The notes under the pieces are model-generated. The model worked only from the letters and a program-made list of their open reading frames with translations, had not been told where the DNA came from and ran no database searches. A DNA stretch of 64,000 nucleotides from Gottfriedia acidiceleris (GTDB lineage: Bacteria; Bacillota; Bacilli; Bacillales; Bacillaceae_G): contig NZ_CP096034.1 of assembly GCF_023115465.1 (NCBI RefSeq), forward strand, positions 3,472,001-3,536,000. Direction: 5' to 3'. The translations under genes were made by a program, and so were the position numbers. Shown here piece by piece: positions 1 to 64,000 of this stretch (position 1 is the first letter of the stretch; every line of letters starts with the position of its first letter).

Positions 1-50
1 TATATTTAATTATACTTAAACAAAGTTAACGATTTCTTAAGGAGCGAAAA

Positions 51-953
51 ATGAATTTAGACCATCTAGCTTATATTGTTGATGTTTCAAAAACGAAATC
101 ACTATCCATGTCAGCGAAGAACTTACATATTTCTGTTTCGGCAATCTCTCAGGCAATTAATAATTTAGAAGAAGAATTCGGATTTAAAATTTTTACCCGT
201 TTACGACAAGGTACGATTCCAACATCTGAGGGAGAGAAATTAATTGAAAAATCCCTTAATGTGCTAGCACATGCTGAAAAATTAAAACAGTTAGCAATAA
301 ACAACAATGAAATACAAAAGGAGATTACAATTGCTACTGTTCCTGGACTAATGCATTATATCGTAAATTTAATTAAACTAATTAAAGCCGAAAATCCAAA
401 GTCAAAGATTAGGGTTCACGGAAAAAATTCTTTAGAAATTTTGAATGATGTAAAAGAAAATAAATTACGTTTTGGTTTAATTTGGATTTATGATGAATTG
501 ATAAAAAGGAATAAAGAATTGGTCTTCGATATCTTTCAAGAAGTTAAAATAAATGTGTGTGTTAGTAAAAATCACATACTTGCTGAATATAAGCAAGTAA
601 CAATTGACGATCTAAAAAATGAAGCGTTTGTTGTGAATGATGAACAATATTTGAAATGGTATTATGATGAATTCTTAAAAGACAAAACAGAAATATTGTT
701 TACAACAAATAATATCGATAGCATTAGAAGTGCTGTCAATGAAAATATTGCGATTACAATTGGCACAGACTTTGTTGTACAAAATGAACCACTCATTCAA
801 TCTGGGGAAGCTATTGCAATCGAACTGATTAATCCTTTTCATCGTCCTTTTTATGTTGGATGTATTCGAAATGTGAATCTTCCTCTTTCAGAATCAGATA
901 AAAAGTATATAAATGAATTAAAAAATGAATTTGAACGTAGAAGCAATCGTTAA
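51..953 (+). CDS. LysR-family transcriptional regulator
   Basis: A 300-residue protein of normal LysR length. An N-terminal winged helix-turn-helix (about residues 1-60, with the SMSAKNLHISVSAISQAI segment as the recognition region) is followed by a two-lobed effector-binding domain (about 90-295). AAGGAG lies 8-9 bases before the ATG. The protein resembles the second LysR regulator at 27805-28713 in layout. No target is obvious: the left neighbour is outside the window, and the right neighbour, a lone GerC gene, is separated by about 220 bases. The family assignment is sure; the effector and regulon are unknown. Confidence 0.9.
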   Translation: MNLDHLAYIVDVSKTKSLSMSAKNLHISVSAISQAINNLEEEFGFKIFTRLRQGTIPTSEGEKLIEKSLNVLAHAEKLKQLAINNNEIQKEITIATVPGLMHYIVNLIKLIKAENPKSKIRVHGKNSLEILNDVKENKLRFGLIWIYDELIKRNKELVFDIFQEVKINVCVSKNHILAEYKQVTIDDLKNEAFVVNDEQYLKWYYDEFLKDKTEILFTTNNIDSIRSAVNENIAITIGTDFVVQNEPLIQSGEAIAIELINPFHRPFYVGCIRNVNLPLSESDKKYINELKNEFERRSNR

Positions 954-1172
954 AAGCCAGTAGATAAATTGGAAATGACTAGTTCTGATCTAAAGCATGC
1001 ACAATTTAAAAGGGTAATCTTAAAATGAATTTGTTTGTTTTTACTTCGGACTTCAGAAATTGGTACATTAAGTAACAAAAAATGGAAAAAATATACTATG
1101 TACATGAACCTCTTGAGTAATTGAAATTTGATATTAAGAATTAGAAAAAAGACGATTATTGGAGAAAAAAAT

Positions 1173-2354
1173 GTGAAAAAGAAATTTTTTATTTTATTTC
1201 TGATTGTAAGTATGCTTTTAGGTGGTTGCTCTAACTATAAAGAATTAAATCAAGTATCTATTGTAGTTGCAATGGGGGTTGATTACTTCCCAAAAGAAAA
1301 AAAATATCATGTAATCACTCAAATTTTTAATCCTAGTGCAATTGCAACACAGTCAGGTTCTCAAGGTGTTCCAGTAATTGCAATAGATGAAAAAGGTAAA
1401 ACCATTTCAGAAGCTGTTCGAAATGCGTCTAAGAAGGGATCTCGACAAAATATATATTCTCATGTTGCTCTTGTCATAATAGGAGAAACATTAGCAAAAG
1501 AAAAATCATTGAATAATATTTTCGATGTATTTGAAAGAGACTCTAAAATTCGTGTAAATATTCCAGTTATTATTGCAAGAAATAAAAGTGTTGATGAAAT
1601 AATGAATAACATAGCAGCACTTGATAAAATATCTGCTAAATCAATTGTAGGTAAAATTAAAAATACATCAACCCTTTTAGGTGAAAATCAAGAAACATTA
1701 ATGCGCGAGGCAATTTCTGCAATTTCTAGTAGTGGAAGGGAACCAGTAATAAATGGCGTGAGCTTAGAAAATAAAAGTGGAACATCACAAACACTTGAAA
1801 ATGCTAATAAAGTCAATTCTAGTTATGATCGAATAAATGGCACAGGGATTTTTAGAGATGGAAAATTAGTTGGTTGGTTAGATGGACCACCGGCAAAATC
1901 AATACAAATTATTGATAATCTGATTAAAGAAACGAATGTGCAAATACCATGTAATAAAAAAGAATATGCTTCGATGGAGCTAACTCGGGTAAAATCTAAG
2001 ACGGAAATTAAAATCAAGGATAATATTCCAATAATAAATATAAAAATCAAATCAATTGGCCATATTGACGAGGTATTTTGTAAAGCCAATTTTGATAAAG
2101 CAAAAAATCTCAATAAATATGAAAAGTTAGCTGAAAATGTTATAAAACAATCAATAGAAACAGGGATTTCTGAAGTAAAAAAACTCGGTGGAGATGCATT
2201 TGGATTTGGTGAAAAATTATACATGGTTCATCCAAAAATTTATAAAAAATATGAGGGTAATTGGAATGATACATTTAAAAAAGCAAAAGTTACAGTAAAT
2301 GTTGACGTTCAAATTAATAATGTCGGAATGAGAAGGAAACCTTATCCTTATTAG
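1173..2354 (+). CDS. Ger(x)C-family spore germination lipoprotein (orphan)
   Basis: A GerC-type subunit of a nutrient germinant receptor, expected to be lipid-anchored on the outer face of the spore inner membrane. I start it at the GTG at 1173 because GGAG lies 8 bases upstream and the signal peptide begins there (KKKFFILFLIVSMLLGGC, lipobox Cys at residue 19). An upstream in-frame ATG at 1128 has no ribosome binding site. The fold ends with the usual GerC segments, including the KYEKLAENVIKQ helix and FGFGEKLY. Length is 393 residues, typical for the family. No gerA or gerB gene lies beside it, so it must pair with subunits encoded elsewhere or serve as a spare C subunit. Confidence 0.85.
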   Translation: MKKKFFILFLIVSMLLGGCSNYKELNQVSIVVAMGVDYFPKEKKYHVITQIFNPSAIATQSGSQGVPVIAIDEKGKTISEAVRNASKKGSRQNIYSHVALVIIGETLAKEKSLNNIFDVFERDSKIRVNIPVIIARNKSVDEIMNNIAALDKISAKSIVGKIKNTSTLLGENQETLMREAISAISSSGREPVINGVSLENKSGTSQTLENANKVNSSYDRINGTGIFRDGKLVGWLDGPPAKSIQIIDNLIKETNVQIPCNKKEYASMELTRVKSKTEIKIKDNIPIINIKIKSIGHIDEVFCKANFDKAKNLNKYEKLAENVIKQSIETGISEVKKLGGDAFGFGEKLYMVHPKIYKKYEGNWNDTFKKAKVTVNVDVQINNVGMRRKPYPY

Positions 2355-2468
2355 GAGACGTATCTTCTGGAATGGATGATGATTTTGAATAAACTACTAT
2401 GTTTTGCAAATCTGTAAGCCAATAGTTTTCATGATTGTAAAATAAATTCAAATTTTAACAAATCAATT

Positions 2469-2502
2469 CTTATTGAACAAACGCATGCGTGTGTTCAATA
2501 AG
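2469..2502. repeat. 34-bp near-perfect palindrome
   Basis: The left arm CTTATTGAACA (2469-2479) and right arm TGTTCAATAAG (2492-2502) are exact reverse complements. The central 12 bases also pair except for one position (2480 against 2491), so the whole 34 bases are palindromic with no free loop. No T-run follows on either side, so it does not look like an intrinsic terminator. It could be a protein-binding site or a cruciform-forming sequence. It lies 115 bases after the orphan gerC gene. Confidence 0.6.
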
Positions 2503-2696
2503 GGTTCTTAATTTCGAAACTACAAAGGCCTTCTGTATTATTCAGTGGCTTTTCAATGTAATGCAATATAATGCAATCAATATTAAAAAGTTCGAATACA
2601 ACACTAAGTTAACAAACTTCGTCAAAAAGTAGTATATTTCATTATTATGAGGAGGTTTTACTACTATATCTCTACTAGTCATGTCCTTCCAAACAT

Positions 2697-3041
2697 AGTG
2701 ATACACTTAGAATTATTTCTTCTAATCAAAATCAAGAAATTTGTAGATATTTCCCGGGAATTTGTAAAAATTTGATATAAAATAAAATCTATTAATAAAA
2801 GCATTATTTAAAGTTGAAACAAACTATATCAGTTAACTTATATATGAAAAAGTCCAATATCTATCGGATACCACGTAGTGATACATTCGTTTGCTAGATT
2901 ACTTTTAATGTGCTGTATCGTTTAAAGACTTTTTTGTATCGGATACAAATTTTTACTATTAAAAAGATTTTTGATTTAATTGCAATCTGTATCAGCCAAT
3001 GGATACGAAACAAAAAGCCGATACAACCTTGTGGAAGTATC
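2697..3041. repeat. Cluster of GTATC/GATAC sites beside the HTH coiled-coil gene
   Basis: This noncoding stretch lies 3' of the minus-strand gene at 3101-3808. GATAC or GTATC occurs near 2700, 2866, 2880, 2915, 2936, 2942, 2989, 3002, 3020 and 3037. The best site is an inverted repeat at 2933-2949, TTTGTATC-G-GATACAAA, with 8-bp arms and a 1-base spacer. Similar arms with the same 1-base spacer are seen at 2862-2870 (TATC-G-GATA) and upstream of the neighbouring gene at 3862-3874. This looks like an array of binding sites, probably for the neighbouring DNA-binding protein; that link is inference. Confidence 0.5.
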
Positions 3042-3100
3042 GACCTGAAAGTACTAATTAAGTATTCATTTTCAAAAGTTTAAATCAAATTTTCACAAGA

Positions 3101-3808
3101 CTATTTTCTAAATAAAGAGAAAAGCCATCCCCATTTTTCTTTAGGCTTCTGTATCACAACTTCTAAACGTTTATTAAAATTATCCTGTGATCGCCATTCT
3201 TTTCTCTGTTCTTCTCGCATGTTTTGTATTTCTTCTTGTAAAAAATCAATTTTATGTTTTTCTTGTTCCAGTAATGTCTCGTACTGGATTTTTTGTTGTT
3301 CGGCTAATTTTTCAATTTTGGTATAAGTTTTTTTGGATGAATTCCCAATATTTGCGCTTATATCATGATGATCTTGTTGAAGCCTAGAAACCGCCGTTTT
3401 AAGTTCTGTCATATCATTTTTCAATTGAACATTCATTTCACGTGCAGCTGCGAGTTCACTAACTAAAAACCTTAAAAACTCTTTTAATTGATTTGGGTCA
3501 TGTGGTAAATTTTCATATGTATCGGATATCGCAATTTGAGTTTCATCAAAACCTTCTAATCTTTCTTTTTGTTGAAATACGAGGTCTTTTGCAGTATCTT
3601 CCAGGGGCTTTTCTGAATCGCGTAACGCTATAAGCACTCTAATATCGGATTGAACAAATATACGCCGATCGCCATCTTTCAGGAACTCATATCCATTGCG
3701 CTCTAATATTTGGCCATACTTTCGAACAGTAGGTGTTGCAATACCCAGTTCTTCTGCTACTTCTTTGGAAGAAAAAGCTCGTTCATTCGGTTGTATATCA
3801 CTTCGCAT
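3101..3808 (-). CDS. MerR-like helix-turn-helix protein with coiled coil (DUF3967-like C-terminus)
   Basis: I start at the ATG at 3808 (MRSDIQPNERAF), which has a perfect AGGAGG 6 bases upstream; the longer frame to 3877 lacks a site. The 235 residues comprise an N-terminal MerR/RacA-like helix-turn-helix (FSSKEVAEELGIATPTVRKY, about 9-75), a central helical region (about 80-125), a long charged coiled coil (about 125-205), and a short Trp-rich tail (KPKEKWGWLFSLFRK). This layout is known from plasmid-associated and chromosome-anchoring proteins of bacilli. It is probably a DNA-binding anchor or regulator. GTATC/GATAC inverted repeats lie both upstream and downstream of it. The exact role is not known. 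Confidence 0.7.
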   Translation of the reverse strand: MRSDIQPNERAFSSKEVAEELGIATPTVRKYGQILERNGYEFLKDGDRRIFVQSDIRVLIALRDSEKPLEDTAKDLVFQQKERLEGFDETQIAISDTYENLPHDPNQLKEFLRFLVSELAAAREMNVQLKNDMTELKTAVSRLQQDHHDISANIGNSSKKTYTKIEKLAEQQKIQYETLLEQEKHKIDFLQEEIQNMREEQRKEWRSQDNFNKRLEVVIQKPKEKWGWLFSLFRK

Positions 3809-3861
3809 AACGGACCTCCTTTTTAACAAATATGAAGGATTTTTTGGCATATTGCAACAAA

Positions 3862-3874
3862 TATCACTGTGATA
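3862..3874. promoter_or_regulatory. Candidate operator upstream of the HTH coiled-coil gene
   Basis: TATCAC-T-GTGATA is a perfect inverted repeat with 6-bp arms and a 1-base spacer, 54-66 bases before the chosen start at 3808. It is followed by ATACAAAA, so the right half matches the GATACAAA arm of the 2933-2949 site on the other side of the gene. Autoregulation is inferred from position and sequence likeness. Confidence 0.4.
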
Positions 3875-4112
3875 CAAAAAAACAAGTAATGATTTCCTAC
3901 TTCAAAAGTTTTGAGGATAGCGCTATTTACAAATGCATTTTCCAATAAAAAGGTTAGAAACGGCAAAAGTTACAATTTGGATATCTATGAATTGTTCTAC
4001 AAGTAAATCTATACTTTATAATCTAGAGCTATTGATAGTGAAATAACCTAAAAAAACTCCCTTTTCACACTTAAGGAAAATAGGGGATAAACTCATTATA
4101 CTAAAATTGAAA

Positions 4113-5102
4113 TTAATTAGAGCCTAAAGCACCAACTACCGGATGTGGAACATAAGGCTCTTCCAAATACGCAACTTCTTCAGCCGATAAATTAACCGAC
4201 AATGCACCAACTGAATCTTCAAGATGTGAAATTTTAGTAGCACCAATAATAGGAGCAGTAACTGGTTCTTTTTGTAGTAACCAAGCAAGTGCAATTTGTG
4301 ATCTTGATACCTGATGCCTTTCTGCTAATTCTGCAACTCGTTCCACTACAATTCTGTCTGTATTTTCAGTTGCACCGTATTTAGATTTTTGAACTTCATC
4401 TGTATCAGATCGAAGTGTAGATTCTGACCAATTACGTGTCAATCTACCTGATGCAAGTGGACTATATGGAATTACTCCAATTTTTTCTTCTTTACATAGG
4501 GGTAACATCTCCCGCTCCTCTTCACGGTATATAAGGTTCAGATGGTTTTGCATCGAGACAAATTTGGTCCATCCATTTTTCTCTGCAACATGTAGAGCCT
4601 TTAAAAACTGCCATGCATACATAGCGGATGCACCGATATATCTTACCTTACCAGCCTTCACTAAATCATGAAGTGCCTCCATTGTTTCTTCGATTGGTGT
4701 GTTATAATCCCAACGATGAATTTGGTATAAATCCACATAATCTGTTCCAAGACGTTTAAGGCTTTTATCAATTTCATTCATAATATGCTTTCTGGAAAGT
4801 CCTGAACCGTTTGGACCTTTGTGCATTGGGAAATAAACTTTTGTAGCAAGTACTATTTCGTCTCGATTGGCATAATCTTTTAACGCTCTACCAACAAATT
4901 CTTCACTAGTACCATCTGAATAGACATTCGCCGTATCAAAAAAGTTGATACCTAAGTCTAGTGCTTTTTTAATGATTGTACGGCTACTCTCCTCATCGAT
5001 TACCCATGGATGGATCCAACGCTTTGCATCTCCAAATCCCATACAACCAAGGCAAAGTCTAGAAATTTCTAATCCTGTATTTCCAAGTTTTGTGTATTTC
5101 AT
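4113..5102 (-). CDS. Aldo/keto reductase
   Basis: An NADPH-dependent aldo/keto reductase of the bacterial TIM-barrel family, 329 residues. The catalytic tetrad is visible: Asp56 and Tyr61 in FFDTANVYSDG, Lys88 in VLATKVYF and His129 in LYQIHRWD. The C-terminal IALAWLLQKEPVTAPIIGAT segment carries the cofactor-binding region. I start at 5102 (MKYTKLGNTG), with GAGGA 8 bases upstream, rather than 5162. It lies 75 bases after the phosphatase gene on the same strand, so the two may be cotranscribed. The substrate is unknown. Confidence 0.9.
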   Translation of the reverse strand: MKYTKLGNTGLEISRLCLGCMGFGDAKRWIHPWVIDEESSRTIIKKALDLGINFFDTANVYSDGTSEEFVGRALKDYANRDEIVLATKVYFPMHKGPNGSGLSRKHIMNEIDKSLKRLGTDYVDLYQIHRWDYNTPIEETMEALHDLVKAGKVRYIGASAMYAWQFLKALHVAEKNGWTKFVSMQNHLNLIYREEEREMLPLCKEEKIGVIPYSPLASGRLTRNWSESTLRSDTDEVQKSKYGATENTDRIVVERVAELAERHQVSRSQIALAWLLQKEPVTAPIIGATKISHLEDSVGALSVNLSAEEVAYLEEPYVPHPVVGALGSN

Positions 5103-5177
5103 TTTTAAATCCTCACTTTCAGAAATATGTAATCTATTAATCTTAAAGTTTTGGTTGAACAAGCTCTCTAAATCAAA

Positions 5178-5762
5178 CTATACATGGACTATATCACTAA
5201 CATTATGATTGATAATCTCTACTAATTTAAATTCCCTGTTCTCATATTCAAACTTCAAGATGCAACAATTTCCAATTCGATCTTGTTGTGAAATAGAGCT
5301 TTTATGTTCCCAGTACCTCATAAAGTTTCTCAATGCTGCTCCATGAGAAACAGCTAATACCACTTCATTATCTTCTTCCATTATTTTTTGACATGTAGTA
5401 GCCATTCGTTGTTGTAGTTCTTTTTGGTCTTCTCCGCCAAACTTAACAAAAAAGTCGCCATACGGTAATGGTGGATTTAAATCTTCACTTTCACCTTCAA
5501 ACGTTCCGAAATTCCATTCTTTTAATCCTTTTAACCTTGTATACGGCAATTCTGTCACGATCTCCAGCGTATCACTCGCTCTTTCTGATGTAGAACAATA
5601 GGCATGATCGAAAATAATATTTTGTTCTTTAAAGTACTTTGAAGTAGCCTCTGCCTGTTTAATTCCTAATTCTGTTAGAGGTGAATCACACCACCCTTGA
5701 ATCTTCCTTCTTTTATTAAATACTGTTTGTCCATGTCTCATTAAATAAAAAGTCTTTTTCAT
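5178..5762 (-). CDS. Histidine phosphatase (phosphoglycerate mutase-like) family protein
   Basis: A 194-residue branch-1 histidine phosphatase. The N-terminal LMRHGQT motif supplies the phosphorylated histidine (His10), and AVSHGAALRNF near residue 140 supplies the second histidine. YCSTSERASDT corresponds to the conserved substrate-loop arginine. Small-molecule phosphatases of this size in bacilli act on sugar or cofactor phosphates; the substrate here cannot be told from sequence. AAGGGGG precedes the ATG. Confidence 0.88.
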   Translation of the reverse strand: MKKTFYLMRHGQTVFNKRRKIQGWCDSPLTELGIKQAEATSKYFKEQNIIFDHAYCSTSERASDTLEIVTELPYTRLKGLKEWNFGTFEGESEDLNPPLPYGDFFVKFGGEDQKELQQRMATTCQKIMEEDNEVVLAVSHGAALRNFMRYWEHKSSISQQDRIGNCCILKFEYENREFKLVEIINHNVSDIVHV

Positions 5763-5960
5763 TTGGATCCCCCTTTTGAATCTTAAAAGTACATTTTAAA
5801 AATCAAGTGGAACGAATTCAATTGACCTTTTTAGCCTAAAAAATTACTAAGAACTTACAATCTAATATTATCAATATATTATTATTAATCGTTAGCATAT
5901 TCCTCTCATATAATTGCCTAATACTCTAAAGTTCCAGAAAAAATTTAACTAACTGACAAC

Positions 5961-6000
5961 AAAAAAGCCCAAACCTTAGTTATATTTAGGTTTGAGCTTT
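5961..6000 (-). terminator. Rho-independent terminator after the ATP-grasp gene
   Basis: On the minus strand AAGCTCAAACC pairs with GGTTTGGGCTT (one G-T wobble) and is followed by a run of T. It ends the riboswitch-monooxygenase-ATP-grasp transcript. A near copy of the same hairpin follows the tRNA gene at 49.6 kb. Confidence 0.85.
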
Positions 6001-6021
6001 TGGGTTATTCTAACAATCTAC

Positions 6022-6978
6022 TTAAGACGTTGCTGTTGCAGTGTATTTTTCTTCCAAAGTCTTCTTTAAAAATGCTGCTAATTCGAGCATTCCGAATTTT
6101 CCAGCTTTTTCTTCTGCATCTGAGTTATAGTTCGTATTTGTATTAATATCGTAAGTAAAAATTGTCCCTTCAGCATTTTTGATAAATTCGATTCCAGCAA
6201 CTTGAACATTATTTTTAGCTAGAACCTCTTTATATTTATTTATAATTTCGTCCTCAAAGCCTTCAATGATTTGGAATTTAGGCTTCTCTTCTACTTCTTC
6301 TCCTACTGGGCAGAATAAATCACCAATTTGGCATGCATCCGCTGGGCATAGTTCAAACCCTTCTGAAGTATCTACTTTAACAGCATAAACAAAGTTTCCT
6401 CCTACAAATTCGCAACGAGTGATGTAGCTTTCAGGTGATTGGATATATTCTTGAATAAGTGTAATACCATCGACTGGTTCTTCAAAAGTCGGTCCATCAA
6501 CATAAGCTTTTAAAGCATCAACACTATGGAATAACTGGACACCTAATCCTTTACCAGCACGATTGTGCTTCGTAATAAATGAATGTCCTTCAAAGCTATT
6601 AGCTGCTTTAAGAATGTTTTCTTTACCGACAGCTGCAATCGTTTTTGGTGTTTTAACACCATATTTGTTTAACTCTAAATATTGTAAAACCTTACTAACT
6701 TCTAGCTTCAAGGCATTCGTTCCATTTAAAACCGTACGACCATGCGCTTCAAGCCAAGCTAATACTTGCCCAGTAAATTCAGCAGCAAAACGATGATCAC
6801 GTGTATGAGAAGAAGCACTCATTCGGCTATAAAAGATCCCTTCTGGTGGTTCTGTTGATAAATCTACCGTACCTTCATCTAAATGCCATTCCTCATAAGG
6901 AACTCCAAGCTCCTCTAATCTTTTTGTTAAATGGATTGTCCACTCACTGTTTTCATGTATTACATATACCTTACTCAT
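6022..6978 (-). CDS. ATP-grasp domain protein (RimK-like ligase)
   Basis: A 318-residue ATP-grasp enzyme, a fold that activates a carboxylate as acyl phosphate and joins it to an amine or thiol. The N-terminal domain (about 1-100) is followed by the ATP-grasp lobes, with FITKHNRAGKGLGVQLF as the nucleotide lysine and glycine loop and GTIFTYDINTNTNYN as the metal-binding acidic/Asn motif. It lies 15 bases after the flavin monooxygenase gene and shares its SAM-I riboswitch, so its ligation reaction should belong to sulfur metabolism. The substrates are unknown. Confidence 0.85.
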   Translation of the reverse strand: MSKVYVIHENSEWTIHLTKRLEELGVPYEEWHLDEGTVDLSTEPPEGIFYSRMSASSHTRDHRFAAEFTGQVLAWLEAHGRTVLNGTNALKLEVSKVLQYLELNKYGVKTPKTIAAVGKENILKAANSFEGHSFITKHNRAGKGLGVQLFHSVDALKAYVDGPTFEEPVDGITLIQEYIQSPESYITRCEFVGGNFVYAVKVDTSEGFELCPADACQIGDLFCPVGEEVEEKPKFQIIEGFEDEIINKYKEVLAKNNVQVAGIEFIKNAEGTIFTYDINTNTNYNSDAEEKAGKFGMLELAAFLKKTLEEKYTATATS

Positions 6979-6993
6979 TTTAATATCCCCTTT

Positions 6994-8043
6994 CTAGCTT
7001 TTTATTAAACTACGTTTTTGTTCTACTAATGGCATAACCTGCTTTGAAAAGCGTTCCATTTCCTCTAGTTGAGGTGAAAATTGTAATAATAATAAGTCTA
7101 AGTCAGCTTCTTCATATTGTAAAATTCGGTCTGCAATTTGCTCTGGTGTCCCTACTAGATTTGGTCTTAGACCACGATTTGAAACTGAGTAATCTTGTAA
7201 TTGTATTTGTTGCTCTAATTGTGATTTTGTCGTGAAGTCTTTAAAGCCAGCATAACCGCTTGAATCTTTCACAGTCGTAATTTTTTCAAGCTCAGCCAAA
7301 GCCTCTTCTTCTGTATCTCTACAAATAACATAAGCAGCCATACCGAAAGAACTTAAAGGTGCATTGCCAGTTTGTTCACGACGTACCTTCATATCTGTTA
7401 CTTTCTGTTTAATTTCTTCAACTGTTCCACCGTGCATCACATATGCGTCACATTTTTCAACAATTGTTTGCTTGCCTTTTTCACTTTCACCACCTGCATA
7501 AAGAATCGGATTTGGTCTTTGAACAGGTTTAGGAGCAAGCTTCGTACCCTTTAAATCATAAAATTTTCCTGAATAATTGAATGTTTCTTCTGTCCATAAG
7601 CCTTTTAAAACATCAATAAACTCCTCTGTACGAGCATAACGATCATCATGTTCTGTAAAAATACCGCCATATTGACGAGCTTCTTCTGCCCACCATGCAG
7701 AAACTACGTTTAGCGTAAAACGGCCGTTACTGATTTGATCGATATTAGCAGCCATTTTAGCTGTTACGGCTGGATTATGAAAACCTGGACGAATCGCGGT
7801 CATAATTTCAATTTTTTCCGTCACTGCAGCAAGTGCCGCTGCTGTTGACCAGGCTTCAAGTGAATCATGCTCTGGACCTTTAATATCGTTTAAATATAAT
7901 TCAGCGATTAAAGTAGTCGAGTATCCCCATTTTTCAGCTGATTGAATGACCTCTTTAGCATAATCAAATGTTGGTGGCATGCTTTCGTCATCCACATTAC
8001 GTAACCATCCTCCAAAAATCGGTAACCAAAAACCATATTTCAT
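6994..8043 (-). CDS. LLM-class flavin-dependent monooxygenase (SfnG/SsuD-like)
   Basis: A 349-residue FMN-dependent TIM-barrel monooxygenase. It resembles dimethylsulfone monooxygenase SfnG and alkanesulfonate monooxygenase SsuD: NVVSAWWAEEARQYG, EHDDRYARTEEFIDVLKGLW and LAPKPVQRPNPILYAGGES match family landmarks. Such enzymes cleave C-S bonds of sulfones or sulfonates to release sulfite or sulfinate, using reduced flavin from a partner reductase. The ATG at 8043 is chosen because GGAGAG lies just upstream. The SAM-I riboswitch upstream supports a sulfur-scavenging role. No flavin reductase is in the same operon; the FMN reductase gene at 29.3 kb is only a possible partner. Confidence 0.88.
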   Translation of the reverse strand: MKYGFWLPIFGGWLRNVDDESMPPTFDYAKEVIQSAEKWGYSTTLIAELYLNDIKGPEHDSLEAWSTAAALAAVTEKIEIMTAIRPGFHNPAVTAKMAANIDQISNGRFTLNVVSAWWAEEARQYGGIFTEHDDRYARTEEFIDVLKGLWTEETFNYSGKFYDLKGTKLAPKPVQRPNPILYAGGESEKGKQTIVEKCDAYVMHGGTVEEIKQKVTDMKVRREQTGNAPLSSFGMAAYVICRDTEEEALAELEKITTVKDSSGYAGFKDFTTKSQLEQQIQLQDYSVSNRGLRPNLVGTPEQIADRILQYEEADLDLLLLQFSPQLEEMERFSKQVMPLVEQKRSLIKS

Positions 8044-8140
8044 TTCTATTCTCTCCTTTATCATTAAAATTATCTAGTTTTCTCATTGGTTAAGTTGGGA
8101 TTATATTTGTTTAACCTCCTGCGTAAATAAATAAAAAATA

Positions 8141-8293
8141 GAAAAAGCCTCCTTCATTCAGAAAGAGGCATCGGAAACAATTGTTTTCGACTTATCTATC
8201 AGAATGATTTCATTCTGCAGGAAGTGGCACCGTTCCTTAAAAAGGAGGTTGCCGGACGTCATAGGGCCTGATCCCTCGGTCACTCTCGATAAG
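8141..8293 (-). promoter_or_regulatory. SAM-I (S-box) riboswitch with terminator
   Basis: On the minus strand P1 is formed by CTTATC (8288-8293) and GATAAG (8191-8196). The conserved core reads GAGGGATC, GGCCC, TATGA, CCGGCAACC, then GGTGCCACTTCCTGCAG, matching the S-box consensus closely. A 9-bp terminator stem (8147-8169) followed by T-rich sequence completes the expression platform. When SAM is plentiful the terminator should form and switch off the monooxygenase and ATP-grasp genes. Confidence 0.95.
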
Positions 8294-8320
8294 TTTGAAT
8301 TATGTAATTTCTTTAACTGA

Positions 8321-8349
8321 ATCTTAAATCCTAGTAAACAGATTGTCAA
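8321..8349 (-). promoter_or_regulatory. Sigma-A promoter for the SAM-I riboswitch transcript
   Basis: On the minus strand TTGACA (8344-8349) and TAAGAT (8321-8326) are separated by exactly 17 bases, about 28 bases before the aptamer begins. Confidence 0.7.
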
Positions 8350-8374
8350 TAATGGAATTTAAACATTTTTATTA

Positions 8375-8389
8375 AGACAGCGCTTTCAT
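8375..8389 (-). promoter_or_regulatory. Catabolite-responsive element (cre)-like site
   Basis: ATGAAAGCGCTGTCT on the minus strand agrees with all positions of the CcpA cre consensus WTGNAANCGNWNNCW. It lies about 26 bases upstream of the -35 box of the riboswitch promoter, and between gerC and that promoter. The position could allow activation or repression; the sequence alone does not say which. Confidence 0.5.
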
Positions 8390-8448
8390 TGTTGTATTTA
8401 TTAGTAAAGATAAAATTTTATAATTATTTAATTAACATTCAATCGAAG

Positions 8449-9540
8449 TTAATACATAGTACCAGTTCCCTTTAAGTTCACTTCTGATTTTACTCGAAAT
8501 TCAAGTTTCGGATAAATTTCTTCCCACTTATTTATTTCTTTTTTTGTCACTCCGTATTTTGCTTGAAAGTTTAACCCAAGTCCAAGTGGATCAACATTTA
8601 ATTCCTGTAGCCGTTCTAGAAATTTTTTTGTTCTTGAGCTCATAAATATTGATGCTATTTTCTCATACTCTTTCAATTCTCTATTTTGATGTATTGATTT
8701 TTTAGATTCCTCAATAAATCCTTTTACCTTTATATGAACGTCTACATATGGCTTTTTATTTTTGGGCACAACGATTTCCATGTCAGTTTTCGTATTTCCA
8801 GCACTTACGTAAAATTGATTTTTTCCTTTTCCAACATTAATTAGTGTTGTTTTTTCTGGATTTAAAAGCTCATTAAGTAATCTTGTTTCATCGCGATTTA
8901 ATACAGCTTTAAATTTTGTTCCTTTAAAAACTGCGGAAGTATTAATTTTAAAGGAACTATCGAACGGTTCAAGAATAGGTAAATATGGATCTATACCGTT
9001 TTCCTTCAATCGCATATAATAATCATTAAGTATCTCTGTCATTACATATGGTGACCTATTTAATTCTTCATTAAAAGCTAACACAACAGCGTTACCCGCT
9101 AATCTCTCTGATTTAACCTTCCATGATAAAGCTTCTTTTGCAGATGGTTCTCCTACAGCTACATAAGCAACTCCTTGAATATCTGGCCGTTTAATAAACC
9201 ACTTCATCAAATCAATTTGGTTTACAACTAGTAGCTCTTTATCGATAGCGATTATCCTACAATGAGCAAAATCCAATTTTTTATCTACTAAAGATTGGAT
9301 TATTCTAATTGCCTCAGAAACTGAAGTTGATTTTTGAGAGATAATTTGAAAATTAGACCTTCCTGCTCCAACTTGTGCTGAAGGGATGGCTAATTTCACT
9401 GACACAAGGTAGACGCCATTTTCATCTGTTTGATCGATTCCTATGCCTACGACAAAAAAACGTTTATCAACATCGAGTAATTGGCAACCAGACATAAAAC
9501 TTAATTCCATAATTAACAATAACGTTAAAATACGTTTCAT
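8449..9540 (-). CDS. gerC: Spore germination receptor subunit C (Ger(x)C lipoprotein)
   Basis: The C subunit of a GerA-type germinant receptor, 363 residues, membrane-anchored by a lipid. The signal peptide ends in the lipobox LSFMSGC (Cys19). Family segments include VVGIGIDQT and the C-terminal LQELNVDPLGLGLNFQAKYG. Its start codon overlaps the stop of the gerB gene by 4 bases (ATGA type), so the two are translationally coupled. It is the last gene of the gerA-gerB-gerC operon. Confidence 0.92.
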   Translation of the reverse strand: MKRILTLLLIMELSFMSGCQLLDVDKRFFVVGIGIDQTDENGVYLVSVKLAIPSAQVGAGRSNFQIISQKSTSVSEAIRIIQSLVDKKLDFAHCRIIAIDKELLVVNQIDLMKWFIKRPDIQGVAYVAVGEPSAKEALSWKVKSERLAGNAVVLAFNEELNRSPYVMTEILNDYYMRLKENGIDPYLPILEPFDSSFKINTSAVFKGTKFKAVLNRDETRLLNELLNPEKTTLINVGKGKNQFYVSAGNTKTDMEIVVPKNKKPYVDVHIKVKGFIEESKKSIHQNRELKEYEKIASIFMSSRTKKFLERLQELNVDPLGLGLNFQAKYGVTKKEINKWEEIYPKLEFRVKSEVNLKGTGTMY

Positions 9541-10628
9541 GCTCTTTGCCTCCGAGATAAGAAAAAAATTAAACCTACTAATATGACTTCAGCAGGAAAA
9601 CGGATATTTTGCCATATTTTAATAAGATCAAATAATTCTCTTTCGTTAGTAATCATCTGCAAAATCATCGTAAGGACTCCAAAAAATAGTAAGATCATAT
9701 ATCCATAAAATTTCCTTTTTTTAGCAGGTTTCAAATTATAATTAAAGAACATTCCTTCAAATAGTTTTAAACCAACATGCCATGTTAATATGCCAAAGAG
9801 CAGTGATAACAAAAGGAATATATAAAGCATCAAATATAGCACTCTTTCGATAAACCCATATTCCATCCTAAGAGAATCAGTTATGAAAATCCAAGGAAAC
9901 ACTACATCATTAACTCCTTTAACACCTAAAAAAGCAATTGGGACGAAAAATGTAAAACTAATTACAATCAATCCGATTAAAGGTAAAATCCACAAAAATC
10001 TAACAACCTTTTTAGTATCAAGATAACGATTGAGGATAACTAGATTTATATAGCCTATAAAAAAATAAGTAGAAGCCGAAAGAGAGCTATAATTAGGCAT
10101 TTGCCAAAAGTAATGGAGTATTCTTTTAATATGGACGAAATAAAAATATTTGCTTGCCATAGCTTTATAAACAATGAAAAAAACAATTGGAGTAGCTATA
10201 AGAACCATTATTTCAATAACGTTGAGTATTGATTTTGTATGATTATTTGCTCCAAAAATAACAATAACTAGAAAAAAAACTAAAACGTATTTCATATTCA
10301 ACTCAGTAATTAAATACAGTACAGTTATATAAGTGAAAGAAATTAATACAAAAGCCCCGGCAGCCAACCACATTACGCCTAAAAATGCTAAGTAAGTGTT
10401 TTTTAAAAGCTTGGGTAATCTATTGTTAAAAATTTCGGGCAATCCTTTATTAGGAAATTTACTTATTCCAATCGTAAAAAAGTAAATAAAAATTCCACCA
10501 ACGAAAACACCCAACAACATCGATATAAGAGACCCATTAAAACGCTCGCCAATTAAAACCATTGGTGCATTGATAATAATGTTCAACATCATTGTTAACA
10601 GTACAGTATAGTAAAAGTGACGAGTCAA
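9537..10628 (-). CDS. gerB: Spore germination receptor subunit B (GerAB-type permease)
   Basis: The integral membrane B subunit of a GerA-type receptor, 363 residues with about ten hydrophobic segments, in the amino acid/polyamine permease superfamily. It is thought to bind the germinant in the spore inner membrane. The start is a TTG at 10628; AGGAGG lies 11-12 bases upstream inside the end of gerA, and no better ATG is near. It directly abuts gerA. Confidence 0.92.
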   Translation of the reverse strand: MTRHFYYTVLLTMMLNIIINAPMVLIGERFNGSLISMLLGVFVGGIFIYFFTIGISKFPNKGLPEIFNNRLPKLLKNTYLAFLGVMWLAAGAFVLISFTYITVLYLITELNMKYVLVFFLVIVIFGANNHTKSILNVIEIMVLIATPIVFFIVYKAMASKYFYFVHIKRILHYFWQMPNYSSLSASTYFFIGYINLVILNRYLDTKKVVRFLWILPLIGLIVISFTFFVPIAFLGVKGVNDVVFPWIFITDSLRMEYGFIERVLYLMLYIFLLLSLLFGILTWHVGLKLFEGMFFNYNLKPAKKRKFYGYMILLFFGVLTMILQMITNERELFDLIKIWQNIRFPAEVILVGLIFFLSRRQRA

Positions 10629-11993
10629 CTAGCTTTGCCCCTCCTTTGGGTTCTCAGAAATCGTTTCAACTTTGTCGGAAGATCCCCATGCAATCGCTAA
10701 AAAAGGAGTCCCAAAGCTTCGCTTATTAGCTAAATAACATATAAGTACAAGCATACCTCCAACTAAACCGACCATTCCAAATAGAGTTGCTAATAAAATC
10801 AGTGGGTATCTAATACATCGAATTGAGAAACTCATGGAACTAATTGGTATCGTAAAGTTAGAAATGGCGACAAATGCTGTAATAATAATCATGATGGAAC
10901 TTACAAGTTGTGCTTGTTGTGCAGCTTGACCAAGAATAAGTCCACCAACAGTCGTAGCTGTTGGGCCAATTACTCTTGGTAGTCTAATACTAGCTTCAAC
11001 TAACATTTCAACAGCTAACATCATAAAAAGCACTTCAAAAATTGATGGATAAGGAACTCCTGCCCTACTACCCGCAATCGTCAAAGTAAGTTGTGACCTT
11101 AATATTTCCGGATTATACGAGGTAATCGCAACATAAAAAGCAGGTAACACCAATGTAATAAAAAGGGCTAAATATCGTATTGATTGCAAAAGTTTTTTTA
11201 TCCAAAATGAATGGTATAAGTCATCCATTGAGGAAATAAAATCAAAAAATACTGTAGGCGTACTTAAAGAGAAAGGTGTTCCATCCATAACAATAATCAC
11301 CTTACCTTGGGCAAGATTTAAAACAGTTCGATCAGGTCTTTCTGTTATCATCATAGTAGGAAATAAATGCATCTTTTTATCAGAAAGTTTACTTTCTAAT
11401 TGACCAACTGCTTGAATTACATCAACCTTTACCCTCTTGAGCCGGCTTTTTAATTCATCAATTACCTTTTTATCTGCATAATCAACATCATAAAGTATTC
11501 CTATATTTGTTTTTGTGATTGTTCCAACTGTTTGATATTCAATGCTTAATTTACTTGAAGGATATCTTTTACGAATTAGCGCTATATTTGTACTTAAGTC
11601 ATGAGAAAAAGCTTTTTGTGGTCCATGAACTGAAGTTTCTACTGAAGCTTCTTCAGATTCAGTATTCAACGCACGCATTGCATTAAAAGAATAAATCCCA
11701 TTAGATATGAAAATTAACACATTACCTGAAATTATATATTCACCTAAATACCTTTTGTTTTGAATCGACTCACAATTAGATAAGGAGAGTAAGTGTAAAA
11801 GAAATTTACTTTCTTTATCACAAAGCATAAGTGGTTGGATTATATCAGTTTTAATTTTATCTGCGTCACATAAATCTTGAAGATAAATTAAACAAATTTG
11901 CTGTTCGTAATATTCAAAAGCATGGACAACTAAATCTTTTGACGCCTCAAATTCTTGCTTAAGCGCATTTATTACTGCAAGTTGACTCCTCAT
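10629..11993 (-). CDS. gerA: Spore germination receptor subunit A (GerAA-type)
   Basis: The A subunit of a nutrient germinant receptor, 454 residues. A cytoplasmic N-terminal domain (about 1-215) contains PSSKLSIEYQTVGTITKTNIGILY. A membrane domain follows with four or five helices and the conserved RAGVPYPSIFEVLFMMLAVEMLVEASIRLP segment and the PTATTVGGLILGQAA loop. AAGGAGGG precedes the ATG by 9 bases. First gene of gerABC; a sigma-G-like promoter lies upstream. The germinant is unknown. Confidence 0.93.
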   Translation of the reverse strand: MRSQLAVINALKQEFEASKDLVVHAFEYYEQQICLIYLQDLCDADKIKTDIIQPLMLCDKESKFLLHLLSLSNCESIQNKRYLGEYIISGNVLIFISNGIYSFNAMRALNTESEEASVETSVHGPQKAFSHDLSTNIALIRKRYPSSKLSIEYQTVGTITKTNIGILYDVDYADKKVIDELKSRLKRVKVDVIQAVGQLESKLSDKKMHLFPTMMITERPDRTVLNLAQGKVIIVMDGTPFSLSTPTVFFDFISSMDDLYHSFWIKKLLQSIRYLALFITLVLPAFYVAITSYNPEILRSQLTLTIAGSRAGVPYPSIFEVLFMMLAVEMLVEASIRLPRVIGPTATTVGGLILGQAAQQAQLVSSIMIIITAFVAISNFTIPISSMSFSIRCIRYPLILLATLFGMVGLVGGMLVLICYLANKRSFGTPFLAIAWGSSDKVETISENPKEGQS

Positions 11994-12032
11994 CGTATGC
12001 TTCCCTCCTTATATTTTCTTTTCATATTTTTT

Positions 12033-12061
12033 TAGTATATCAAATTAAAGTCTATCCATTC
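12033..12061 (-). promoter_or_regulatory. Possible sigma-G promoter of gerABC
   Basis: On the minus strand GAATG (12057-12061) and TATACTA (12033-12039) are 17 bases apart, close to the forespore sigma-G pattern of gnATR and CATnnTA. It lies about 45 bases before the gerA start. gerA operons are generally sigma-G dependent. The match is imperfect in the -10 element. Confidence 0.4.
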
Positions 12062-12357
12062 TTATCAAATTCCTGTTTTTCCCTTTTTTGGATATATTTA
12101 AATTAGCTATTTTTTCTTTTTTTAAATGCCTTGAACCTTATTAGTATGCTAAATTCAGATTCTTGCTTTTTTCTATACGAATTAATATGCAAATGTTAAA
12201 TTGCGAATCTAAATCTATCCATTAAACTTTATTAATAAAAAACACAAAGTAAAGCTTCTTAAGTAATCGCCTATTAGCTTATTTAAATTAAATAGTATAA
12301 AATACTCAAATGGTTCAATAATAATTTTTGTACCTACCTCTTTATAAGGAGATTAGT
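12062..12357. other. AT-rich gap between divergent gerA and DUF3231 genes
   Basis: About 300 bases of very AT-rich sequence. AAGGAG at 12346-12351 serves the DUF3231 start. No gene, repeat or RNA structure is recognised in it. Confidence 0.6.
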
Positions 12358-12909
12358 ATGAATTTATTTGAGAAGGGAAGTAAATTTATAATGGGAGTAT
12401 TAAGTGGAAATCCACAAAATGAACCGTTACATTACGGAGAAGTTTACGGACTATGGAGTCACCTATCAGCTACTAAAGCGGGTGTAGATACTTACCAAGT
12501 TTATATTAACCATACTGGCGATGAAGAATTAAGAGCATTTTTAAAACAAGTAATTGAAAGTTCAATGAAACCTGCAATTAAAGAAATTGAAGAAGTACTT
12601 CTACATAATGATATTGCAGTCCCTCCTACTCCAGCGGAACGACCAGAAGCAGATTTGGAACAAATTCCAGCTGGTGCTAGATTTCAAGATGCTCAAATCG
12701 CTTACATGGTTGCTGCTGGAATAGCTGCTGGAGTTACAGCTGATGCTACATTAATGAGCCAATCAATTCGCGAAGATATTGGTATTATGCTAGCTAGTTT
12801 CGGTGCAAAAAAAGCAAAAGATGGTGCAGCACTACTACAAATCATGAAAACAAAAGGCTGGTTAGTTCCACCACCACTTCACTTTGAAACAAAACAACAA
12901 CAACATTAA
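12358..12909 (+). CDS. DUF3231 family protein
   Basis: A 183-residue helical protein with one DUF3231 unit; many relatives carry two units and are about 330 residues. The recognisable stretches are EPLHYGEVYGLWSHLSATKAGVDTYQVYINHTGD and a helix-rich second half ending in MKTKGWLVPPPLHF. The fold resembles ferritin-like bundles and spore-coat-F-like proteins; no function is established. The ATG at 12358 has AAGGAG 6-7 bases upstream, better than the ATG at 12328. Confidence 0.8.
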   Translation: MNLFEKGSKFIMGVLSGNPQNEPLHYGEVYGLWSHLSATKAGVDTYQVYINHTGDEELRAFLKQVIESSMKPAIKEIEEVLLHNDIAVPPTPAERPEADLEQIPAGARFQDAQIAYMVAAGIAAGVTADATLMSQSIREDIGIMLASFGAKKAKDGAALLQIMKTKGWLVPPPLHFETKQQQH

Positions 12910-12911
12910 AA

Positions 12912-12944
12912 AAAGTCCACCTATTAATTAGGTGGACTTTTTTT
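12912..12944 (+). terminator. Rho-independent terminator after the DUF3231 gene
   Basis: AAAGTCCACCTA (12912-12923) pairs perfectly with TAGGTGGACTTT (12929-12940), followed by seven T. Confidence 0.9.
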
Positions 12945-13013
12945 GTTTACGGTAGTGCGCTTATGCTAAACATCAAATTTTATCTACACAAATATGAATA
13001 TTAGGGGCTTCTG

Positions 13014-13226
13014 TTACTTAGTAATGAAAGTCCCTATTTTTTTACTTTTAAAAATATCTTCTGTTCCTGCTTCCAATGCCGTCTTGTAATATGAACATTT
13101 ATGCTGGATTATTTCCATTGTTCTTTTTAATTCTTCCATCTGTACTTCTACACTAGCTTTTCTTTCCAAAAACATGTCATATCTTTGTTGTAATGTGGAG
13201 TCCCCTTCTGAACACGTTAATTTGGA
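13014..13226 (-). pseudogene. C-terminal remnant of a MerR-family regulator
   Basis: On the minus strand an open frame without a proper start ends at the TAA at 13014-13016. It reads LQQRYDMFLERKASVEVQ, then MEELKRTMEIIQHKCSYY, then KTALEAGTEDIF. This is the usual C-terminal coiled coil of MerR regulators of the YfmP/MgrA-like type, including the YKTALEAGTED ending. An in-frame stop at 13227 cuts it off, and no helix-turn-helix part remains upstream. About 70 codons of a dead gene are left. Confidence 0.6.
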
Positions 13227-13368
13227 TTACTTAAATTGAATGAATGAAAACAAAATATGTTAGAAATAAAATTAAGAAATTAATAACAACCCCCAACACC
13301 TTGAAATTGTGTAAACCAAGAAAAAGTACAGACTGAAAGAATTCCCCCCCACCCTGTACTTCTTCATT

Positions 13369-14133
13369 TTATTTCATTCGTTTTTTATATACCTTCATCG
13401 AAATTACATAAAACATAATCCCAATTCCAACTAGCCATAACAATGCTGTTACAATTGCACCATAATCCGGCTGCCCAGCTAAAAGGGAACGTACACTTTC
13501 GGCAATTGGTGTCATTGGCTGATTTTCGGCAAAAACTCGAAGTTTGCTACCCATATTATTTGTTGGAACAAAGGCAGAACTAACAAACATTAAGCCCATT
13601 AGTAGATAAGAGAACACGCTCGCACCTTCATACGATTTGGACATTAGCCCGCATGCTACTGCAATCCAAGTGAAAGAAAATACGGTAATCAGGATCATAC
13701 CAGCTGCTAATAGCCACTCCACAAAATTTGCGTGAGGACGGAATCCCATGATAAAAGAAATAAGAATCACTGCAGCAACTGATAATAAGTTTAATATTAA
13801 AGTTGAGATGACATGCCCTCCCAATATCGATGACTTGGCGATTGGCATGGAATGGAATCGATCAAAGATTCCTTTAGTCATGTCTGTGTTCACTCGAACT
13901 GCTGTATAGGAAATCCCCATTCCAATACACATAAGCAACACACCTGGAACAATAAAATTCACATAATCTACTTTATCCATTGTCATTGCACTTCCGAAAA
14001 TATAGACAAAAGCAAGCATAAGCATAATTGGCATGAAAATCGTTGTAATAATTGTGTCAATACTTCGAAGTGAATGCTTCATCACCCGACTACTCATCGT
14101 AATTGTATCGCTGAAAAAATGGTTTCCACTCAT
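13369..14133 (-). CDS. ABC-2 type transporter permease
   Basis: A 254-residue permease with six hydrophobic segments and the ABC-2 landmark region (FDRFHSMPIAKSSILGGHV). It pairs with the ATPase gene just upstream (2-base gap), a DrrAB-like layout used for drug or lipid efflux. It is the last gene of a padR-DUF1048-DUF1048-ATPase-permease operon, so it is likely induced by a toxic ligand sensed by PadR. Confidence 0.9.
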   Translation of the reverse strand: MSGNHFFSDTITMSSRVMKHSLRSIDTIITTIFMPIMLMLAFVYIFGSAMTMDKVDYVNFIVPGVLLMCIGMGISYTAVRVNTDMTKGIFDRFHSMPIAKSSILGGHVISTLILNLLSVAAVILISFIMGFRPHANFVEWLLAAGMILITVFSFTWIAVACGLMSKSYEGASVFSYLLMGLMFVSSAFVPTNNMGSKLRVFAENQPMTPIAESVRSLLAGQPDYGAIVTALLWLVGIGIMFYVISMKVYKKRMK

Positions 14134-14135
14134 TA

Positions 14136-14894
14136 CTATTCTCCTTTCTTTCCGGTAACAGCAAGGAAAATTTCCTCAAGGTTCGGCTGTTTTTCTACAT
14201 ATTCCACTTTTTTAGGGGGAAGAATTGCTTTTAATTCATTCAATGTACCTTGAACGAGAATCTTTCCTTCATGTAAAATCGCAATGCGGTCAGCCAGTTG
14301 TTCGGCTTCTTCTAAATACTGGGTTGTGAGAAAAACGGTAATACCAGCTTTCGCCATATCACATATCACTTCCCACAATGCTAAACGTGCTTCAGGGTCT
14401 AGTCCAACAGAAGGCTCATCAAGAAAAACAAGTTCAGGTGAGCCAAGTACTGTCATTGCTAAATCCAAGCGTCGTTTCATACCGCCTGAATAAGTAGCAA
14501 GAGCACGATTACCAGCTTCAACTAAATCAAAACGTCGTAGACTTTCTTCCACCGCTTCTTTCCGATTAGGCAAGTGGCGAAGTTTTGCTACTAGATCGAG
14601 ATTCTCACGTCCTGTCAAAATATCATCTACTGCAACGTTTTGTCCGGTTAGACTAATTTTCTCACGTACTTGTTGTGGGTTTGTTTGAAGGTTGGCATTA
14701 CAAACTTCAATTTCCCCTTTATCCGCTTGTAATAATGTAGTCAAAATTTTAATTATAGTTGTTTTACCGGCACCATTAGACCCAAGTAATGCGAAGACAG
14801 TGCCTTTTTCCACTTCAAAATCTACACCTTTTAGAACCTCAATTTCTTTGAAAGATTTTTTTAGCCCTTTCACTGAAATTGCTGTATTGCTCAT
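14136..14894 (-). CDS. ABC transporter ATP-binding protein (DrrA-like)
   Basis: A 252-residue ATPase with Walker A (LGSNGAGKTT), signature (YSGGMKRRLDLA), Walker B (LVFLDEPSVGLD) and a C-terminal extension ending in LEEIFLAVTGKKGE typical of DrrA-type exporters. I start at the ATG at 14894 (MSNTAISVKG), 9 bases after GGAGGG; the upstream ATGs are too close to or before that site. It partners with the permease at 13369-14133. Confidence 0.92.
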   Translation of the reverse strand: MSNTAISVKGLKKSFKEIEVLKGVDFEVEKGTVFALLGSNGAGKTTIIKILTTLLQADKGEIEVCNANLQTNPQQVREKISLTGQNVAVDDILTGRENLDLVAKLRHLPNRKEAVEESLRRFDLVEAGNRALATYSGGMKRRLDLAMTVLGSPELVFLDEPSVGLDPEARLALWEVICDMAKAGITVFLTTQYLEEAEQLADRIAILHEGKILVQGTLNELKAILPPKKVEYVEKQPNLEEIFLAVTGKKGE

Positions 14895-14960
14895 AATCAT
14901 TTCCCTCCCATATATGAAGTTGAAAGCGCGTTTCACTGCGTCCTAGCGCCTACAACTGTT

Positions 14961-15308
14961 TTAGCTATTTTTTTTACCCACACGATCTAGAATGCTTTTG
15001 TTCAAATTATTGCGTAACTTATCATCCCATCTTTTTGCTTGATCTGTAAGTCCATTAGCAAATGCTGTTAAGTCTTCACCTGTTACTTCCAATACGTCTT
15101 TGCCATCTGCCGCACCAGCTTCAAACAAATCAATGAGATCATATTGGATTCTCAGCATATCCATGCCACTTCCAGAGGCGAAACTCCACATATAGTTGCA
15201 GATTGTTTTGTAGGCTTCTGAGTAGTTTCCAGGCAAAGCTTCTACACGCGCCATCATTTCTTTGTACTCTTTTTTGTCATCAAGTATCTTTTTGATAAAA
15301 TTTATCAT
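14961..15308 (-). CDS. DUF1048 family protein (second copy)
   Basis: A 115-residue helical protein of the DUF1048 family. It is a diverged tandem paralogue of the gene at 15327-15704; both share the KEYKxFM or KEYKEMM start region, the YMW motif, and LEVTGEDLTAFAxxL or LDVTGEDVAAFADEL. DUF1048 genes typically sit between a padR gene and ABC transporter genes in bacilli. The role is unknown. Confidence 0.88.
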   Translation of the reverse strand: MINFIKKILDDKKEYKEMMARVEALPGNYSEAYKTICNYMWSFASGSGMDMLRIQYDLIDLFEAGAADGKDVLEVTGEDLTAFANGLTDQAKRWDDKLRNNLNKSILDRVGKKNS

Positions 15309-15326
15309 GATATTTAACCCCCAAAT

Positions 15327-15704
15327 TTATTTTTTATTCGTCCATATTTTTACTTGCTGTTCTACTCTACTTTCAATGTCTTTTTTCAAATCTACTTGCC
15401 TTCCTAATATACTTGCCGATTCTCCATCTAGTTTTGAGATAGCCATCAATTCGTCAGCAAATGCCGCCACGTCTTCACCCGTAACATCTAGCACATGCTT
15501 GCCTTCTGCTGAACTTGCTTCAAACAGTTCATACAAATTGATAATTTCTTCACCAAATCCATATCCGAAATTCCACATGTATTTTTGAATCTTTTTGAAA
15601 ACAAATGCGTAATCTTTCGGAAGGGCATTCACTTTTTTCATAAATGCTTTATATTCCTTCTTGCTTTCTAAATCGCCAATGATTAGCTCTATAAATTTCT
15701 TCAT
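15327..15704 (-). CDS. DUF1048 family protein (first copy)
   Basis: A 125-residue DUF1048 protein starting 1 base beyond the padR stop, so the two are coupled. It carries the family hallmark HVLDVTGEDVAAFADEL near residue 70. With its downstream paralogue and the PadR regulator it forms the front of the efflux operon. The function is unknown; its position suggests a small cytosolic accessory or sensor protein. Confidence 0.88.
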   Translation of the reverse strand: MKKFIELIIGDLESKKEYKAFMKKVNALPKDYAFVFKKIQKYMWNFGYGFGEEIINLYELFEASSAEGKHVLDVTGEDVAAFADELMAISKLDGESASILGRQVDLKKDIESRVEQQVKIWTNKK

Positions 15705-15705
15705 T

Positions 15706-16029
15706 TTACTTCTCCCCTTTTAAGCTATTTATTTTTGATGAAACAAAATCCCATTTTTTCCAAAATTGCTGTAATTCCTCATGCCCAGCTTCGGTTAATG
15801 AATAAAACTTACGAGGCGGTCCCATTTCAGAACGTTTTTTCTCAATATTTACTAATTCCTTCTTTTCCAGCCTAATCAAAATCGTGTAGACTGTACCTTC
15901 GACAACCTCTGTAAAACCTAAATCATTAAGCAGACGAGTAATCTCATAGCCGTAAGTATCACCTCGACTAATGATTTCCAGTACACAACCTTCTAACGAA
16001 CCTTTGAGCATTTCTGTTAAATTTTCCAT
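15706..16029 (-). CDS. PadR-family transcriptional regulator
   Basis: A 107-residue winged-helix PadR protein (subfamily 2 length). Landmarks are GSLEGCVLEIISRGDTYGYEITRLL, the EGTVYTILIRLEKKELV recognition helix and wing, and GPPRKFYSLTEAG. AGGAGG lies 8 bases before the ATG. As first gene of the efflux operon it is expected to repress its own promoter until a ligand binds. The repeats upstream at 16.1-16.5 kb are the natural place for its operators. Confidence 0.92.
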   Translation of the reverse strand: MENLTEMLKGSLEGCVLEIISRGDTYGYEITRLLNDLGFTEVVEGTVYTILIRLEKKELVNIEKKRSEMGPPRKFYSLTEAGHEELQQFWKKWDFVSSKINSLKGEK

Positions 16030-16117
16030 GACTTACACCTCCTCTATTCCTTGGTTAAATTAGTTTTCGGTCTATATTGAATAGATAAAACCAAATTTCA
16101 TGCTAATTAGTAATACA

Positions 16118-16460
16118 GATATTCAGTATCACCTAGTACCAGTTAAAAAAAATATCTAACAGCCTATAGATCAAGGATTTCATATGATAATTTTTACATG
16201 AGCTATTTTTAGCTATTTAGCGTGACTGATATTCAGTATCACCTAGTACCAGTTAAAAAAAATATCTAACAGCTTATAGATCAAGGATTTCATATGATAA
16301 TTTTTACATGAGCTATTTTTAGCTATTTAGCGTGACTGATATTCAGTGTTACTTAGTAATAGTATATTGTATTACTAAGTAGAGGAAATGTGAACCGTTT
16401 TTTTAAAAAAATTTTATAAACATTCCTAACTATTTAGTATCACAGATATTCAGTATTACT
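16118..16460. repeat. 110-bp direct repeats and inverted repeat upstream of padR
   Basis: A 110-bp unit beginning GATATTCAGTATCACCTAGT occurs at 16118-16227 and 16228-16337, differing at only one or two bases. A third partial copy starts at 16338 and a fourth related start lies at 16444. Inside the third copy TACTTAGTAATA (16350-16361) and TATTACTAAGTA (16370-16381) form a perfect 12-bp inverted repeat with an 8-base spacer. The repeated element ACYTAGTACCA or ACTTAGTAATA is the likely binding core. The block fills the gap between the divergent padR and arsR genes. Confidence 0.7.
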
Positions 16461-16643
16461 TAGTACCACTACATAGTAACACTATATAGCTTAATTATCA
16501 AGTTGTTAACAAAAAAATTAAATGTTTTGTTTTATCATTAAAAGTAATTAGCAATTTAAATAAAATATTACCTTTTGTGTAAAAGTTTATACTTCCTGGT
16601 ATAAGCTTTTATAGTAATCACAAAAATAGAAATAGAAAAATAA

Positions 16644-16673
16644 TTGACTTATATGAATACTTGCTCATATAAT
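16644..16673 (+). promoter_or_regulatory. Promoter of the arsR-czcD operon
   Basis: TTGACT (16644-16649) and TATAAT (16668-16673) are 18 bases apart. The TTG of the -35 box is in frame with the ArsR gene and can be mistaken for its start codon. Confidence 0.65.
16651..16670. promoter_or_regulatory. ArsR/CzrA-type operator 1
   Basis: ATATGAATACTTGCTCATAT, an inverted repeat ATATGA-N8-TCATAT of the type bound by metal-sensing ArsR repressors. It fills the space between the -35 and -10 boxes, so binding would block RNA polymerase. Confidence 0.75.
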
Positions 16674-16683
16674 GATATTAAAC

Positions 16684-16703
16684 ATATGAATTCTTGCTCA
16701 TAT
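16684..16703. promoter_or_regulatory. ArsR/CzrA-type operator 2
   Basis: ATATGAATTCTTGCTCATAT, differing from operator 1 at one base and starting 33 bases further on, about three helical turns, just downstream of the -10 box. Paired sites on one face would favour cooperative repression. Confidence 0.72.
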
Positions 16704-16748
16704 ATACATATATTTAACATGACAGATTATAGGAGGAAACTCTCATTG

Positions 16749-17084
16749 ATGAATGATAATATTCAACCATGCGAACAAAATCTTGAAAACAAACAACATT
16801 TAGATGAAGAAACATTGTTTGTAGTCTCTCAAACATTTAAAGCTTTAAGTGACCCAACTAGAATACGGATCTTAAATTTATTATGTACGAAAGAACATTC
16901 AGTTAATGAGATTGCAGATATTTTAGATTTAGGTCAATCGACCGTTTCACATCAATTGCGATTTTTAAAAAATTTACGATTAGTCAAGTTTAGACGTGAA
17001 GGTACTAGTCTCTTCTATTCACATGACGATAACCACATTATGAATTTATTAAAACAGGCAATTGAGCATGCTACACATACTTAA
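16749..17084 (+). CDS. czrA: ArsR-family metal-responsive repressor (CzrA-like)
   Basis: A winged-helix repressor of about 111 residues. The recognition helix is in [28 protein letters not shown], and the C-terminal helix [18 protein letters not shown] holds the alpha-5 metal ligands (Asp, His, His, His) typical of zinc and cobalt sensors. I start at the ATG at 16749; a TTG at 16746 is 9 bases from the AGGAGG at 16731 and is an equal alternative. The longer frame from 16644 begins inside the promoter. Cotranscribed with czcD, 27 bases downstream, so it should be released by zinc, cobalt or cadmium. Confidence 0.88.
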
Positions 17085-17111
17085 TGTCAATTTTAATGAG
17101 GGGGAATGAAA

Positions 17112-18059
17112 GTGGGACATAATCATGAACATACTCATACTCACAATACAAATAAAAAAGTATTACTAATTTCATTTATCATTATTACAGGGTATTTGAT
17201 TATTGAGGCAATTGGAGGTTATCTAACGAATAGTCTTGCACTATTATCTGATGCTGGTCATATGTTAAGTGATTCAATCTCACTAGCAATCGCGTTAGTG
17301 GCATTTAAATTAGGTGAGAAAGCAGCAAGCAAAAGTAAAACCTTTGGTTATAAACGATTCGAAATACTTGCAGCAGTATTAAATGGTGTCACATTAATTT
17401 TGATTGCACTCTATATTTTCTACGAGTCGATCAAGCGTTTCACAAATCCACCTGAAATAGCGTCAACTGATATGCTAATAATTAGTGTAATTGGTTTATT
17501 AGTTAATATACTGGTGGCCTGGATTATGATGCGTGGTGCAGACACCGAAGAAAACATAAATATGCGCGGTGCTTATTTACATGTCTTAAGTGATATGCTT
17601 GGTTCAGTTGGTGCGATTATTGCAGCACTACTAATGATTTTCTTTCGTTGGGGCTGGGCAGATCCTTTAGCGAGCGTGATTGTTGCTGCTTTAGTATTGA
17701 GAAGTGGCTATTATGTCACAAAAGCTTCAATTCATGTGTTAATGGAAGGAACACCAAATGAAGTCAATTTAAACGAAGTGATTCAACTAATAGAAAAAAC
17801 AGATGGGATTGAAAGTGTACATGATTTACATCTTTGGACGATTACAAGTGGTCTAAATGCCCTTTCTTGTCACGCAGTGGTGGATGACCAATTAACAATT
17901 GAAGAGAGCGAAATTATTTTACGCAAAATTGAACATGACCTTGAACATAAAGGCATTATGCATGTCACAATTCAATTAGAAACTGCTGCTCATAAACACG
18001 ATAATTCAATCTTATGTCAAATAAAGAACGAACCATCCCCCCATTATCATCATCATTAA
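17112..18059 (+). CDS. czcD: Cation diffusion facilitator, zinc/cobalt/cadmium exporter
   Basis: A CDF-family proton/metal antiporter of about 315 residues, closely resembling B. subtilis CzcD along its length. Six membrane segments include the metal-site motif LLSDAGHMLSDS (His and Asp) and the second site GAYLHVLSDMLGS. The N-terminus is His-rich (GHNHEHTHTHN), and the C-terminal cytosolic domain ends in further histidines. The GTG at 17112 (GHNHEH) fits the GAGGGGG site at the right spacing; the ATG at 17106 is too close. It exports excess metal under the ArsR gene upstream. Confidence 0.95.
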   Translation: MGHNHEHTHTHNTNKKVLLISFIIITGYLIIEAIGGYLTNSLALLSDAGHMLSDSISLAIALVAFKLGEKAASKSKTFGYKRFEILAAVLNGVTLILIALYIFYESIKRFTNPPEIASTDMLIISVIGLLVNILVAWIMMRGADTEENINMRGAYLHVLSDMLGSVGAIIAALLMIFFRWGWADPLASVIVAALVLRSGYYVTKASIHVLMEGTPNEVNLNEVIQLIEKTDGIESVHDLHLWTITSGLNALSCHAVVDDQLTIEESEIILRKIEHDLEHKGIMHVTIQLETAAHKHDNSILCQIKNEPSPHYHHH

Positions 18060-18069
18060 TAGAACTATA

Positions 18070-18099
18070 AAAGAGATAGATAGAATCTATCTCTTTTTT
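18070..18099 (+). terminator. Rho-independent terminator after czcD
   Basis: AAAGAGATAGAT (18070-18081) pairs with ATCTATCTCTTT (18085-18096), followed by T. Confidence 0.88.
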
Positions 18100-18224
18100 G
18101 TTTTCTTAATAGTTCACAAAAATGTGGAAAAAGCCACGTCGGGTTGATTACTCTTACTGTTTATAAATAATAATGAATATTCTCCCATTCATTTGGAAAA
18201 TTAAGTAAAAAAGGATGATTTTAT

Positions 18225-18740
18225 ATGCAACTTGATTTCGTTTGGAAAGCAGCTCTAATTGTAATCATAGGATCGCTTCTATTAAGAATTGCAGGAAAAA
18301 ACTCAATTTCTAAATTAACAGTTTCTGAGCTTGTATTAATGAGTACTATTGGTCCATTACTAAGTCGTCCTATTGAAAACAAAAGTCTTTGGACAAGTAT
18401 TGGCGTTGCTTCCATTCTTATACTAACCGTAATTGCGTTTCAGTTCCTTAAATTAAAATCAAAATCATTTGAATCGTTATTTACTGGTAAGTCTACGATT
18501 ATTATTGAAGATGGGGTCTTAAATATAGAGAATTTGAAAAAGGCACGTCTAACAACTGAAAATGTAAAAATGCGTTTATACCAGTTAGGCATTAATTCTT
18601 TTGAAGATGTAGCTTCGGCTTCAATCGAAGCAAATGGTCAAATTGGATATAAATTAAAACCAAACTCACAGCCCGCAACTAAACAGGATATTCAAAATTT
18701 AGTGAGATTAATTGAAACGACAATTCTTAAATCTAATTGA
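18225..18740 (+). CDS. DUF421 (YetF/YrbG-like) membrane protein
   Basis: A 171-residue protein with three N-terminal hydrophobic segments (about 8-28, 38-60 and 60-78) and a soluble C-terminal DUF421 domain (STIIIEDGVLNIENLKKARLTTENVKMRLYQLGI, then EDVASASIEANGQIGYKLKP). The KNSISKLTVSELVLMSTIGPL segment is the family hallmark. It is at the short end for the family (about 150-230). Related YetF-like proteins are membrane proteins of uncertain role in bacilli, some linked to spore germination. Confidence 0.8.
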   Translation: MQLDFVWKAALIVIIGSLLLRIAGKNSISKLTVSELVLMSTIGPLLSRPIENKSLWTSIGVASILILTVIAFQFLKLKSKSFESLFTGKSTIIIEDGVLNIENLKKARLTTENVKMRLYQLGINSFEDVASASIEANGQIGYKLKPNSQPATKQDIQNLVRLIETTILKSN

Positions 18741-18777
18741 AGTTAATCTTTACTAGTTAATGTTGGTTAAATAAAAA

Positions 18778-18798
18778 AGGTCTGTTTTTAACAGACCT
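18778..18798. repeat. Hairpin, first copy
   Basis: AGGTCTG-TTTTTAA-CAGACCT. On the minus strand it is followed by a T-run (complement of the A-run at 18773-18778), so it could terminate minus-strand transcripts. The same 21 bases recur at 19307-19327. Confidence 0.6.
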
Positions 18799-18861
18799 CA
18801 TGCTGTTGAAAAACTACCTTGTCAATTAATTATCAAATTTTCGTGAAAGGAGTAGAGTGAT

Positions 18862-18988
18862 GTTGATTTCCATTACAGGATGCTCGCTTTCCATGGGGCG
18901 AGATTCTTTAGCCTCCTCGGCAAGCCTGTGGGGTCTCAGCCTTCCCGCTTATCCCATAGGAGTCGAACATCCCTCCATTCCAATCAAC
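18862..18988. repeat. Bacillaceae dispersed GC-rich repeat element
   Basis: About 127 bases, clearly richer in G and C than the surroundings, beginning GTTGATTTCCATT and ending CCATTCCAATCAAC, with inner blocks TGCTCGCTTTCC, GGGGCG, GCCTCCTCGG, CTGTGGGGTCTCA and AGGAGTCGA. This is the recognisable layout of a short noncoding element found in many copies in Bacillaceae genomes. The ends are partly inverted. It carries no credible gene. Confidence 0.65.
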
Positions 18989-19306
18989 TTATTCATCAAA
19001 AAATGTCTGCGATAAACCCTAATCAAATAGCCTTTCCTTAGAGTAATCTAACTTTAATCAGATTGTAGATCAATTAATATTGAACATTTATTAAACTAAA
19101 CAATCGAATTTGTTTTCTAAAAAAGGCTTATAATATTTTTAACGTCTAAAAAAAGCATTTCTATTGTTATTGAAATAATGAAATTGCTCAAACATATTAA
19201 CATTTATAACCATTAAAAGATCATTCAAAAAATGCTAATTTATAATTATGAAATGTTCACTTAAAGTCCGTTTTCCCTATTGACGATTTTATATTTCAAC
19301 ACTCTG

Positions 19307-19327
19307 AGGTCTGTTTTTAACAGACCT
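19307..19327. repeat. Hairpin, second copy
   Basis: Identical to the 21-base hairpin at 18778-18798, 529 bases away and on the other side of the dispersed repeat. It lies just beyond the stop of the minus-strand DUF202 gene and may end the alkyl-sulfate operon transcript, though no T-run follows on that strand. Confidence 0.5.
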
Positions 19328-19337
19328 ACTTTTAAAA

Positions 19338-19721
19338 CTATCCCCAAACATCTAAATAATAAGCACCAAAAATAAGAAAAATGAGAATTAAGGCAATCGA
19401 TAAATAAACAACTAAAATTCTTGAAAATCTAAATGTTTGATTATTAATATCATTTCCTTTAATAAAATAACTTATTGTTGAAATGAGTAAGGCAACTATT
19501 CCAACAATTATTGATGATAACCCTATTATCTTTGATAATGCATCTCCCATTTTTGCATTAGAAGTCATCGTTGAAAAATGAAGATTAGTGATTAAGAAGC
19601 CTACTCCCATTATCGTTATGCTTGTTCTTACCCAAGCAAGATAAGTTCTTTCATTTGCTAAATGCTGTTGTATATATTTAGAATCAATTGTTTCATACTG
19701 TTTTTCTAACGCGTTATTCAT
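19338..19721 (-). CDS. DUF202 (YidH-like) membrane protein
   Basis: A 127-residue membrane protein with three helices and the DUF202 signature LANERTYLAWVRTSITIMGVGF. The start is the second ATG at 19721, 6 bases after GAGGT. It is the last gene of the minus-strand operon that begins with the aldehyde dehydrogenase, 35 bases after the MFS transporter gene. The function is unknown; it may support the transporter. Confidence 0.85.
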   Translation of the reverse strand: MNNALEKQYETIDSKYIQQHLANERTYLAWVRTSITIMGVGFLITNLHFSTMTSNAKMGDALSKIIGLSSIIVGIVALLISTISYFIKGNDINNQTFRFSRILVVYLSIALILIFLIFGAYYLDVWG

Positions 19722-19756
19722 ATTCATACCTCTGCATCTAGTTATTTCTTAAATTA

Positions 19757-21028
19757 TTAAAGGTTTACTAGCTTATTCCCCTTTTCTATTGAATCTTGTT
19801 GCTTTCGGTTTCCGAAAAGGAATGTTAAAAATGCTGCAATTACCATCGTAATTGAGATTCCAAAAACTGCAATGCTATATCCACCTGCTGCATTTACTCC
19901 CGTATTTTGTATAAGCTTTCCAAAAATAATTGGGGTAATTATACCCGATGAAGTCATTATTCCAAAATAAGTGCCTGTCATAACTCCTCTACGGTGTGGA
20001 AGTATACTAACCACTATAGCTGGGCTAAGTGTGTTCACTGTGGCAACCATTGTATTTACTAATGAAAGTAGAATAATAATTGTAACCACCCCATTCATAA
20101 GTGGGTATAAAGAATACAACATACCTGCTATTAAAACACTAATTGTAGAAAATAAAATGCGCGATTTCCATATATTTTGTGCCTTTTTATATAAACGATC
20201 TGAGATTATTGATAGTCCAATCGCTGAAATAGCCCCAATTAATCCAGAGACAGCAATAACTAATGCAGACTGTTGTTCTGATAACCCTTTTACTTTTATT
20301 AGATACGATGGATTAAAAGTAAGCCCAAAGACAATAAACGAATAGGCTATAAATGCAATTAAAGTCGTAAATATAAATTTAGGAGATCGCAATGCCTCCC
20401 ATACTTCTTTTCTATTATTCTTTGTTTTGTTTTCAATCGTACTTACTTCGTATTGTTCAGAAATAGTTGGTTTCATTCTACCTAACCATATCCAACAAAT
20501 AAACCAGAGAAAGCTAAAAATACCAGAAATAAAAAATGCATTTCTCCAACCATAAATTGATATTAAAGAAACGATGATAGGAGCTGTTACTGCTATTCCA
20601 ACAACATTTCCAAAACTAATAATGGATATAGCGAATCCACGTGATTCTGGTTTAAACATTTTACTTATATGACTAATTGCGGTTGCCATATATGCCCCTT
20701 CACCTGCACCTAATAAAACTCTACTTAAGATTAGAACAGGTAGGCTTGATGCAAACAAAGCCATAGATTGTGCGATTGTCCATACAATGGCCATAATAGC
20801 AAGCGATTTACCAGTACCTATGCGATCTGAAAAAGAGCCACCTACTATCCCAAATATTGAAAATAACCAATAAAAACTACTTCCTAAAATACCAAACTCT
20901 GTAGAGGTTAAGTTCAAGTCTTGGGTAATATGTATACCAGCTAAACCTAAGATTGATTTGTCAGCAAAATTAATAATAGCCATTAGAAAAAGTGCAAATA
21001 AAATAATCCATTTCGCCCAACTTTTCAT
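19757..21028 (-). CDS. MFS transporter (ACS-like)
   Basis: A 423-residue major facilitator with twelve membrane segments. The conserved loop between helices 2 and 3 reads GGSFSDRIGTGK, and LSRVLLGAGEGAYM is typical of the anion:cation symporter type that imports organic acids. AGGAG precedes the ATG. Within the alkyl-sulfate operon it is the best candidate for uptake of the substrate or export of a product; direction and substrate are inferred from position only. Confidence 0.88.
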   Translation of the reverse strand: MKSWAKWIILFALFLMAIINFADKSILGLAGIHITQDLNLTSTEFGILGSSFYWLFSIFGIVGGSFSDRIGTGKSLAIMAIVWTIAQSMALFASSLPVLILSRVLLGAGEGAYMATAISHISKMFKPESRGFAISIISFGNVVGIAVTAPIIVSLISIYGWRNAFFISGIFSFLWFICWIWLGRMKPTISEQYEVSTIENKTKNNRKEVWEALRSPKFIFTTLIAFIAYSFIVFGLTFNPSYLIKVKGLSEQQSALVIAVSGLIGAISAIGLSIISDRLYKKAQNIWKSRILFSTISVLIAGMLYSLYPLMNGVVTIIILLSLVNTMVATVNTLSPAIVVSILPHRRGVMTGTYFGIMTSSGIITPIIFGKLIQNTGVNAAGGYSIAVFGISITMVIAAFLTFLFGNRKQQDSIEKGNKLVNL

Positions 21029-21101
21029 CCAAGCTCCTGCCTCTCGTAAAATTCAAAGCTTTTTTTCATTAAAAGGATTTACATTCATACTTTCTGAAAA
21101 T

Positions 21102-21147
21102 AGCACCTGCTATGTTTTTTTATGCTAAGCATATTTAAGCAGGTGCT
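21102..21147 (-). terminator. Hairpin between the alkylsulfatase-like and MFS genes
   Basis: AGCACCTGCT (21102-21111) pairs with AGCAGGTGCT (21138-21147) across a 26-base loop, followed on the minus strand by ATTTTC. It may be a partial terminator that lowers expression of the transporter genes. Confidence 0.5.
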
Positions 21148-21162
21148 TATTTTCACTATTAC

Positions 21163-23067
21163 TTAGGGAATAACGATATTTATATAACGGTCGAAATCAT
21201 CTAAAAGTGATAAAAATTCATTCAATTTCGTTTGGTTACCTGAAATGATTAAGTTACCTGCAGTTACTCCTTGTTCTGTTGAGAGTAGACCTAGAACAAT
21301 TCCGTAAAATGTCATTTGATCAATTATTAATGATACATCTGCATGATCAGCTAATTTATTTTCTTTAAAAAACAAAACAGAGTTCTCTAAATAAATCGAA
21401 TATTTTTGGTTAGTATTTGATAATGTTACATTCATTGTTATATTTTTACCTTCTGCTTTTGGACCATTTAATTTAACTGCTACTAGTTTTAAGAATTCAT
21501 TTACAGGCATATTTTTAATAACTTCAGAAACATCTAAAGGTGAATTATCTTTGTAAATTCCATTTCTAAGTTCGAATGCGCCAACAAGATAAATATTCCG
21601 CCAATTAGCTGACTCTGCTTGATATCCTAATTGTTCGAATGCATCTGCTAATAGATTTTTAGCTTCTGAATTTTCTGGGTCAGCCATTACGATATGTTTT
21701 ACCACTTGAACAACCCAGCGATATTGACCATTTTCAAAATCAACTCTAGCTTGTCTCAAAACATTTGCTGACCCACCCATATATTCTACATATTTTCGCC
21801 CCGCTTCTACTTGCGGTAATGGATCTAAATCGGAAGGATGAGCACTATAAAAGCCTAAATAATAATTGTAAACACCCTTTGAATTATGCTTCAAAGTACC
21901 ATAATATCCACGATTCCCCCAATAGGTATCTAATGCTTTTGGGAGTTTAATTGTTTCAGCTATTTCATCCATTGTATAACCGAGATTTGCTAAACGCACA
22001 GTCTGATCGTGTATATATTTATATAAATCGCGTTGAAGTTTTAAATGTTCTATTACATTATTTTTCTCCCAAACTGGCCAAGCATGAATCATAAGTAATG
22101 CATCAATATCTTCCGTTTCAAATAGATCAATCGTTTTATCTAAGGCATTTGCCCAAAGTAAAGCATCTCGGGTTTTTGCCCCCCTTACTGTATAGATTTG
22201 ATGCATTAATTTATTTGCGTTCTCTGAAACGAATAATACTTTGTAATCTTTTATATAAAAATGCATTTCAGCTGGTGCTTCTGTATTTGGCGTTAATAAA
22301 AACTTAAATGTTATACCATCGATTTCCATCAATTGGATTTCGTTTACTATTTCAACGTTTGGTTCCACAAAACTGGTCTTCCCTGCAGTCATTGTTGGTC
22401 CAATACCTACTGATACAGAGCCCTGCGTACCATCTGATAAATTTTTACCAAACTGATACTCCGCTCTACGCGTCATAATCGTACCTAAGAGTACATTTTC
22501 ACTTAACGCTTCATTTGTAAAGTATTGAGGAACTACGATTGGAATAGTTGGATTTTCAGCATATTTTAGTACTGCTTGAATTCCGCCAAAATGATCAGCA
22601 TGGCTCTGACTTATGATTACGGCTGTTACTGGCTTTTGTGGTCTATGTTTATAATACAATTCCATAGCGGCTTCAGCAGATTCATTACTTCCTAACGTAT
22701 CAACGACAATCACTCCATTTTTTCCTTCAATAAAAAAGTTAGTAACCATTGATTGTCCACGAACTTGATATACTCCTTCTACAACTTCAAACAAACCAGA
22801 TATAGCCTGTAATTGCGCGTTTCTCCATAAACTTGGATTTACAGTCTCAGGTGCAGTGACATTTAAATAGTCCAGCTGTTCTATGTCCCAAACAACTTCA
22901 CCAAAATCATTTTTAATAATCTTTGCTTCTAATGGTGCAATAAAACCTCTGTTTGCATCAATAAAGTCCTGTCGATCATCAAAATTTAAAGTATCATAGA
23001 CTGCTAAATTAGCATCTTTTGTAAAAGAAGTTGCGGGTTTTGATTGAGTTAGCACTTTATTTGTCAT
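21163..23067 (-). CDS. Alkylsulfatase-like metallo-beta-lactamase-fold hydrolase
   Basis: A 634-residue relative of SdsA1-type alkylsulfatases, which cut alkyl sulfates to alcohol plus sulfate. It has the family's three parts: MBL-fold catalytic domain (about 95-340), helical dimerisation domain (about 340-495) and SCP2-like C-terminal domain (about 505-630). The metal motif reads SQSHADHFGG: His156, Asp158 and His159 are present, but the first His of HxHxDH is Gln154. Later ligands TEAPAEM (Glu263), SENAN (Glu282) and IHAWPVW (His328) are kept. I start at the ATG at 23067 after GGAGG. The neighbours, fatty alcohol and aldehyde dehydrogenases, acyl-CoA ligase and LysR regulator, fit alkyl-sulfate breakdown. 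Confidence 0.85.
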   Translation of the reverse strand: MTNKVLTQSKPATSFTKDANLAVYDTLNFDDRQDFIDANRGFIAPLEAKIIKNDFGEVVWDIEQLDYLNVTAPETVNPSLWRNAQLQAISGLFEVVEGVYQVRGQSMVTNFFIEGKNGVIVVDTLGSNESAEAAMELYYKHRPQKPVTAVIISQSHADHFGGIQAVLKYAENPTIPIVVPQYFTNEALSENVLLGTIMTRRAEYQFGKNLSDGTQGSVSVGIGPTMTAGKTSFVEPNVEIVNEIQLMEIDGITFKFLLTPNTEAPAEMHFYIKDYKVLFVSENANKLMHQIYTVRGAKTRDALLWANALDKTIDLFETEDIDALLMIHAWPVWEKNNVIEHLKLQRDLYKYIHDQTVRLANLGYTMDEIAETIKLPKALDTYWGNRGYYGTLKHNSKGVYNYYLGFYSAHPSDLDPLPQVEAGRKYVEYMGGSANVLRQARVDFENGQYRWVVQVVKHIVMADPENSEAKNLLADAFEQLGYQAESANWRNIYLVGAFELRNGIYKDNSPLDVSEVIKNMPVNEFLKLVAVKLNGPKAEGKNITMNVTLSNTNQKYSIYLENSVLFFKENKLADHADVSLIIDQMTFYGIVLGLLSTEQGVTAGNLIISGNQTKLNEFLSLLDDFDRYINIVIP

Positions 23068-23104
23068 AAGAACCTCCAAAAATTGTTATAAAAAAATTTT
23101 TTAA

Positions 23105-24622
23105 CTAATTTACTTCCATTTTTTCTAAATTTAAATCTCTCTTTAAAATTTTTCCTGTACTATTCTTTGGTAATTCATTTTTAAATTCGATTTGTTTTGG
23201 AAGTTTGTACTTAGCAAGTTTGTCTTTGCAGAAATGCAAAATATCATCCTTCGTTATTGATTCATCATTAGACACAACGAAAGCTTTTACGATTTGTCCG
23301 TATTCCTTATCAGTAATTCCAAATACTGCTACTTCAACGATTGCTGGGTGTTGATAAATTACTTCCTCTACTTCTCTTGGATAAACATTATATCCACCAA
23401 CAATAATCATGTCTTTTATTCGATCAACAATATAGATGTAACCATCGTTATCCATCTTTGCTAAATCACCAGTGTAAAACCAACCATTTTTAATGACCTT
23501 AGCTGTTTCTTCAGCCATACCAAGATAACCAATCATTACATTGGGACCTTTTACAATTAGTTCACCTATTTCTCCTCTAGGCACTTCAAATCCATTTTTA
23601 TCAACTATCATATTTAATACGCCTGGGATATTTATTCCGACAGAACCTAATTTTCTTTCTCCTTTTAAGGGATTAAATGCTGTCACAGGAGCTGTTTCTG
23701 AAAGACCGAATCCTTCGAGAATAATAGTCTTATATTTTTCTTCAAACCTTTGAAGTAACTCAACAGGCATAGATGCTCCACCTGAACAACATGCGCGGAT
23801 GGAAGCGAAATACTCAGCTGTATATTCTTGTAGCTGTAATAAAAAGTTATACATCGTTGGAACGCCAGCAAATAATGTCACTTGCTCATTAAAGATTGTA
23901 TTGATGACCTCACTAGGACTGAATCTTGGAACAATTACTATATTTGCTCCACACATGATTGGTGCATTAATACAGATTGACAAACAGAATACATGGAACA
24001 TTGGAAGAACAGCTAAAATACGATCATTTTTGTTAAAATCGACCAATTCAACAATTGATTGAGCATTTGATACTAAATTACGATGAGACAACATAGCGCC
24101 CTTTGGTTTACCGGTTGTCCCAGACGTATATAAAATGACAGCAAGATCATCTTCTATAATTAGTGGATATTCATTGTCATTTGAATTCTTATTAAGCAAA
24201 TGCCTCCAACTAAGCTCTGCTTTCGTCGATTCCACATAGTACAGCATTTCAATCTGTTTTAACTCTACTTTAAGAGAATCAATGATTTGATGCATAGTAG
24301 AATCTGCAATAACAGCCTTTGCTTGGCTGTTCGAAAGAATAAATGATATTTCGTCTTTGGTAAAGATTGGATTTACAGGAACAACTACGCCTCCTGCACG
24401 TAGAATCCCATAATAAGCAGTGACAAAGTCTGGACAATTCCCTAATATCAAGGCTACTCTATCACCTTTTTTGATTCCCTCATGTATTAATTTCGATGCA
24501 AGGCATTCAACTTGGGAAAGTAATACACTATACGTGAAATTTATATTTTTAAATGTAATTGCATTATGATTTGGAAATTTCTCTGCACTTTTTTTTAAAC
24601 TTTCATATAAATTCAAACTCAT
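23105..24622 (-). CDS. Long-chain acyl-CoA ligase (AMP-binding)
   Basis: A 505-residue adenylate-forming enzyme that activates a fatty acid with ATP and CoA. Motifs: LYTSGTTGKPKGAMLSH (phosphate loop), GFGLSETAP, GWFYTGDLAKMDNDGYIYIVDRIKDMII (hinge) and the catalytic Lys in PKNSTGKILKRDL. The ATG at 24622 has GGAGG 7 bases upstream. In the operon it follows the two dehydrogenases and would convert their fatty acid product to acyl-CoA for beta-oxidation. Confidence 0.93.
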   Translation of the reverse strand: MSLNLYESLKKSAEKFPNHNAITFKNINFTYSVLLSQVECLASKLIHEGIKKGDRVALILGNCPDFVTAYYGILRAGGVVVPVNPIFTKDEISFILSNSQAKAVIADSTMHQIIDSLKVELKQIEMLYYVESTKAELSWRHLLNKNSNDNEYPLIIEDDLAVILYTSGTTGKPKGAMLSHRNLVSNAQSIVELVDFNKNDRILAVLPMFHVFCLSICINAPIMCGANIVIVPRFSPSEVINTIFNEQVTLFAGVPTMYNFLLQLQEYTAEYFASIRACCSGGASMPVELLQRFEEKYKTIILEGFGLSETAPVTAFNPLKGERKLGSVGINIPGVLNMIVDKNGFEVPRGEIGELIVKGPNVMIGYLGMAEETAKVIKNGWFYTGDLAKMDNDGYIYIVDRIKDMIIVGGYNVYPREVEEVIYQHPAIVEVAVFGITDKEYGQIVKAFVVSNDESITKDDILHFCKDKLAKYKLPKQIEFKNELPKNSTGKILKRDLNLEKMEVN

Positions 24623-24671
24623 TACTAAGCCTCCAAAATTCTCAAGTATTAGCATCAATATGAATAAAGCT

Positions 24672-24702
24672 GAGGCACCATCATCATTTTTGAAGGTGCC
24701 TC
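24672..24702 (-). terminator. Intercistronic hairpin before the acyl-CoA ligase gene
   Basis: GAGGCACC (24672-24679) pairs with GGTGCCTC (24695-24702). No strong T-run follows on the minus strand, so an RNA-processing or partial termination role is as likely as full termination. Confidence 0.45.
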
Positions 24703-24718
24703 TTAACTTTGATTAAAA

Positions 24719-25927
24719 TTATGAATTCACTAAGCTGGAGCCTACAACTTCATTTGAAATTTTCGCAATAACTTCAGGTGGAATTTTAAAGAAAATTCCA
24801 CACGGATCGCTATGAACTAATGCAACAATATACGCCATATTATCGACATTCACCTCAAAGTCAGCAAAGGTACTTGGCAAGCCTACTTTTTCACGGAGAT
24901 TACGTATAAATAATACAACTTCTGCTAAACATGCTTCTGGGGAATCTGGTATATTTTTTAGGCCTAGTGCTTTTGCAAAATCATTAATTCGTTTTAAATA
25001 AAATGGTGCTAGTGATTCCATTACATTTGGTAATAAAACTGCATTTGCTAGCCCATGTGGAATTCCGAATTTTGCTCCAAATACATGTGCTATATTGTGT
25101 ACTGGAATCGCATTAACTGAGAGACTGAAAGCAGAAATTGCCATTGCACTAGCCATTAACATATTAGATCGCGATGCAAGATTTTCTCCATCATGAACAG
25201 CTGTAGGCAAATTTTCTACAATCATTCGAATTGATTGTAGTGCGTATGCATCTGTCATTGGGTTCGATTGAGGAGAGAAATATGCCTCAATTGCATGAGT
25301 TAACGCATCAAATCCTGTAAATGCAGTAATTTTTGGAGGCAAACCAATTGTAAGTTCTGGATCTAAAATCGCCATATCAGGGCTTATAAATGTATTCAGG
25401 ATATTCGTTTTAATTCCAACCTTTTCATTAAATACTACAGCGATTGGTGACACTTCCGCTCCAGTACCAGCAGTTGTTGCAATTGCAACGTGTGGAATTG
25501 GAATATACTGAGCTTTTGGCCAAAATTCCATTACATTTCCTACAAGAAGTTCTTCACGAATGTCATGAACTTTATTATGTAGCATCCATTTAATTGCTTT
25601 TACTGTATCTAAAACACTTCCGCCACCAACAGCAATTAATGAATCTCCATTACATTCTTTATAGAATTTAGCTCCGCGGTTTATGATTTCACCTTTAGCA
25701 TCCTGTTCTATGTCCTCAAAAACACCTACTAGCTGTACATCGCTAGGTATTGTCTCAAATAACTCCTTAATTTGATCCGTAATTCCTGCTTGTGTTATTC
25801 CTTTATCAACATAAAGAACGGCTCTTTTACCACCAAGTCCTTTAATCATTTCAGGTAACAAAGAGCGAGCTCCAGCTCCACTGTTTACAACTGTTCGAAC
25901 CGAAAACTGGAAAAATGACGTTATCAT
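24719..25927 (-). CDS. Iron-containing alcohol dehydrogenase
   Basis: A 402-residue group III alcohol dehydrogenase. Nucleotide-binding GGGSVLDTVKAI, TTAGTGAEVSP, GFDALTHAIEAY and the metal-site histidines in PVHNIAHVFGAKFGIPHGLANAVLLP are all present. I start at the ATG at 25927 (MITSFFQFSVRT), preceded by GAAGGTG; the frame to 26011 would overlap the aldehyde dehydrogenase gene. In this operon it would oxidise the fatty alcohol freed by the sulfatase-like enzyme. Confidence 0.92.
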   Translation of the reverse strand: MITSFFQFSVRTVVNSGAGARSLLPEMIKGLGGKRAVLYVDKGITQAGITDQIKELFETIPSDVQLVGVFEDIEQDAKGEIINRGAKFYKECNGDSLIAVGGGSVLDTVKAIKWMLHNKVHDIREELLVGNVMEFWPKAQYIPIPHVAIATTAGTGAEVSPIAVVFNEKVGIKTNILNTFISPDMAILDPELTIGLPPKITAFTGFDALTHAIEAYFSPQSNPMTDAYALQSIRMIVENLPTAVHDGENLASRSNMLMASAMAISAFSLSVNAIPVHNIAHVFGAKFGIPHGLANAVLLPNVMESLAPFYLKRINDFAKALGLKNIPDSPEACLAEVVLFIRNLREKVGLPSTFADFEVNVDNMAYIVALVHSDPCGIFFKIPPEVIAKISNEVVGSSLVNS

Positions 25928-25994
25928 GAAATCACCTTCTCTTTTCTGTTTAAGTTTTTTTAATAGATCTATATTCAATTGTTTTTTGTAATTT

Positions 25995-27512
25995 TTATAA
26001 TAAGATGCCATACCAAGGTTTTTGACTTAGTTCAGGGGTAAGTGAGCAATGAACATGCTTTACTTGCGTGTACTCGTCTAAAGCATATCGACCAAGCTCA
26101 CGACCAAATCCACTTTGTTTATATCCTCCAAATGGTGCATCGCTTCTTAACATATGCCAGTCATTGATCCAGACTGTTCCCGCCTTTAATTCTTTTGATA
26201 TTTGAAGTGCTTTATTTACGTCTTTAGACCAAATACCAGCTGCTAACCCATAAATCGTATCATTCGCAATTTCAATTGCTTCCTCAATCGTCGAATATCG
26301 AATGACACAAAGAACAGGACCGAAAATCTCTTCTTGAGCGATTTTCATTTTATTATTAACATCCGCGAAAATCGTTGGTTCAACAAAATATCCATTATCA
26401 TATCCCTTACCTGTTAAACGTTTACCACCACAAACTAAACGAGCTCCTTCCTGGATTCCAGCATCAATATAAGATAAAACAGTTTCTAGTTGTTGTTCTG
26501 AAGCCATTGGCCCCATTCCAGTCGTCATATCAAGCTGGTTTCCAATCGTAATTGAAGAGGCTAAACTCGCTAATCGCTCAACTACTTCCTCATAGATTGA
26601 ATCATGTACTAAAAGGCGTGTTCCTGATTCACATAGTTGTCCAGAGTGAAGACAGAAACCGAATAAACTACCTGGAATAGTAATATCTAAATCAGCATCA
26701 GGTAATACGATCGATGGTGATTTTCCTCCTAATTCTAGAGTGACTCTTTTAACTGTTCCAGATGCTAACTCCATAATCCGTCTTCCTACTTCAGTAGATC
26801 CCGTAAATGCTACCTTATCTACATGTGGATGAGTTGCTAGCACTTCACCAACAGTAGCTCCTGGTCCTGAAACAACATTGAAAACTCCTGCCGGGATTCC
26901 AGCTTCAGTAGCTAATTCTGCTAGTTTCAAAGCAGAAAGTGGTGTATTTGAGGCAGGTTTAACAACAATTGAGTTCCCCATTGCAAGCGCAGGTGCAATT
27001 TTCCACATTGCTAAAAGCATTGGTAGATTCCAAGGTGTAATCGCAGCTACGACACCAATGCCTTCTCGCCATACTTGATTGTTGCTAGGTCCTGGAAAAG
27101 GTAGTATTGGCAAAGACTCAACAAATGGATACTCAACAGTAAATTTCGCTGTTTGCTGAAGTAAATCTACTAAATATAAAATATCCAAATTGGAAATTCT
27201 TCTTACAGTAGCTCCAGAACTAACAGATTCCAAGAATGCAAGTTCCTCCGAATGTTCGACAATCTTATTCCCGAAATTAATTAAGATTTGAGCTCTTTCT
27301 TTTGGTGATTTTTTTGACCAAACTCCCGAATCAAAAGCATTACGAGCAGAAGTAATAGCTGTTTCCGTATCTTCTCTCCCAGCTTTAGCTACCAGAGCGA
27401 TCACTTCTCCAGTTGCTGGATTTTTCACACTAAACGTTTCACCACTTTTTGCAGGTGTCCATCTACCATCAATATAAAGCGGAAATTCTAATAATTTTTG
27501 AGTTGTTTGCAT
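25995..27512 (-). CDS. NAD-dependent aldehyde dehydrogenase
   Basis: A 505-residue aldehyde dehydrogenase. Landmarks: ITPWNLPMLLAMWKIAPALAMGNS, FTGSTEVGRRI, VTLELGGKSPSIV (general-base Glu), FGFCLHSGQLCESGTRLL (catalytic Cys), EEIFGPVLCV and the C-terminal WINDWHMLRSDAPFGGYKQSGFGRELG. AGGAGG precedes the ATG. First gene of the operon; it would turn the fatty aldehyde into the acid. Confidence 0.94.
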   Translation of the reverse strand: MQTTQKLLEFPLYIDGRWTPAKSGETFSVKNPATGEVIALVAKAGREDTETAITSARNAFDSGVWSKKSPKERAQILINFGNKIVEHSEELAFLESVSSGATVRRISNLDILYLVDLLQQTAKFTVEYPFVESLPILPFPGPSNNQVWREGIGVVAAITPWNLPMLLAMWKIAPALAMGNSIVVKPASNTPLSALKLAELATEAGIPAGVFNVVSGPGATVGEVLATHPHVDKVAFTGSTEVGRRIMELASGTVKRVTLELGGKSPSIVLPDADLDITIPGSLFGFCLHSGQLCESGTRLLVHDSIYEEVVERLASLASSITIGNQLDMTTGMGPMASEQQLETVLSYIDAGIQEGARLVCGGKRLTGKGYDNGYFVEPTIFADVNNKMKIAQEEIFGPVLCVIRYSTIEEAIEIANDTIYGLAAGIWSKDVNKALQISKELKAGTVWINDWHMLRSDAPFGGYKQSGFGRELGRYALDEYTQVKHVHCSLTPELSQKPWYGILL

Positions 27513-27580
27513 TTAAAAACCTCCTAAAATAGTTATCAAATTAGTTAAGTAGGAAATACAGTAACACCTGAACTCCTTTT

Positions 27581-27595
27581 GAGAAAACGCTTGCA
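27581..27595 (+). promoter_or_regulatory. Weak cre-like site upstream of the aldehyde dehydrogenase operon
   Basis: GAGAAAACGCTTGCA matches the CcpA cre consensus except at the first two positions. It lies about 70 bases before the first gene of the operon, in the divergent region shared with the LysR gene, where carbon catabolite control of a degradative operon would be expected. Confidence 0.35.
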
Positions 27596-27804
27596 AATCT
27601 AAAGGAATTTTTAGAAAATAATCTTAAGGACTTGTCTTAGTTTAAAAATTGAGAATTATCTGAATTAATTGTATAACTTCACATTTACTAAGTAAAATTA
27701 GGATTTGTAATACCTTGTTAGCATTTTTTAATATCTAAAAATAGAGGTTATTTATTATCCAAACGTATTTCTAATATAGTAATCTTTAAAGAGGTGGTCA
27801 CCAT

Positions 27805-28713
27805 ATGCACATTCAAAAACTTAAGATACTTTCTGAGGTCGCTAAAACTGGATCTTTTTCTATTGCAGGTCAAAATCTTCATATAACCCAATCTGGTATT
27901 AGTCAGGATATTAAAAAAATAGAAGATGAATTAGGAATAAAAATTTTCGATCGCTCTCGATATGGGGTTGTTTTATCACATGAAGGGGCAAAAATTGTAA
28001 ATAAAGCAAATGAGGTATTGTTAAAATATGAAGAAATGATTGAAGAGGCAAGAATAATTCTAGAAATACATTCTGGAAATCTAAGAGTTTCTACTATACC
28101 TGCTTTCTTTACTTATTTATTAAAACCATTAATAGAATTTAAGAATTTATATTCAAATTTAAACATAGAAATTTTAGAAAATATAACTGAGTATACAGTT
28201 GAAGCGGTTCAACAAAATAAAGCAGAGATTGGACTTATATGTATATATGAAAATATTTTGAAAAATATTGAGCTTTTAAATTTTGAAAGGATTCTTGAGG
28301 GGACACTAAAGGTTTATGTAAGTAGCGATTCTCCTTTTGCTAAAAAGAAAAAAATTACACCAGAAGAAGTCCTTCAGCAGGCAGTAGTATTATACAATGG
28401 TGATTATATCAATTGGTTTGTTCATAATTTTCAACTTAAATTTGGAAAAATGAATATTCTTATATCATCAAATCAAACGGAAGAATTATCACGATTAATC
28501 TCCGAAGGATTTGCAATTGGTTTTGCTCCAGATTTTGCTACTAAAAGTAATCCTTATGTTATTGAAAATAAAATTGTTGAAATTGATCTTATAAACTATG
28601 AACCTGTTAATGTTGCACTTGGCATTATTCATGGAAAGAATCGAACTCCTTCAAAAATAGAGAAACACTTAATAAATTTTATTAAATCCGAATTAGAATA
28701 CTATTTAAATTAG
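27805..28713 (+). CDS. LysR-family regulator divergent from the alkyl-sulfate operon
   Basis: A 302-residue LysR protein with an N-terminal winged helix-turn-helix (FSIAGQNLHITQSGISQDIKKIEDELGIKIFDR) and an effector domain (about 90-295). AGAGGTGG precedes the ATG. It is transcribed away from the aldehyde dehydrogenase operon across a 292-base gap, the classic place for a LysR activator of that operon. SdsB of Pseudomonas, the activator of the alkylsulfatase gene sdsA, is also LysR-type, so the layout matches by analogy. Confidence 0.9.
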   Translation: MHIQKLKILSEVAKTGSFSIAGQNLHITQSGISQDIKKIEDELGIKIFDRSRYGVVLSHEGAKIVNKANEVLLKYEEMIEEARIILEIHSGNLRVSTIPAFFTYLLKPLIEFKNLYSNLNIEILENITEYTVEAVQQNKAEIGLICIYENILKNIELLNFERILEGTLKVYVSSDSPFAKKKKITPEEVLQQAVVLYNGDYINWFVHNFQLKFGKMNILISSNQTEELSRLISEGFAIGFAPDFATKSNPYVIENKIVEIDLINYEPVNVALGIIHGKNRTPSKIEKHLINFIKSELEYYLN

Positions 28714-28774
28714 AAAACATTATTTATAATTTCTACTCAGTTATAACAAATATCCTCGTGATAATAATTATATT

Positions 28775-28821
28775 AAATAGTCCATCGAATCAGATAGATT
28801 CTCTGGACTATTTTTATTTTT
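28775..28821 (+). terminator. Rho-independent terminator after the LysR gene
   Basis: AAATAGTCCA (28775-28784) pairs with TGGACTATTT (28804-28813), followed by T-rich sequence. Confidence 0.82.
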
Positions 28822-28849
28822 AATCTTTAAATTCTTAGGACATAAAATC

Positions 28850-28892
28850 ACCCGAATACTAGACACTTATTTTAAGTGTCTAGTATTCGGGT
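28850..28892. repeat. Perfect 20-bp inverted repeat with 3-base loop
   Basis: ACCCGAATACTAGACACTTA (28850-28869), loop TTT, then its exact reverse complement (28873-28892). No T-run follows directly on either strand. It separates the LysR terminator from the decayed hydrolase and may be a bidirectional transcription barrier or the relic of a mobile element. Confidence 0.6.
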
Positions 28893-28970
28893 AACATTTC
28901 AATTTTGACAGTCCTTTATTATTGAACTAAGCATAAGTCAAGGTAATAAGGAATTTCTTATTCATTTTAA

Positions 28971-29160
28971 TTAGTCTTTTAAAAATGTTAGTAACGCTTC
29001 ATTAAATTCTTTTTGATGAGTTGCGTTTAATCCATGCGGACCACCCTTATTAAAAACGAGCTTACTGCCAGGAATGGACTCATATGTACGTTTTCCACTT
29101 AACTCAAAAGGTACGATTGTTGCTTCTCTGATCAAAAAACTTTTTATTCCAAACCATTTT
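28971..29160 (-). pseudogene. C-terminal remnant of an alpha/beta hydrolase (chloroperoxidase-like)
   Basis: On the minus strand a frame ending with TAA at 28971-28973 reads TIVPFELSGKRTYESIPGSK, then LVFNKGGPHGLNATHQKEFN, then EALLTFLKD. This is the C-terminus of non-heme chloroperoxidase-type alpha/beta hydrolases, including the catalytic His in GGPHGLNATH. About 60 codons remain. There is no start codon, and the part just before IVPF looks shortened; an in-frame stop cuts it off. The catalytic Ser and most of the fold are missing, so the gene is dead. Confidence 0.7.
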
Positions 29161-29349
29161 AAAATATTTTAGTATGTTTAAGTTTATTCTATTCGCAACT
29201 ATTAATATTATAAAATTATTCCAAAAACATTAAATCAATTAATATAATAAACTACAGTTTAAATAGTCTGAATATTAGGTATAAAGCCACTTTTTTTACT
29301 TTGGAATATTATGGTAAAATTAGGATGATTTTAACAAGGGAGGGTGCAT

Positions 29350-29907
29350 ATGACTAAGACAATAGGTCTTATTTGTGGTAGTTTACGTAAAAACTCTTAT
29401 AATCGAATCATTGCTCAATCATTAACAGAGATGGCTGATTCCCATCAATTTCGTTGGATCGAGATTAATGATCTACCTTTATTCAATGAAGACTTAGAAA
29501 CAAGTGTTCCGGAAGCAGTGACATCATTTAAATCTGCTATCCAGGGCGTTGACGGTATCATTATTGTAAGTCCAGAGTACAATTCTGGAATTCCAGGCGT
29601 ATTAAAGAATGCATTGGACTGGGCATCAAGACCTCGGGAATCAGCTGTTCTTAGTAGAAAACCGGTTGGTTTAATTGGTGCAACTCCTGGTGGATTAGGT
29701 ACTGTTTATGCTCAAATACAAACCAGAGAAATACTAGAAGCTATGCAAGCTCATGTACTTCCATTTCAAAAAATGCTGATATCCCAAGTACATGAAAAGA
29801 TTGATTCCGATCATAAAGTACTTACTGACGAACATACAAAACGATATCTTCATCGTTATTTACAACAATTTATCAATTGGATAGATAAAGCTTCTTTATT
29901 AGATTAA
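29350..29907 (+). CDS. NADPH-dependent FMN reductase family protein
   Basis: A 185-residue flavodoxin-like oxidoreductase. Landmarks: GLICGSLRKNSYNR (phosphate-binding loop for FMN), INDLPLFNEDLE, VSPEYNSGIPGVLKNALDWASR and GATPGGLGTVYAQIQTREIL. The ATG at 29350 follows GGAGG at the right spacing. Proteins of this type reduce FMN, quinones or azo compounds. It could supply reduced flavin to the monooxygenase at 7 kb, but they are unlinked. Confidence 0.9.
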   Translation: MTKTIGLICGSLRKNSYNRIIAQSLTEMADSHQFRWIEINDLPLFNEDLETSVPEAVTSFKSAIQGVDGIIIVSPEYNSGIPGVLKNALDWASRPRESAVLSRKPVGLIGATPGGLGTVYAQIQTREILEAMQAHVLPFQKMLISQVHEKIDSDHKVLTDEHTKRYLHRYLQQFINWIDKASLLD

Positions 29908-30045
29908 TAGAAGAACCAAGTATTTTTAAAAATCAGTCTAACTTTTTTCCGATTTAGAAAAACTGATTGTAACAAACGAAGAAAATTTGATAATATTCCA
30001 GTTTTAAACTTTCATCGATTACTTAATTTTTAGGAGGAATACATA

Positions 30046-30690
30046 ATGTCTGATCTCTATTCTCGTATTAATAAAGATGATGCTGTCGTTCTTTTAGTTG
30101 ATCATCAAACTGGTCTCATGGCTGGACTAGTGCGTGACTATGGTGTTGATGAATTCAAGAACAATGTTTTGGCTCTTGCTCACACTGCTAAGTTTTTTGA
30201 TTTACCTGTTATTTTAACAACAAGCTTTGAAAACGGGCCTAATGGACCACTAATGCAAGAATTAGTTGAGCTTTTTCCTAACGCCCCAAAAATAGCTCGC
30301 CCTGGACAAATTAATGCATGGGATAATGATGATTTTGTAAAAGCAATCGAAGAAACTGGAAAAAAACAACTTATTATCGCTGGCGTAGTTACGGATGTTT
30401 GCGTTGCTTTCCCAGCTCTTTCTGCTATAAAAGCTGGTTATGAAGTATTTGCTGTTACTGATGCTTCAGGAACTTTCAGCAAACAAGTTGCAGATGCCGC
30501 CAATACGCGTATGGCACATAGTGGTGTGCAACTTTTGAACTGGTTTAGCGTAGCGTGCGAATTACAACGCGATTGGCGCAACGATGTTGAAGGTTTTGGT
30601 ACTTTACTTGCTAGTAATCTTCCAGGTTATCAAAATATAATTGGAAGCTATATGGCAACTCAGCGAAATCTGAGTAAACAAAATGTCTGA
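30046..30690 (+). CDS. Isochorismatase-family cysteine hydrolase (YcaC-like)
   Basis: A 214-residue cysteine hydrolase. The catalytic triad is visible as Asp in VVLLVDHQTGLM, a lysine/arginine near KIARPGQINAWDN, and Cys in IIAGVVTDVCVAFPALSA. The overall length and the C-terminal SVACELQRDWRNDVEGF match YcaC-type members, whose natural substrate is unclear. AGGAGG precedes the ATG. It lies 138 bases after the FMN reductase gene on the same strand and may share its transcript. Confidence 0.9.
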   Translation: MSDLYSRINKDDAVVLLVDHQTGLMAGLVRDYGVDEFKNNVLALAHTAKFFDLPVILTTSFENGPNGPLMQELVELFPNAPKIARPGQINAWDNDDFVKAIEETGKKQLIIAGVVTDVCVAFPALSAIKAGYEVFAVTDASGTFSKQVADAANTRMAHSGVQLLNWFSVACELQRDWRNDVEGFGTLLASNLPGYQNIIGSYMATQRNLSKQNV

Positions 30691-30699
30691 ATTTAGCGC

Positions 30700-30727
30700 A
30701 GCGCTGATTTAATCAGCGCTTTTTTTA
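30700..30727 (+). terminator. Rho-independent terminator after the isochorismatase-type gene
   Basis: AGCGCTGATT (30700-30709) pairs with AATCAGCGCT (30711-30720), followed by seven T. Confidence 0.9.
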
Positions 30728-30790
30728 TTAGATGTAAAGTTGTCATTTAGGATGAGCCAACTCTCTTATGCTTTAATTATGGTTAATCTG

Positions 30791-30832
30791 TAAAATGGTA
30801 GTGCAGGCATAAGCACCCACGCTACCATTTTA
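30791..30832 (-). terminator. Hairpin downstream of malR
   Basis: AAAATGGTAG (30792-30801) pairs with CTACCATTTT (30822-30831), with further pairing inside. The A-T ends give a T-stretch on either strand. It lies about 80 bases after the malR stop and likely ends the malK-malR transcript. Confidence 0.6.
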
Positions 30833-30911
30833 GAATGAATCTATTAGCTATTACTTAAGCAAATTATATAAGCGAGAACCAAAGGCTTCTACACTAAATT
30901 GGTATAAACAC

Positions 30912-31619
30912 TTACAGAAAGTTTTTTATTAAGTACTCGTTAATTTTGTTATATTCATGCTGGTAAACTGGTCTTCCGATGGTCCCATATATAACCTTGA
31001 CATTAAGGATTCCTAAATCCTTTAAGAAGTTCAGATACTTTCTCGCTGAGACCCTTGAAATGCCCACAACATTTGCCACTTCTTCGGTTGAAAACGGCAC
31101 CTCCTTCAATCCCTGAACTGCTTCCCATACTTGCTTTAAAGTATCCTTAGTTAACCCTTTTGGGAGCTCTTCAACTATTGCAGTTTCATCCCTATGTAAA
31201 AGATAATTATCGAGCTCTTGTTGGCTGACAGCTTCCAGTTTATCGGTAAACCGGGTCTTTTGCTGATAGCTGACAAGAGCAGCATTGAACCTTTCAAATT
31301 CAAAAGGCTTTATTAAATAATCGACAACGCCATACCTTAATGCCTTTTTGATTCGCTCTAGATCCGATGCTGCCGAAATAATGATTACATCGACTTCAAG
31401 TTCATTTCTCCGGAGGTATGTCAATAGCTCTAACCCCTGTTTGCCCGGCATAAAAATATCCAGAAGTATAAGCTGTATATCTTCTTTTCCAAGTAAAAGG
31501 ATCGCATCATCAACTGAATTAGCTACCGTAGTCAAACGGAAACCACCAATTTTTGAAAGGTATCGTTTATTGATTTCCGCCACCATAGGGTCATCTTCAA
31601 CAATCATTACATTGATCAT
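30912..31619 (-). CDS. malR: Response regulator of the CitB/DcuR type (malate two-component system)
   Basis: A 235-residue regulator with an N-terminal receiver domain (phospho-acceptor Asp in LILLDIFMPGKQGLELL, Lys in DYLIKPFEFERF) and a C-terminal helix-turn-helix (STEEVANVVGISRVSARKYLNFLKDLG). Its start overlaps the end of the kinase gene by 4 bases. In B. subtilis the homologous MalK-MalR pair (YufL-YufM) switches on malate uptake and malic enzyme genes; the malic enzyme gene next door supports the same role. CitT or DctR roles remain possible. Confidence 0.85.
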   Translation of the reverse strand: MINVMIVEDDPMVAEINKRYLSKIGGFRLTTVANSVDDAILLLGKEDIQLILLDIFMPGKQGLELLTYLRRNELEVDVIIISAASDLERIKKALRYGVVDYLIKPFEFERFNAALVSYQQKTRFTDKLEAVSQQELDNYLLHRDETAIVEELPKGLTKDTLKQVWEAVQGLKEVPFSTEEVANVVGISRVSARKYLNFLKDLGILNVKVIYGTIGRPVYQHEYNKINEYLIKNFL

Positions 31620-33217
31620 GCCTTTTCATCCTCTGCTTTATAAGGTATATACACCGCAAAATTCGTTCCCTTTCCCGGCTTAGAAGAAATGATTAGGTCC
31701 CCTTCTAGTCTTTCAATAGCCTGAGCTAAAAGATATAGTCCGACCCCGCGGTTATCTCCTTTCGTAGAGAAGCCTTTATCGAATATTTTATTTTGTATTG
31801 CGTTCGTCATTCCCATACCTGTATCCTTAACTTCGATTGTTAAAATATCCTCTGCGTAATCAAGCTTTAAGTCAACTTTCTTGACAGGACTGTTCGCTAT
31901 CGCTTCCATTGCATTATCGACAAGGTTTCCAATAATCGTTATGAGTTCTTGGGTGATTCCCGGGTTCAAAGGCTGGGGGATCTTATTGGAACAATCAAAT
32001 GATAGTGTTGCACCTGATTCTCTTGCAAAGCTTAGCTTGCCAATCAAAAATCCTGCTAGAACCGGATCCTGGACATTCTTGGTTACAAAGCCCATTTCCA
32101 TTTCCCGATGGTTAACGGTTTCACTCACATAGTTCGCAAGTGTATCATATTGTTCGGTACGGACAAGGCCAAGAATAACATGCATCTTATTCATGAATTC
32201 ATGGGCATGGGCACGGAGGGCATCCGCATAATTGCGCACACCTGTGAGCTGTTCGGCCAATAACTGAACTTCCGTTTTATCACGGAATGTAGCGATTGCC
32301 CCAACCGGTTGATTACCCACTACTACCGGTACCCTGTTTACCAAAATAGTAACTCCATGCAAATCTTGTTCCTGATCAACCTCAGTTTCTCCAGACTGCA
32401 AAATACGGGTTAAGCGGGTCTCAGGCAAATAATCTTCTATTTTGAGTCCTTTTGGATTCCCTTCTAGGCCGGCTTTTTTAAAAAGCTTTTGTGCTGCCCT
32501 GTTTACAAGGGTAATTTTTCCTTCTTGGTCGATGGCTATAATTCCCTCACGCACCGATTGGAGCATGGAACTCCGCTCTTCAAGCAGCTTTGCAATAGCG
32601 AACGGCTCGAGGCCCAATAGGATTTTTTTGATAAACTTAGCCAAGCCCACCGCACCGGTTACCCCGATTAATATTCCGATTATTGTCCCAATCATCATCC
32701 CCATCCGACCTTTATGTACAGCATTCGTTACGTTTTCCAAAGAAATCCCTACCGCAACAGCGCCAACTTGTTTTCCTTTTGAATTCTTTATTGGTGTAAA
32801 TGCTCGCATGGACGGGCCCAGAAACCCCTTTGAGATAGATATATATTCTTTCCCTTGAAGGACTGGTCCTTCATCTCCTCCCCTGAATCTCTTTCCAACT
32901 TCACTGGGATCTGGATGGGAAAGCCGGATTCCTTCCATATCCATGACGACAACAAAGTTAACATGCGTTAAATCTTTTATTTGATTAGCAATAGCTTCTA
33001 CTTCTGTCGAATTTATTTTCCCCTCAAGAGACCCAATCACTTGCGGGTTAAGAGAAACTATCTTTGCAATATTGAGTACCTTTTCTTTCTGTGTCTCTTC
33101 CACACTGGAGGTAATTCTCTTACTGATTAGCAAATCGGTTATACCTAGTGACAAAGCGACAACAAGGCATACAAAAATAATGATGATGGCTTGTAAACTA
33201 AATCTGCCCTTTTTCAT
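31616..33217 (-). CDS. malK: Sensor histidine kinase of the CitA/DcuS type (malate sensor)
   Basis: A 533-residue membrane kinase. A first membrane helix (about 12-30), an extracytoplasmic PAS-like sensor (about 35-170, with SHPDPSEVGKRFRGGDEG as ligand loop), a second helix (about 173-195), a cytosolic PAS domain (about 215-325), the phosphorylated His in RAHAHEFMNKMHVILGL and an ATPase domain (NLVDNAMEAI, KDTGMGM, STKGDNRGVGLYL). This architecture senses C4-dicarboxylates or citrate. GGAGGAG precedes the ATG. Confidence 0.87.
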   Translation of the reverse strand: MKKGRFSLQAIIIIFVCLVVALSLGITDLLISKRITSSVEETQKEKVLNIAKIVSLNPQVIGSLEGKINSTEVEAIANQIKDLTHVNFVVVMDMEGIRLSHPDPSEVGKRFRGGDEGPVLQGKEYISISKGFLGPSMRAFTPIKNSKGKQVGAVAVGISLENVTNAVHKGRMGMMIGTIIGILIGVTGAVGLAKFIKKILLGLEPFAIAKLLEERSSMLQSVREGIIAIDQEGKITLVNRAAQKLFKKAGLEGNPKGLKIEDYLPETRLTRILQSGETEVDQEQDLHGVTILVNRVPVVVGNQPVGAIATFRDKTEVQLLAEQLTGVRNYADALRAHAHEFMNKMHVILGLVRTEQYDTLANYVSETVNHREMEMGFVTKNVQDPVLAGFLIGKLSFARESGATLSFDCSNKIPQPLNPGITQELITIIGNLVDNAMEAIANSPVKKVDLKLDYAEDILTIEVKDTGMGMTNAIQNKIFDKGFSTKGDNRGVGLYLLAQAIERLEGDLIISSKPGKGTNFAVYIPYKAEDEKA

Positions 33218-33278
33218 AATCTCCTCCAGGTTATCTGCTTAATGATAGTATGAATAAGGTTTATCCATTACATACTAA

Positions 33279-33421
33279 GAGACCGCAAAGCTCTCTGGAA
33301 GATCTTTGCAGTCTCTATAATAAATCAACTTAATAGTAAAATTTCACCCGCTACGATTTGATTAAGCAAGGTATAGTAAAGCAATAAAGATGGAGTCAAC
33401 GAAAACTATTGCTCCATCTTT
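33279..33421 (-). terminator. Two hairpins between the malic enzyme gene and malK
   Basis: GAGACCGCAAAG (33279-33290) pairs with CTTTGCAGTCTC (33304-33315) with one mismatch. AAAGATGGAG (33386-33395) pairs with CTCCATCTTT (33412-33421), with an extra GCAATA/TATTGC pairing. They lie downstream of the malic enzyme stop and upstream of malK, so they probably separate the two transcripts. Confidence 0.55.
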
Positions 33422-33490
33422 ATTTTTTATCCAATATTTAGGCTCTGTTTTATTAGTAAGGAATAACTCTTATTGGCTTCCCTTTGACTT

Positions 33491-35200
33491 CTATACTTTT
33501 ATAGCTACACTCTTAATTTCTTTATACTCAGCTTTCCACATAGCATCTTCTATCGAATTTTCAACATCTTGAATCTCTGTTCTTGCAATACCTTCGTGTA
33601 TAGCAGCATAGGCTACTTCAATAGCTACGTATTTTGAGACTTCATGTAGCATTTCAATAGATGGCAGCAGGGATGCTCCAGGTTTACTTGTGTCAGACAT
33701 ACTTGCAACCGCATAAGCAGCAGCTGCAAACATTCCTTTTGAGATCACTTCAGCTTTTGCAACAATCGCCCCCAAACCTAGACCAGGGAAAACAAATGCG
33801 TTATTTGACTGTCCAATTTCATAGGAAACACCTTTGTATTCTACATTGGCAAACGGGCTGCCGGTTGCAATTAAAGCCTTGCCATCGGTCCACTTAATCA
33901 GGTTTTCCGGCACTGCTTCTGTCAATGCAGTCGGATTGGACATAGGCATGATGATAGGTCGTTCTACGTGCAAGGCCATTTCTTTAATAATTTCTTCAGT
34001 GAACGCACCGGCTTGTCCAGAAGTACCAATCAGGATTGTTGGTTTCACCCTTTTAACTACTTCCATTAATGAAATGATCCCTTCCTCATTCTTAGCCCAG
34101 TCCTTAACTTCATCCACCTTTCTTGCATAAGGCTTCTGGAAGTGCAGAACATCTGGTGTTTCATCTGTTAGTAGACCCCGATAGTCTACAGCCCAGAAAC
34201 GATCAAAGGCTTCTTCCCTGGTCGATCCTTCTAGAACCATGGCATCTGCCATTTGGTCTGCGTTACCGATGCCGGCAGCCCCTGGTCCAAAGACAATAAT
34301 GCGCTGGTCCTTCAAGGATTCTCCTGTTACTTTCAAAGCAGACATAATAGCAGCAAGAGTAACTGCACCTGTCCCCTGGATGTCATCGTTGAAGGTAAGG
34401 AATTTGTCACCATATTTGTCCAAGATTTTTCGCGCATTAACGTTGCCAAGGTCCTCCCAGTGAATGAGAACCTCTGGAAAGAATTTTCTTGCATTTTGAA
34501 CGAATAAATCAATGAATTGATCATAACGATCACCTCTTACACGTGCGAATTTGTTGCCAATATACATAGGATCTTCAATCAAAGCCTGATTGTTCGTGCC
34601 AACATCTAACACGATTGGTAGAACTCGGGTTGGATCAATACCAGCTGCAGCCGTGTACACTGCAAGTTTACCAATCGCAATATTAATACCGCCTATCCCT
34701 TGGTCACCAATACCAAGAATGCTTTCAGAGTCCGTCACGACAATTAAATCAATACCATTACTGGATTTTCCAAGATTATTAAATGCTTTTTCAATACCCT
34801 CAGGATTATCAATGGAAAGGTATAAGCCATCTGAGCGACGGTATCTATGGGAATATGATTGGATTGCATCACCGACAGTTGGAGTGTAGATAATTGGGAG
34901 CATTTCTGCCAGGTGTTCTTTCAAAAGACGATAAAACAAGACCACATTACGGTTATATAAATCATAAAGCAGCCCGTTTTTGAATAGATTGGTCGTCCGC
35001 ATCGAATATTGTTCATAGACCCTATTAACTTGTTCATCAAGGGTTATTACTTGTGGCGGTAACAGACCTTCAAGTCCAAGTTCTTCCCTTTCCTCTTTCG
35101 TAAAAGCTGTTCCTTTATTCAAAAAAGGATTGGAGAGAACTTCTTTTCCTTTTAATGTAGTTAAAATAACATCCTCAGGTACACTCTCAAGTACATTCAT
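33491..35200 (-). CDS. maeA: NAD-dependent malic enzyme
   Basis: A 569-residue malic enzyme that decarboxylates malate to pyruvate with reduction of NAD. Landmarks: [42 protein letters not shown] (substrate site), [32 protein letters not shown] (metal site) and the nucleotide loop [14 protein letters not shown]. Length matches the B. subtilis MaeA/MalS type. It lies just upstream of malK-malR on the same strand, as expected for a malate-induced gene. This stretch looks visibly richer in G and C than its neighbours. Confidence 0.94.
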
Positions 35201-35312
35201 GGTGTTTCCTTCCTTCTATCTTAAATTAGCTATTTTAGACAATACCGAAACCATGTTAATAAAATTTTCCTTATCTCACTATTTTTTTAATTAAAAACCC
35301 TTTTTAGTAACT

Positions 35313-35348
35313 AAAAAAAGCAGAAAGTGAAACCCCTGACTGCTTTTT
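35313..35348 (-). terminator. Rho-independent terminator after the KdgT-type gene
   Basis: On the minus strand AAAAAGCAG pairs with CTGCTTTTT and runs into further T. Confidence 0.82.
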
Positions 35349-35430
35349 CTTTGTTTCTTTTTCAAATTGACTTCAAAGCTTCATAAGCATGATGGCATGG
35401 CCAAGATTACAGTAAATTTTTACTTTATTG

Positions 35431-36399
35431 TCATGATGCTCTTGCAATTGATTTATTAGCTTTTTTCTTTTCGGACATTTTAAATACATAATTAACAATA
35501 ATAGGACAGATTATTGCAGATATCACACATGCTGCTGCAACTTGCGCAGTAGCTCCTGGTGCAATTGCAGCTAAGGTTGGATCTGCTGCTGCAACAACAG
35601 CTGGTGTAGCTACAGCATTCCCTGCAGTTGAACCTGTTGCTAAACCAACGATAGGATTTTCTTTAAATAACTTTAATAGTACATAAGCTCCAATTCCAGT
35701 AAATGCAGCTATTAATCCTAGTAATATGCCAGGACCTCCCGCTTTTATAATTGTTGAAAGATTCATTCCTGCACCTAATGGGAATGAGAAGAATGGGATT
35801 AATAATAATTTACTGCTTCCAAGGAACTTTCTCATTTCAGAATCAATATTTCCTAAAATCATTCCTATTACGATTGGAATTAATACTCCAATAAGTGTTT
35901 GAAAAGGAATTGAGGCAAGACCAGATGCACCTAATGCAACTAATGTGAAAAATGGACCATCTTTTAAAGAAAATAAAGCATATGCGCCTACATCGGTTTC
36001 GTCACCATATGATGAAGCAAGCGATGCATATAATCCACCATTTGCATTCAATAACGCTGCTAGGATAGCTAATGGTGATAAGCCTAATATTCCGGCTGGC
36101 CCAAAAAGCATTGCTACAGTTAAACCTATACCTGCACCCACTATAAATTTTCCAGTTAATAATATTGCACCTTTTTTTAATGCCTTCGGTGCTAATTTGA
36201 AATTAATTTGTGAACCAATTAAAAACATAAAACATGCCAAAATGGTAGATGATGCCTCTTTACTAAATAATGCAGTTGTAAAACTGCCTATTTGTAAAAA
36301 TTGCGGGAAAAAGGTATTCGTCAATACTCCTAAAAAAAGTGGAACAACCATCAGACCACCTGGAATTTTATCTAGCGTTTTCTTAATTGGAATTTGCAT
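35431..36399 (-). CDS. kdgT: 2-keto-3-deoxygluconate permease (KdgT family)
   Basis: A 322-residue transporter with about ten membrane segments. Family landmarks: KIPGGLMVVPLFLGVLTNTFFPQ, ALLNANGGLYASLASSYGDETDVGAYALFSLKDGPF, and GLATGSTAGNAVATPAVVAAADPTLAAIAPGATAQVAA. It belongs to the proton-driven KDG permease family. I start at the ATG at 36399 with AGGAGGGG upstream. The malate genes next door and the lack of KDG kinase or aldolase genes make its real substrate uncertain; it has its own terminator. Confidence 0.88.
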   Translation of the reverse strand: MQIPIKKTLDKIPGGLMVVPLFLGVLTNTFFPQFLQIGSFTTALFSKEASSTILACFMFLIGSQINFKLAPKALKKGAILLTGKFIVGAGIGLTVAMLFGPAGILGLSPLAILAALLNANGGLYASLASSYGDETDVGAYALFSLKDGPFFTLVALGASGLASIPFQTLIGVLIPIVIGMILGNIDSEMRKFLGSSKLLLIPFFSFPLGAGMNLSTIIKAGGPGILLGLIAAFTGIGAYVLLKLFKENPIVGLATGSTAGNAVATPAVVAAADPTLAAIAPGATAQVAAACVISAIICPIIVNYVFKMSEKKKANKSIARAS

Positions 36400-36599
36400 T
36401 TTTACCCCTCCTAAAATAGTTATATAATCTAATGAATCCATTATTTTACCAATTGTTCAAATAACTGAAGAAAGCGGTTCCATTTTTCTTGCGCATTATG
36501 TTCTATGTTTTAATCTCCCTTTGTTTTATTACCTGTCTATCATATTCCGATAAAAAGTATTTTCATAGTTTATGAAAGTTTAATCATCCTTTTTGTAAA
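36400..36599. other. Upstream region of the KdgT-type gene
   Basis: About 200 AT-rich bases holding the AGGAGGGG site of the permease gene. No clear operator or RNA structure is seen. Confidence 0.5.
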
Positions 36600-36632
36600 T
36601 AAAAAAAGTAAGCAGTTTCAATTACTGCTTAC
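36600..36632 (-). terminator. Rho-independent terminator
   Basis: On the minus strand GTAAGCAGT (36624-36632) pairs with ACTGCTTAC (36608-36616), followed by seven T. It sits exactly at the end of the short minus-strand frame at 36622-36876. Confidence 0.85.
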
Positions 36633-36876
36633 AAAATTTTTTTAATAGGTGTTTACAAATACTAATACTTATGAAAAGAATAATTGAATCAGCAGCCTCT
36701 TCAATTGGGGAATTATTGCTGTCAATTATTCCTACTTTTTTAGGGATGCCAAGTGGAATGCCACTGATGATTTCACCTTCTTCTTTTGATTGGGTCAACC
36801 GTGTATCCATAACTCCAAATGCGATTGCATTGCAATTGATGCTAAACTGCCCCATTCTTTTTGCTACTGACTAAAT
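36622..36876 (-). pseudogene. Short frame of unknown origin, possible gene remnant
   Basis: A minus-strand frame of about 84 codons between a stop at 36877-36879 and the stop at 36622. It reads GQFSINCNAIAFGVMDTRLT, then KEEGEIISGIPLGIPKKVGI, and has no ribosome binding site. A strong terminator directly overlaps its end, as if it were the 3' end of a former gene. I do not recognise the family. A plus-strand frame overlaps it and is no more convincing. Confidence 0.3.
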
Positions 36877-36948
36877 TAAGATTTGACTTCATATTTGTAC
36901 TATAAATATGAAATTCACAACCTAAAATTGCATATTGCTAATAAAATG

Positions 36949-36995
36949 AAAAGATGTCTCAAATGATACGAATCATTTGAGACATCTTTTTTTTA
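36949..36995 (-). terminator. Bidirectional terminator after the giant protease gene
   Basis: A perfect 19-bp stem (36949-36967 with 36972-36990) and 4-base loop, with A-run and T-run on either side. It lies just after the stop of the 2405-residue protease gene on the minus strand. Confidence 0.9.
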
Positions 36996-37010
36996 TTACA
37001 TTGAAGTACT

Positions 37011-40000
37011 TTACTTAAATTTTATAGTTCGTTTTATAGAATGACTTTTATTTCCGGCTTGATCAATTGCGTATAGGGTAATAGTTTTTGTACCTTTACT
37101 TTGTTTTGGTAATTTCACATAAAATGTACCCTTACTTGATACTTTTGCTTTTGCAACAGCTTTATTCCCTATTGTTACAACAATTGTTGAATAAGCTTCT
37201 GCTTTACCTTTAATTTCCACACCATATTTGGAACTTACACTCAAGCTTGAGATGACCGGTGTATTTGGAGCTGTACGGTCTAACACTTTTGTTTTAGATG
37301 CAGCGCTCTGATTTCCTGCACTGTCTTTTGCATAGACTGTTAGAATTGTGCCTGCTTTTTGTTTACTTACCTTTAAACGATATACTCCCTTTGTATCTGC
37401 TTTTCCAGTTGCAATTATCTTGTTTTGATTTTTAACAATAATAGATACGTTTGCTTCGCTCGTACCAGATATTGATGTATCGTTGTTATCAATCTGATTA
37501 ATCCTTGGTGCATTAGGTGCCGTACGGTCTAATACTGTCACAATTGATGCTGCGCTTGTATTTCCCGCTTGATCATTTGCATATGCGATTAATGCTGTAC
37601 CAGCTTTTTGTTTACTTATTTTAATTCGATATACCCCTTTTGAATCTGCTTTTCCTGTTGCTAGTACTTTATTTTGTACGCTTATCGTAATCGATGCGTT
37701 TGCTTCGGTACTACCTGATATTGATGTATCATTGTCATCAACTGGATAGATCCTTGGTGCATTCGGAGCCGTACGATCTAATACGATTACTGATTTACTT
37801 TGTAGACCTTGGACATATACAGTTAAAACTGTGCCAGCTTTTTGTGGGCTAATCTTTATGACAAATTTTCCATCGGCATTTGTTTTTCCAGTTCCTACTA
37901 CAAGTTCTTTATTCTTCACAATAATATTTGCATTAGCTAGCGTAGTTCCTGAAATACTTGTGTCATTGTCATCAATTGTGTTGATTGTTGATACTGGTGG
38001 TTCTTCGTAATTTTGTCTTAATATTGTCAGATAAAATTCTCTCGTCGTGCTCGCATTTCCTTTCTTAATAGTTGCAGTTAACGTAACAGGACGATTACCA
38101 AGCTCAAATTTAGGTCTTGTTACTGTACCATCATTTTTTATGAAAGAAGGATTACTTGAAGACCAACTAATTGTTGTACCATTCGTCCCTTTTGTTAGTA
38201 AATTCAAGTTAGATGTTACAGAATTTTGATCTGTATTATCGTTCTTAATTAAATTCCAAACGACTGATGATTTTGCTGCCAAAACGGCTGGTTCGTCATT
38301 ATTATCTTGACTTCTTACAAAGAAATAAAACGTTTTTCCAAGTCTAGCATCACCTAATTTGATATAGGCGAATACTGCAATGTACTGGTTTTGAGCAGAT
38401 CTTGTCACTTTCCCGTCATTTGCAATCACATCTGGCATGTCCGATTCCCATCTAATTTCGACACCGTCTTTTCCAAAAGTTGTCGGGAACGTTAAATCCT
38501 TTGTGACGTCCAAATCGCTTGTGTTTTCGCCAAGTAATTTGTCAGTTGTTAACCCTTGATACACACGTAGTACCTTTGTTCGATCTGCGTGTTGTGTATC
38601 TCTTAAAACCGTTAGATGGAAAGTTTTATAGAATGTACTGCTGTTTCGTGTGAATTTTGCAACAAGCTCCACGTGTGCATCATTTTCGTCAAATAAAGGT
38701 AGGTACACGCGCCCTTGATTTGTAATATGCTTTTGATCATCAGAAGTCCATGTAATTACTGAACCATTTGATCCTCTAGTTGGTAATGATAAAGATTGTG
38801 ATACATCACCTTGTTCTGTATTACCTGCTCGAATAACATCCCAAGTAATTGATGAAGAATCTTCAGCAACAGCCTGTGAATCATTTTGAGTTTTGGCATT
38901 CACTTTTAGGTTGAACGTCTTAACAGCAGTAGCAGCACCTACAGTTACAGTAGCTGTTAGTGTGATATTCGTATCTTTATCTACTCGATATACCTTCCCA
39001 TCGTTTGTGATGATGTTCGGATCACTGCTTTCCCAGCTAATTTCTGCTTGATTATTTTTATCATAGGAAGCTAGCACTAAATTAGTCATTACATTCGTTT
39101 GCTCTGTGTTACCACCTTTTATCTTGTCCCAATTCAACTGTTCCGCTGCTTTTGTTGCTTGAAGTTGATCAGCAGCTTCTGCAGCACCAAGACGATAGAC
39201 TACCACATTGAAAACTAATGGATGGTTCCCTGCAAATGGGTGACTAGGATTCACACCAATTGTACTTCCACCATCTATTTCAAAAAAGTTTGCGCCAGGT
39301 TTTAACTCACCCGTTGGCATACTGAATGATTTCACACCAGGTTCATTGTTATATTCTTTTGGAATATTTCCGCCAGTTTCTTCGTTTAACCCATCGTCAT
39401 ATGGACCACTTCTCCATTCTGATGTTGGATCAAATAAATTTTTATAGAAATTATCTTCTCCCGCTACTCTTCGATTCCAATCAACCCATTCAGCGTAGAA
39501 ATTCATGCCAACCGCAGTTATCGACCCTTTTACTTCATACGTTGAATCATAAGTAAAGAATGTTGCTGTACCTGTTGAATCAATAATCGCGTTATCAAAT
39601 TTCACTTTTGGGATATACGGATTTTTGATAACAGGTACTTGAATCGTTGTCTCGTGACCTAAATAGTCAATCATCGTTACCGGGAACGTACTTTCACCTT
39701 CTGGTATGCTGCCCGGATCATTATAGCCAACAGGACCATTAAAGGCATATACATCTCCTAAGGGCAAGTCCCACTCTGGTATAGCATTAGGGTAATAAGA
39801 TGTTGCTGCTTTTCTTTGTTGATTTCCAACTAATAAAATTGGTGCTAAATCCGGATTCGCTGACCATGTTTTATTATTTCCATAAGGCGTTACAAGATAG
39901 CCTCCAACCCATGGATCGAAACTTTCTACATGGTAAGTCTTATTGTATTGAAGTTTTATTTCTGAATTTCTACTTGCATCTTTATATGGAACAACCTCAA

Positions 40001-43000
40001 TCGGAAGTTCAGTGTCTGTTTCACTATTTTTTACAATTACTTTATCGGCTGCAACACTTACATCAAACGTAATCGTGTTTGCATTTCCCATATAATCGGT
40101 AGTTGTCAATTCGATTGAGTGATCACCATTTGCTAACACAACTGGATATCGGAACGTTTGTTCAGATCTATCTAAAGTTGTTATACTGCCCATTGATTTT
40201 TTAGTTCCACCATCAACAGCAACTTCTACTTTATAGCCTCTTGAATTTGCTATTTCATCTTTCACTGTCGTATTTAACATTAGAGAAACAGGATCCCCGC
40301 TTTTTTCTACGAATGCTTTCATTTTATTCGCATTCACTGAAATCGTTGGTGCCACTGTATCTACAAATGTCTCGATACCAATAGCTGGAATTTCTGCATC
40401 ATTCCAATGTTCACCATCAGCTAAACATACATACTTCACAACATACTCTCCTGCAGGTAAATCGTTTGGAACGGTATATTGTCCTTTAATCGAATACTCA
40501 CTGTAGTCTCCATATGCTGGTTTTTCCGTCATCACTTGATTTAGATCAAGATCGATTGGATCTCCAACAATCGTATTATTCTCGTAATAATCTTTTAAAA
40601 GGACCGCTTGAATTTTTTTCACAGCACCTGTTCGTCCAACTGCATTAAAGTTCAAACTAAAATTATCGCCAGGTTTTACGTTAGCAGTCCAGTACATACT
40701 AGGAATGTTGTCGCCTAAAGTAGCTGAATACATATCAATCCAAACATGATTACTTGTTTTATTAACGATAACGGTATGATATTCACCAAAATTTCCAACT
40801 TTATCAATTGGAGCAATAGTGATGATGTTTCGTCCTTCATTTAATCCAGGTACTTTTAATTCATATGTGCCATCTGCATTATGCTTTACATCTGATTTAT
40901 AAGTAGTAAATGGCTCGCTTCCATTTACGGCTAGATATACACTACCGTCAACATCACCAGCATCTCCATCATCCATCGTCCAGCGCACAGTATAGCTATC
41001 TTTATTCGTCACTTCTGGATGTGTTTTTTCATCATAGTCAGCAGATCTTAATAAATTTAATTTCGGTGCTGTAGCATCCTTATACATAGGAATATAAACT
41101 GTCGGTTGCGGTTTTGCATTTGGTGCATCTGCTGTTGCCGTAACCGCAAAGTAATACTGACCATCAGGAACAGGTAGTCCTTGATTATATGCATACCAAA
41201 CCCAGTTTTCTGAAACCTGAGAAGGTAAGCCACCTGAATATGGATCATTTTTGACATTCCATTCTTCATCTGCCAAATGAGTCACAAGATTATGTTCTTT
41301 ATCAACAACATCTATTTTTATGTTTCGTGCGCTTCGAAGTAAAGCAAGCGCAGGTACTGGCGAAAATTGAGGACCAAAAGCATAATACTTGTCACCTAAA
41401 GCGATTTGAGCCGGTGTATGTGGTTTACCGAATACCTCCTCGTACCCAAAATAAAAAGGACCTGTTTGAATGGCTAATTGTGTCCCAAATCCTGACTGAG
41501 TCCACACATCTGTAGTATCTGGTGTATCGATGATTTTTGGCTCATCCCATTTCCCGTAAAAACCATTATATGGAACGTTCAATGTTGGGTTATTTGAATC
41601 TGTCGGTGTTAAATAAATATAGCCCTCAACAAATGTATTTTTTACTGTAGCATCTGTTAAAGATAAAGTAACAGTTACTCGCTTAGTTGAATTTGCTGGA
41701 ATTGTAATTTCTTTTAAATCAAATAATAATTTTGCATCATCTAAATATCGGCTACGAATATTATCCGAATTTGTCTTAAGCTCGTCTTTTAAAACATCCG
41801 TCATCACATTTCCATTTAATTTGTAAGTTACAGCTTTATCTGAAAGATTTGAAGCAGTTAGTGTAAATGTTGTATCTTTGCCTATTTCTTTCAAACTAAT
41901 ACTACCAGTACCAGTTGAGCTAGTAACAACCACAGGAGTTTTTACAGCAAGGTCTGGGCGAATCATCCCTGCGCCCTGTCTTCTAGGCTGATATTCAGTC
42001 ATATAGTCACTACGGTCAATTGAATTATTACTATTAACATAATCTCTTTTTGCTGGAATCGATGTATTCATAATTAAATTCTTCGATAAACCCGCAAAAG
42101 CTCTTGTTCCCGGTTTAAATCCTTTATCAATTAAAGCTTGCATTACATCTGCAACTGCACCTGCCACATATGGAGCCGCCATAGAAGTTCCATCTTCGCT
42201 CTCATAAGCATTGTGTTTATTCGTATCAGCAGTTCTAACTGATGATACAATCGCATGACCAGGAGCCATTACTTCTGGTTTTAATAATAAATCACTCGTT
42301 GTCCCCCAAGATGTGAAATCGGTTGGTTGCCCTGGGTTTGATTCAGCGAATGCTGAGCTTACTTTCTCATCAGTAATTTTAAACTTGATTGACTTCTGAG
42401 TTGTTGCATCTAATGGTCCAATAACAGGGCCACCTCCACAAGTGCTAAGTGGACCAATTACTGGACCATCACCGCCACCACATGAAAGTATATCGTCTAA
42501 TGCCTTTCCATCATCATAACTAATTAATGAAAACGGAATCGATCCAAATCCTTGAGGTTCTGGTACTGGTTGAGAAGAACTTCCGTTATAAACAATTACT
42601 CCAGCAGCACCTTTTTGTTTCGCATTTGCTACCTTTTCTGCGAAACTGATTGTTCCGCGCTTGATTAAAACGATCTTACCTGTCACATCTAATCCATCGT
42701 AATCTGATGGTACGCCAATACGTTCTTTTCCACTACTGTCTTTTCCTATCGAAACTAAAGAATACTCTTTATTTTTGTCTGCTGGCCAATTCCAGTCATC
42801 GAGACCTTCCCCAGAAATATCATTATCAACTTCATCTGTATGAAATATATACGTATGTTTTGATACAATATTATTTGCAGCTGCAACTGTAAATGAATCT
42901 GGATAAACACCTGGATTACCAATCTTATTTAAATCAGGAGTTTGTCCAATTTTTATTGTTTCACCAAGACCACCAGATCGATCTGAGTATGCATTAGATG

Positions 43001-44228
43001 CATTTCCAGCCGCAACAACGACAACATGTCCCTCATCTGTTGCATTTCGAATCGCAATTCCTAATGGATCGTTAGGATCTCTTGTATCGAAAGAAGAAGA
43101 TGAGCCTAAACTCATATTAATTACATCTGCTCCTAATGCAGAAGCATGGTCGATACCTTTAATAATATCTTCTGTTAATGCACCAGCTTGATAGTCAGAG
43201 AACACTTTTTCGGCAATAATTTGTGCTTCTGGCGCAACGCCTTGTATAACAGGACCAGATCCAGCTGCAATCCCTGCCACGTGTACACCATGTGAGCTTG
43301 TTGCATTATTTGGATCTTCCACTCGTGGGATAGTGTCATCATTTTGATCAGCCCAATTGTAGCCGTCTATTACTTTTAGTGAAGTTGTGCCATCTAGGCG
43401 TTTAAATTTCCCCTTTTTAATTCTTGCTTTACTCATATCTTTCGGATCTGGGAATGCTTCATGCGTATAGTCAACGCCGGTATCAACTACTGCAATGACC
43501 ATCCCTTCCCCTTTATAACCAATCGGTTTTCCTAAAGAAGAACCATTCCAAAGATTTTTAATTCCTGTCAAATCATGCTGCTGATTAACAGCTGGTGTAA
43601 ATGTTTGTTGTAGTGTAACAGCTTGTACATCTGGTAATGATCTAATGTAATCTAGATCTTCAAATTTGATATTATCGATACTAAATCCTTTAAATATATT
43701 TTTAAATTCGTGCTTAAATTCTAGTTTATTACTACTCTTCGTTTTACTATTTGATAACTCACTTATGATTTTGTTTTTTGTCGTTTTAATATCTTCTTGA
43801 ACACTAATTGCAGCATTGCTTAAAGACATTTTATTAACTCCAACATGATTAGCTGAAGTTAACTCAGAAACTGTTTGACCTTTAAGCTGAACAATGACCG
43901 AAACCTTCTCTTCTGGCTTATGAGCTTCCATATTCGACAATTTCGCCATATCTGCTAGTTTCTTTTTCTGATCCCTTTTAATTGCGGCCTCAATGCTTTT
44001 TTTACCCTTCTCATTCAAGGCATCTAGATCTTTTTGAGACAAATTAGCTGTATTCAAGCTTCCTTTACCATTCGTAACAAATATTCCAGATTTTGGTTCG
44101 GATTCTTTGGCTAAAAATGGATTTTTCCCACTATTTTCCTCAGCAAATACAAAATTCATGTTTGACATGACTAGGCCGAAGACCGCCATATACGACATTT
44201 TTTTCAACACTCTTTTTCTATACTTCAT
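37011..44228 (-). CDS. Giant secreted subtilisin-like (S8) serine protease
   Basis: A 2405-residue secreted protease. A signal peptide (about 1-29) is followed by an I9-like propeptide (about 105-215) and an S8 catalytic domain with Asp249 (VVDTGVDYTHE), His313 (SSHGVHVAG), oxyanion Asn409 (AAGNAS) and Ser682 (DGTSMAAPYVAG). A protease-associated insert (about 485-625) separates His and Ser. A Vpr-like Fn3 region and other beta-sandwich domains follow (about 800-1690), then four aBig-type Ig-like repeats (about 1700-2075, each with WDxIKxGNTEQ-like openings) and four Big_6-type repeats of about 82 residues (2080-2405, DDNDTSISG and VLDRTAPNAP). No sortase motif or S-layer domain is seen. GGGGGAGG precedes the ATG. 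Confidence 0.93.
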   Translation of the reverse strand: MKYRKRVLKKMSYMAVFGLVMSNMNFVFAEENSGKNPFLAKESEPKSGIFVTNGKGSLNTANLSQKDLDALNEKGKKSIEAAIKRDQKKKLADMAKLSNMEAHKPEEKVSVIVQLKGQTVSELTSANHVGVNKMSLSNAAISVQEDIKTTKNKIISELSNSKTKSSNKLEFKHEFKNIFKGFSIDNIKFEDLDYIRSLPDVQAVTLQQTFTPAVNQQHDLTGIKNLWNGSSLGKPIGYKGEGMVIAVVDTGVDYTHEAFPDPKDMSKARIKKGKFKRLDGTTSLKVIDGYNWADQNDDTIPRVEDPNNATSSHGVHVAGIAAGSGPVIQGVAPEAQIIAEKVFSDYQAGALTEDIIKGIDHASALGADVINMSLGSSSSFDTRDPNDPLGIAIRNATDEGHVVVVAAGNASNAYSDRSGGLGETIKIGQTPDLNKIGNPGVYPDSFTVAAANNIVSKHTYIFHTDEVDNDISGEGLDDWNWPADKNKEYSLVSIGKDSSGKERIGVPSDYDGLDVTGKIVLIKRGTISFAEKVANAKQKGAAGVIVYNGSSSQPVPEPQGFGSIPFSLISYDDGKALDDILSCGGGDGPVIGPLSTCGGGPVIGPLDATTQKSIKFKITDEKVSSAFAESNPGQPTDFTSWGTTSDLLLKPEVMAPGHAIVSSVRTADTNKHNAYESEDGTSMAAPYVAGAVADVMQALIDKGFKPGTRAFAGLSKNLIMNTSIPAKRDYVNSNNSIDRSDYMTEYQPRRQGAGMIRPDLAVKTPVVVTSSTGTGSISLKEIGKDTTFTLTASNLSDKAVTYKLNGNVMTDVLKDELKTNSDNIRSRYLDDAKLLFDLKEITIPANSTKRVTVTLSLTDATVKNTFVEGYIYLTPTDSNNPTLNVPYNGFYGKWDEPKIIDTPDTTDVWTQSGFGTQLAIQTGPFYFGYEEVFGKPHTPAQIALGDKYYAFGPQFSPVPALALLRSARNIKIDVVDKEHNLVTHLADEEWNVKNDPYSGGLPSQVSENWVWYAYNQGLPVPDGQYYFAVTATADAPNAKPQPTVYIPMYKDATAPKLNLLRSADYDEKTHPEVTNKDSYTVRWTMDDGDAGDVDGSVYLAVNGSEPFTTYKSDVKHNADGTYELKVPGLNEGRNIITIAPIDKVGNFGEYHTVIVNKTSNHVWIDMYSATLGDNIPSMYWTANVKPGDNFSLNFNAVGRTGAVKKIQAVLLKDYYENNTIVGDPIDLDLNQVMTEKPAYGDYSEYSIKGQYTVPNDLPAGEYVVKYVCLADGEHWNDAEIPAIGIETFVDTVAPTISVNANKMKAFVEKSGDPVSLMLNTTVKDEIANSRGYKVEVAVDGGTKKSMGSITTLDRSEQTFRYPVVLANGDHSIELTTTDYMGNANTITFDVSVAADKVIVKNSETDTELPIEVVPYKDASRNSEIKLQYNKTYHVESFDPWVGGYLVTPYGNNKTWSANPDLAPILLVGNQQRKAATSYYPNAIPEWDLPLGDVYAFNGPVGYNDPGSIPEGESTFPVTMIDYLGHETTIQVPVIKNPYIPKVKFDNAIIDSTGTATFFTYDSTYEVKGSITAVGMNFYAEWVDWNRRVAGEDNFYKNLFDPTSEWRSGPYDDGLNEETGGNIPKEYNNEPGVKSFSMPTGELKPGANFFEIDGGSTIGVNPSHPFAGNHPLVFNVVVYRLGAAEAADQLQATKAAEQLNWDKIKGGNTEQTNVMTNLVLASYDKNNQAEISWESSDPNIITNDGKVYRVDKDTNITLTATVTVGAATAVKTFNLKVNAKTQNDSQAVAEDSSSITWDVIRAGNTEQGDVSQSLSLPTRGSNGSVITWTSDDQKHITNQGRVYLPLFDENDAHVELVAKFTRNSSTFYKTFHLTVLRDTQHADRTKVLRVYQGLTTDKLLGENTSDLDVTKDLTFPTTFGKDGVEIRWESDMPDVIANDGKVTRSAQNQYIAVFAYIKLGDARLGKTFYFFVRSQDNNDEPAVLAAKSSVVWNLIKNDNTDQNSVTSNLNLLTKGTNGTTISWSSSNPSFIKNDGTVTRPKFELGNRPVTLTATIKKGNASTTREFYLTILRQNYEEPPVSTINTIDDNDTSISGTTLANANIIVKNKELVVGTGKTNADGKFVIKISPQKAGTVLTVYVQGLQSKSVIVLDRTAPNAPRIYPVDDNDTSISGSTEANASITISVQNKVLATGKADSKGVYRIKISKQKAGTALIAYANDQAGNTSAASIVTVLDRTAPNAPRINQIDNNDTSISGTSEANVSIIVKNQNKIIATGKADTKGVYRLKVSKQKAGTILTVYAKDSAGNQSAASKTKVLDRTAPNTPVISSLSVSSKYGVEIKGKAEAYSTIVVTIGNKAVAKAKVSSKGTFYVKLPKQSKGTKTITLYAIDQAGNKSHSIKRTIKFK
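37245..37985. repeat. Tandem coding repeats for C-terminal Ig-like domains
   Basis: Within the giant protease gene, about 240-bp units encoding the DDNDTSISG...VLDRTAPNAP modules are repeated three times with high DNA similarity, plus a more diverged fourth unit nearer the end. Such repeats are prone to expansion and loss by recombination. Confidence 0.65.
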
Positions 44229-44699
44229 ATTTCCTCCCCCATTGACTGAACAATCTATTAGTGAAGTTCACTTGTTCAATCGAAATTCAAGTTATAAACC
44301 TAATTATTAAGAATTTTCTTAATAATAAAACTTATTGGTTTTATTGTACTTAGGCTTATATTTGCTGTAAATTGGGGTTAATTTTTCTTTACTGAAATAG
44401 AATATTTAAAGAAAAGACCAACAAAGCTTCATTCTCACGTTCAGATTTTGTAGTAAAATGTAGAAATTTAAAAGAAAATGTAGAATCAGGAAGTGAATAG
44501 AACATAAAAAAAAAATTTCTATTTTAAACTTGGGGGAATTCGCTATATAAGATAGTAAAAACTTGTCTTGTCAATTTACGATTGTTATAAATAATTTTAG
44601 GATAGATTTGAATTTTTTTTTACGTTCATAACTTACTAGAAAAACAAAATAGTAGGTAATTGAATAGAGAATAAAAGTAAAAGAGTTTGTGCTTCTTCA

Positions 44700-44902
44700 G
44701 ACTCGTTATTATTCATACGTGGCACAGACGATAACAGAGGTGCTATCTGCAAAAGTATTCGCCGATTATTGGGATATGGTTGATGATCTGTTAAATTCGA
44801 TGTTGATTGCATACCTCATGAGATGAATGTAAATTCCACAGTCAAATTGGAAGCATGGGATTACCTTCCAAGTAAAGATCAAAATGGTGAAGCAACAAAA
44901 AA
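44700..44902 (+). pseudogene. Possible decayed coding fragment
   Basis: A plus-strand frame reads YVAQTITEVLSAKVFADYWD and MVDDLLNS; after a shift of frame near 44800 it continues IPHEMNVNSTVKLEAWDYLP and SKDQNGEATKN. The residue mix looks like real protein, unlike the surrounding AT-rich DNA, but there is no start and I do not recognise the family. It fills part of the 714-base gap between the two protease genes; the rest, 44229-44700, shows nothing. Confidence 0.3.
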
Positions 44903-44934
44903 TACAAGCCTAGCTCTTTTAAAGCCGGCTTGTA
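44895..44934 (-). terminator. Rho-independent terminator after the second protease gene
   Basis: On the minus strand TACAAGCC pairs with GGCTTGTA across a 16-base loop and is followed by six T, 9 bases after the stop codon. Confidence 0.8.
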
Positions 44935-44942
44935 CTAAAAAA

Positions 44943-47900
44943 TTAACGTTTTACTGTAATTTTTTCTGAATCTGTTGTAACTTTAAATCCATCCTTCGTG
45001 GTGACACCTGCAGAAATATAATACGTACCATCTGGGATATTTGATTCAGGTGTCCATTTCATACGCAAAGTATGCTCATTTAATACTTCTTTTGTTTCAA
45101 TTATGTTACCATTTGCATCTTTAACATAAATTTTCCAATCTACACGATTGTTTGCATAACCCGTTATTTGAGCAGGATTATTTTCGTTTACATTTGTTCC
45201 AGAAACGTAAAACCAACTAAGAACCATATTGTAATCAATATAGGATTGGTCACCCCAAACAGTATAGCTTTGATTGTATGCATAATCATAGGCCATTACT
45301 ACGATTCCCTTTGGTTCAATTGGTACAATAAGCGATGTTTCTCCTTCGTTCGTTTCATAATACTCACCATTTACAAATACAATGGCACCGTTGTACCCAC
45401 TACCACCAGCACTGTCAGCAGCATTAAATGATACTTCATATTTTCCATTTTTTGGTTTCACTTGAATATTTGAAACTTTTACAGCCTTTGAATCGACCTT
45501 TACGGGCAGTTTTACATATTGTGGTTTCGCAGTATTATAATCCAATGTTGATTTGATTACATAATTATAAGTACCATCAGAAACAAACTCACCCTTCTCA
45601 TTTGTCTCGTTCCATGTATAATTAGGTACAGAAAAATAATCAAGCATATAGTAGAAATCACCATTAGCCATGTTATTTTTTGTGAATTTATATGGTGAAC
45701 CATCCGGTGTAAATTCACTTAAGTTTCCTAACCATTTAACTTTTTTACCATTTTGATCTTCAATATACATTTCAGTTTCTTTTAAATTTCGTAGAACTTG
45801 AAACGACGGGTAAACACCTGGTGCGAACGTGTTTGGTGAAATCGTCATATGACCTAAATTAAAGCTATTTGTCATGCGATCATATCCTAATGGAGCCTCA
45901 GATACTTCATTCCAAAGTACAGTATATCCTACAAATACACCATCATTCCACGGAGCAGGATCAATATTTTTTGGTTTCGTCCAATCACCTAAATAGCCCA
46001 TATATGGCATTGATAAAGGTACTGCCTTGTCTTTATTCGCACCAGTTGGTATAAGACGAACAAACCCTTCGATAAATTCATCTTTCTTTAAAGTTCTTGG
46101 AAGTCGTATCTCAATATTTAAGTTTTTTTCATGTCCTTGTTTAATCTTTAATCCAATTCCTTGTGAACCAGTTATTTTTTCACCGTTCACATAGACAGAA
46201 GCACCCTCTACTCGTTTACTTTGTAACGTTAAATATTCATTCGAATAATCCTTTTTCCCATCATTGTCGTAGTCGAATTCTTTCGTTTCTGTTCCATCTG
46301 TTAAAACGTCTACATACACAGAGTACTCTAAATCATCTTTTAGATTAAGGTTTTTAAATGCTTCCACATTTAAGTTAAAAATCGCTCGATCATTTGTAAT
46401 TTCTTTTAACGCTACAGCTCCAGCTTGCTCAAGTGGTGCCCCTTTTCGTGTAATAATAGCCGGGGTTGTAATTGCATTTTGAATTTGCATTAAACCAGAA
46501 CCTTGGATTCGTGGAGAATAAGGTAAAGTATTATTCGTACTAGGATCCATTATAATAGTTGAAGTATTCATTAAAGCAATTTTTGACTTTAATACAGTTT
46601 CCTCTGAATGACTTAGTCCTTTATTATATAATGACTGTAATAATAGTGCTGCTCCTCCTGCTACATGAGGTGTTGCCATTGATGTACCACTATAAACATC
46701 ATATTGATTTCCCGGTACAGTTGAATAAATATTTCCGCCAGGAGCAGAAATTTCAGGTTTAAAATCTAAAGTATAAGGTGCACCATAAGACGAGAATGAT
46801 GACATTTTATTTTTGTTTTCATTATCGACATATACTCCACTTGAAAGTTGCATACTTATATTTTGCCCTTTAGTTAATTTAGAGATTAAAGCATCACCTA
46901 CAGCTTTAGAAGTCGTAACAGAAGTTAAGAAATACGGTGAAAAGTCTATATCAGGAAAGTCGGGCAAATCTGAAGGTGGCACTTGGATCAGTGCAATTGC
47001 CCCCCTTTTTGCTGCCTCTTGTTGAAATGTAACATTCCCTCTATAACCTGTTGAAGGAATTGGTTTCGTTACCACAATTTTACCTTCTACATTTTTCCCT
47101 GAGTAATCAGCAGCTCTTCCTTCACCAACGTAAACAAAGTCATAATTTTTCCCTTTTTCTAAAACATCAGTAAGTTTCTTACCAGCTTGATTTTTATATG
47201 GAAAACTTTCATCAGTAGTTGATTTCATAGAATCCATATGCATTTTTGAATTTTCAAAAGATGCCACTGATAAAGCAAAAGGACTGACACTTGGTGAGCC
47301 TACTGTTCCAATATCTGGGTTATCAGCAAATGGTTGAAAAGATCTTTCTAATAGATAATTTTTTGTGCTATAAGCAGCGTTTCCTCCTGCAACAACAACC
47401 AATGTGCCCTGTTCAGTTGCTTGACGAATGGCTTTTTGTACTGGGTCATCTTCTTCGCCTACCCATCCCGAATCACTACCTAAACTCATATTAATTACAT
47501 CTGCGCCCATCGTTACTGCGTGCTGGATTCCTGCAATGAGGTCATCCTCATATGCTCCGCCACCATAATCAGAAAATACTTTTTCTGCTAACAATTGTAC
47601 GCCAGGTGCAATCCCTTTTACTCCGTCCGTTGTTTCATCACCATTTGCACCGATTGTTCCTGATACATGTGTACCATGTGGGCTTCCATATTCTCCAGGA
47701 ATAACATCTGTGTCATCATCCGCCCAGTCATATCCTGTTGGAACTTTGTCGCTATACCAAATTTCATTCACATTCGTTTCTGCAAATTTTTCTTGAATAT
47801 TTTCTTTTGTCCACTTTTCTTGTTGCTTTCCTTTGTCAGTTAGCGTCAAATCCTTATGTGTCCAGTCAATACCTGAGTCAATTACTCCAACTACTAATCC

Positions 47901-48488
47901 TTCTCCTTGGTATCCATACGATTCCCAAACTTTTTGAGCCTGTACTAATTCTTTACTTGCAGCCATAGATGGTTGGAACACTTTAGCTATATGAATATTT
48001 TTTACACCTTGAATTGATTTGATTTCATTCACATTCTTGTATTCTGTTTCAGTACTAAAACCGTTAAATCCAGTAAAGAAACGATGTTTTACACGAATAT
48101 TCCTTTTCGTTTTATTAAGATTATTAATGACTTTATCTTGTTTTATCTTAAACTCTTTCTCTTTCATTTTTTCAGACATGGCTGATGCATCAACTGGACT
48201 ATCAACCTCAACTATTATTCTTACTTTCTCGTCTGGTTTAAATTTTTTAATTTGTTGTTTGTCTAAATCATATAAGTCTTTATCTCCAATATGATTCTTG
48301 TTACCTGATCGATTTTGATTTTGTTCAGATAATAATCCTTTTTTTATGTAATCGCTTATATTACGAGTTGTTTTTTCATTTGATGAATTATTACTAACCT
48401 CTTCAGCAAATACAGTTGTTGAAAATAGTAAAACTGAAAGACCAACTGAAGAAATTACCTTGTAAGGAAATACTTTTCTTTTTTTCAA
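44943..48488 (-). CDS. Secreted subtilisin-like (S8) serine protease, Vpr-like
   Basis: About 1181 residues. I favour the TTG at 48488, which has AAAGG at 8 bases; the GTG at 48497 would leave no room for a binding site. Counted from the GTG: signal peptide about 1-32, I9-like propeptide about 88-180, and S8 domain with Asp207 (VIDSGIDWTHK), His274 (PHGTHVSG), Asn373 (AGGNAA) and Ser606 (SGTSMATPHVAGG). A protease-associated insert lies between (about 430-560), then a Fn3-like domain and beta-sandwich domains to the C-terminus. Same strand and domain plan as the giant protease downstream, but without the Ig-like repeat tail. Confidence 0.92.
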   Translation of the reverse strand: MKKRKVFPYKVISSVGLSVLLFSTTVFAEEVSNNSSNEKTTRNISDYIKKGLLSEQNQNRSGNKNHIGDKDLYDLDKQQIKKFKPDEKVRIIVEVDSPVDASAMSEKMKEKEFKIKQDKVINNLNKTKRNIRVKHRFFTGFNGFSTETEYKNVNEIKSIQGVKNIHIAKVFQPSMAASKELVQAQKVWESYGYQGEGLVVGVIDSGIDWTHKDLTLTDKGKQQEKWTKENIQEKFAETNVNEIWYSDKVPTGYDWADDDTDVIPGEYGSPHGTHVSGTIGANGDETTDGVKGIAPGVQLLAEKVFSDYGGGAYEDDLIAGIQHAVTMGADVINMSLGSDSGWVGEEDDPVQKAIRQATEQGTLVVVAGGNAAYSTKNYLLERSFQPFADNPDIGTVGSPSVSPFALSVASFENSKMHMDSMKSTTDESFPYKNQAGKKLTDVLEKGKNYDFVYVGEGRAADYSGKNVEGKIVVTKPIPSTGYRGNVTFQQEAAKRGAIALIQVPPSDLPDFPDIDFSPYFLTSVTTSKAVGDALISKLTKGQNISMQLSSGVYVDNENKNKMSSFSSYGAPYTLDFKPEISAPGGNIYSTVPGNQYDVYSGTSMATPHVAGGAALLLQSLYNKGLSHSEETVLKSKIALMNTSTIIMDPSTNNTLPYSPRIQGSGLMQIQNAITTPAIITRKGAPLEQAGAVALKEITNDRAIFNLNVEAFKNLNLKDDLEYSVYVDVLTDGTETKEFDYDNDGKKDYSNEYLTLQSKRVEGASVYVNGEKITGSQGIGLKIKQGHEKNLNIEIRLPRTLKKDEFIEGFVRLIPTGANKDKAVPLSMPYMGYLGDWTKPKNIDPAPWNDGVFVGYTVLWNEVSEAPLGYDRMTNSFNLGHMTISPNTFAPGVYPSFQVLRNLKETEMYIEDQNGKKVKWLGNLSEFTPDGSPYKFTKNNMANGDFYYMLDYFSVPNYTWNETNEKGEFVSDGTYNYVIKSTLDYNTAKPQYVKLPVKVDSKAVKVSNIQVKPKNGKYEVSFNAADSAGGSGYNGAIVFVNGEYYETNEGETSLIVPIEPKGIVVMAYDYAYNQSYTVWGDQSYIDYNMVLSWFYVSGTNVNENNPAQITGYANNRVDWKIYVKDANGNIIETKEVLNEHTLRMKWTPESNIPDGTYYISAGVTTKDGFKVTTDSEKITVKR

Positions 48489-48509
48489 ACTCTCCACCCT
48501 TTCGAACTA

Positions 48510-49231
48510 TTAAATTATAAGTGAGTAGTCTTAACAAGAAAATTAGAGGATTAAATTGATGGAATACTTCTAAATTTAGTTGAAGATTACAGCGAGAGAG
48601 ACAAACCCATTTAACTAGTCAATTGAGACTACGATCTTTTTTAGATCTTGAACAAGATTTCTTCACTTTAATTTTGTAAGGCAAAAATAACGATCTAAAA
48701 TAAAAATCTAAGACCTTCTTTAAATAAACAATAATATGTAAAACATCATTTCTACTTCCTTATATTTTGTTAAAAAATCTCCCCTTTCAAATTTCATATC
48801 CCCATTTCCATAAAGGAACTTAATAGATATTAAATCCGTCAAAAATTTTCAACAATACAAATCTAATATTCTATCGATTTACAACGGGAACTTTATTCAT
48901 ATTGTATTTGTACATACATTCACTGTAAATTGGGGGAATTATTTATTACTTCGTTACAGGAATAGACAATTTCCCCTTTAACAAATAGCGAAATTTGAAG
49001 AATAAGATAGGTTTATACGAATTAATCTTTAAGTTTTTATTAAAATAAGTAAATTAGGTTGCTAGAGATTGGGGTAAACAGTCATTAAGACCTATAACAT
49101 ATTCGCATTGTTTTAATAAAATGGATTATTTAAATATGAACTTAGTCAATAGATTCTGAGTATATAATTTTAGAAATAATCCCCTTTGCAGGAATTTTTA
49201 CAAAGTATTTTTTTATTTACTTCTATCAAGG
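48510..49231. other. Long AT-rich intergenic region
   Basis: More than 700 bases between the protease gene and the aldo/keto reductase remnant, mostly very AT-rich. I see no gene, RNA or clear repeat. Confidence 0.5.
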
Positions 49232-49457
49232 GAATTTAGACATCGGCTAGTGATTTAGAGGTTTCAGCGATTGGACTAGGTCTGACGGGAATGTCCCCAG
49301 GAATTTATGGTACGATAAATGATGAAGAATCAATTAAAACCTACCCCCATCGATCATACGTTTCCGCCAAATCTAGTGATCATATCAACCTGAAAATTGT
49401 TAGCGAGAGCTATTCAAGAGGTGAAACAACAATTGGCATCTACTCCCAATCAAATTA
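49232..49457 (+). pseudogene. Remnant of an aldo/keto reductase N-terminus
   Basis: A frame without a start reads TSASDLEVSAIGLGLTGMS, then PGIYGTINDEESIKT. This matches the N-terminal strand and loop of aldo/keto reductases (SDLEVSAIGLGxxGMS). The frame stays open to a stop at 49456 but after about 49345 the residues no longer fit the family, so only about 35 codons are recognisable. The catalytic residues are missing. Confidence 0.55.
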
Positions 49458-49584
49458 AGAAAAGCTGAAAAATACAGCTAATTGAATAGATTAAAAATTC
49501 TTAAATTAGTATGCATATAATTTTCTGTGCAGTATTTATACAATAAATACAATTCATTTCAAAAAATGAATATAACCGAAAAAC

Positions 49585-49625
49585 AAAAAAAAGCCCAAAC
49601 CCTTGATATACTTAGGTTTGAGCTT
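49585..49625 (-). terminator. Rho-independent terminator after tRNA-Val
   Basis: On the minus strand AAGCTCAAACC pairs with GGTTTGGGCTT and is followed by at least eight T. The stem is the same as that of the terminator at 5961-6000. Confidence 0.85.
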
Positions 49626-49635
49626 CTTAATCGTA

Positions 49636-49708
49636 TGATCCCAACTGGACTTGAACCAGCGACCCCTACCCTGTCAAGGTAGTGCTCTCCCAGCTGAGCT
49701 ATGGAATC
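49636..49708 (-). tRNA. tRNA-Val (anticodon GAC)
   Basis: 73 bases on the minus strand folding as a full cloverleaf. Acceptor stem GATTCCA/TGGGATC (one G-T pair), D arm AGCTCAGCTGGGAGAGC, anticodon stem CTACC/GGTAG with loop TTGACAG (anticodon GAC, valine), T arm CTGGTTCAAGTCCAG, discriminator A. CCA is not encoded. It is a lone tRNA gene with its own promoter and terminator. Confidence 0.95.
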
Positions 49709-49748
49709 GTAATATAATAGGGAGAAATCCTTCTCTCTTATTAATTCT

Positions 49749-49777
49749 ATTATACTGTTTTGTATAATACTCTTCAA
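49749..49777 (-). promoter_or_regulatory. Sigma-A promoter of tRNA-Val
   Basis: On the minus strand TTGAAG (49772-49777) and TATAAT (49749-49754) are separated by 17 bases, about 40 bases before the tRNA. Confidence 0.75.
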
Positions 49778-49842
49778 CCATATTTAACAAAAAATTTTGA
49801 ATAAAAGCCCACTAGAATGGAGTCTTCAATCTTGAAAAATGC

Positions 49843-50037
49843 TCATCGATTCGACTTTGCTTCTATTTCGTTTATTGTATGCATTAAATCTTTCCATCTC
49901 ATGTCTTTGTCTCTGGGTATATTGCTTAATAGAATACTACCAACCACAATTGTTAAGAACAATAGTAAAACACCTACACCAAATACAAATGTCTGAACTT
50001 TATAGTTTTTAACGATTTTAAACAGTTTACTTTTCAT
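49843..50037 (-). CDS. Small single-pass membrane protein
   Basis: 64 residues starting at the ATG at 50037 (MKSKLFKIVKNYKV), with GGAGAG about 8 bases upstream. One hydrophobic segment (about 17-40, TFVFGVGVLLLFLTIVVGSILL) follows a basic N-terminus, with a charged C-terminal tail (DKDMRWKDLMHTINEIEAKS). No family is recognised. Confidence 0.55.
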   Translation of the reverse strand: MKSKLFKIVKNYKVQTFVFGVGVLLLFLTIVVGSILLSNIPRDKDMRWKDLMHTINEIEAKSNR

Positions 50038-50313
50038 AGGCGATCTCTCCAATAGTTAAATAATAATATTCCTTAACCAAAAATGGTGAAGGTACACTCT
50101 CTTTATTATTAATATTTTCCTATTTGCCTATTATGTAATCAAAAATTCCAAAATCGTATTTATTTAATATTTTGTTGCATTTGTAAATATTCAAGCACTG
50201 CAAAAATCTTGTATTCTTTCTATTTCTACATGTTCATTTTATGTAACTTTAATGAATGGCTTATTCTATGATCTATGTATCTAGAACTAACATCCATACT
50301 ATAGCTATTTTTG

Positions 50314-51528
50314 TTAGCTCTTTTTCTTTATCTCTGTATAATCCAAAGTTTTGCTTTTCACATGATTTGATTCAACCTTATTTTCCACCGATTTTTTCTT
50401 TTTATTTCTTCTTCTATGGTTTTTGTTCTCTTCTAGTTCTTGTTTTTCTTGCTCTTTTTGTTCAGCATTTGTCTTAAATAACTCTTTTTGTTCAGAGTAA
50501 ACAGATATTATTGATCCACCAGCTTGAATCCAACTTCCACTATATTTTAAGAGTAATGCTAATTCTTCGTATTCCTTCACTAATGGATTTGTTTCAGTTT
50601 CTTCTGCATATTGTTGGAGTACATCAAAAATAACCCCATCTGACAGATCACTCGGCCCGCCTTGCTCGCTAGAAATTGATTCATCTTGTTGACGTGAAAT
50701 CAGTTCATCATGTGTTTCAATTGGTTCGTAATCTGGTATTCTACCAAATAGATATTCTATTTCATTCAATATTTCTTCATTAGAAGATTCGCTTGATAGT
50801 TCTGATATTTTTCCATTATGAACTTCAATTTTATTTTTAAGTTCAACGGTATCTTCTTCTGGCAATCTTCCAGTATATTCTTGTACTTCATCAAAAATAA
50901 TTCCATCTGATAGTTCACTAGACTCAGACACTGGCGCACTGCCATGATATTCTTGAAGTACATCAAATATGACTCCATCTGATAAATCGCTAGGTACTTC
51001 CACTTGCCCAGTTTCTTCTAAATAGTCTTTTAAATCCTCTATTTCTAGCTCTACAAAACCAGCTAATACTTGTAATGTATTTCCAATCGCTTGTAAAAAG
51101 TTCCCCATAAAACCTGATACATCAAAATCATCTGAACTAACTTCTTCAAGGGCTGCGATTAATCCTCCAAAAGCTTGTTGGGCATTCCCAGTGATATTTA
51201 ACTTTATCGCTCGATCTGCATCTTTTGCTACTTCTTCTTTTTCTTCCTCTGCCTCTGCAGCTAATAAACTAAATAATACAGTGACATTACCTGAGGCTTG
51301 GATAATTTCACCTGCATCTTCTAATACACTAGGTTCGCCTAAAAAAGCTTCTATTATATTACCGATCGCTTGAAAGGTATTTCCACCAAAATCTAGTTGA
51401 AAACTTAAATCCTCCCATCTTTTTCGGTTTTCTCCTTTTAATCCTCTCATGGGTGTACTACTAATTGCTGAACTGATTGTTCCAATCGCATTCACCCATG
51501 CCCCAATAACCTCCATTACTTGGCTCAT
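50314..51528 (-). CDS. Repetitive acidic protein (DUF6944-like)
   Basis: 404 residues. The N-terminal part (about 1-170) and the stretch at about 330-355 share a helical repeat with the core G-N-x-x-Q-A-x-G (GNTFQAIGNIIEAFLG, GNAQQAFGGLIAAL, GNFLQAIGNTLQVLAG, SGSWIQAGGSIISVYS). Between them lies a 150-residue acidic insert with three copies of SDLSDGVIFDVLQEY (near 180, 208 and 303). The C-terminus is a basic tail (NHRRRNKKKKSVENKVE). The repeat type is known as DUF6944; no function is established. No signal peptide. Clear start but only a modest binding site. Confidence 0.75.
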   Translation of the reverse strand: MSQVMEVIGAWVNAIGTISSAISSTPMRGLKGENRKRWEDLSFQLDFGGNTFQAIGNIIEAFLGEPSVLEDAGEIIQASGNVTVLFSLLAAEAEEEKEEVAKDADRAIKLNITGNAQQAFGGLIAALEEVSSDDFDVSGFMGNFLQAIGNTLQVLAGFVELEIEDLKDYLEETGQVEVPSDLSDGVIFDVLQEYHGSAPVSESSELSDGIIFDEVQEYTGRLPEEDTVELKNKIEVHNGKISELSSESSNEEILNEIEYLFGRIPDYEPIETHDELISRQQDESISSEQGGPSDLSDGVIFDVLQQYAEETETNPLVKEYEELALLLKYSGSWIQAGGSIISVYSEQKELFKTNAEQKEQEKQELEENKNHRRRNKKKKSVENKVESNHVKSKTLDYTEIKKKS

Positions 51529-51627
51529 TATAAAACACCAATCCTTGATTAGTCATTTAGGGTAGTATATTCAACTATGACGTTTAAACGTTCCAAATCA
51601 GTAATTGTAATTGAGCCCTAATTATAT

Positions 51628-52284
51628 TTATCCAACTTTTTTCTTAAACAATTCTATTTTTGATTTTTCTCCTACAATAAAAATTAAATCCCCACTTTTA
51701 AAAACTACATCTCCAATTTGAGATACCATCGGCTCACCATCACGTATGATTAGGACAACAGTTATGCCATATTTCATTGAAAAACTCATATCTCTTAGTG
51801 TTTTACCAACCAATTTTTCAGGAATGACCGTTTCAACACCTGCAACGTTCTTTGTTATTTCAATGTATTCGATAATGCCACTCATCGCTTCCATTCTTGC
51901 CGCTTTATGTCCAGCTTCCTCTTCAGGATAAATAACTAAATCCGCTCCAATGCTTTCTAAAATCCCACCAACTTCACGATTATTCGCCTTACAAATAATT
52001 CTTTTAACTTTTCTCTCTTTCAATCTTCTCGTAATTAAAATAGAGGCTAAAGAATCCGTTCCAATCGCTACAAATACTGCATCAAATTGACTAACACTTA
52101 AATCCTCTAGAATAGATTCTTCACGCAAATCGCCAATTACAGCATATTCTGTGTACTCCTCTAATTGCTCCAATGTCTTTTTATCTTTATCGCAAACAAC
52201 AACTTCATGACCTAACCGATCAAATTCTTTTACAATTCCTCTTCCAAAACGTCCAGCACCTATTACCAAATATTGCTTTGGCAT
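51628..52284 (-). CDS. ktrA: Ktr potassium uptake system regulatory subunit (RCK domain)
   Basis: A 218-residue cytosolic RCK protein that gates a KtrB-type potassium channel. The N-terminal Rossmann domain begins IGAGRFGRGIVKEF (nucleotide loop GxGxxG) with acidic VVCDKD, and the C-terminal RCK_C domain (about 135-218) is expected to bind cyclic di-AMP in bacilli. AAGGAGGAG precedes the ATG. It follows the membrane subunit gene by 14 bases. KtrC is an equally possible name. Confidence 0.92.
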   Translation of the reverse strand: MPKQYLVIGAGRFGRGIVKEFDRLGHEVVVCDKDKKTLEQLEEYTEYAVIGDLREESILEDLSVSQFDAVFVAIGTDSLASILITRRLKERKVKRIICKANNREVGGILESIGADLVIYPEEEAGHKAARMEAMSGIIEYIEITKNVAGVETVIPEKLVGKTLRDMSFSMKYGITVVLIIRDGEPMVSQIGDVVFKSGDLIFIVGEKSKIELFKKKVG

Positions 52285-52298
52285 ATAAAAACTCCTCC

Positions 52299-53609
52299 TT
52301 ACCCAACTGCTAAATCTTTTTCAACATATTTTAATTTTTCATTATCGATCCTAAATACGAAATAAATCAGTGTGAAAATCCCAATTCTTCCGATAAACAT
52401 TAGTAAAATTAATATTATTTTTGACACACTATGAATATTTGTTGTAATCCCTAAAGATAATCCAGTATTTGTAATTGCTGAAATGGCCTCTAGTAAAATT
52501 AAATCTAATTGAAATGGCTCAAAAATCGAAATCATGATCGTTGCAACTGTGATTAATATGATAAAGCTCATTGCAATTACAAATGCACGGTCAACAACCT
52601 CTTTCTTTACGCTTGTTCTAAAAATAATTGTATCGTCCTGTGATTTAATGACTGAAAACATTTTTGCAGCTAACACTGAAACAGTTGTTAAACGAATTCC
52701 TCCTGCTGCACTCGACGAAGCCCCACCTATATACATCAGCACTAAAAGTACTAAGATTGCAGGCAATGTTAGTTCTGCAATATCAAGAGGTGCATAACCA
52801 CCATTTCGACTCGTGACAGATAAAAAAAATGAATTTGTTACTTGATCAAATCTATTTAAATGTTTAAACGCGTGACCTCTTTCTAAAAGCCAAAATAAAA
52901 TTGTTCCAAGAATCATAAACGAGAAATGCAGACGCATATTAATCCTTGTAAATAAGGATTTTTTCTTGTTGTATTTATAGATGTACTCCATAATAGTCGG
53001 ATATCCTAATCCACCTATAAAAATTAACGCTGCTGTTACGATTAAAACTAAATTATTTTTTTGAAATGAAATTAAACTATTTCCAAATAAATCAAAACCT
53101 GTATTTGTAAAACTTGCAATTGAATGGAAAGCAGTAACCAATAAAGTTTCTAATGTAGTGTCATATTTCCCTCTAAATTGACTATAAAAAAAGAGTCCAC
53201 CGATAAATTGAAAAAATAATGATGTATATAAAACTGATAAACTTAATCTTTTTATTGATTTTATGCTACTTTGATTTTGATCCTTCGATACGACTAGTAA
53301 ATTTGAAATCGTAATCCGAATACCGAGTATCATAAAACCATAACTAATAAATACAACAATTCCGATTGCACCAATTTCCATTTGGATCATTAATAGTATT
53401 TTTCCCCACACATTAAAAGTCTCAACTAAGTTTACTGTTGTTAACCCAGTCACACTAATCGCACTAGTTGAAACAAATAAACTATCTATATAACTTATAT
53501 TCGAAATTCGCGTAAATGGGAGATAGTATAAGAATGAAAATAAAAATGTAATGATGATATAAGAAATAAATATGTAATGGAGAGGATTTTTGGCTTTTTT
53601 CTTCTTCAT
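52299..53609 (-). CDS. ktrB: Ktr potassium uptake membrane subunit (TrkH/KtrB family)
   Basis: A 436-residue channel protein with four repeated M1-P-M2 units. The four filter loops can be followed as STSAISVTGLTTVN, AFHSIASFTNTGFD, SVTSRNGGYAPLD and AISAITNTGLSLG. It forms a dimer in the membrane and is controlled by the RCK subunit encoded next. No ydaO-type riboswitch is visible upstream. AAGGAG lies rather far (about 13 bases) from the start. Confidence 0.93.
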   Translation of the reverse strand: MKKKKAKNPLHYIFISYIIITFLFSFLYYLPFTRISNISYIDSLFVSTSAISVTGLTTVNLVETFNVWGKILLMIQMEIGAIGIVVFISYGFMILGIRITISNLLVVSKDQNQSSIKSIKRLSLSVLYTSLFFQFIGGLFFYSQFRGKYDTTLETLLVTAFHSIASFTNTGFDLFGNSLISFQKNNLVLIVTAALIFIGGLGYPTIMEYIYKYNKKKSLFTRINMRLHFSFMILGTILFWLLERGHAFKHLNRFDQVTNSFFLSVTSRNGGYAPLDIAELTLPAILVLLVLMYIGGASSSAAGGIRLTTVSVLAAKMFSVIKSQDDTIIFRTSVKKEVVDRAFVIAMSFIILITVATIMISIFEPFQLDLILLEAISAITNTGLSLGITTNIHSVSKIILILLMFIGRIGIFTLIYFVFRIDNEKLKYVEKDLAVG

Positions 53610-53703
53610 ATGTAGCTCTTTTCTCCTTTAATTGCTGAATTAAAGTTTATGGAATATTATTCGAATAGCTATTATCTATTCTACCTATTTTTAGTTAAAA
53701 AAC

Positions 53704-53738
53704 AAAAAACTTTCAAACCATATGAAAGATTTGAAAGC
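53704..53738 (-). terminator. Rho-independent terminator after the EamA transporter gene
   Basis: On the minus strand CTTTCAAA pairs with TTTGAAAG and is followed by six T. Confidence 0.8.
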
Positions 53739-53769
53739 CTTTTGTAATTTTTTAAATTAATTAGTTGAG

Positions 53770-54684
53770 CTATGCTGATGAAGAATTATCTGTTTTGACT
53801 TGTATTGATGTAACTTCTTTTTGTTGTTGGTATAAATACAAGAATACACTCACAATTACGATAGTACCGCCGATTAACTGAAATGATGATAACATTTCGT
53901 GAAGAAGGAAAACGGCTAAAATAGATGCACCAACTGGTTCCCCGAGTATACTCATTGATATTGTCGTAGCATTTACGTAATTTAATAAATAGTTATTTAT
54001 AATATGTGCTAATGAAGGAATAATGGCAGATGCAATAAAGATGATCCAGTCTTTTGATTGATAATCAAAGAAATTATCCATCGTTACGATATTATAAATT
54101 GTTAAAAATGCAGCTGAAAATGCGAATACCCAAAAACTATACACCCAATGAGATGTATTTTTTACGGTTGTTTGTCCAACCATTAAATAGAGAACTGCAG
54201 CAATGACACTTAAAAATGAAAGAATATCACCTTTAAACGCTGACATACTTAAGCCGATATCACCGAATCCTATTAGACATACACCAATAATCGCGATAAT
54301 CATACATATTTTAGATTGCATAGACGTTCGCTCTTTAAATACAAAGAATCCAAGAATCATTGCAACTAATGGCTGAAGCGCTAATATAATAGTTGAGCTC
54401 GCCACTGAAGTGAAAACTAATGAACCATACCATAAAATAAAATGGACAGCTAACATTAATCCACCTAAAGCAAATGATTTATAATGCGATTTTTTTAAAG
54501 CTTTTAATTCATTTTTTCGTTTCAATACAAATGGTAGCATCCATATACATGTAAACCAGAGGCGATACATGCTTAAAACAGATGGAGAAGCTTTCGTCCA
54601 TTTAGCTAATATAGCTGAAGTTGAAATCGCAATAATGGACAAAATTAATAGTGACATCATTGCATTAGGTTGTTTTTTACTCAT
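53770..54684 (-). CDS. EamA/DMT-family transporter
   Basis: A 304-residue membrane protein with ten helices in two EamA repeats (about 8-145 and 155-285). Typical motifs are SAILAKWTKASPSVLSMYRLWF, ASSTIILALQPLVAMILGFFVFKERTS and the second-repeat SILGEPVGASILAVFLLHEMLSSFQLIGG. Likely exports or imports a small metabolite; the substrate cannot be told. AGAGGTG precedes the ATG. Confidence 0.9.
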   Translation of the reverse strand: MSKKQPNAMMSLLILSIIAISTSAILAKWTKASPSVLSMYRLWFTCIWMLPFVLKRKNELKALKKSHYKSFALGGLMLAVHFILWYGSLVFTSVASSTIILALQPLVAMILGFFVFKERTSMQSKICMIIAIIGVCLIGFGDIGLSMSAFKGDILSFLSVIAAVLYLMVGQTTVKNTSHWVYSFWVFAFSAAFLTIYNIVTMDNFFDYQSKDWIIFIASAIIPSLAHIINNYLLNYVNATTISMSILGEPVGASILAVFLLHEMLSSFQLIGGTIVIVSVFLYLYQQQKEVTSIQVKTDNSSSA

Positions 54685-54708
54685 GTTTCACCTCTTTTAG
54701 ACTTATTT

Positions 54709-54723
54709 TTGTAAGCGTTTAAT
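54709..54723 (+). promoter_or_regulatory. cre-like site upstream of the EamA transporter gene
   Basis: TTGTAAGCGTTTAAT fits the CcpA cre consensus at all but one position. It lies about 25 bases before the transporter start codon, within the region where the transcript should begin, so repression by CcpA is plausible. Confidence 0.35.
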
Positions 54724-54801
54724 ACATTTTACTTTTCTAAATTTTTTGTATGAAGTAACATCTAATTATATCATCCTAGGGAAAAGAAGAGGAGACATTT
54801 T

Positions 54802-55530
54802 ATGATTCAAACAAATTGTACGAGAGAAGAACATACACTATATAGTGAACACATTAAAAAAGAAATTACATTTACAATATACTATTCAAGCATGTACACC
54901 CCGTTAATAAAACATCACTTATTAATTGCTCAAGATGGACAAGACTATTTTAATTTAGGTAAAGTTCATCGAGTAATTGAAAAATTAACAAAAGAAGGTT
55001 CAATTCAACCTACAATCATTGTAGGAATTCCATATTCTTCACCAGAGGAGCGCTTTAAGCTATACCACCCTTCTCAAGTGGGACAAAAAAATTATATTCG
55101 TTTTTTAGCTGAAGAATTACTTCCATATTTAGATGATCATTTACCTTTACTTGGATTAGCCCATAGCAGAACATTAATCGGCGATTCTTTAGGTGGTACT
55201 GTTTCATTACAAGCTGCATTTACATATCCTAATACATTTGGACAAGTCATTATGCAATCTCCATTTGTGAACGATGATGTAATACAATTTTTAGAGAATA
55301 CAAAATTAAATTCGATTCTTTCTATTGTTCAAACTGTTGGAAAACAAGAAGAAAATGTTTTTACACCAAGTAAGCAGTGGGTTAATTTTGTCGAAGGTGG
55401 ACTACAATTAAAAGATATTTTAGCTAACTTCCCTGTTGAATTACATTATGCAGAATATGAAGGCGACCATACTTGGACAAACTGGGAAAAGCAACTTGAA
55501 GAGGTATTAAAAATTAGTTTAGCAAAATAA
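54802..55530 (+). CDS. yjcH: Esterase-family alpha/beta hydrolase (YjcH-like)
   Basis: A 242-residue esterase D-like hydrolase. The nucleophile elbow is GDSLGGTVSL, and the C-terminal GDHTWTNW supplies the catalytic His. It matches B. subtilis YjcH in size, and the next two genes are yjcG and yjcF, the same neighbours as in B. subtilis. GAGGAGA precedes the ATG. The substrate is unknown. Confidence 0.87.
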   Translation: MIQTNCTREEHTLYSEHIKKEITFTIYYSSMYTPLIKHHLLIAQDGQDYFNLGKVHRVIEKLTKEGSIQPTIIVGIPYSSPEERFKLYHPSQVGQKNYIRFLAEELLPYLDDHLPLLGLAHSRTLIGDSLGGTVSLQAAFTYPNTFGQVIMQSPFVNDDVIQFLENTKLNSILSIVQTVGKQEENVFTPSKQWVNFVEGGLQLKDILANFPVELHYAEYEGDHTWTNWEKQLEEVLKISLAK

Positions 55531-55643
55531 TTCGTGAAACTTAGCGATTTTCAAAAAATTTGGTATAATTAAAATTAGTTATTTTTCTTTCGTTAATTTT
55601 TTCAAATTAAAATATAAAGTATTGTAAACAGGAGGTAATTTTT

Positions 55644-56159
55644 ATGAAATGTGGCGTTGTTATTTTCCCATCTAATTTAGTTCAAGATAAGGCTAATGAG
55701 TATAGAAAACGTTTTGATCCCGCTTATACGTTAATCTCTCCTCATGTAACAGTAAGAAGTGGATTCGAATTAAGTGAAGATCAACTTCCAAATATTATTT
55801 CACAATTAAATGAAATTGCGAGTCAAATTGAACCATTTGAATTGGAAATTAATAAAGTAAGTTCTTTTGCACCAGTTAATAATGTCATTTATTTAAAAGT
55901 TACACCTGTTGAAGCATTAAAAGAGCTTCATGAAAAAATGCACACTGGCGCTTTCCCAGAAATAAAAGATTATGCATTCGTTCCGCATATTACAATTGGT
56001 CAGCAATTACAAGATGCTGAATTTGCTGATATTCTAGGCCAGTTACGCATGATTCAATTTAGTTACAGTGAAGTAGTAGATAACTTTAAATTAGTTTACC
56101 AATTAGAAAACGGTGCTTGGGAAGTGTATGAAACATTTAAATTAGGAGCAAAAAAATGA
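55644..56159 (+). CDS. yjcG: 2H phosphoesterase superfamily protein (YjcG-like)
   Basis: A 171-residue RNA ligase-like 2H phosphoesterase with the two HxT motifs, SPHVTVRSG (about 34-42) and VPHITIGQQ (about 113-121). It matches YjcG of bacilli. AGGAGG precedes the ATG, and the stop overlaps the yjcF start by 4 bases. The biological substrate is not established. Confidence 0.92.
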   Translation: MKCGVVIFPSNLVQDKANEYRKRFDPAYTLISPHVTVRSGFELSEDQLPNIISQLNEIASQIEPFELEINKVSSFAPVNNVIYLKVTPVEALKELHEKMHTGAFPEIKDYAFVPHITIGQQLQDAEFADILGQLRMIQFSYSEVVDNFKLVYQLENGAWEVYETFKLGAKK

Positions 56160-56587
56160 GCATTCGCACAATAGTAGCAGCAACAGAGGAAGAAATAAAA
56201 GACGCTCTTAACGTTCGAGTAGAAGTTTTTGTAGAAGAACAACAAATTTCAAGAGATTTGGAGTTTGATGGCCTTGATGAAGAGTGTATCCATTTTGTTT
56301 CATACGATGGAGAACAACCGATTGCTGCAGGTCGACTTAGATTAATCGAATCGACTGGAAAGGTTCAGCGAATCTGTGTGTTAAGTAGCTATCGAGGAAA
56401 AAAAATTGGGAATGAAATTATGTACTTAATTCATAAAACTGCTAAGGAAAAAGGTTTAGATCAATTAATCTTACACGCACAAGAATCTGCAATTCCTTTT
56501 TATGAAAAATTAGGTTATGTAATCTCTTCCGAAATATTCTTTGAAGCTGGTATTCCTCATGCAGAAATGAAACTAAAATTAAATTAA
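56156..56587 (+). CDS. yjcF: GNAT-family N-acetyltransferase (YjcF-like)
   Basis: A 143-residue GNAT enzyme. The acetyl-CoA loop is RICVLSSYRGKKIGNEIM, preceded by AAGRLRLI and followed by LHAQESAIPFYEKLGYV. It is coupled to yjcG by a 4-base overlap, as in B. subtilis. Substrate unknown. Confidence 0.92.
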   Translation: MSIRTIVAATEEEIKDALNVRVEVFVEEQQISRDLEFDGLDEECIHFVSYDGEQPIAAGRLRLIESTGKVQRICVLSSYRGKKIGNEIMYLIHKTAKEKGLDQLILHAQESAIPFYEKLGYVISSEIFFEAGIPHAEMKLKLN

Positions 56588-56595
56588 ACACACTT

Positions 56596-56627
56596 AAAAC
56601 TATGATTCAATTGAATCATAGTTTTTT
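56596..56627 (+). terminator. Rho-independent terminator after yjcF
   Basis: AAAACTATGATTCAA (56596-56610) and its exact reverse complement (56611-56625) form a palindromic stem ending in T. Confidence 0.85.
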
Positions 56628-56777
56628 CATCTGGCTATATGTAACAAACAACAGTCTTACTAATGTATTTAGTTCGATACATATAAAAGAAACTATTTTC
56701 CCAATAAAATTCACTTTTCGTACACAAATCTTTTTGGTAACATAGATGAGTCTGCTTTAATTTTAAGGGGGAAAATA

Positions 56778-59072
56778 ATGAAAATTGCAAACTATCAAAA
56801 TCAATCAATCTATTTACCAGAATTCCCTCGTTCAAGATATGAGGAAATATATCAAGCCAGTATTCGCGGGGAAGTTAAATGTGTTACTTGCCATCAAAAA
56901 TTAAGTTTCACTTTAACTATTTATGATATTCCTCATTTTTATCATATAAACAAAGATCAAAATCTAACATGTTTGAATCATAATATAGAGTTAGAGCAAG
57001 AAATTGTTGCTAGATTAAAAAATAATCATTCTACTAACGAAAATACTAACGATCGTATGATTAAACTACCTACTAAGCGTTCGATCTCAAATACAGCTAC
57101 GATCGAAAAAACAGATGAAAATCAATTTATTAACAGACTACCTTTTTACAATATCCCACCTTATAAAAAGAATGAACATAAAACGGATGAATTTGTGATC
57201 AATCAAATTTCATTAGATTCACAACAATGGAACGCTGTTACACATATCGGTTCACCTTTACTTGTACTTGCTGGAGCCGGAAGTGGTAAAACACGAGTCA
57301 TAACAACACGAGCAATGCATTTAATGAATAACGGTATACTTCCTCATGAAATGATGCTCGTAACATTCACGTCAAAAGCATCTGCAGAAATGAAAGAACG
57401 AATGAAAGGTCTTGGTTACCCTATTCAACAAATGGAAATTGGTACCTTTCATAGTATTTTCTATAAAATGCTTTTACGATTTGACCGTACCAAATGGGAT
57501 TCAAGCCGTTTAATTAAATCGGATTTTCAAAAGGAGATCATGTTAAAGCAAATTGGTCGACGACTTGAAATTGATGAAAAATCATTTGCATATGACCAGG
57601 CTATTCAACAAATCGGTTTATGGAAAAACTCTTGTATTTATCCACATGAGATTAGATCAAAAGATGCTTGGGAAGAACAGGTCGCTTCTCTTTATGAAGG
57701 CTATGAATCTTTAAAAAAGCAAAATGGTCAATTTGATTTTGACGATATGTTACTCGGTTGCTTTGAAATGTTAAATGAAAATAATGAATTACTTTTACAT
57801 TATCAAAATCGATTTAAATGTTTATTAGTGGATGAGTTTCAAGATATTAATAAAATCCAATTTAATATTCTAAAAATCCTTTTTCAACATACAGAAAATA
57901 TTACGGCTGTTGGTGATGATGACCAGTCAATTTATGCGTTTAGAGGAAGTGACCCCAGGTTTATCTTAGACTTTAAAGAACATTTCCAAGGATCTACAAT
58001 ATATCATTTAAGTGAAAATTATCGTTCCACTCACGGGATTGTTTCATTGGCAAACGAAGTCATTAAGCCTAATAAAAACCGTTTTGTAAAATCAATGCAT
58101 GCTCAATATGACTATGATCAAGTACCTTCTTTCTTCTTTCCATACGATGAAGAAGAAGAAGCAACGATGATTATTAATGATATGAAAGAAAAAATTAATA
58201 ACGGTGCAAACCCAGGACAATTTGCAATTTTATATCGCACTAATACTGCATCAAGGGCTGTTTTTGAGCGATTAATTGGAACAAGCTTACCTTTTACAAT
58301 CGATCAAGATGGTGACTCATTTTATGATCGACCTATTATTCGAAAAATGATCTCTTTCTTACTATTAATAGGAGATGAAGACCACCAAGCAGCATTGAAA
58401 GAAATATTACCTGTTTTCTTCCTTAAACAACAAGCATTTCAAGATGCAAAAATGAATAGTGTTATGCAAAATCTATCTTTCTTAGAAGCATTCACCACTA
58501 TTAAAAGTGCAGCACCATTTCAAATTAAAAAAATTGAAAACCTGATCAAGATTTTGCGTTATTTAAAACACGCATCTCCTTTAGAAGCAATTGAGCGAAT
58601 TGAAGAAAGTCCAGCATTTATGGACTATATTAAAAAGCGTGGAAATGAGTCTAATAAAATCGAACGACCTTCTGATGATTTGAGAGATTTAAAGGTCGTA
58701 AGCAAAAATTTCAAATCAATTCGAGAGTTTATTGAACACGCATTTCATATTTCTGCTAAATTTAAAGAATATAAGCAGAAAAAAAATCAGTCATCACAAG
58801 GTAATATTTCGCTTTTAACAGCTCACCGTTCAAAAGGATTAGAGTATGATTTTGTCTATATTCTAGGTGTTGTAGACGGAGGATTCCCTCATGATTATGC
58901 TTTAGAATCTTTAAAAAATGGTAACTTAGATCAACTAGAAGAAGAACGTCGTCTTCTATATGTGGCATGCACAAGAGCTAGAAAGCTATTATACTTATCG
59001 GTTCTTCAAAAAAGAAGAGGGAAAAAAGCTAATTCATCAAGATTAATTCGACGTTTCATTAATAAAAAATAA
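56778..59072 (+). CDS. yjcD: UvrD/Rep-like superfamily I DNA helicase (YjcD)
   Basis: A 764-residue ATP-dependent helicase. An N-terminal zinc-ribbon-like part (about 30-75, CVTCHQ...PHFYH...CLNH, reminiscent of CoiA) precedes the helicase core: Walker A LVLAGAGSGKTRVIT, motif II LLVDEFQDIN, motif III GDDDQSIYAFRGSDP, motif IV LSENYRST, motif V LTAHRSKGLEYDFVYI and motif VI EERRLLYVACTRAR. It matches B. subtilis YjcD in size and place. AAGGGGG precedes the ATG. A DNA repair or recombination role is likely but unproven. Confidence 0.93.
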   Translation: MKIANYQNQSIYLPEFPRSRYEEIYQASIRGEVKCVTCHQKLSFTLTIYDIPHFYHINKDQNLTCLNHNIELEQEIVARLKNNHSTNENTNDRMIKLPTKRSISNTATIEKTDENQFINRLPFYNIPPYKKNEHKTDEFVINQISLDSQQWNAVTHIGSPLLVLAGAGSGKTRVITTRAMHLMNNGILPHEMMLVTFTSKASAEMKERMKGLGYPIQQMEIGTFHSIFYKMLLRFDRTKWDSSRLIKSDFQKEIMLKQIGRRLEIDEKSFAYDQAIQQIGLWKNSCIYPHEIRSKDAWEEQVASLYEGYESLKKQNGQFDFDDMLLGCFEMLNENNELLLHYQNRFKCLLVDEFQDINKIQFNILKILFQHTENITAVGDDDQSIYAFRGSDPRFILDFKEHFQGSTIYHLSENYRSTHGIVSLANEVIKPNKNRFVKSMHAQYDYDQVPSFFFPYDEEEEATMIINDMKEKINNGANPGQFAILYRTNTASRAVFERLIGTSLPFTIDQDGDSFYDRPIIRKMISFLLLIGDEDHQAALKEILPVFFLKQQAFQDAKMNSVMQNLSFLEAFTTIKSAAPFQIKKIENLIKILRYLKHASPLEAIERIEESPAFMDYIKKRGNESNKIERPSDDLRDLKVVSKNFKSIREFIEHAFHISAKFKEYKQKKNQSSQGNISLLTAHRSKGLEYDFVYILGVVDGGFPHDYALESLKNGNLDQLEEERRLLYVACTRARKLLYLSVLQKRRGKKANSSRLIRRFINKK

Positions 59073-59108
59073 GATTGAACAACTAACTAAATTTTGTTCA
59101 AAAAATAA

Positions 59109-59134
59109 GGGTGAGCAAATATGCTCACCTTTTT
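59109..59134 (+). terminator. Rho-independent terminator between yjcD and the Gln-rich gene
   Basis: GGTGAGCA (59109-59116) pairs with TGCTCACC (59121-59128), followed by six T. It can serve both converging genes. Confidence 0.87.
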
Positions 59135-59140
59135 TATGAT

Positions 59141-59338
59141 TTATCGTCTAGTTGTTCTACTTCCACAGCCACAACCTGATTTTTTCACATAGCCGGCCGG
59201 AGCGCCTTGATAATATGGGTTATAGTTCGCTTGATTCATTTGTTGCTGCATTTGTTGTTGTTGCATTTGGTACTGCTGTTGTTGTTGGAGTTGTTGCCAT
59301 TGAAAAGGAGTCATTTGACCCTGACCTTGATTATACAT
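59141..59338 (-). CDS. Small Gln-rich protein with Cys-Gly tail
   Basis: A 65-residue protein. More than a third is Gln, mostly in the stretch at about 14-35, followed by NPYYQGAPAGY and a C-terminal KKSGCGCGSRTTRR with two Cys. A strong AGGAGGG stands 6 bases before the ATG, so it is surely translated. Composition and position between yjcD and yjcA suggest a small spore-associated structural protein; this is inference. No family is recognised. Confidence 0.7.
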   Translation of the reverse strand: MYNQGQGQMTPFQWQQLQQQQQYQMQQQQMQQQMNQANYNPYYQGAPAGYVKKSGCGCGSRTTRR

Positions 59339-59406
59339 ATCTTCCCTCCTAAATAAGTCTATTCACAATAGTATATGAAAGGAATTTTCAATCGTTCTAC
59401 CTAAAA

Positions 59407-59757
59407 TTACGAATTCAGTCTATTAACAATCGTTTCTATTACGCCAGCTGCCCCTGCAATAGCTAACAAAATGATGATGAACTCTCCCACATGTGGAAAG
59501 AACACATATATTAATAGTAAAAACGCTGTACACCAAATCCCGCTACACCAAGTACAACTTAGTAACTCACCAAAAAAGTATTGGATTCCACTACCTTTTA
59601 TCTTTGTATAAGTAACTGGCACCCCATTCTCTTCAAGCGTTATTTCATCAATAAAAGGTCTTCTTAGAAAAGCTGTTATTTTATCGTGAACAACTAAACG
59701 AGTCAATCGAAAGCTTGCCAAAATTAAGATAAATAGCAACAACCAACTTATATCCAT
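59407..59757 (-). CDS. yjcA: DUF1360 sporulation protein YjcA
   Basis: A 116-residue membrane protein of the DUF1360 family with an N-terminal helix (about 3-22), the conserved LLSCTWCSGIWCTAF (CxWCxGxWC) and two C-terminal helices. YjcA of B. subtilis is a sporulation protein encoded next to the cotVWXYZ cluster; here a CotY/CotZ-type gene also lies beside it, divergently. Confidence 0.88.
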   Translation of the reverse strand: MDISWLLLFILILASFRLTRLVVHDKITAFLRRPFIDEITLEENGVPVTYTKIKGSGIQYFFGELLSCTWCSGIWCTAFLLLIYVFFPHVGEFIIILLAIAGAAGVIETIVNRLNS

Positions 59758-60045
59758 GTTAAGTATGGGGACAAGGGATATGGATGCAAGGGGTAAATAT
59801 TCTAACTTAGTTACCCTATATTTATGCTCCTCTAATCCCTTCCAACCCTTCTCCTCCCCTTTTCTTTTTTACTCACCCTATTCCTTATTCAGATCTAAGC
59901 TCTTCTTTGTCTTTCTTGCTTAAACTGTACTATTTTGCTCCTAAGCCCATTTATCTAAAAAAGCAAAAATCTTCAGTAACCGTTTTTCGCCTGCTTAATA
60001 TCATAGTAATGTAATATCCATCTAAAGTGATAAGGAGTGAAAATG

Positions 60046-60582
60046 ATGAGTTGCAAAGACAACCACGACAAAAAAAGAAACCATTGTGTATGTGACGTTG
60101 TAAAATTCATAAACGATCTACAAGATTGCGCAACAAACACTTGCCCAACAGGTTGTGACGTTCCATTCTTAGGTGCTAACCCTAATGTACCACTTGCAAA
60201 TACTCGCCCTTTCCTATTGTATTTAGCAAACGGTGAATTATTTAGAGTACCAGCATTTAATAATAATATGATGGCAGTTATGTCTCAACAAGCTAATCAA
60301 GACGGCAATCAAAACCAAAACAAAAACGCTCAAATCAACAATTGCCAAGATACAGTTGTTTTCCGTGTTGAAAGTGTAGATGATGATTGCTGTGCAGTGT
60401 TAAGAGCATTAGTTCCAGTAAACAACAAAGACAACAAAGACAACAAAAACAACAACCAAAATACTTTCTGCGAATTAGTAGAAGCTGACATGTTTGTTGC
60501 TTCAAACACTTGTGTAACTGTTGACTTAGATTGCTTCTGTGCAATCCAATGCTTACGTGACGTACACGTTTCAAATCTGTAA
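60046..60582 (+). CDS. cotZ: CotY/CotZ-family spore coat protein
   Basis: A Cys-rich coat protein of about 178 residues from the outer coat/crust. The pattern CVCDVVKFINDLQD near the N-terminus and the paired cysteines (CPTGC, DDDCCAVLR, FCELVEADMFVASNTCVTVDLDCFCAIQCL) are family hallmarks for cross-linked assembly. A low-complexity Asn/Gln/Lys insert (NKDNKDNKNNNQN) is unusual. I start at the ATG at 60046; the ATG at 60043 and GTG at 60037 are in frame but closer to AAGGAG. CotY is an equally good name. Confidence 0.88.
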   Translation: MSCKDNHDKKRNHCVCDVVKFINDLQDCATNTCPTGCDVPFLGANPNVPLANTRPFLLYLANGELFRVPAFNNNMMAVMSQQANQDGNQNQNKNAQINNCQDTVVFRVESVDDDCCAVLRALVPVNNKDNKDNKNNNQNTFCELVEADMFVASNTCVTVDLDCFCAIQCLRDVHVSNL

Positions 60583-60607
60583 GTTTAATGTAAACTAAAA
60601 AACTATG

Positions 60608-60637
60608 GGTGGTAGATCATGTATCTACCACCTTTTT
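60608..60637 (+). terminator. Rho-independent terminator after the CotY/Z gene
   Basis: GGTGGTAGAT (60608-60617) pairs with ATCTACCACC (60623-60632), followed by five T. Confidence 0.88.
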
Positions 60638-60643
60638 AACGCC

Positions 60644-61186
60644 TTAAATTCCTACCATTTGTATACTTACAATACTTTGAATATCCAATTCAATATCATT
60701 AATTTTTGAGGAAACCTTAATTGAAACCTTTCCTTCGTTGTAACCCATAATATAGCCAATATATAAATCTTTATCTGTTCGAATTCGGCACTCAACTTTT
60801 GGAATATAATGAGGCTTATTTATCATAAATAATACTTTTTCTTTATTCGTCATAGCTTTAAATGGTTTTTTCATCCAAGTATTGTCGGCTTCAACTTGTT
60901 CTTCTTCTGATTTTTCTTCTTGTTCATCTAAATTCACAGCATCTTCTAATTCATCTAGTTCTTCTAGTTCTTCTAGTTCTTCTAGTTCTTCTAGTTCTTC
61001 AAGTTCTTCAAGTTCTTCAACTTCTACGTATTTAGAAGCTACATATTCTTTATCTTTTTGTTTTTGATCCTGATTATTTACTTTGACCACATATGAGTGT
61101 TGTACGTTCAACTTGGCTTCTTGAAAATCTGGCTGCGCAATATATAATAATGGCTTTACACCCTCTTTAGACTCTTTTCTTGCCAT
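60644..61186 (-). CDS. cotO: Spore coat protein CotO family
   Basis: A 180-residue CotO (YjbX)-like coat morphogenetic protein. The conserved N-terminus is PLLYIAQPDFQEAKLNVQHSYVVK; the conserved C-terminal domain is KPFKAMTNKEKVLFMINKPH, IPKVECRIRTDKDLYIGYIM and the SIQMVGI end. Between them a run of Glu-Glu-Leu triplets (about 55-77) comes from a 9-bp DNA repeat. CotO helps encase the outer coat in B. subtilis, and the gene lies between fabI and the cot genes there too. AGGGAGG precedes the ATG. Confidence 0.88.
   Translation of the reverse strand: MARKESKEGVKPLLYIAQPDFQEAKLNVQHSYVVKVNNQDQKQKDKEYVASKYVEVEELEELEELEELEELEELEELDELEDAVNLDEQEEKSEEEQVEADNTWMKKPFKAMTNKEKVLFMINKPHYIPKVECRIRTDKDLYIGYIMGYNEGKVSIKVSSKINDIELDIQSIVSIQMVGI
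60955..61026. repeat. 9-bp tandem repeat inside cotO
   Basis: Five perfect copies of CTAGTTCTT (60955-60999), two copies of CAAGTTCTT and one degenerate unit. Each unit encodes Glu-Glu-Leu on the minus strand, so gain or loss of units keeps the frame. Confidence 0.9.
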
Positions 61187-61428
61187 TGTTGTTCCTCCCT
61201 CGTAAGTGTGCTCTCATAAATTATATGAACGGACAATATTTATCATGTTACTTTTTTCTCAATCAAGTAACCTACAAATTTAATCTAAAAACGAAACATT
61301 TGCCTATCAACACTTGACCAATTTTATACATATTCATCTAAATTGGACAAATATCCTAGTACAAACAATTGACAGGGCACATATAAATACATTGTAACCG
61401 CACAGAAAAAACAAGGAGCGATGAAAAA

Positions 61429-61902
61429 GTGAATAAAGAGTTATTCTCAGTATTCGTAGGTAAAGGAGTTAGAATTGGTCGAGGAGGTCATGAATCTAAA
61501 GAAGGTTTATTAATTGGTGCATTTGGAACACATATTGCTCTTTTTACAGAGGCTGAAGGTGTAATTTACTTCCCTTATACTCATATTAAAAGCGTAACTT
61601 CATTTGCAAAAGGTAAATTATCTTATGATGAAATGTACAATACGATTGAATTATTACCAAACGAGAGTTTTGTAGACTTATTAAACTCTCAAGTTAGACA
61701 ATGGGTAAAAATTAATCGCGGTGGCCACGACAAAGTTGAAGGCATTCTTCTTGATGCAAACCATGATTATGTAGAAATTTCTTTTAACGATGAACTAGTG
61801 TATATTGCTACTTATCATGTAAAAAGTGTAAGTTTTGGAGAAAAATTTGAAGTTTACGAAAGAAGTAATACGACAAGCCAAACATTAAGAAGAAGAAAAT
61901 AA
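61429..61902 (+). CDS. CotB-like spore coat protein
   Basis: A 157-residue protein made of two similar beta-rich modules, GRGGHESKEGLLIGAFGTHIALFT...YTHIKSVT and NRGGHDKVEGILLDANHDYVEIS...YHVKSVSFGEK. These match the RGGPESKKG...HIKSI modules of B. subtilis CotB. The long Ser/Lys/Arg-rich tail of CotB is missing; only a short RSNTTSQTLRRRK end remains, like the short CotB of the B. cereus group. The start is a GTG with AAGGAG 10 bases upstream. A tiny ATG-AAA-AAG-TGA frame overlaps the start. Confidence 0.82.
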   Translation: MNKELFSVFVGKGVRIGRGGHESKEGLLIGAFGTHIALFTEAEGVIYFPYTHIKSVTSFAKGKLSYDEMYNTIELLPNESFVDLLNSQVRQWVKINRGGHDKVEGILLDANHDYVEISFNDELVYIATYHVKSVSFGEKFEVYERSNTTSQTLRRRK

Positions 61903-61912
61903 TGTTTAGAAA

Positions 61913-61946
61913 GGTCGTTTTATGAAATAAAACGACCCTTTTTTTA
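61913..61946 (+). terminator. Rho-independent terminator after the CotB-like gene
   Basis: GGTCGTTTTAT (61913-61923) pairs with ATAAAACGACC (61927-61937), followed by C and eight T. Confidence 0.9.
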
Positions 61947-62265
61947 TAAACCTTTGACCCTCGATGCCATTCTAATTATGTAAACCCATTATAAAGTAAT
62001 TTGAAACTATACTTAATTTTGAGTGGTAATCAAAAATCATTGGAAGTATGCTGTTATGAACAAACTGATCCAACTATAAAAATTTCAAACATAATAATCT
62101 TTTTTCATTCATATAAGACAGGCACTATCTACCATGCCAACCTTTATATGAAATGATTGATTTTATTTAGACAAACTATCATCCTAATGGATATGCCCAT
62201 TAATAAAATTAAAAATCCTTTTCAGAAATGAACATGTCTGAATAATAAATGATTTATCTTTTTAA
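61947..62265. other. Intergenic region between CotB-like genes
   Basis: About 320 AT-rich bases. The downstream gene has AAGGAG at 62268-62273. No other element is recognised; a sporulation promoter is expected, but I could not fix one. Confidence 0.5.
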
Positions 62266-62279
62266 GAAAGGAGAAAATC

Positions 62280-62945
62280 ATGGCAAGTTTCAAAAATTTT
62301 CTCAACAAACAAGTTACAATTGAAATTTCCGGTAACAGTAATGTTGATGGAATCTTAATTGAAGTTGGAAATGATTTATTAGTTGTTTTCAATGGTGAAA
62401 ATTTCCTTTATATTCCACTACTTCATATTCATAACCTTAGTGAGAGTACAACTGAAGAATCCTATGGTGTTGTTCCGTCATTGCAAGAATTGGAACACGA
62501 AAAAGATGAGTTATCTTTACGTAAAGTATTAACTGCAGCCAAAGGAATTTTTGTTGAAATTAATCTTTCAAATAATCGTTCTTTTCATGGCTTTATTACA
62601 ACCATCATGAATAATTACTTTGTATTCTATTCACCGATCTATAAAATCATGTATATATCCCTCCAGCATTTAAAGTGGTTAACCCCGTATCTCACAGAAA
62701 AAACCCCTTATATGTTAAGTAATAATTTATTACCTGTTAATCCTTCTAATATCCCTCTAGCGCGCACGTTAGACGTTCAATTAAATAAGTTGATTGGTGA
62801 ATTAGTCGTAATGAACAGTGGAGAAAATTACGAATATATAGGTAAGTTGAGTTCGATTGACTCAAACTTCATAGAGTTGACTACATCTAGAGGAGAAAGC
62901 AAATTAGTAGGTCTTCGTCACTTGAAATCAATTTTTATTCCGTAA
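62280..62945 (+). CDS. CotB/DUF2642-like spore coat protein
   Basis: A 221-residue protein with three beta-rich modules of the CotB/DUF2642 type: about 6-55 (QVTIEISGNSNVDGILIEVGNDLLVVF...PLLHIHNLS), 85-135 (GIFVEINLSNNRSFHGFITTIMNNYFVFY...SLQHLKWL) and 172-221 (GELVVMNSGENYEYIGKLSSIDSNFIELT...RHLKSIFIP). Each ends in a HIxxI or HLKxI motif. It is more diverged than the neighbour at 61429, with which it probably arose by duplication. AAGGAG precedes the ATG. A coat role is inferred from family and place. Confidence 0.7.
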   Translation: MASFKNFLNKQVTIEISGNSNVDGILIEVGNDLLVVFNGENFLYIPLLHIHNLSESTTEESYGVVPSLQELEHEKDELSLRKVLTAAKGIFVEINLSNNRSFHGFITTIMNNYFVFYSPIYKIMYISLQHLKWLTPYLTEKTPYMLSNNLLPVNPSNIPLARTLDVQLNKLIGELVVMNSGENYEYIGKLSSIDSNFIELTTSRGESKLVGLRHLKSIFIP

Positions 62946-62980
62946 GAATTAATAAAATTAAAATGCCACATTTACAATAA

Positions 62981-63022
62981 AAAAGTGCCTATTTATGATC
63001 ATCGTAAGAAGGTACTTTTTTT
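62981..63022 (+). terminator. Weak terminator after the second CotB-like gene
   Basis: AAAAGTGCC (62981-62989) pairs with GGTACTTTT (63011-63019, one wobble) and is followed by T. The loop is long. Confidence 0.5.
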
Positions 63023-63288
63023 ATTTGATGAATGTCAGGTTGATTTCCCTAACAGAATGTTTACCCATATAAAGAAGAACGCCTATTTCCTCTGTATTAT
63101 GTTCACTTTTCATAGGGTTAGGGGCATGAGCCTGAGATTCCGTTTCCAGCGGGATGTTTAGCCTAGTAAGTCAATCGAGAATGAACATCACTTTATAAAC
63201 TAATTATTTAAATCTACATCAATAATGATTCACTTAATTCTGTTTTCCCTATAGCTTACTCATGAACCTTTATGATTGTTAGATTCAA
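63023..63288. other. Intergenic region before fabI terminator
   Basis: About 265 bases with a short patch richer in G and C near 63115-63165 (GGGGCATGAGCCTGAG). It may be a decayed dispersed repeat. No gene is seen. Confidence 0.4.
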
Positions 63289-63320
63289 CAAAAAAAAATA
63301 GAAGCCATTTAGACTTCTAT
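63289..63320 (-). terminator. Rho-independent terminator after fabI
   Basis: On the minus strand ATAGAAG pairs with CTTCTAT and is followed by nine T. Confidence 0.87.
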
Positions 63321-63334
63321 TGTTCTTACTCTTC

Positions 63335-64000
63335 TTATCCCATTATATGGTATCCTGAATCAACATGAATGTTTTCTCCAGTAATACCTCTTGCTAAGTC
63401 ACTAAATAAGAATAAAGCAGAATCTCCTACTTCTTCTTGTGTTACGTTTCTACGTAACGGTGCTTTTTCTTCGATCTCTTTTAAGATTGTATTAAAGTCG
63501 CCTACTCCTTTTGCAGAAAGCGTTCGGATTGGTCCTGCAGAGATTGAGTTAACGCGAATATTGTATTTCCCTAAATCGTTCGCTAAATAGCGTACAGAAG
63601 CTTCTAGAGCTGCTTTAGATACTCCCATTAGGTTATAATTTTGCATTACACGCTCTCCACCTAAGTAAGTTAGAGTAACAATGCTTCCGCCTTCAACCAT
63701 TAATGGTTTTGCTTCACGAGCTACACCTACTAAAGAGTAAGCACTAATGTTTTGTGATAATAAGTATCCATCACGGCTTGTATCTACAAACTCACCTTTT
63801 AAGTCCTCTTTATTAGCAAAAGCGATACAGTGTGCTACACCATGAATTGTGCCTACTTGCTCTTTAATTGAAGCAAAGCATTTTGCTAAATCTTCATCAC
63901 TAGTTACATCACATTGAACTAAAAGATTGTTAGGATTTTCTAGTGAGTCAGCTAATTCACGAACACCTTTTTCTAATCTTTCATTTGCGTATGTAAAAAT
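63335..64000 (-). CDS. fabI: Enoyl-[acyl-carrier-protein] reductase FabI (partial)
   Basis: The C-terminal 221 residues of an NAD(P)H-dependent enoyl-ACP reductase of fatty acid synthesis; the N-terminus lies beyond the right edge, and the frame stays open to base 64000. Visible landmarks: IFTYANERLEKGVREL, CDVTSDEDLAKCF, GVAHCIAFANKEDLKGEFVDTSRDGY, the catalytic Tyr-x6-Lys in NYNLMGVSKAALEASVRYLA, SAGPIRTLSAKGV and GENIHVDSGYHIMG. The frame from the internal ATG at 63700 is only part of the gene. In B. subtilis fabI also neighbours cotO. Confidence 0.95.
   Translation of the reverse strand: MFTYANERLEKGVRELADSLENPNNLLVQCDVTSDEDLAKCFASIKEQVGTIHGVAHCIAFANKEDLKGEFVDTSRDGYLLSQNISAYSLVGVAREAKPLMVEGGSIVTLTYLGGERVMQNYNLMGVSKAALEASVRYLANDLGKYNIRVNSISAGPIRTLSAKGVGDFNTILKEIEEKAPLRRNVTQEEVGDSALFLFSDLARGITGENIHVDSGYHIMG

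Follow-up and report, generated by a model that had tools for sequence, protein, structure and literature searches.

Does a single operon in a Bacillaceae genome encode the whole route from an organic sulfate ester to acyl-CoA, and if so, which ester does it serve? Gottfriedia acidiceleris is a soil relative of Bacillus, in a genus placed in the Bacillaceae, and its 4.69-Mb single-contig genome holds the 64,000-bp stretch analysed here (the window). The initial annotation described a run of six minus-strand genes with a LysR gene facing them. All seven reading frames are open at the positions it proposed, and Pfam matches agree with the identities it gave: aldehyde dehydrogenase (ALDH), iron-containing alcohol dehydrogenase (Fe-ADH), acyl-CoA ligase, metallo-beta-lactamase-fold (MBL) sulfatase, MFS transporter, DUF202 protein and LysR. 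From the regulator downward, the locus contains:

27805..28713, plus strand: divergent LysR-type regulator (Pfam HTH_1 and LysR_substrate)
27697..27716, minus strand: conserved block that abuts the promoter-like site on its upstream side, a candidate LysR site (10 LysR/ALDH intergenic regions aligned)
27668..27696, minus strand: promoter-like site TTTACT-17-TACAAT, both boxes in conserved columns (10 loci)
27582..27596, minus strand: cre-like site TTGCAAGCGTTTTCT, a candidate CcpA site by consensus match and conservation
25995..27512, minus strand: ALDH (PF00171, 584.8 bits)
24719..25927, minus strand: Fe-ADH (PF00465/PF25137); the open frame extends back to 26011
23105..24622, minus strand: acyl-CoA ligase (PF00501/PF13193); the open frame extends back to a TTG at 24658
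21163..23067, minus strand: type III alkylsulfatase relative (MBL, Alkyl_sulf_dimr and Alkyl_sulf_C), with SQSHADH for HxHxDH
19757..21028, minus strand: MFS transporter of organic-anion symporter type (MFS_1; TIGR00893 below cut-off)
19338..19727, minus strand: DUF202 membrane protein (PF02656)
18799..19306, plus strand: 510-bp element, a dispersed repeat between the operon and a DUF421 gene, flanked by a 21-bp hairpin duplication
18777..18799, minus strand: terminator-like hairpin and T-run, a possible end of the operon transcript (scan for terminator-like sites)

Three starts were re-set to ATGs preceded by a ribosome-binding site or coinciding with the ortholog start: those of Fe-ADH (25927, giving 402 aa, as in the orthologs), the ligase (24622) and the sulfatase (23067, giving 634 aa). 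Between the six genes, the terminator scan detected nothing; past the LysR gene, at 28848-28894, the minus strand has a strong hairpin with a T-run.

Loci of the window type, defined by a Gln in the sulfatase metal motif, number 13 and occur in 10 of the 13 genomes of the genus and, outside it, in genomes G245, G345 and G025. The nine other Gottfriedia loci keep the same gene order with proteins 77-98% identical, so the arrangement is not due to chance. Seven genes occur together in 8 of the 13 loci (the window, L030, L031, L032, L034, L035, L036 and L038), and LysR faces the operon in 11 of the 12 where this could be tested. L033 has six genes, its contig stopping before LysR, and L037 lacks DUF202. 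The loci of G245 and G345 (L074 and L075), two genomes of the same taxonomic order, are without the ligase and have DUF202 partial or missing, and L039 keeps only ALDH (47%) and the sulfatase. The ligase and DUF202 are not constant members.

Relatives of the sulfatase occur in 19 of 119 near genomes and 35 of 397 genomes of the order (41 places, with those in G168, G357 and G293 left out of the comparison). Across the phylum, the family HMM matched 16 of 398 genomes, 14 of them above cut-off; loci L089, L090, L092-L098 and L100 from this search were set aside. The 10 named records listed among the matches are Gottfriedia luciferensis (92%), G. acidiceleris, Bacillus sp. strains and Peribacillus alkalitolerans. 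On plasmids, 16 of 158 records with a relative were examined, and a scan of viral contigs found no relative. A stringent nucleotide pattern for the Gln motif matches only the source genome among the 398 of the phylum, but it requires GG after the motif and so would miss Gln forms like those in G245 and G345 (DHFSG and DHFAG).

What kind of sulfatase is this? The protein passes the Pfam cut-offs for MBL, Alkyl_sulf_dimr and Alkyl_sulf_C in one chain, aligns over nearly its full length with the solved YjcS, SdsAP, SdsA1 and Pisa1, and by sequence shares the three-domain build of SdsAP, Pisa1 and YjcS. Type III sulfatases are described as binuclear zinc enzymes (PMC3920027, PMC5426288). In SdsAP, one zinc is bound by His192, His194, Glu303 and Glu322, and the other by Asp196, His197, His367 and Glu322 (PMC5426288). 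Relative to SdsAP, numbered from His192, the window protein carries Gln for His192, the first His of HxHxDH (Gln154 here), and Gln for Asn330. The remaining metal ligands (H156, D158, H159, E267, E282 and H328) are retained, as are H289 and R295, which are conserved in the family.

We placed 13 Gln-type and 43 other sequences in a tree and an invariance count. Asp106 to Ser, His154 to Gln and Asn290 to Gln are found in 13 of 13 Gln-type rows, and the original residues are invariant in all 43 others. Among the 43 (>550 aa), 45 columns reach an invariance of at least 98%. Every Gln-type row keeps 38 of these, all 13 rows differ at three, and the other four vary in part of the rows. The 13 sequences form one clade (100/100 in the 56-row tree), and its sister comprises 11 sequences with His in the motif (H-type) from Gottfriedia and genus g69. 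Rows were omitted where they were fragments of a split paralog in G003 (L028/L029), the same genes as the window and L074 (L003 and L059), or short forms of ~430 aa (L085-L088, L091 and L099); at two of the three sites these six short forms carry His and Asn, but Gln and Asp replace the two Glu ligands. The dN/dS of the window gene against six orthologs is 0.11-0.14 in all six pairs, indicating that the gene is maintained by purifying selection. By its place in the tree, the window sulfatase is classed with a divergent clade and not as an equivalent of SdsA1. The initial annotation labelled it an SdsA1-like alkylsulfatase, but it differs from a plain copy of SdsA1: the first metal His and two more family-invariant residues are changed.

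At the positions of SdsAP Tyr246 and Gly263 the protein has Phe206 and Gly223, compared with Tyr/Gly in the primary type and Ser/Phe in Pisa1, a secondary type. Replacement of Tyr246 by Ala or Ser is reported to abolish SDS hydrolysis by SdsAP (PMC5426288); Phe at this position is common to the Gln clade and its H-type sister. An AlphaFold model based on 10 aligned rows was of poor quality (pLDDT 60, pTM 0.46), so the structural mapping is carried by homology to the solved YjcS and SdsAP. The three changes may amount to one rebuilt metal site, in which Gln would keep or replace the second zinc, and without this zinc ligand the enzyme could have lost its activity or acquired a different one. 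Literature searches, whose coverage excluded most subscription papers, returned no description of a Gln-site alkylsulfatase.

The Gln clade also appears to work in a different place. Judged by eye, none of the 13 Gln-type proteins has a signal-like N-terminus, a difference of the window protein from SdsAP, Pisa1 and YjcS, whereas each of the 11 proteins of the H-type sister clade starts with a hydrophobic, signal-like stretch, and that clade looks exported. Gln-type genes usually adjoin a transporter of organic-anion type. The window's MFS protein scores 165.2 bits against TIGR00893 (under the cut-off of 395), and its closest solved chains are the organic-anion carriers DgoT, VGLUT2 and sialin. 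The lack of a signal-like start and the adjoining transporter together fit an imported substrate better than extracellular SDS. The two traits are not strictly alternatives, since H-type loci L076-L078 combine a signal-like N-terminus with an MFS neighbour.

The ligase exceeds the cut-off of the long-chain-fatty-acid--CoA ligase model NF004837 (542 bits against 476). The solved chains closest to ALDH and Fe-ADH are the ALDH and ADH halves of BdhE (9ldl); here the two are separate ORFs in BdhE order rather than a single fused chain. A BdhE-like channelling complex of the two was considered and dropped, as unfused neighbouring pairs are described as not predicted to interact (PMC12454647).

Related loci bear on the chemistry. 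In G001, a LysR gene (73%) faces a sulfatase-ALDH-FeADH-ligase run (ALDH 90%, Fe-ADH 79%, ligase 71%) in which the sulfatase is H-type (57%) with a signal-like N-terminus, implying that the enzymes follow sulfatase function and not one particular gene; a 17-kb stretch of this genome gave no match to the window MFS protein. G009 has a second LysR/H-type sulfatase pair downstream, past a GerA-like gene. In G025, which lies outside the family, a Gln-type sulfatase follows genes for an ADP-forming acyl-CoA synthetase, a zinc ADH and an ALDH, preceded by TRAP transporter genes. The same steps thus appear to be encoded by enzymes mostly from other families. A Rhodococcus conjugative plasmid groups a sulfatase with His in its motif with MFS, FGE-like, two DUF202 and AMP-binding genes, and with ADH and ALDH on the other strand. 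That ADH, ALDH and a CoA-forming enzyme recur beside different sulfatases is support for the chemistry assigned here. The route to acyl-CoA that the initial annotation drew is consistent with the domains, the ligase score and these gene replacements in relatives.

How might such a route be controlled? The best NCBIfam match of the LysR protein is CidR (124.8 bits, cut-off 415), and it is 22% identical over 148 aa to the LysR beside a Vibrio pelagius sdsA-like gene. A block similar to the candidate LysR site precedes the H-type sulfatase operon of L040. Promoter-like sites are not enriched in the scan (49, against a shuffle mean of 57.6). The consensus for cre sites is WTGNAANCGNWNNCW; TTTGCAAGCGTTTT is invariant in all 10 LysR/ALDH intergenic regions and fits this consensus in 9 of them, L035 being the exception. 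The window has 3 consensus matches where 1.24 are expected by chance, and at least 3 occur in 15 of 100 window shuffles, so the consensus by itself is not significant. The weight of the site comes instead from conservation, including the occurrence of the 17-mer upstream of the H-type sulfatase genes of L040 and L037. Lying downstream of the promoter, it is well placed for CcpA to act as a repressor, and a cre-like site here points to carbon rather than sulfur acquisition.

Operons of this kind are known. In P. aeruginosa, SdsA1 is paired with SdsB, the LysR activator of sdsA. SdsA1 and LaoABC(R) likewise pair an alkylsulfatase with subsequent alcohol and aldehyde oxidation (PMC6107682, PMC10779009), but Pseudomonas alkylsulfatase genes are said to tend to be dispersed over the genome (PMC10779009), and SdsA1 carries the His motif (PMC5426288). 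The initial annotation knew of no described operon holding the whole route, yet the Psychrobacter pP62BP1 SLF module, slfR/slfCHSL, is reported as a complete single operon tested experimentally (PMC10779009). It combines an aldehyde oxidoreductase, alcohol dehydrogenase, alkyl sulfatase, fatty-acid-CoA synthetase and adjacent regulator, and the window has the same content in one run (ALDH, ADH, sulfatase, CoA ligase and regulator). In that report, the host and E. coli carrying the module decompose SDS and lauryl aldehyde induces the module, though alkyl sulfates as the only source of carbon do not support growth of the host (PMC10779009). As presented there, the module differs from the window operon in having an AraC/XylS repressor instead of LysR, hydrolysis described as extracellular, five genes without MFS or DUF202, and the sulfatase ahead of the ligase (PMC10779009). 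A review cites SDS breakdown by Bacillus cereus (PMC3920027), and a literature search for a Bacillus alkylsulfatase operon with LysR gave a single paper, on a Pseudomonas genome. The operon idea is therefore not new; LysR control, an importer, DUF202 and a Gln-type sulfatase make the window operon a variant of it.

So, what does the operon do? Its gene content and conservation, the Gln clade with its altered residues, and the conserved promoter blocks point to an inducible, catabolite-controlled operon that probably uses an organic sulfate ester, not necessarily SDS, as a carbon source by means of an importer-fed, cytosolic Gln-type sulfatase. The MFS protein would import the intact ester, which the putative alkylsulfatase would split into sulfate and a primary alcohol. 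Fe-ADH and ALDH would convert the alcohol to an acid, and the ligase would pass this as acyl-CoA to beta-oxidation. Given its predicted inducer, LysR would activate from the site just upstream of the promoter, and CcpA, bound to the cre-like site, would repress whenever better sugars are available. More tentatively, and with the odds somewhat against it, the Gln-type proteins may constitute a new cytosolic subclass of type III sulfatases in Bacillaceae, with the second zinc site rebuilt (Asp-Ser, His-Gln and Asn-Gln) for one metal or a different one, acting on small imported esters and tied to a dedicated importer and a CcpA/LysR-controlled oxidation line. If these proposals are true, type III sulfatases gain a natural Gln-site form, as in the GOB beta-lactamases, and the close His-site sister clade in the same genus allows direct comparison. 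Bacillaceae would then have a compact organosulfate pathway fed by an importer, and the LysR protein would be a candidate sensor of sulfate esters or of the alcohols they yield.

Might the operon simply degrade SDS or other long-chain alkyl sulfates, as the initial annotation read it, with the His-to-Gln change neutral? The ligase score, the matches of Gly223 and the aromatic residue at 206 to the primary type, and SDS breakdown by the SLF operon with the same enzyme roles (PMC10779009) would all suit this. We nevertheless consider it unlikely, because the enzyme looks cytosolic and sits alongside an organic-anion-type transporter, three family-invariant residues are changed together and fixed, and the TRAP genes of G025 suggest a small soluble anion. 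The same residue changes could be taken further, to a protein that is no longer an alkylsulfatase and acts on another ester or only binds, in an operon that degrades a different alcohol precursor. Replacement throughout the clade of a metal His and two residues that are otherwise invariant argues for this, but it seems rather improbable given the 38 retained family-invariant columns and the H-type gene in the same operon of G001. Moreover, B3-Q metallo-beta-lactamases such as GOB-18 are reported to be active despite Gln at the first motif His (PMC10318434), a precedent only, as family and substrate differ.

An osmoprotective role, in which the sulfatase, a GbsB-like ADH and a BADH-like ALDH would turn choline-O-sulfate into glycine betaine, is very improbable. 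The best NCBIfam model for the ALDH is indeed BADH, Fe-ADH matches GbsB, the genome holds no GbsB above cut-off, and two loci lack the ligase. However, both scores fall under the curated cut-offs (BADH 561.8 bits against 668.6; GbsB 223.3 against 550), 10 of the 13 Gln-type loci have the fatty-acyl-CoA ligase and an eleventh has an acyl-CoA synthetase, and the one choline sulfatase that the literature searches turned up belongs to the class I sulfatases (PMC5870055).

The 510-bp element beside the operon is a repeat in its own right. It has at least 45 matches in its own genome (40 candidates scored per genome) and each of the 13 genomes of the genus has at least 15-50, many of them partial; an Rfam search of it found nothing. 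A direct repeat of 15-37 bp flanks 18 of 19 copies (that of the window plus 18 picked from the better matches), and 16 of 18 flanking repeats self-pair at two-thirds or more of their positions, compared with 0 of 342 when flanks of different copies were paired as a control. This genus-wide repeat inserts at hairpins and duplicates them. The hairpin duplicated in the window is terminator-like, and its copy at 19307-19327, next to DUF202, lacks a minus-strand T-run, so transcription of the operon may continue across the element as far as the more distant copy. A 1.68-kb element encoding a DUF772 transposase is inserted in four 510-bp copies, each time at one and the same internal position, and is accompanied by a duplication of 12 bp. 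It was rejected as the parent of the repeat, being inserted into it at one site and in both orientations. Ungapped identity did not reveal the orientation, as the ends are offset; ORF strands and swapped ends did.

A non-coding 510-bp repeat adjoins the operon, with at least 45 matches in the Gottfriedia acidiceleris genome, and it was found in all 13 genus genomes examined. The repeat-associated features are as follows:

18799-19306 (window): 510-bp repeat, non-coding; further copies are L132-L149
18778-18798 and 19307-19327 (window): duplicated target of this copy
G000:C1 (the same genome) ~179.7, 1742.6, 4086.2 and 1957.2 kb: 1.68-kb element insertions L162, L163, L164 and L165, respectively

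A 15-37 bp target is duplicated by 18 of the 19 repeat copies (the window's and L132-L149), and 16 of these 18 targets are hairpin-forming; flanks of different copies paired with one another as a control gave no target duplication (0/342). The repeat has no match in Rfam, and no transposase serving it was found. Four copies are themselves interrupted by a 1.68-kb DUF772-transposase element, which occurs in both orientations. Comparison of L162-L165 places all four insertions at one common internal site, with 12 bp duplicated; L156 and L159 are two further copies of the element. The element is a transposon that appears to home to a repeat.

DUF202 genes again adjoin an alkylsulfatase-MFS-ligase set in a different phylum, on a plasmid of Rhodococcus sp. 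AH-ZY2 (L103), and this recurrence suggests that DUF202 plays a part in the pathway. The plasmid is conjugative and carries an FGE-like gene.

The genome encodes a second alkylsulfatase, of the H-type with His in the metal motif (L042, G000:C1:3415582-3417495), ~55 kb before the window. Judged by eye, its N-terminus is signal-like and its neighbours are an amino-acid-permease-like gene and molybdenum-hydroxylase-like genes. Two Fe-ADH matches, at G000:C1:2974632-2975858 and 3331079-3332230, fall within open frames that may encode ALDH-ADH fusions and span 879 and 876 codons, respectively. Adjoining LysR in the window (29344-30690) are an FMN-reductase-like gene and then a YcaC-family hydrolase (365.6 bits versus a cut-off of 310).
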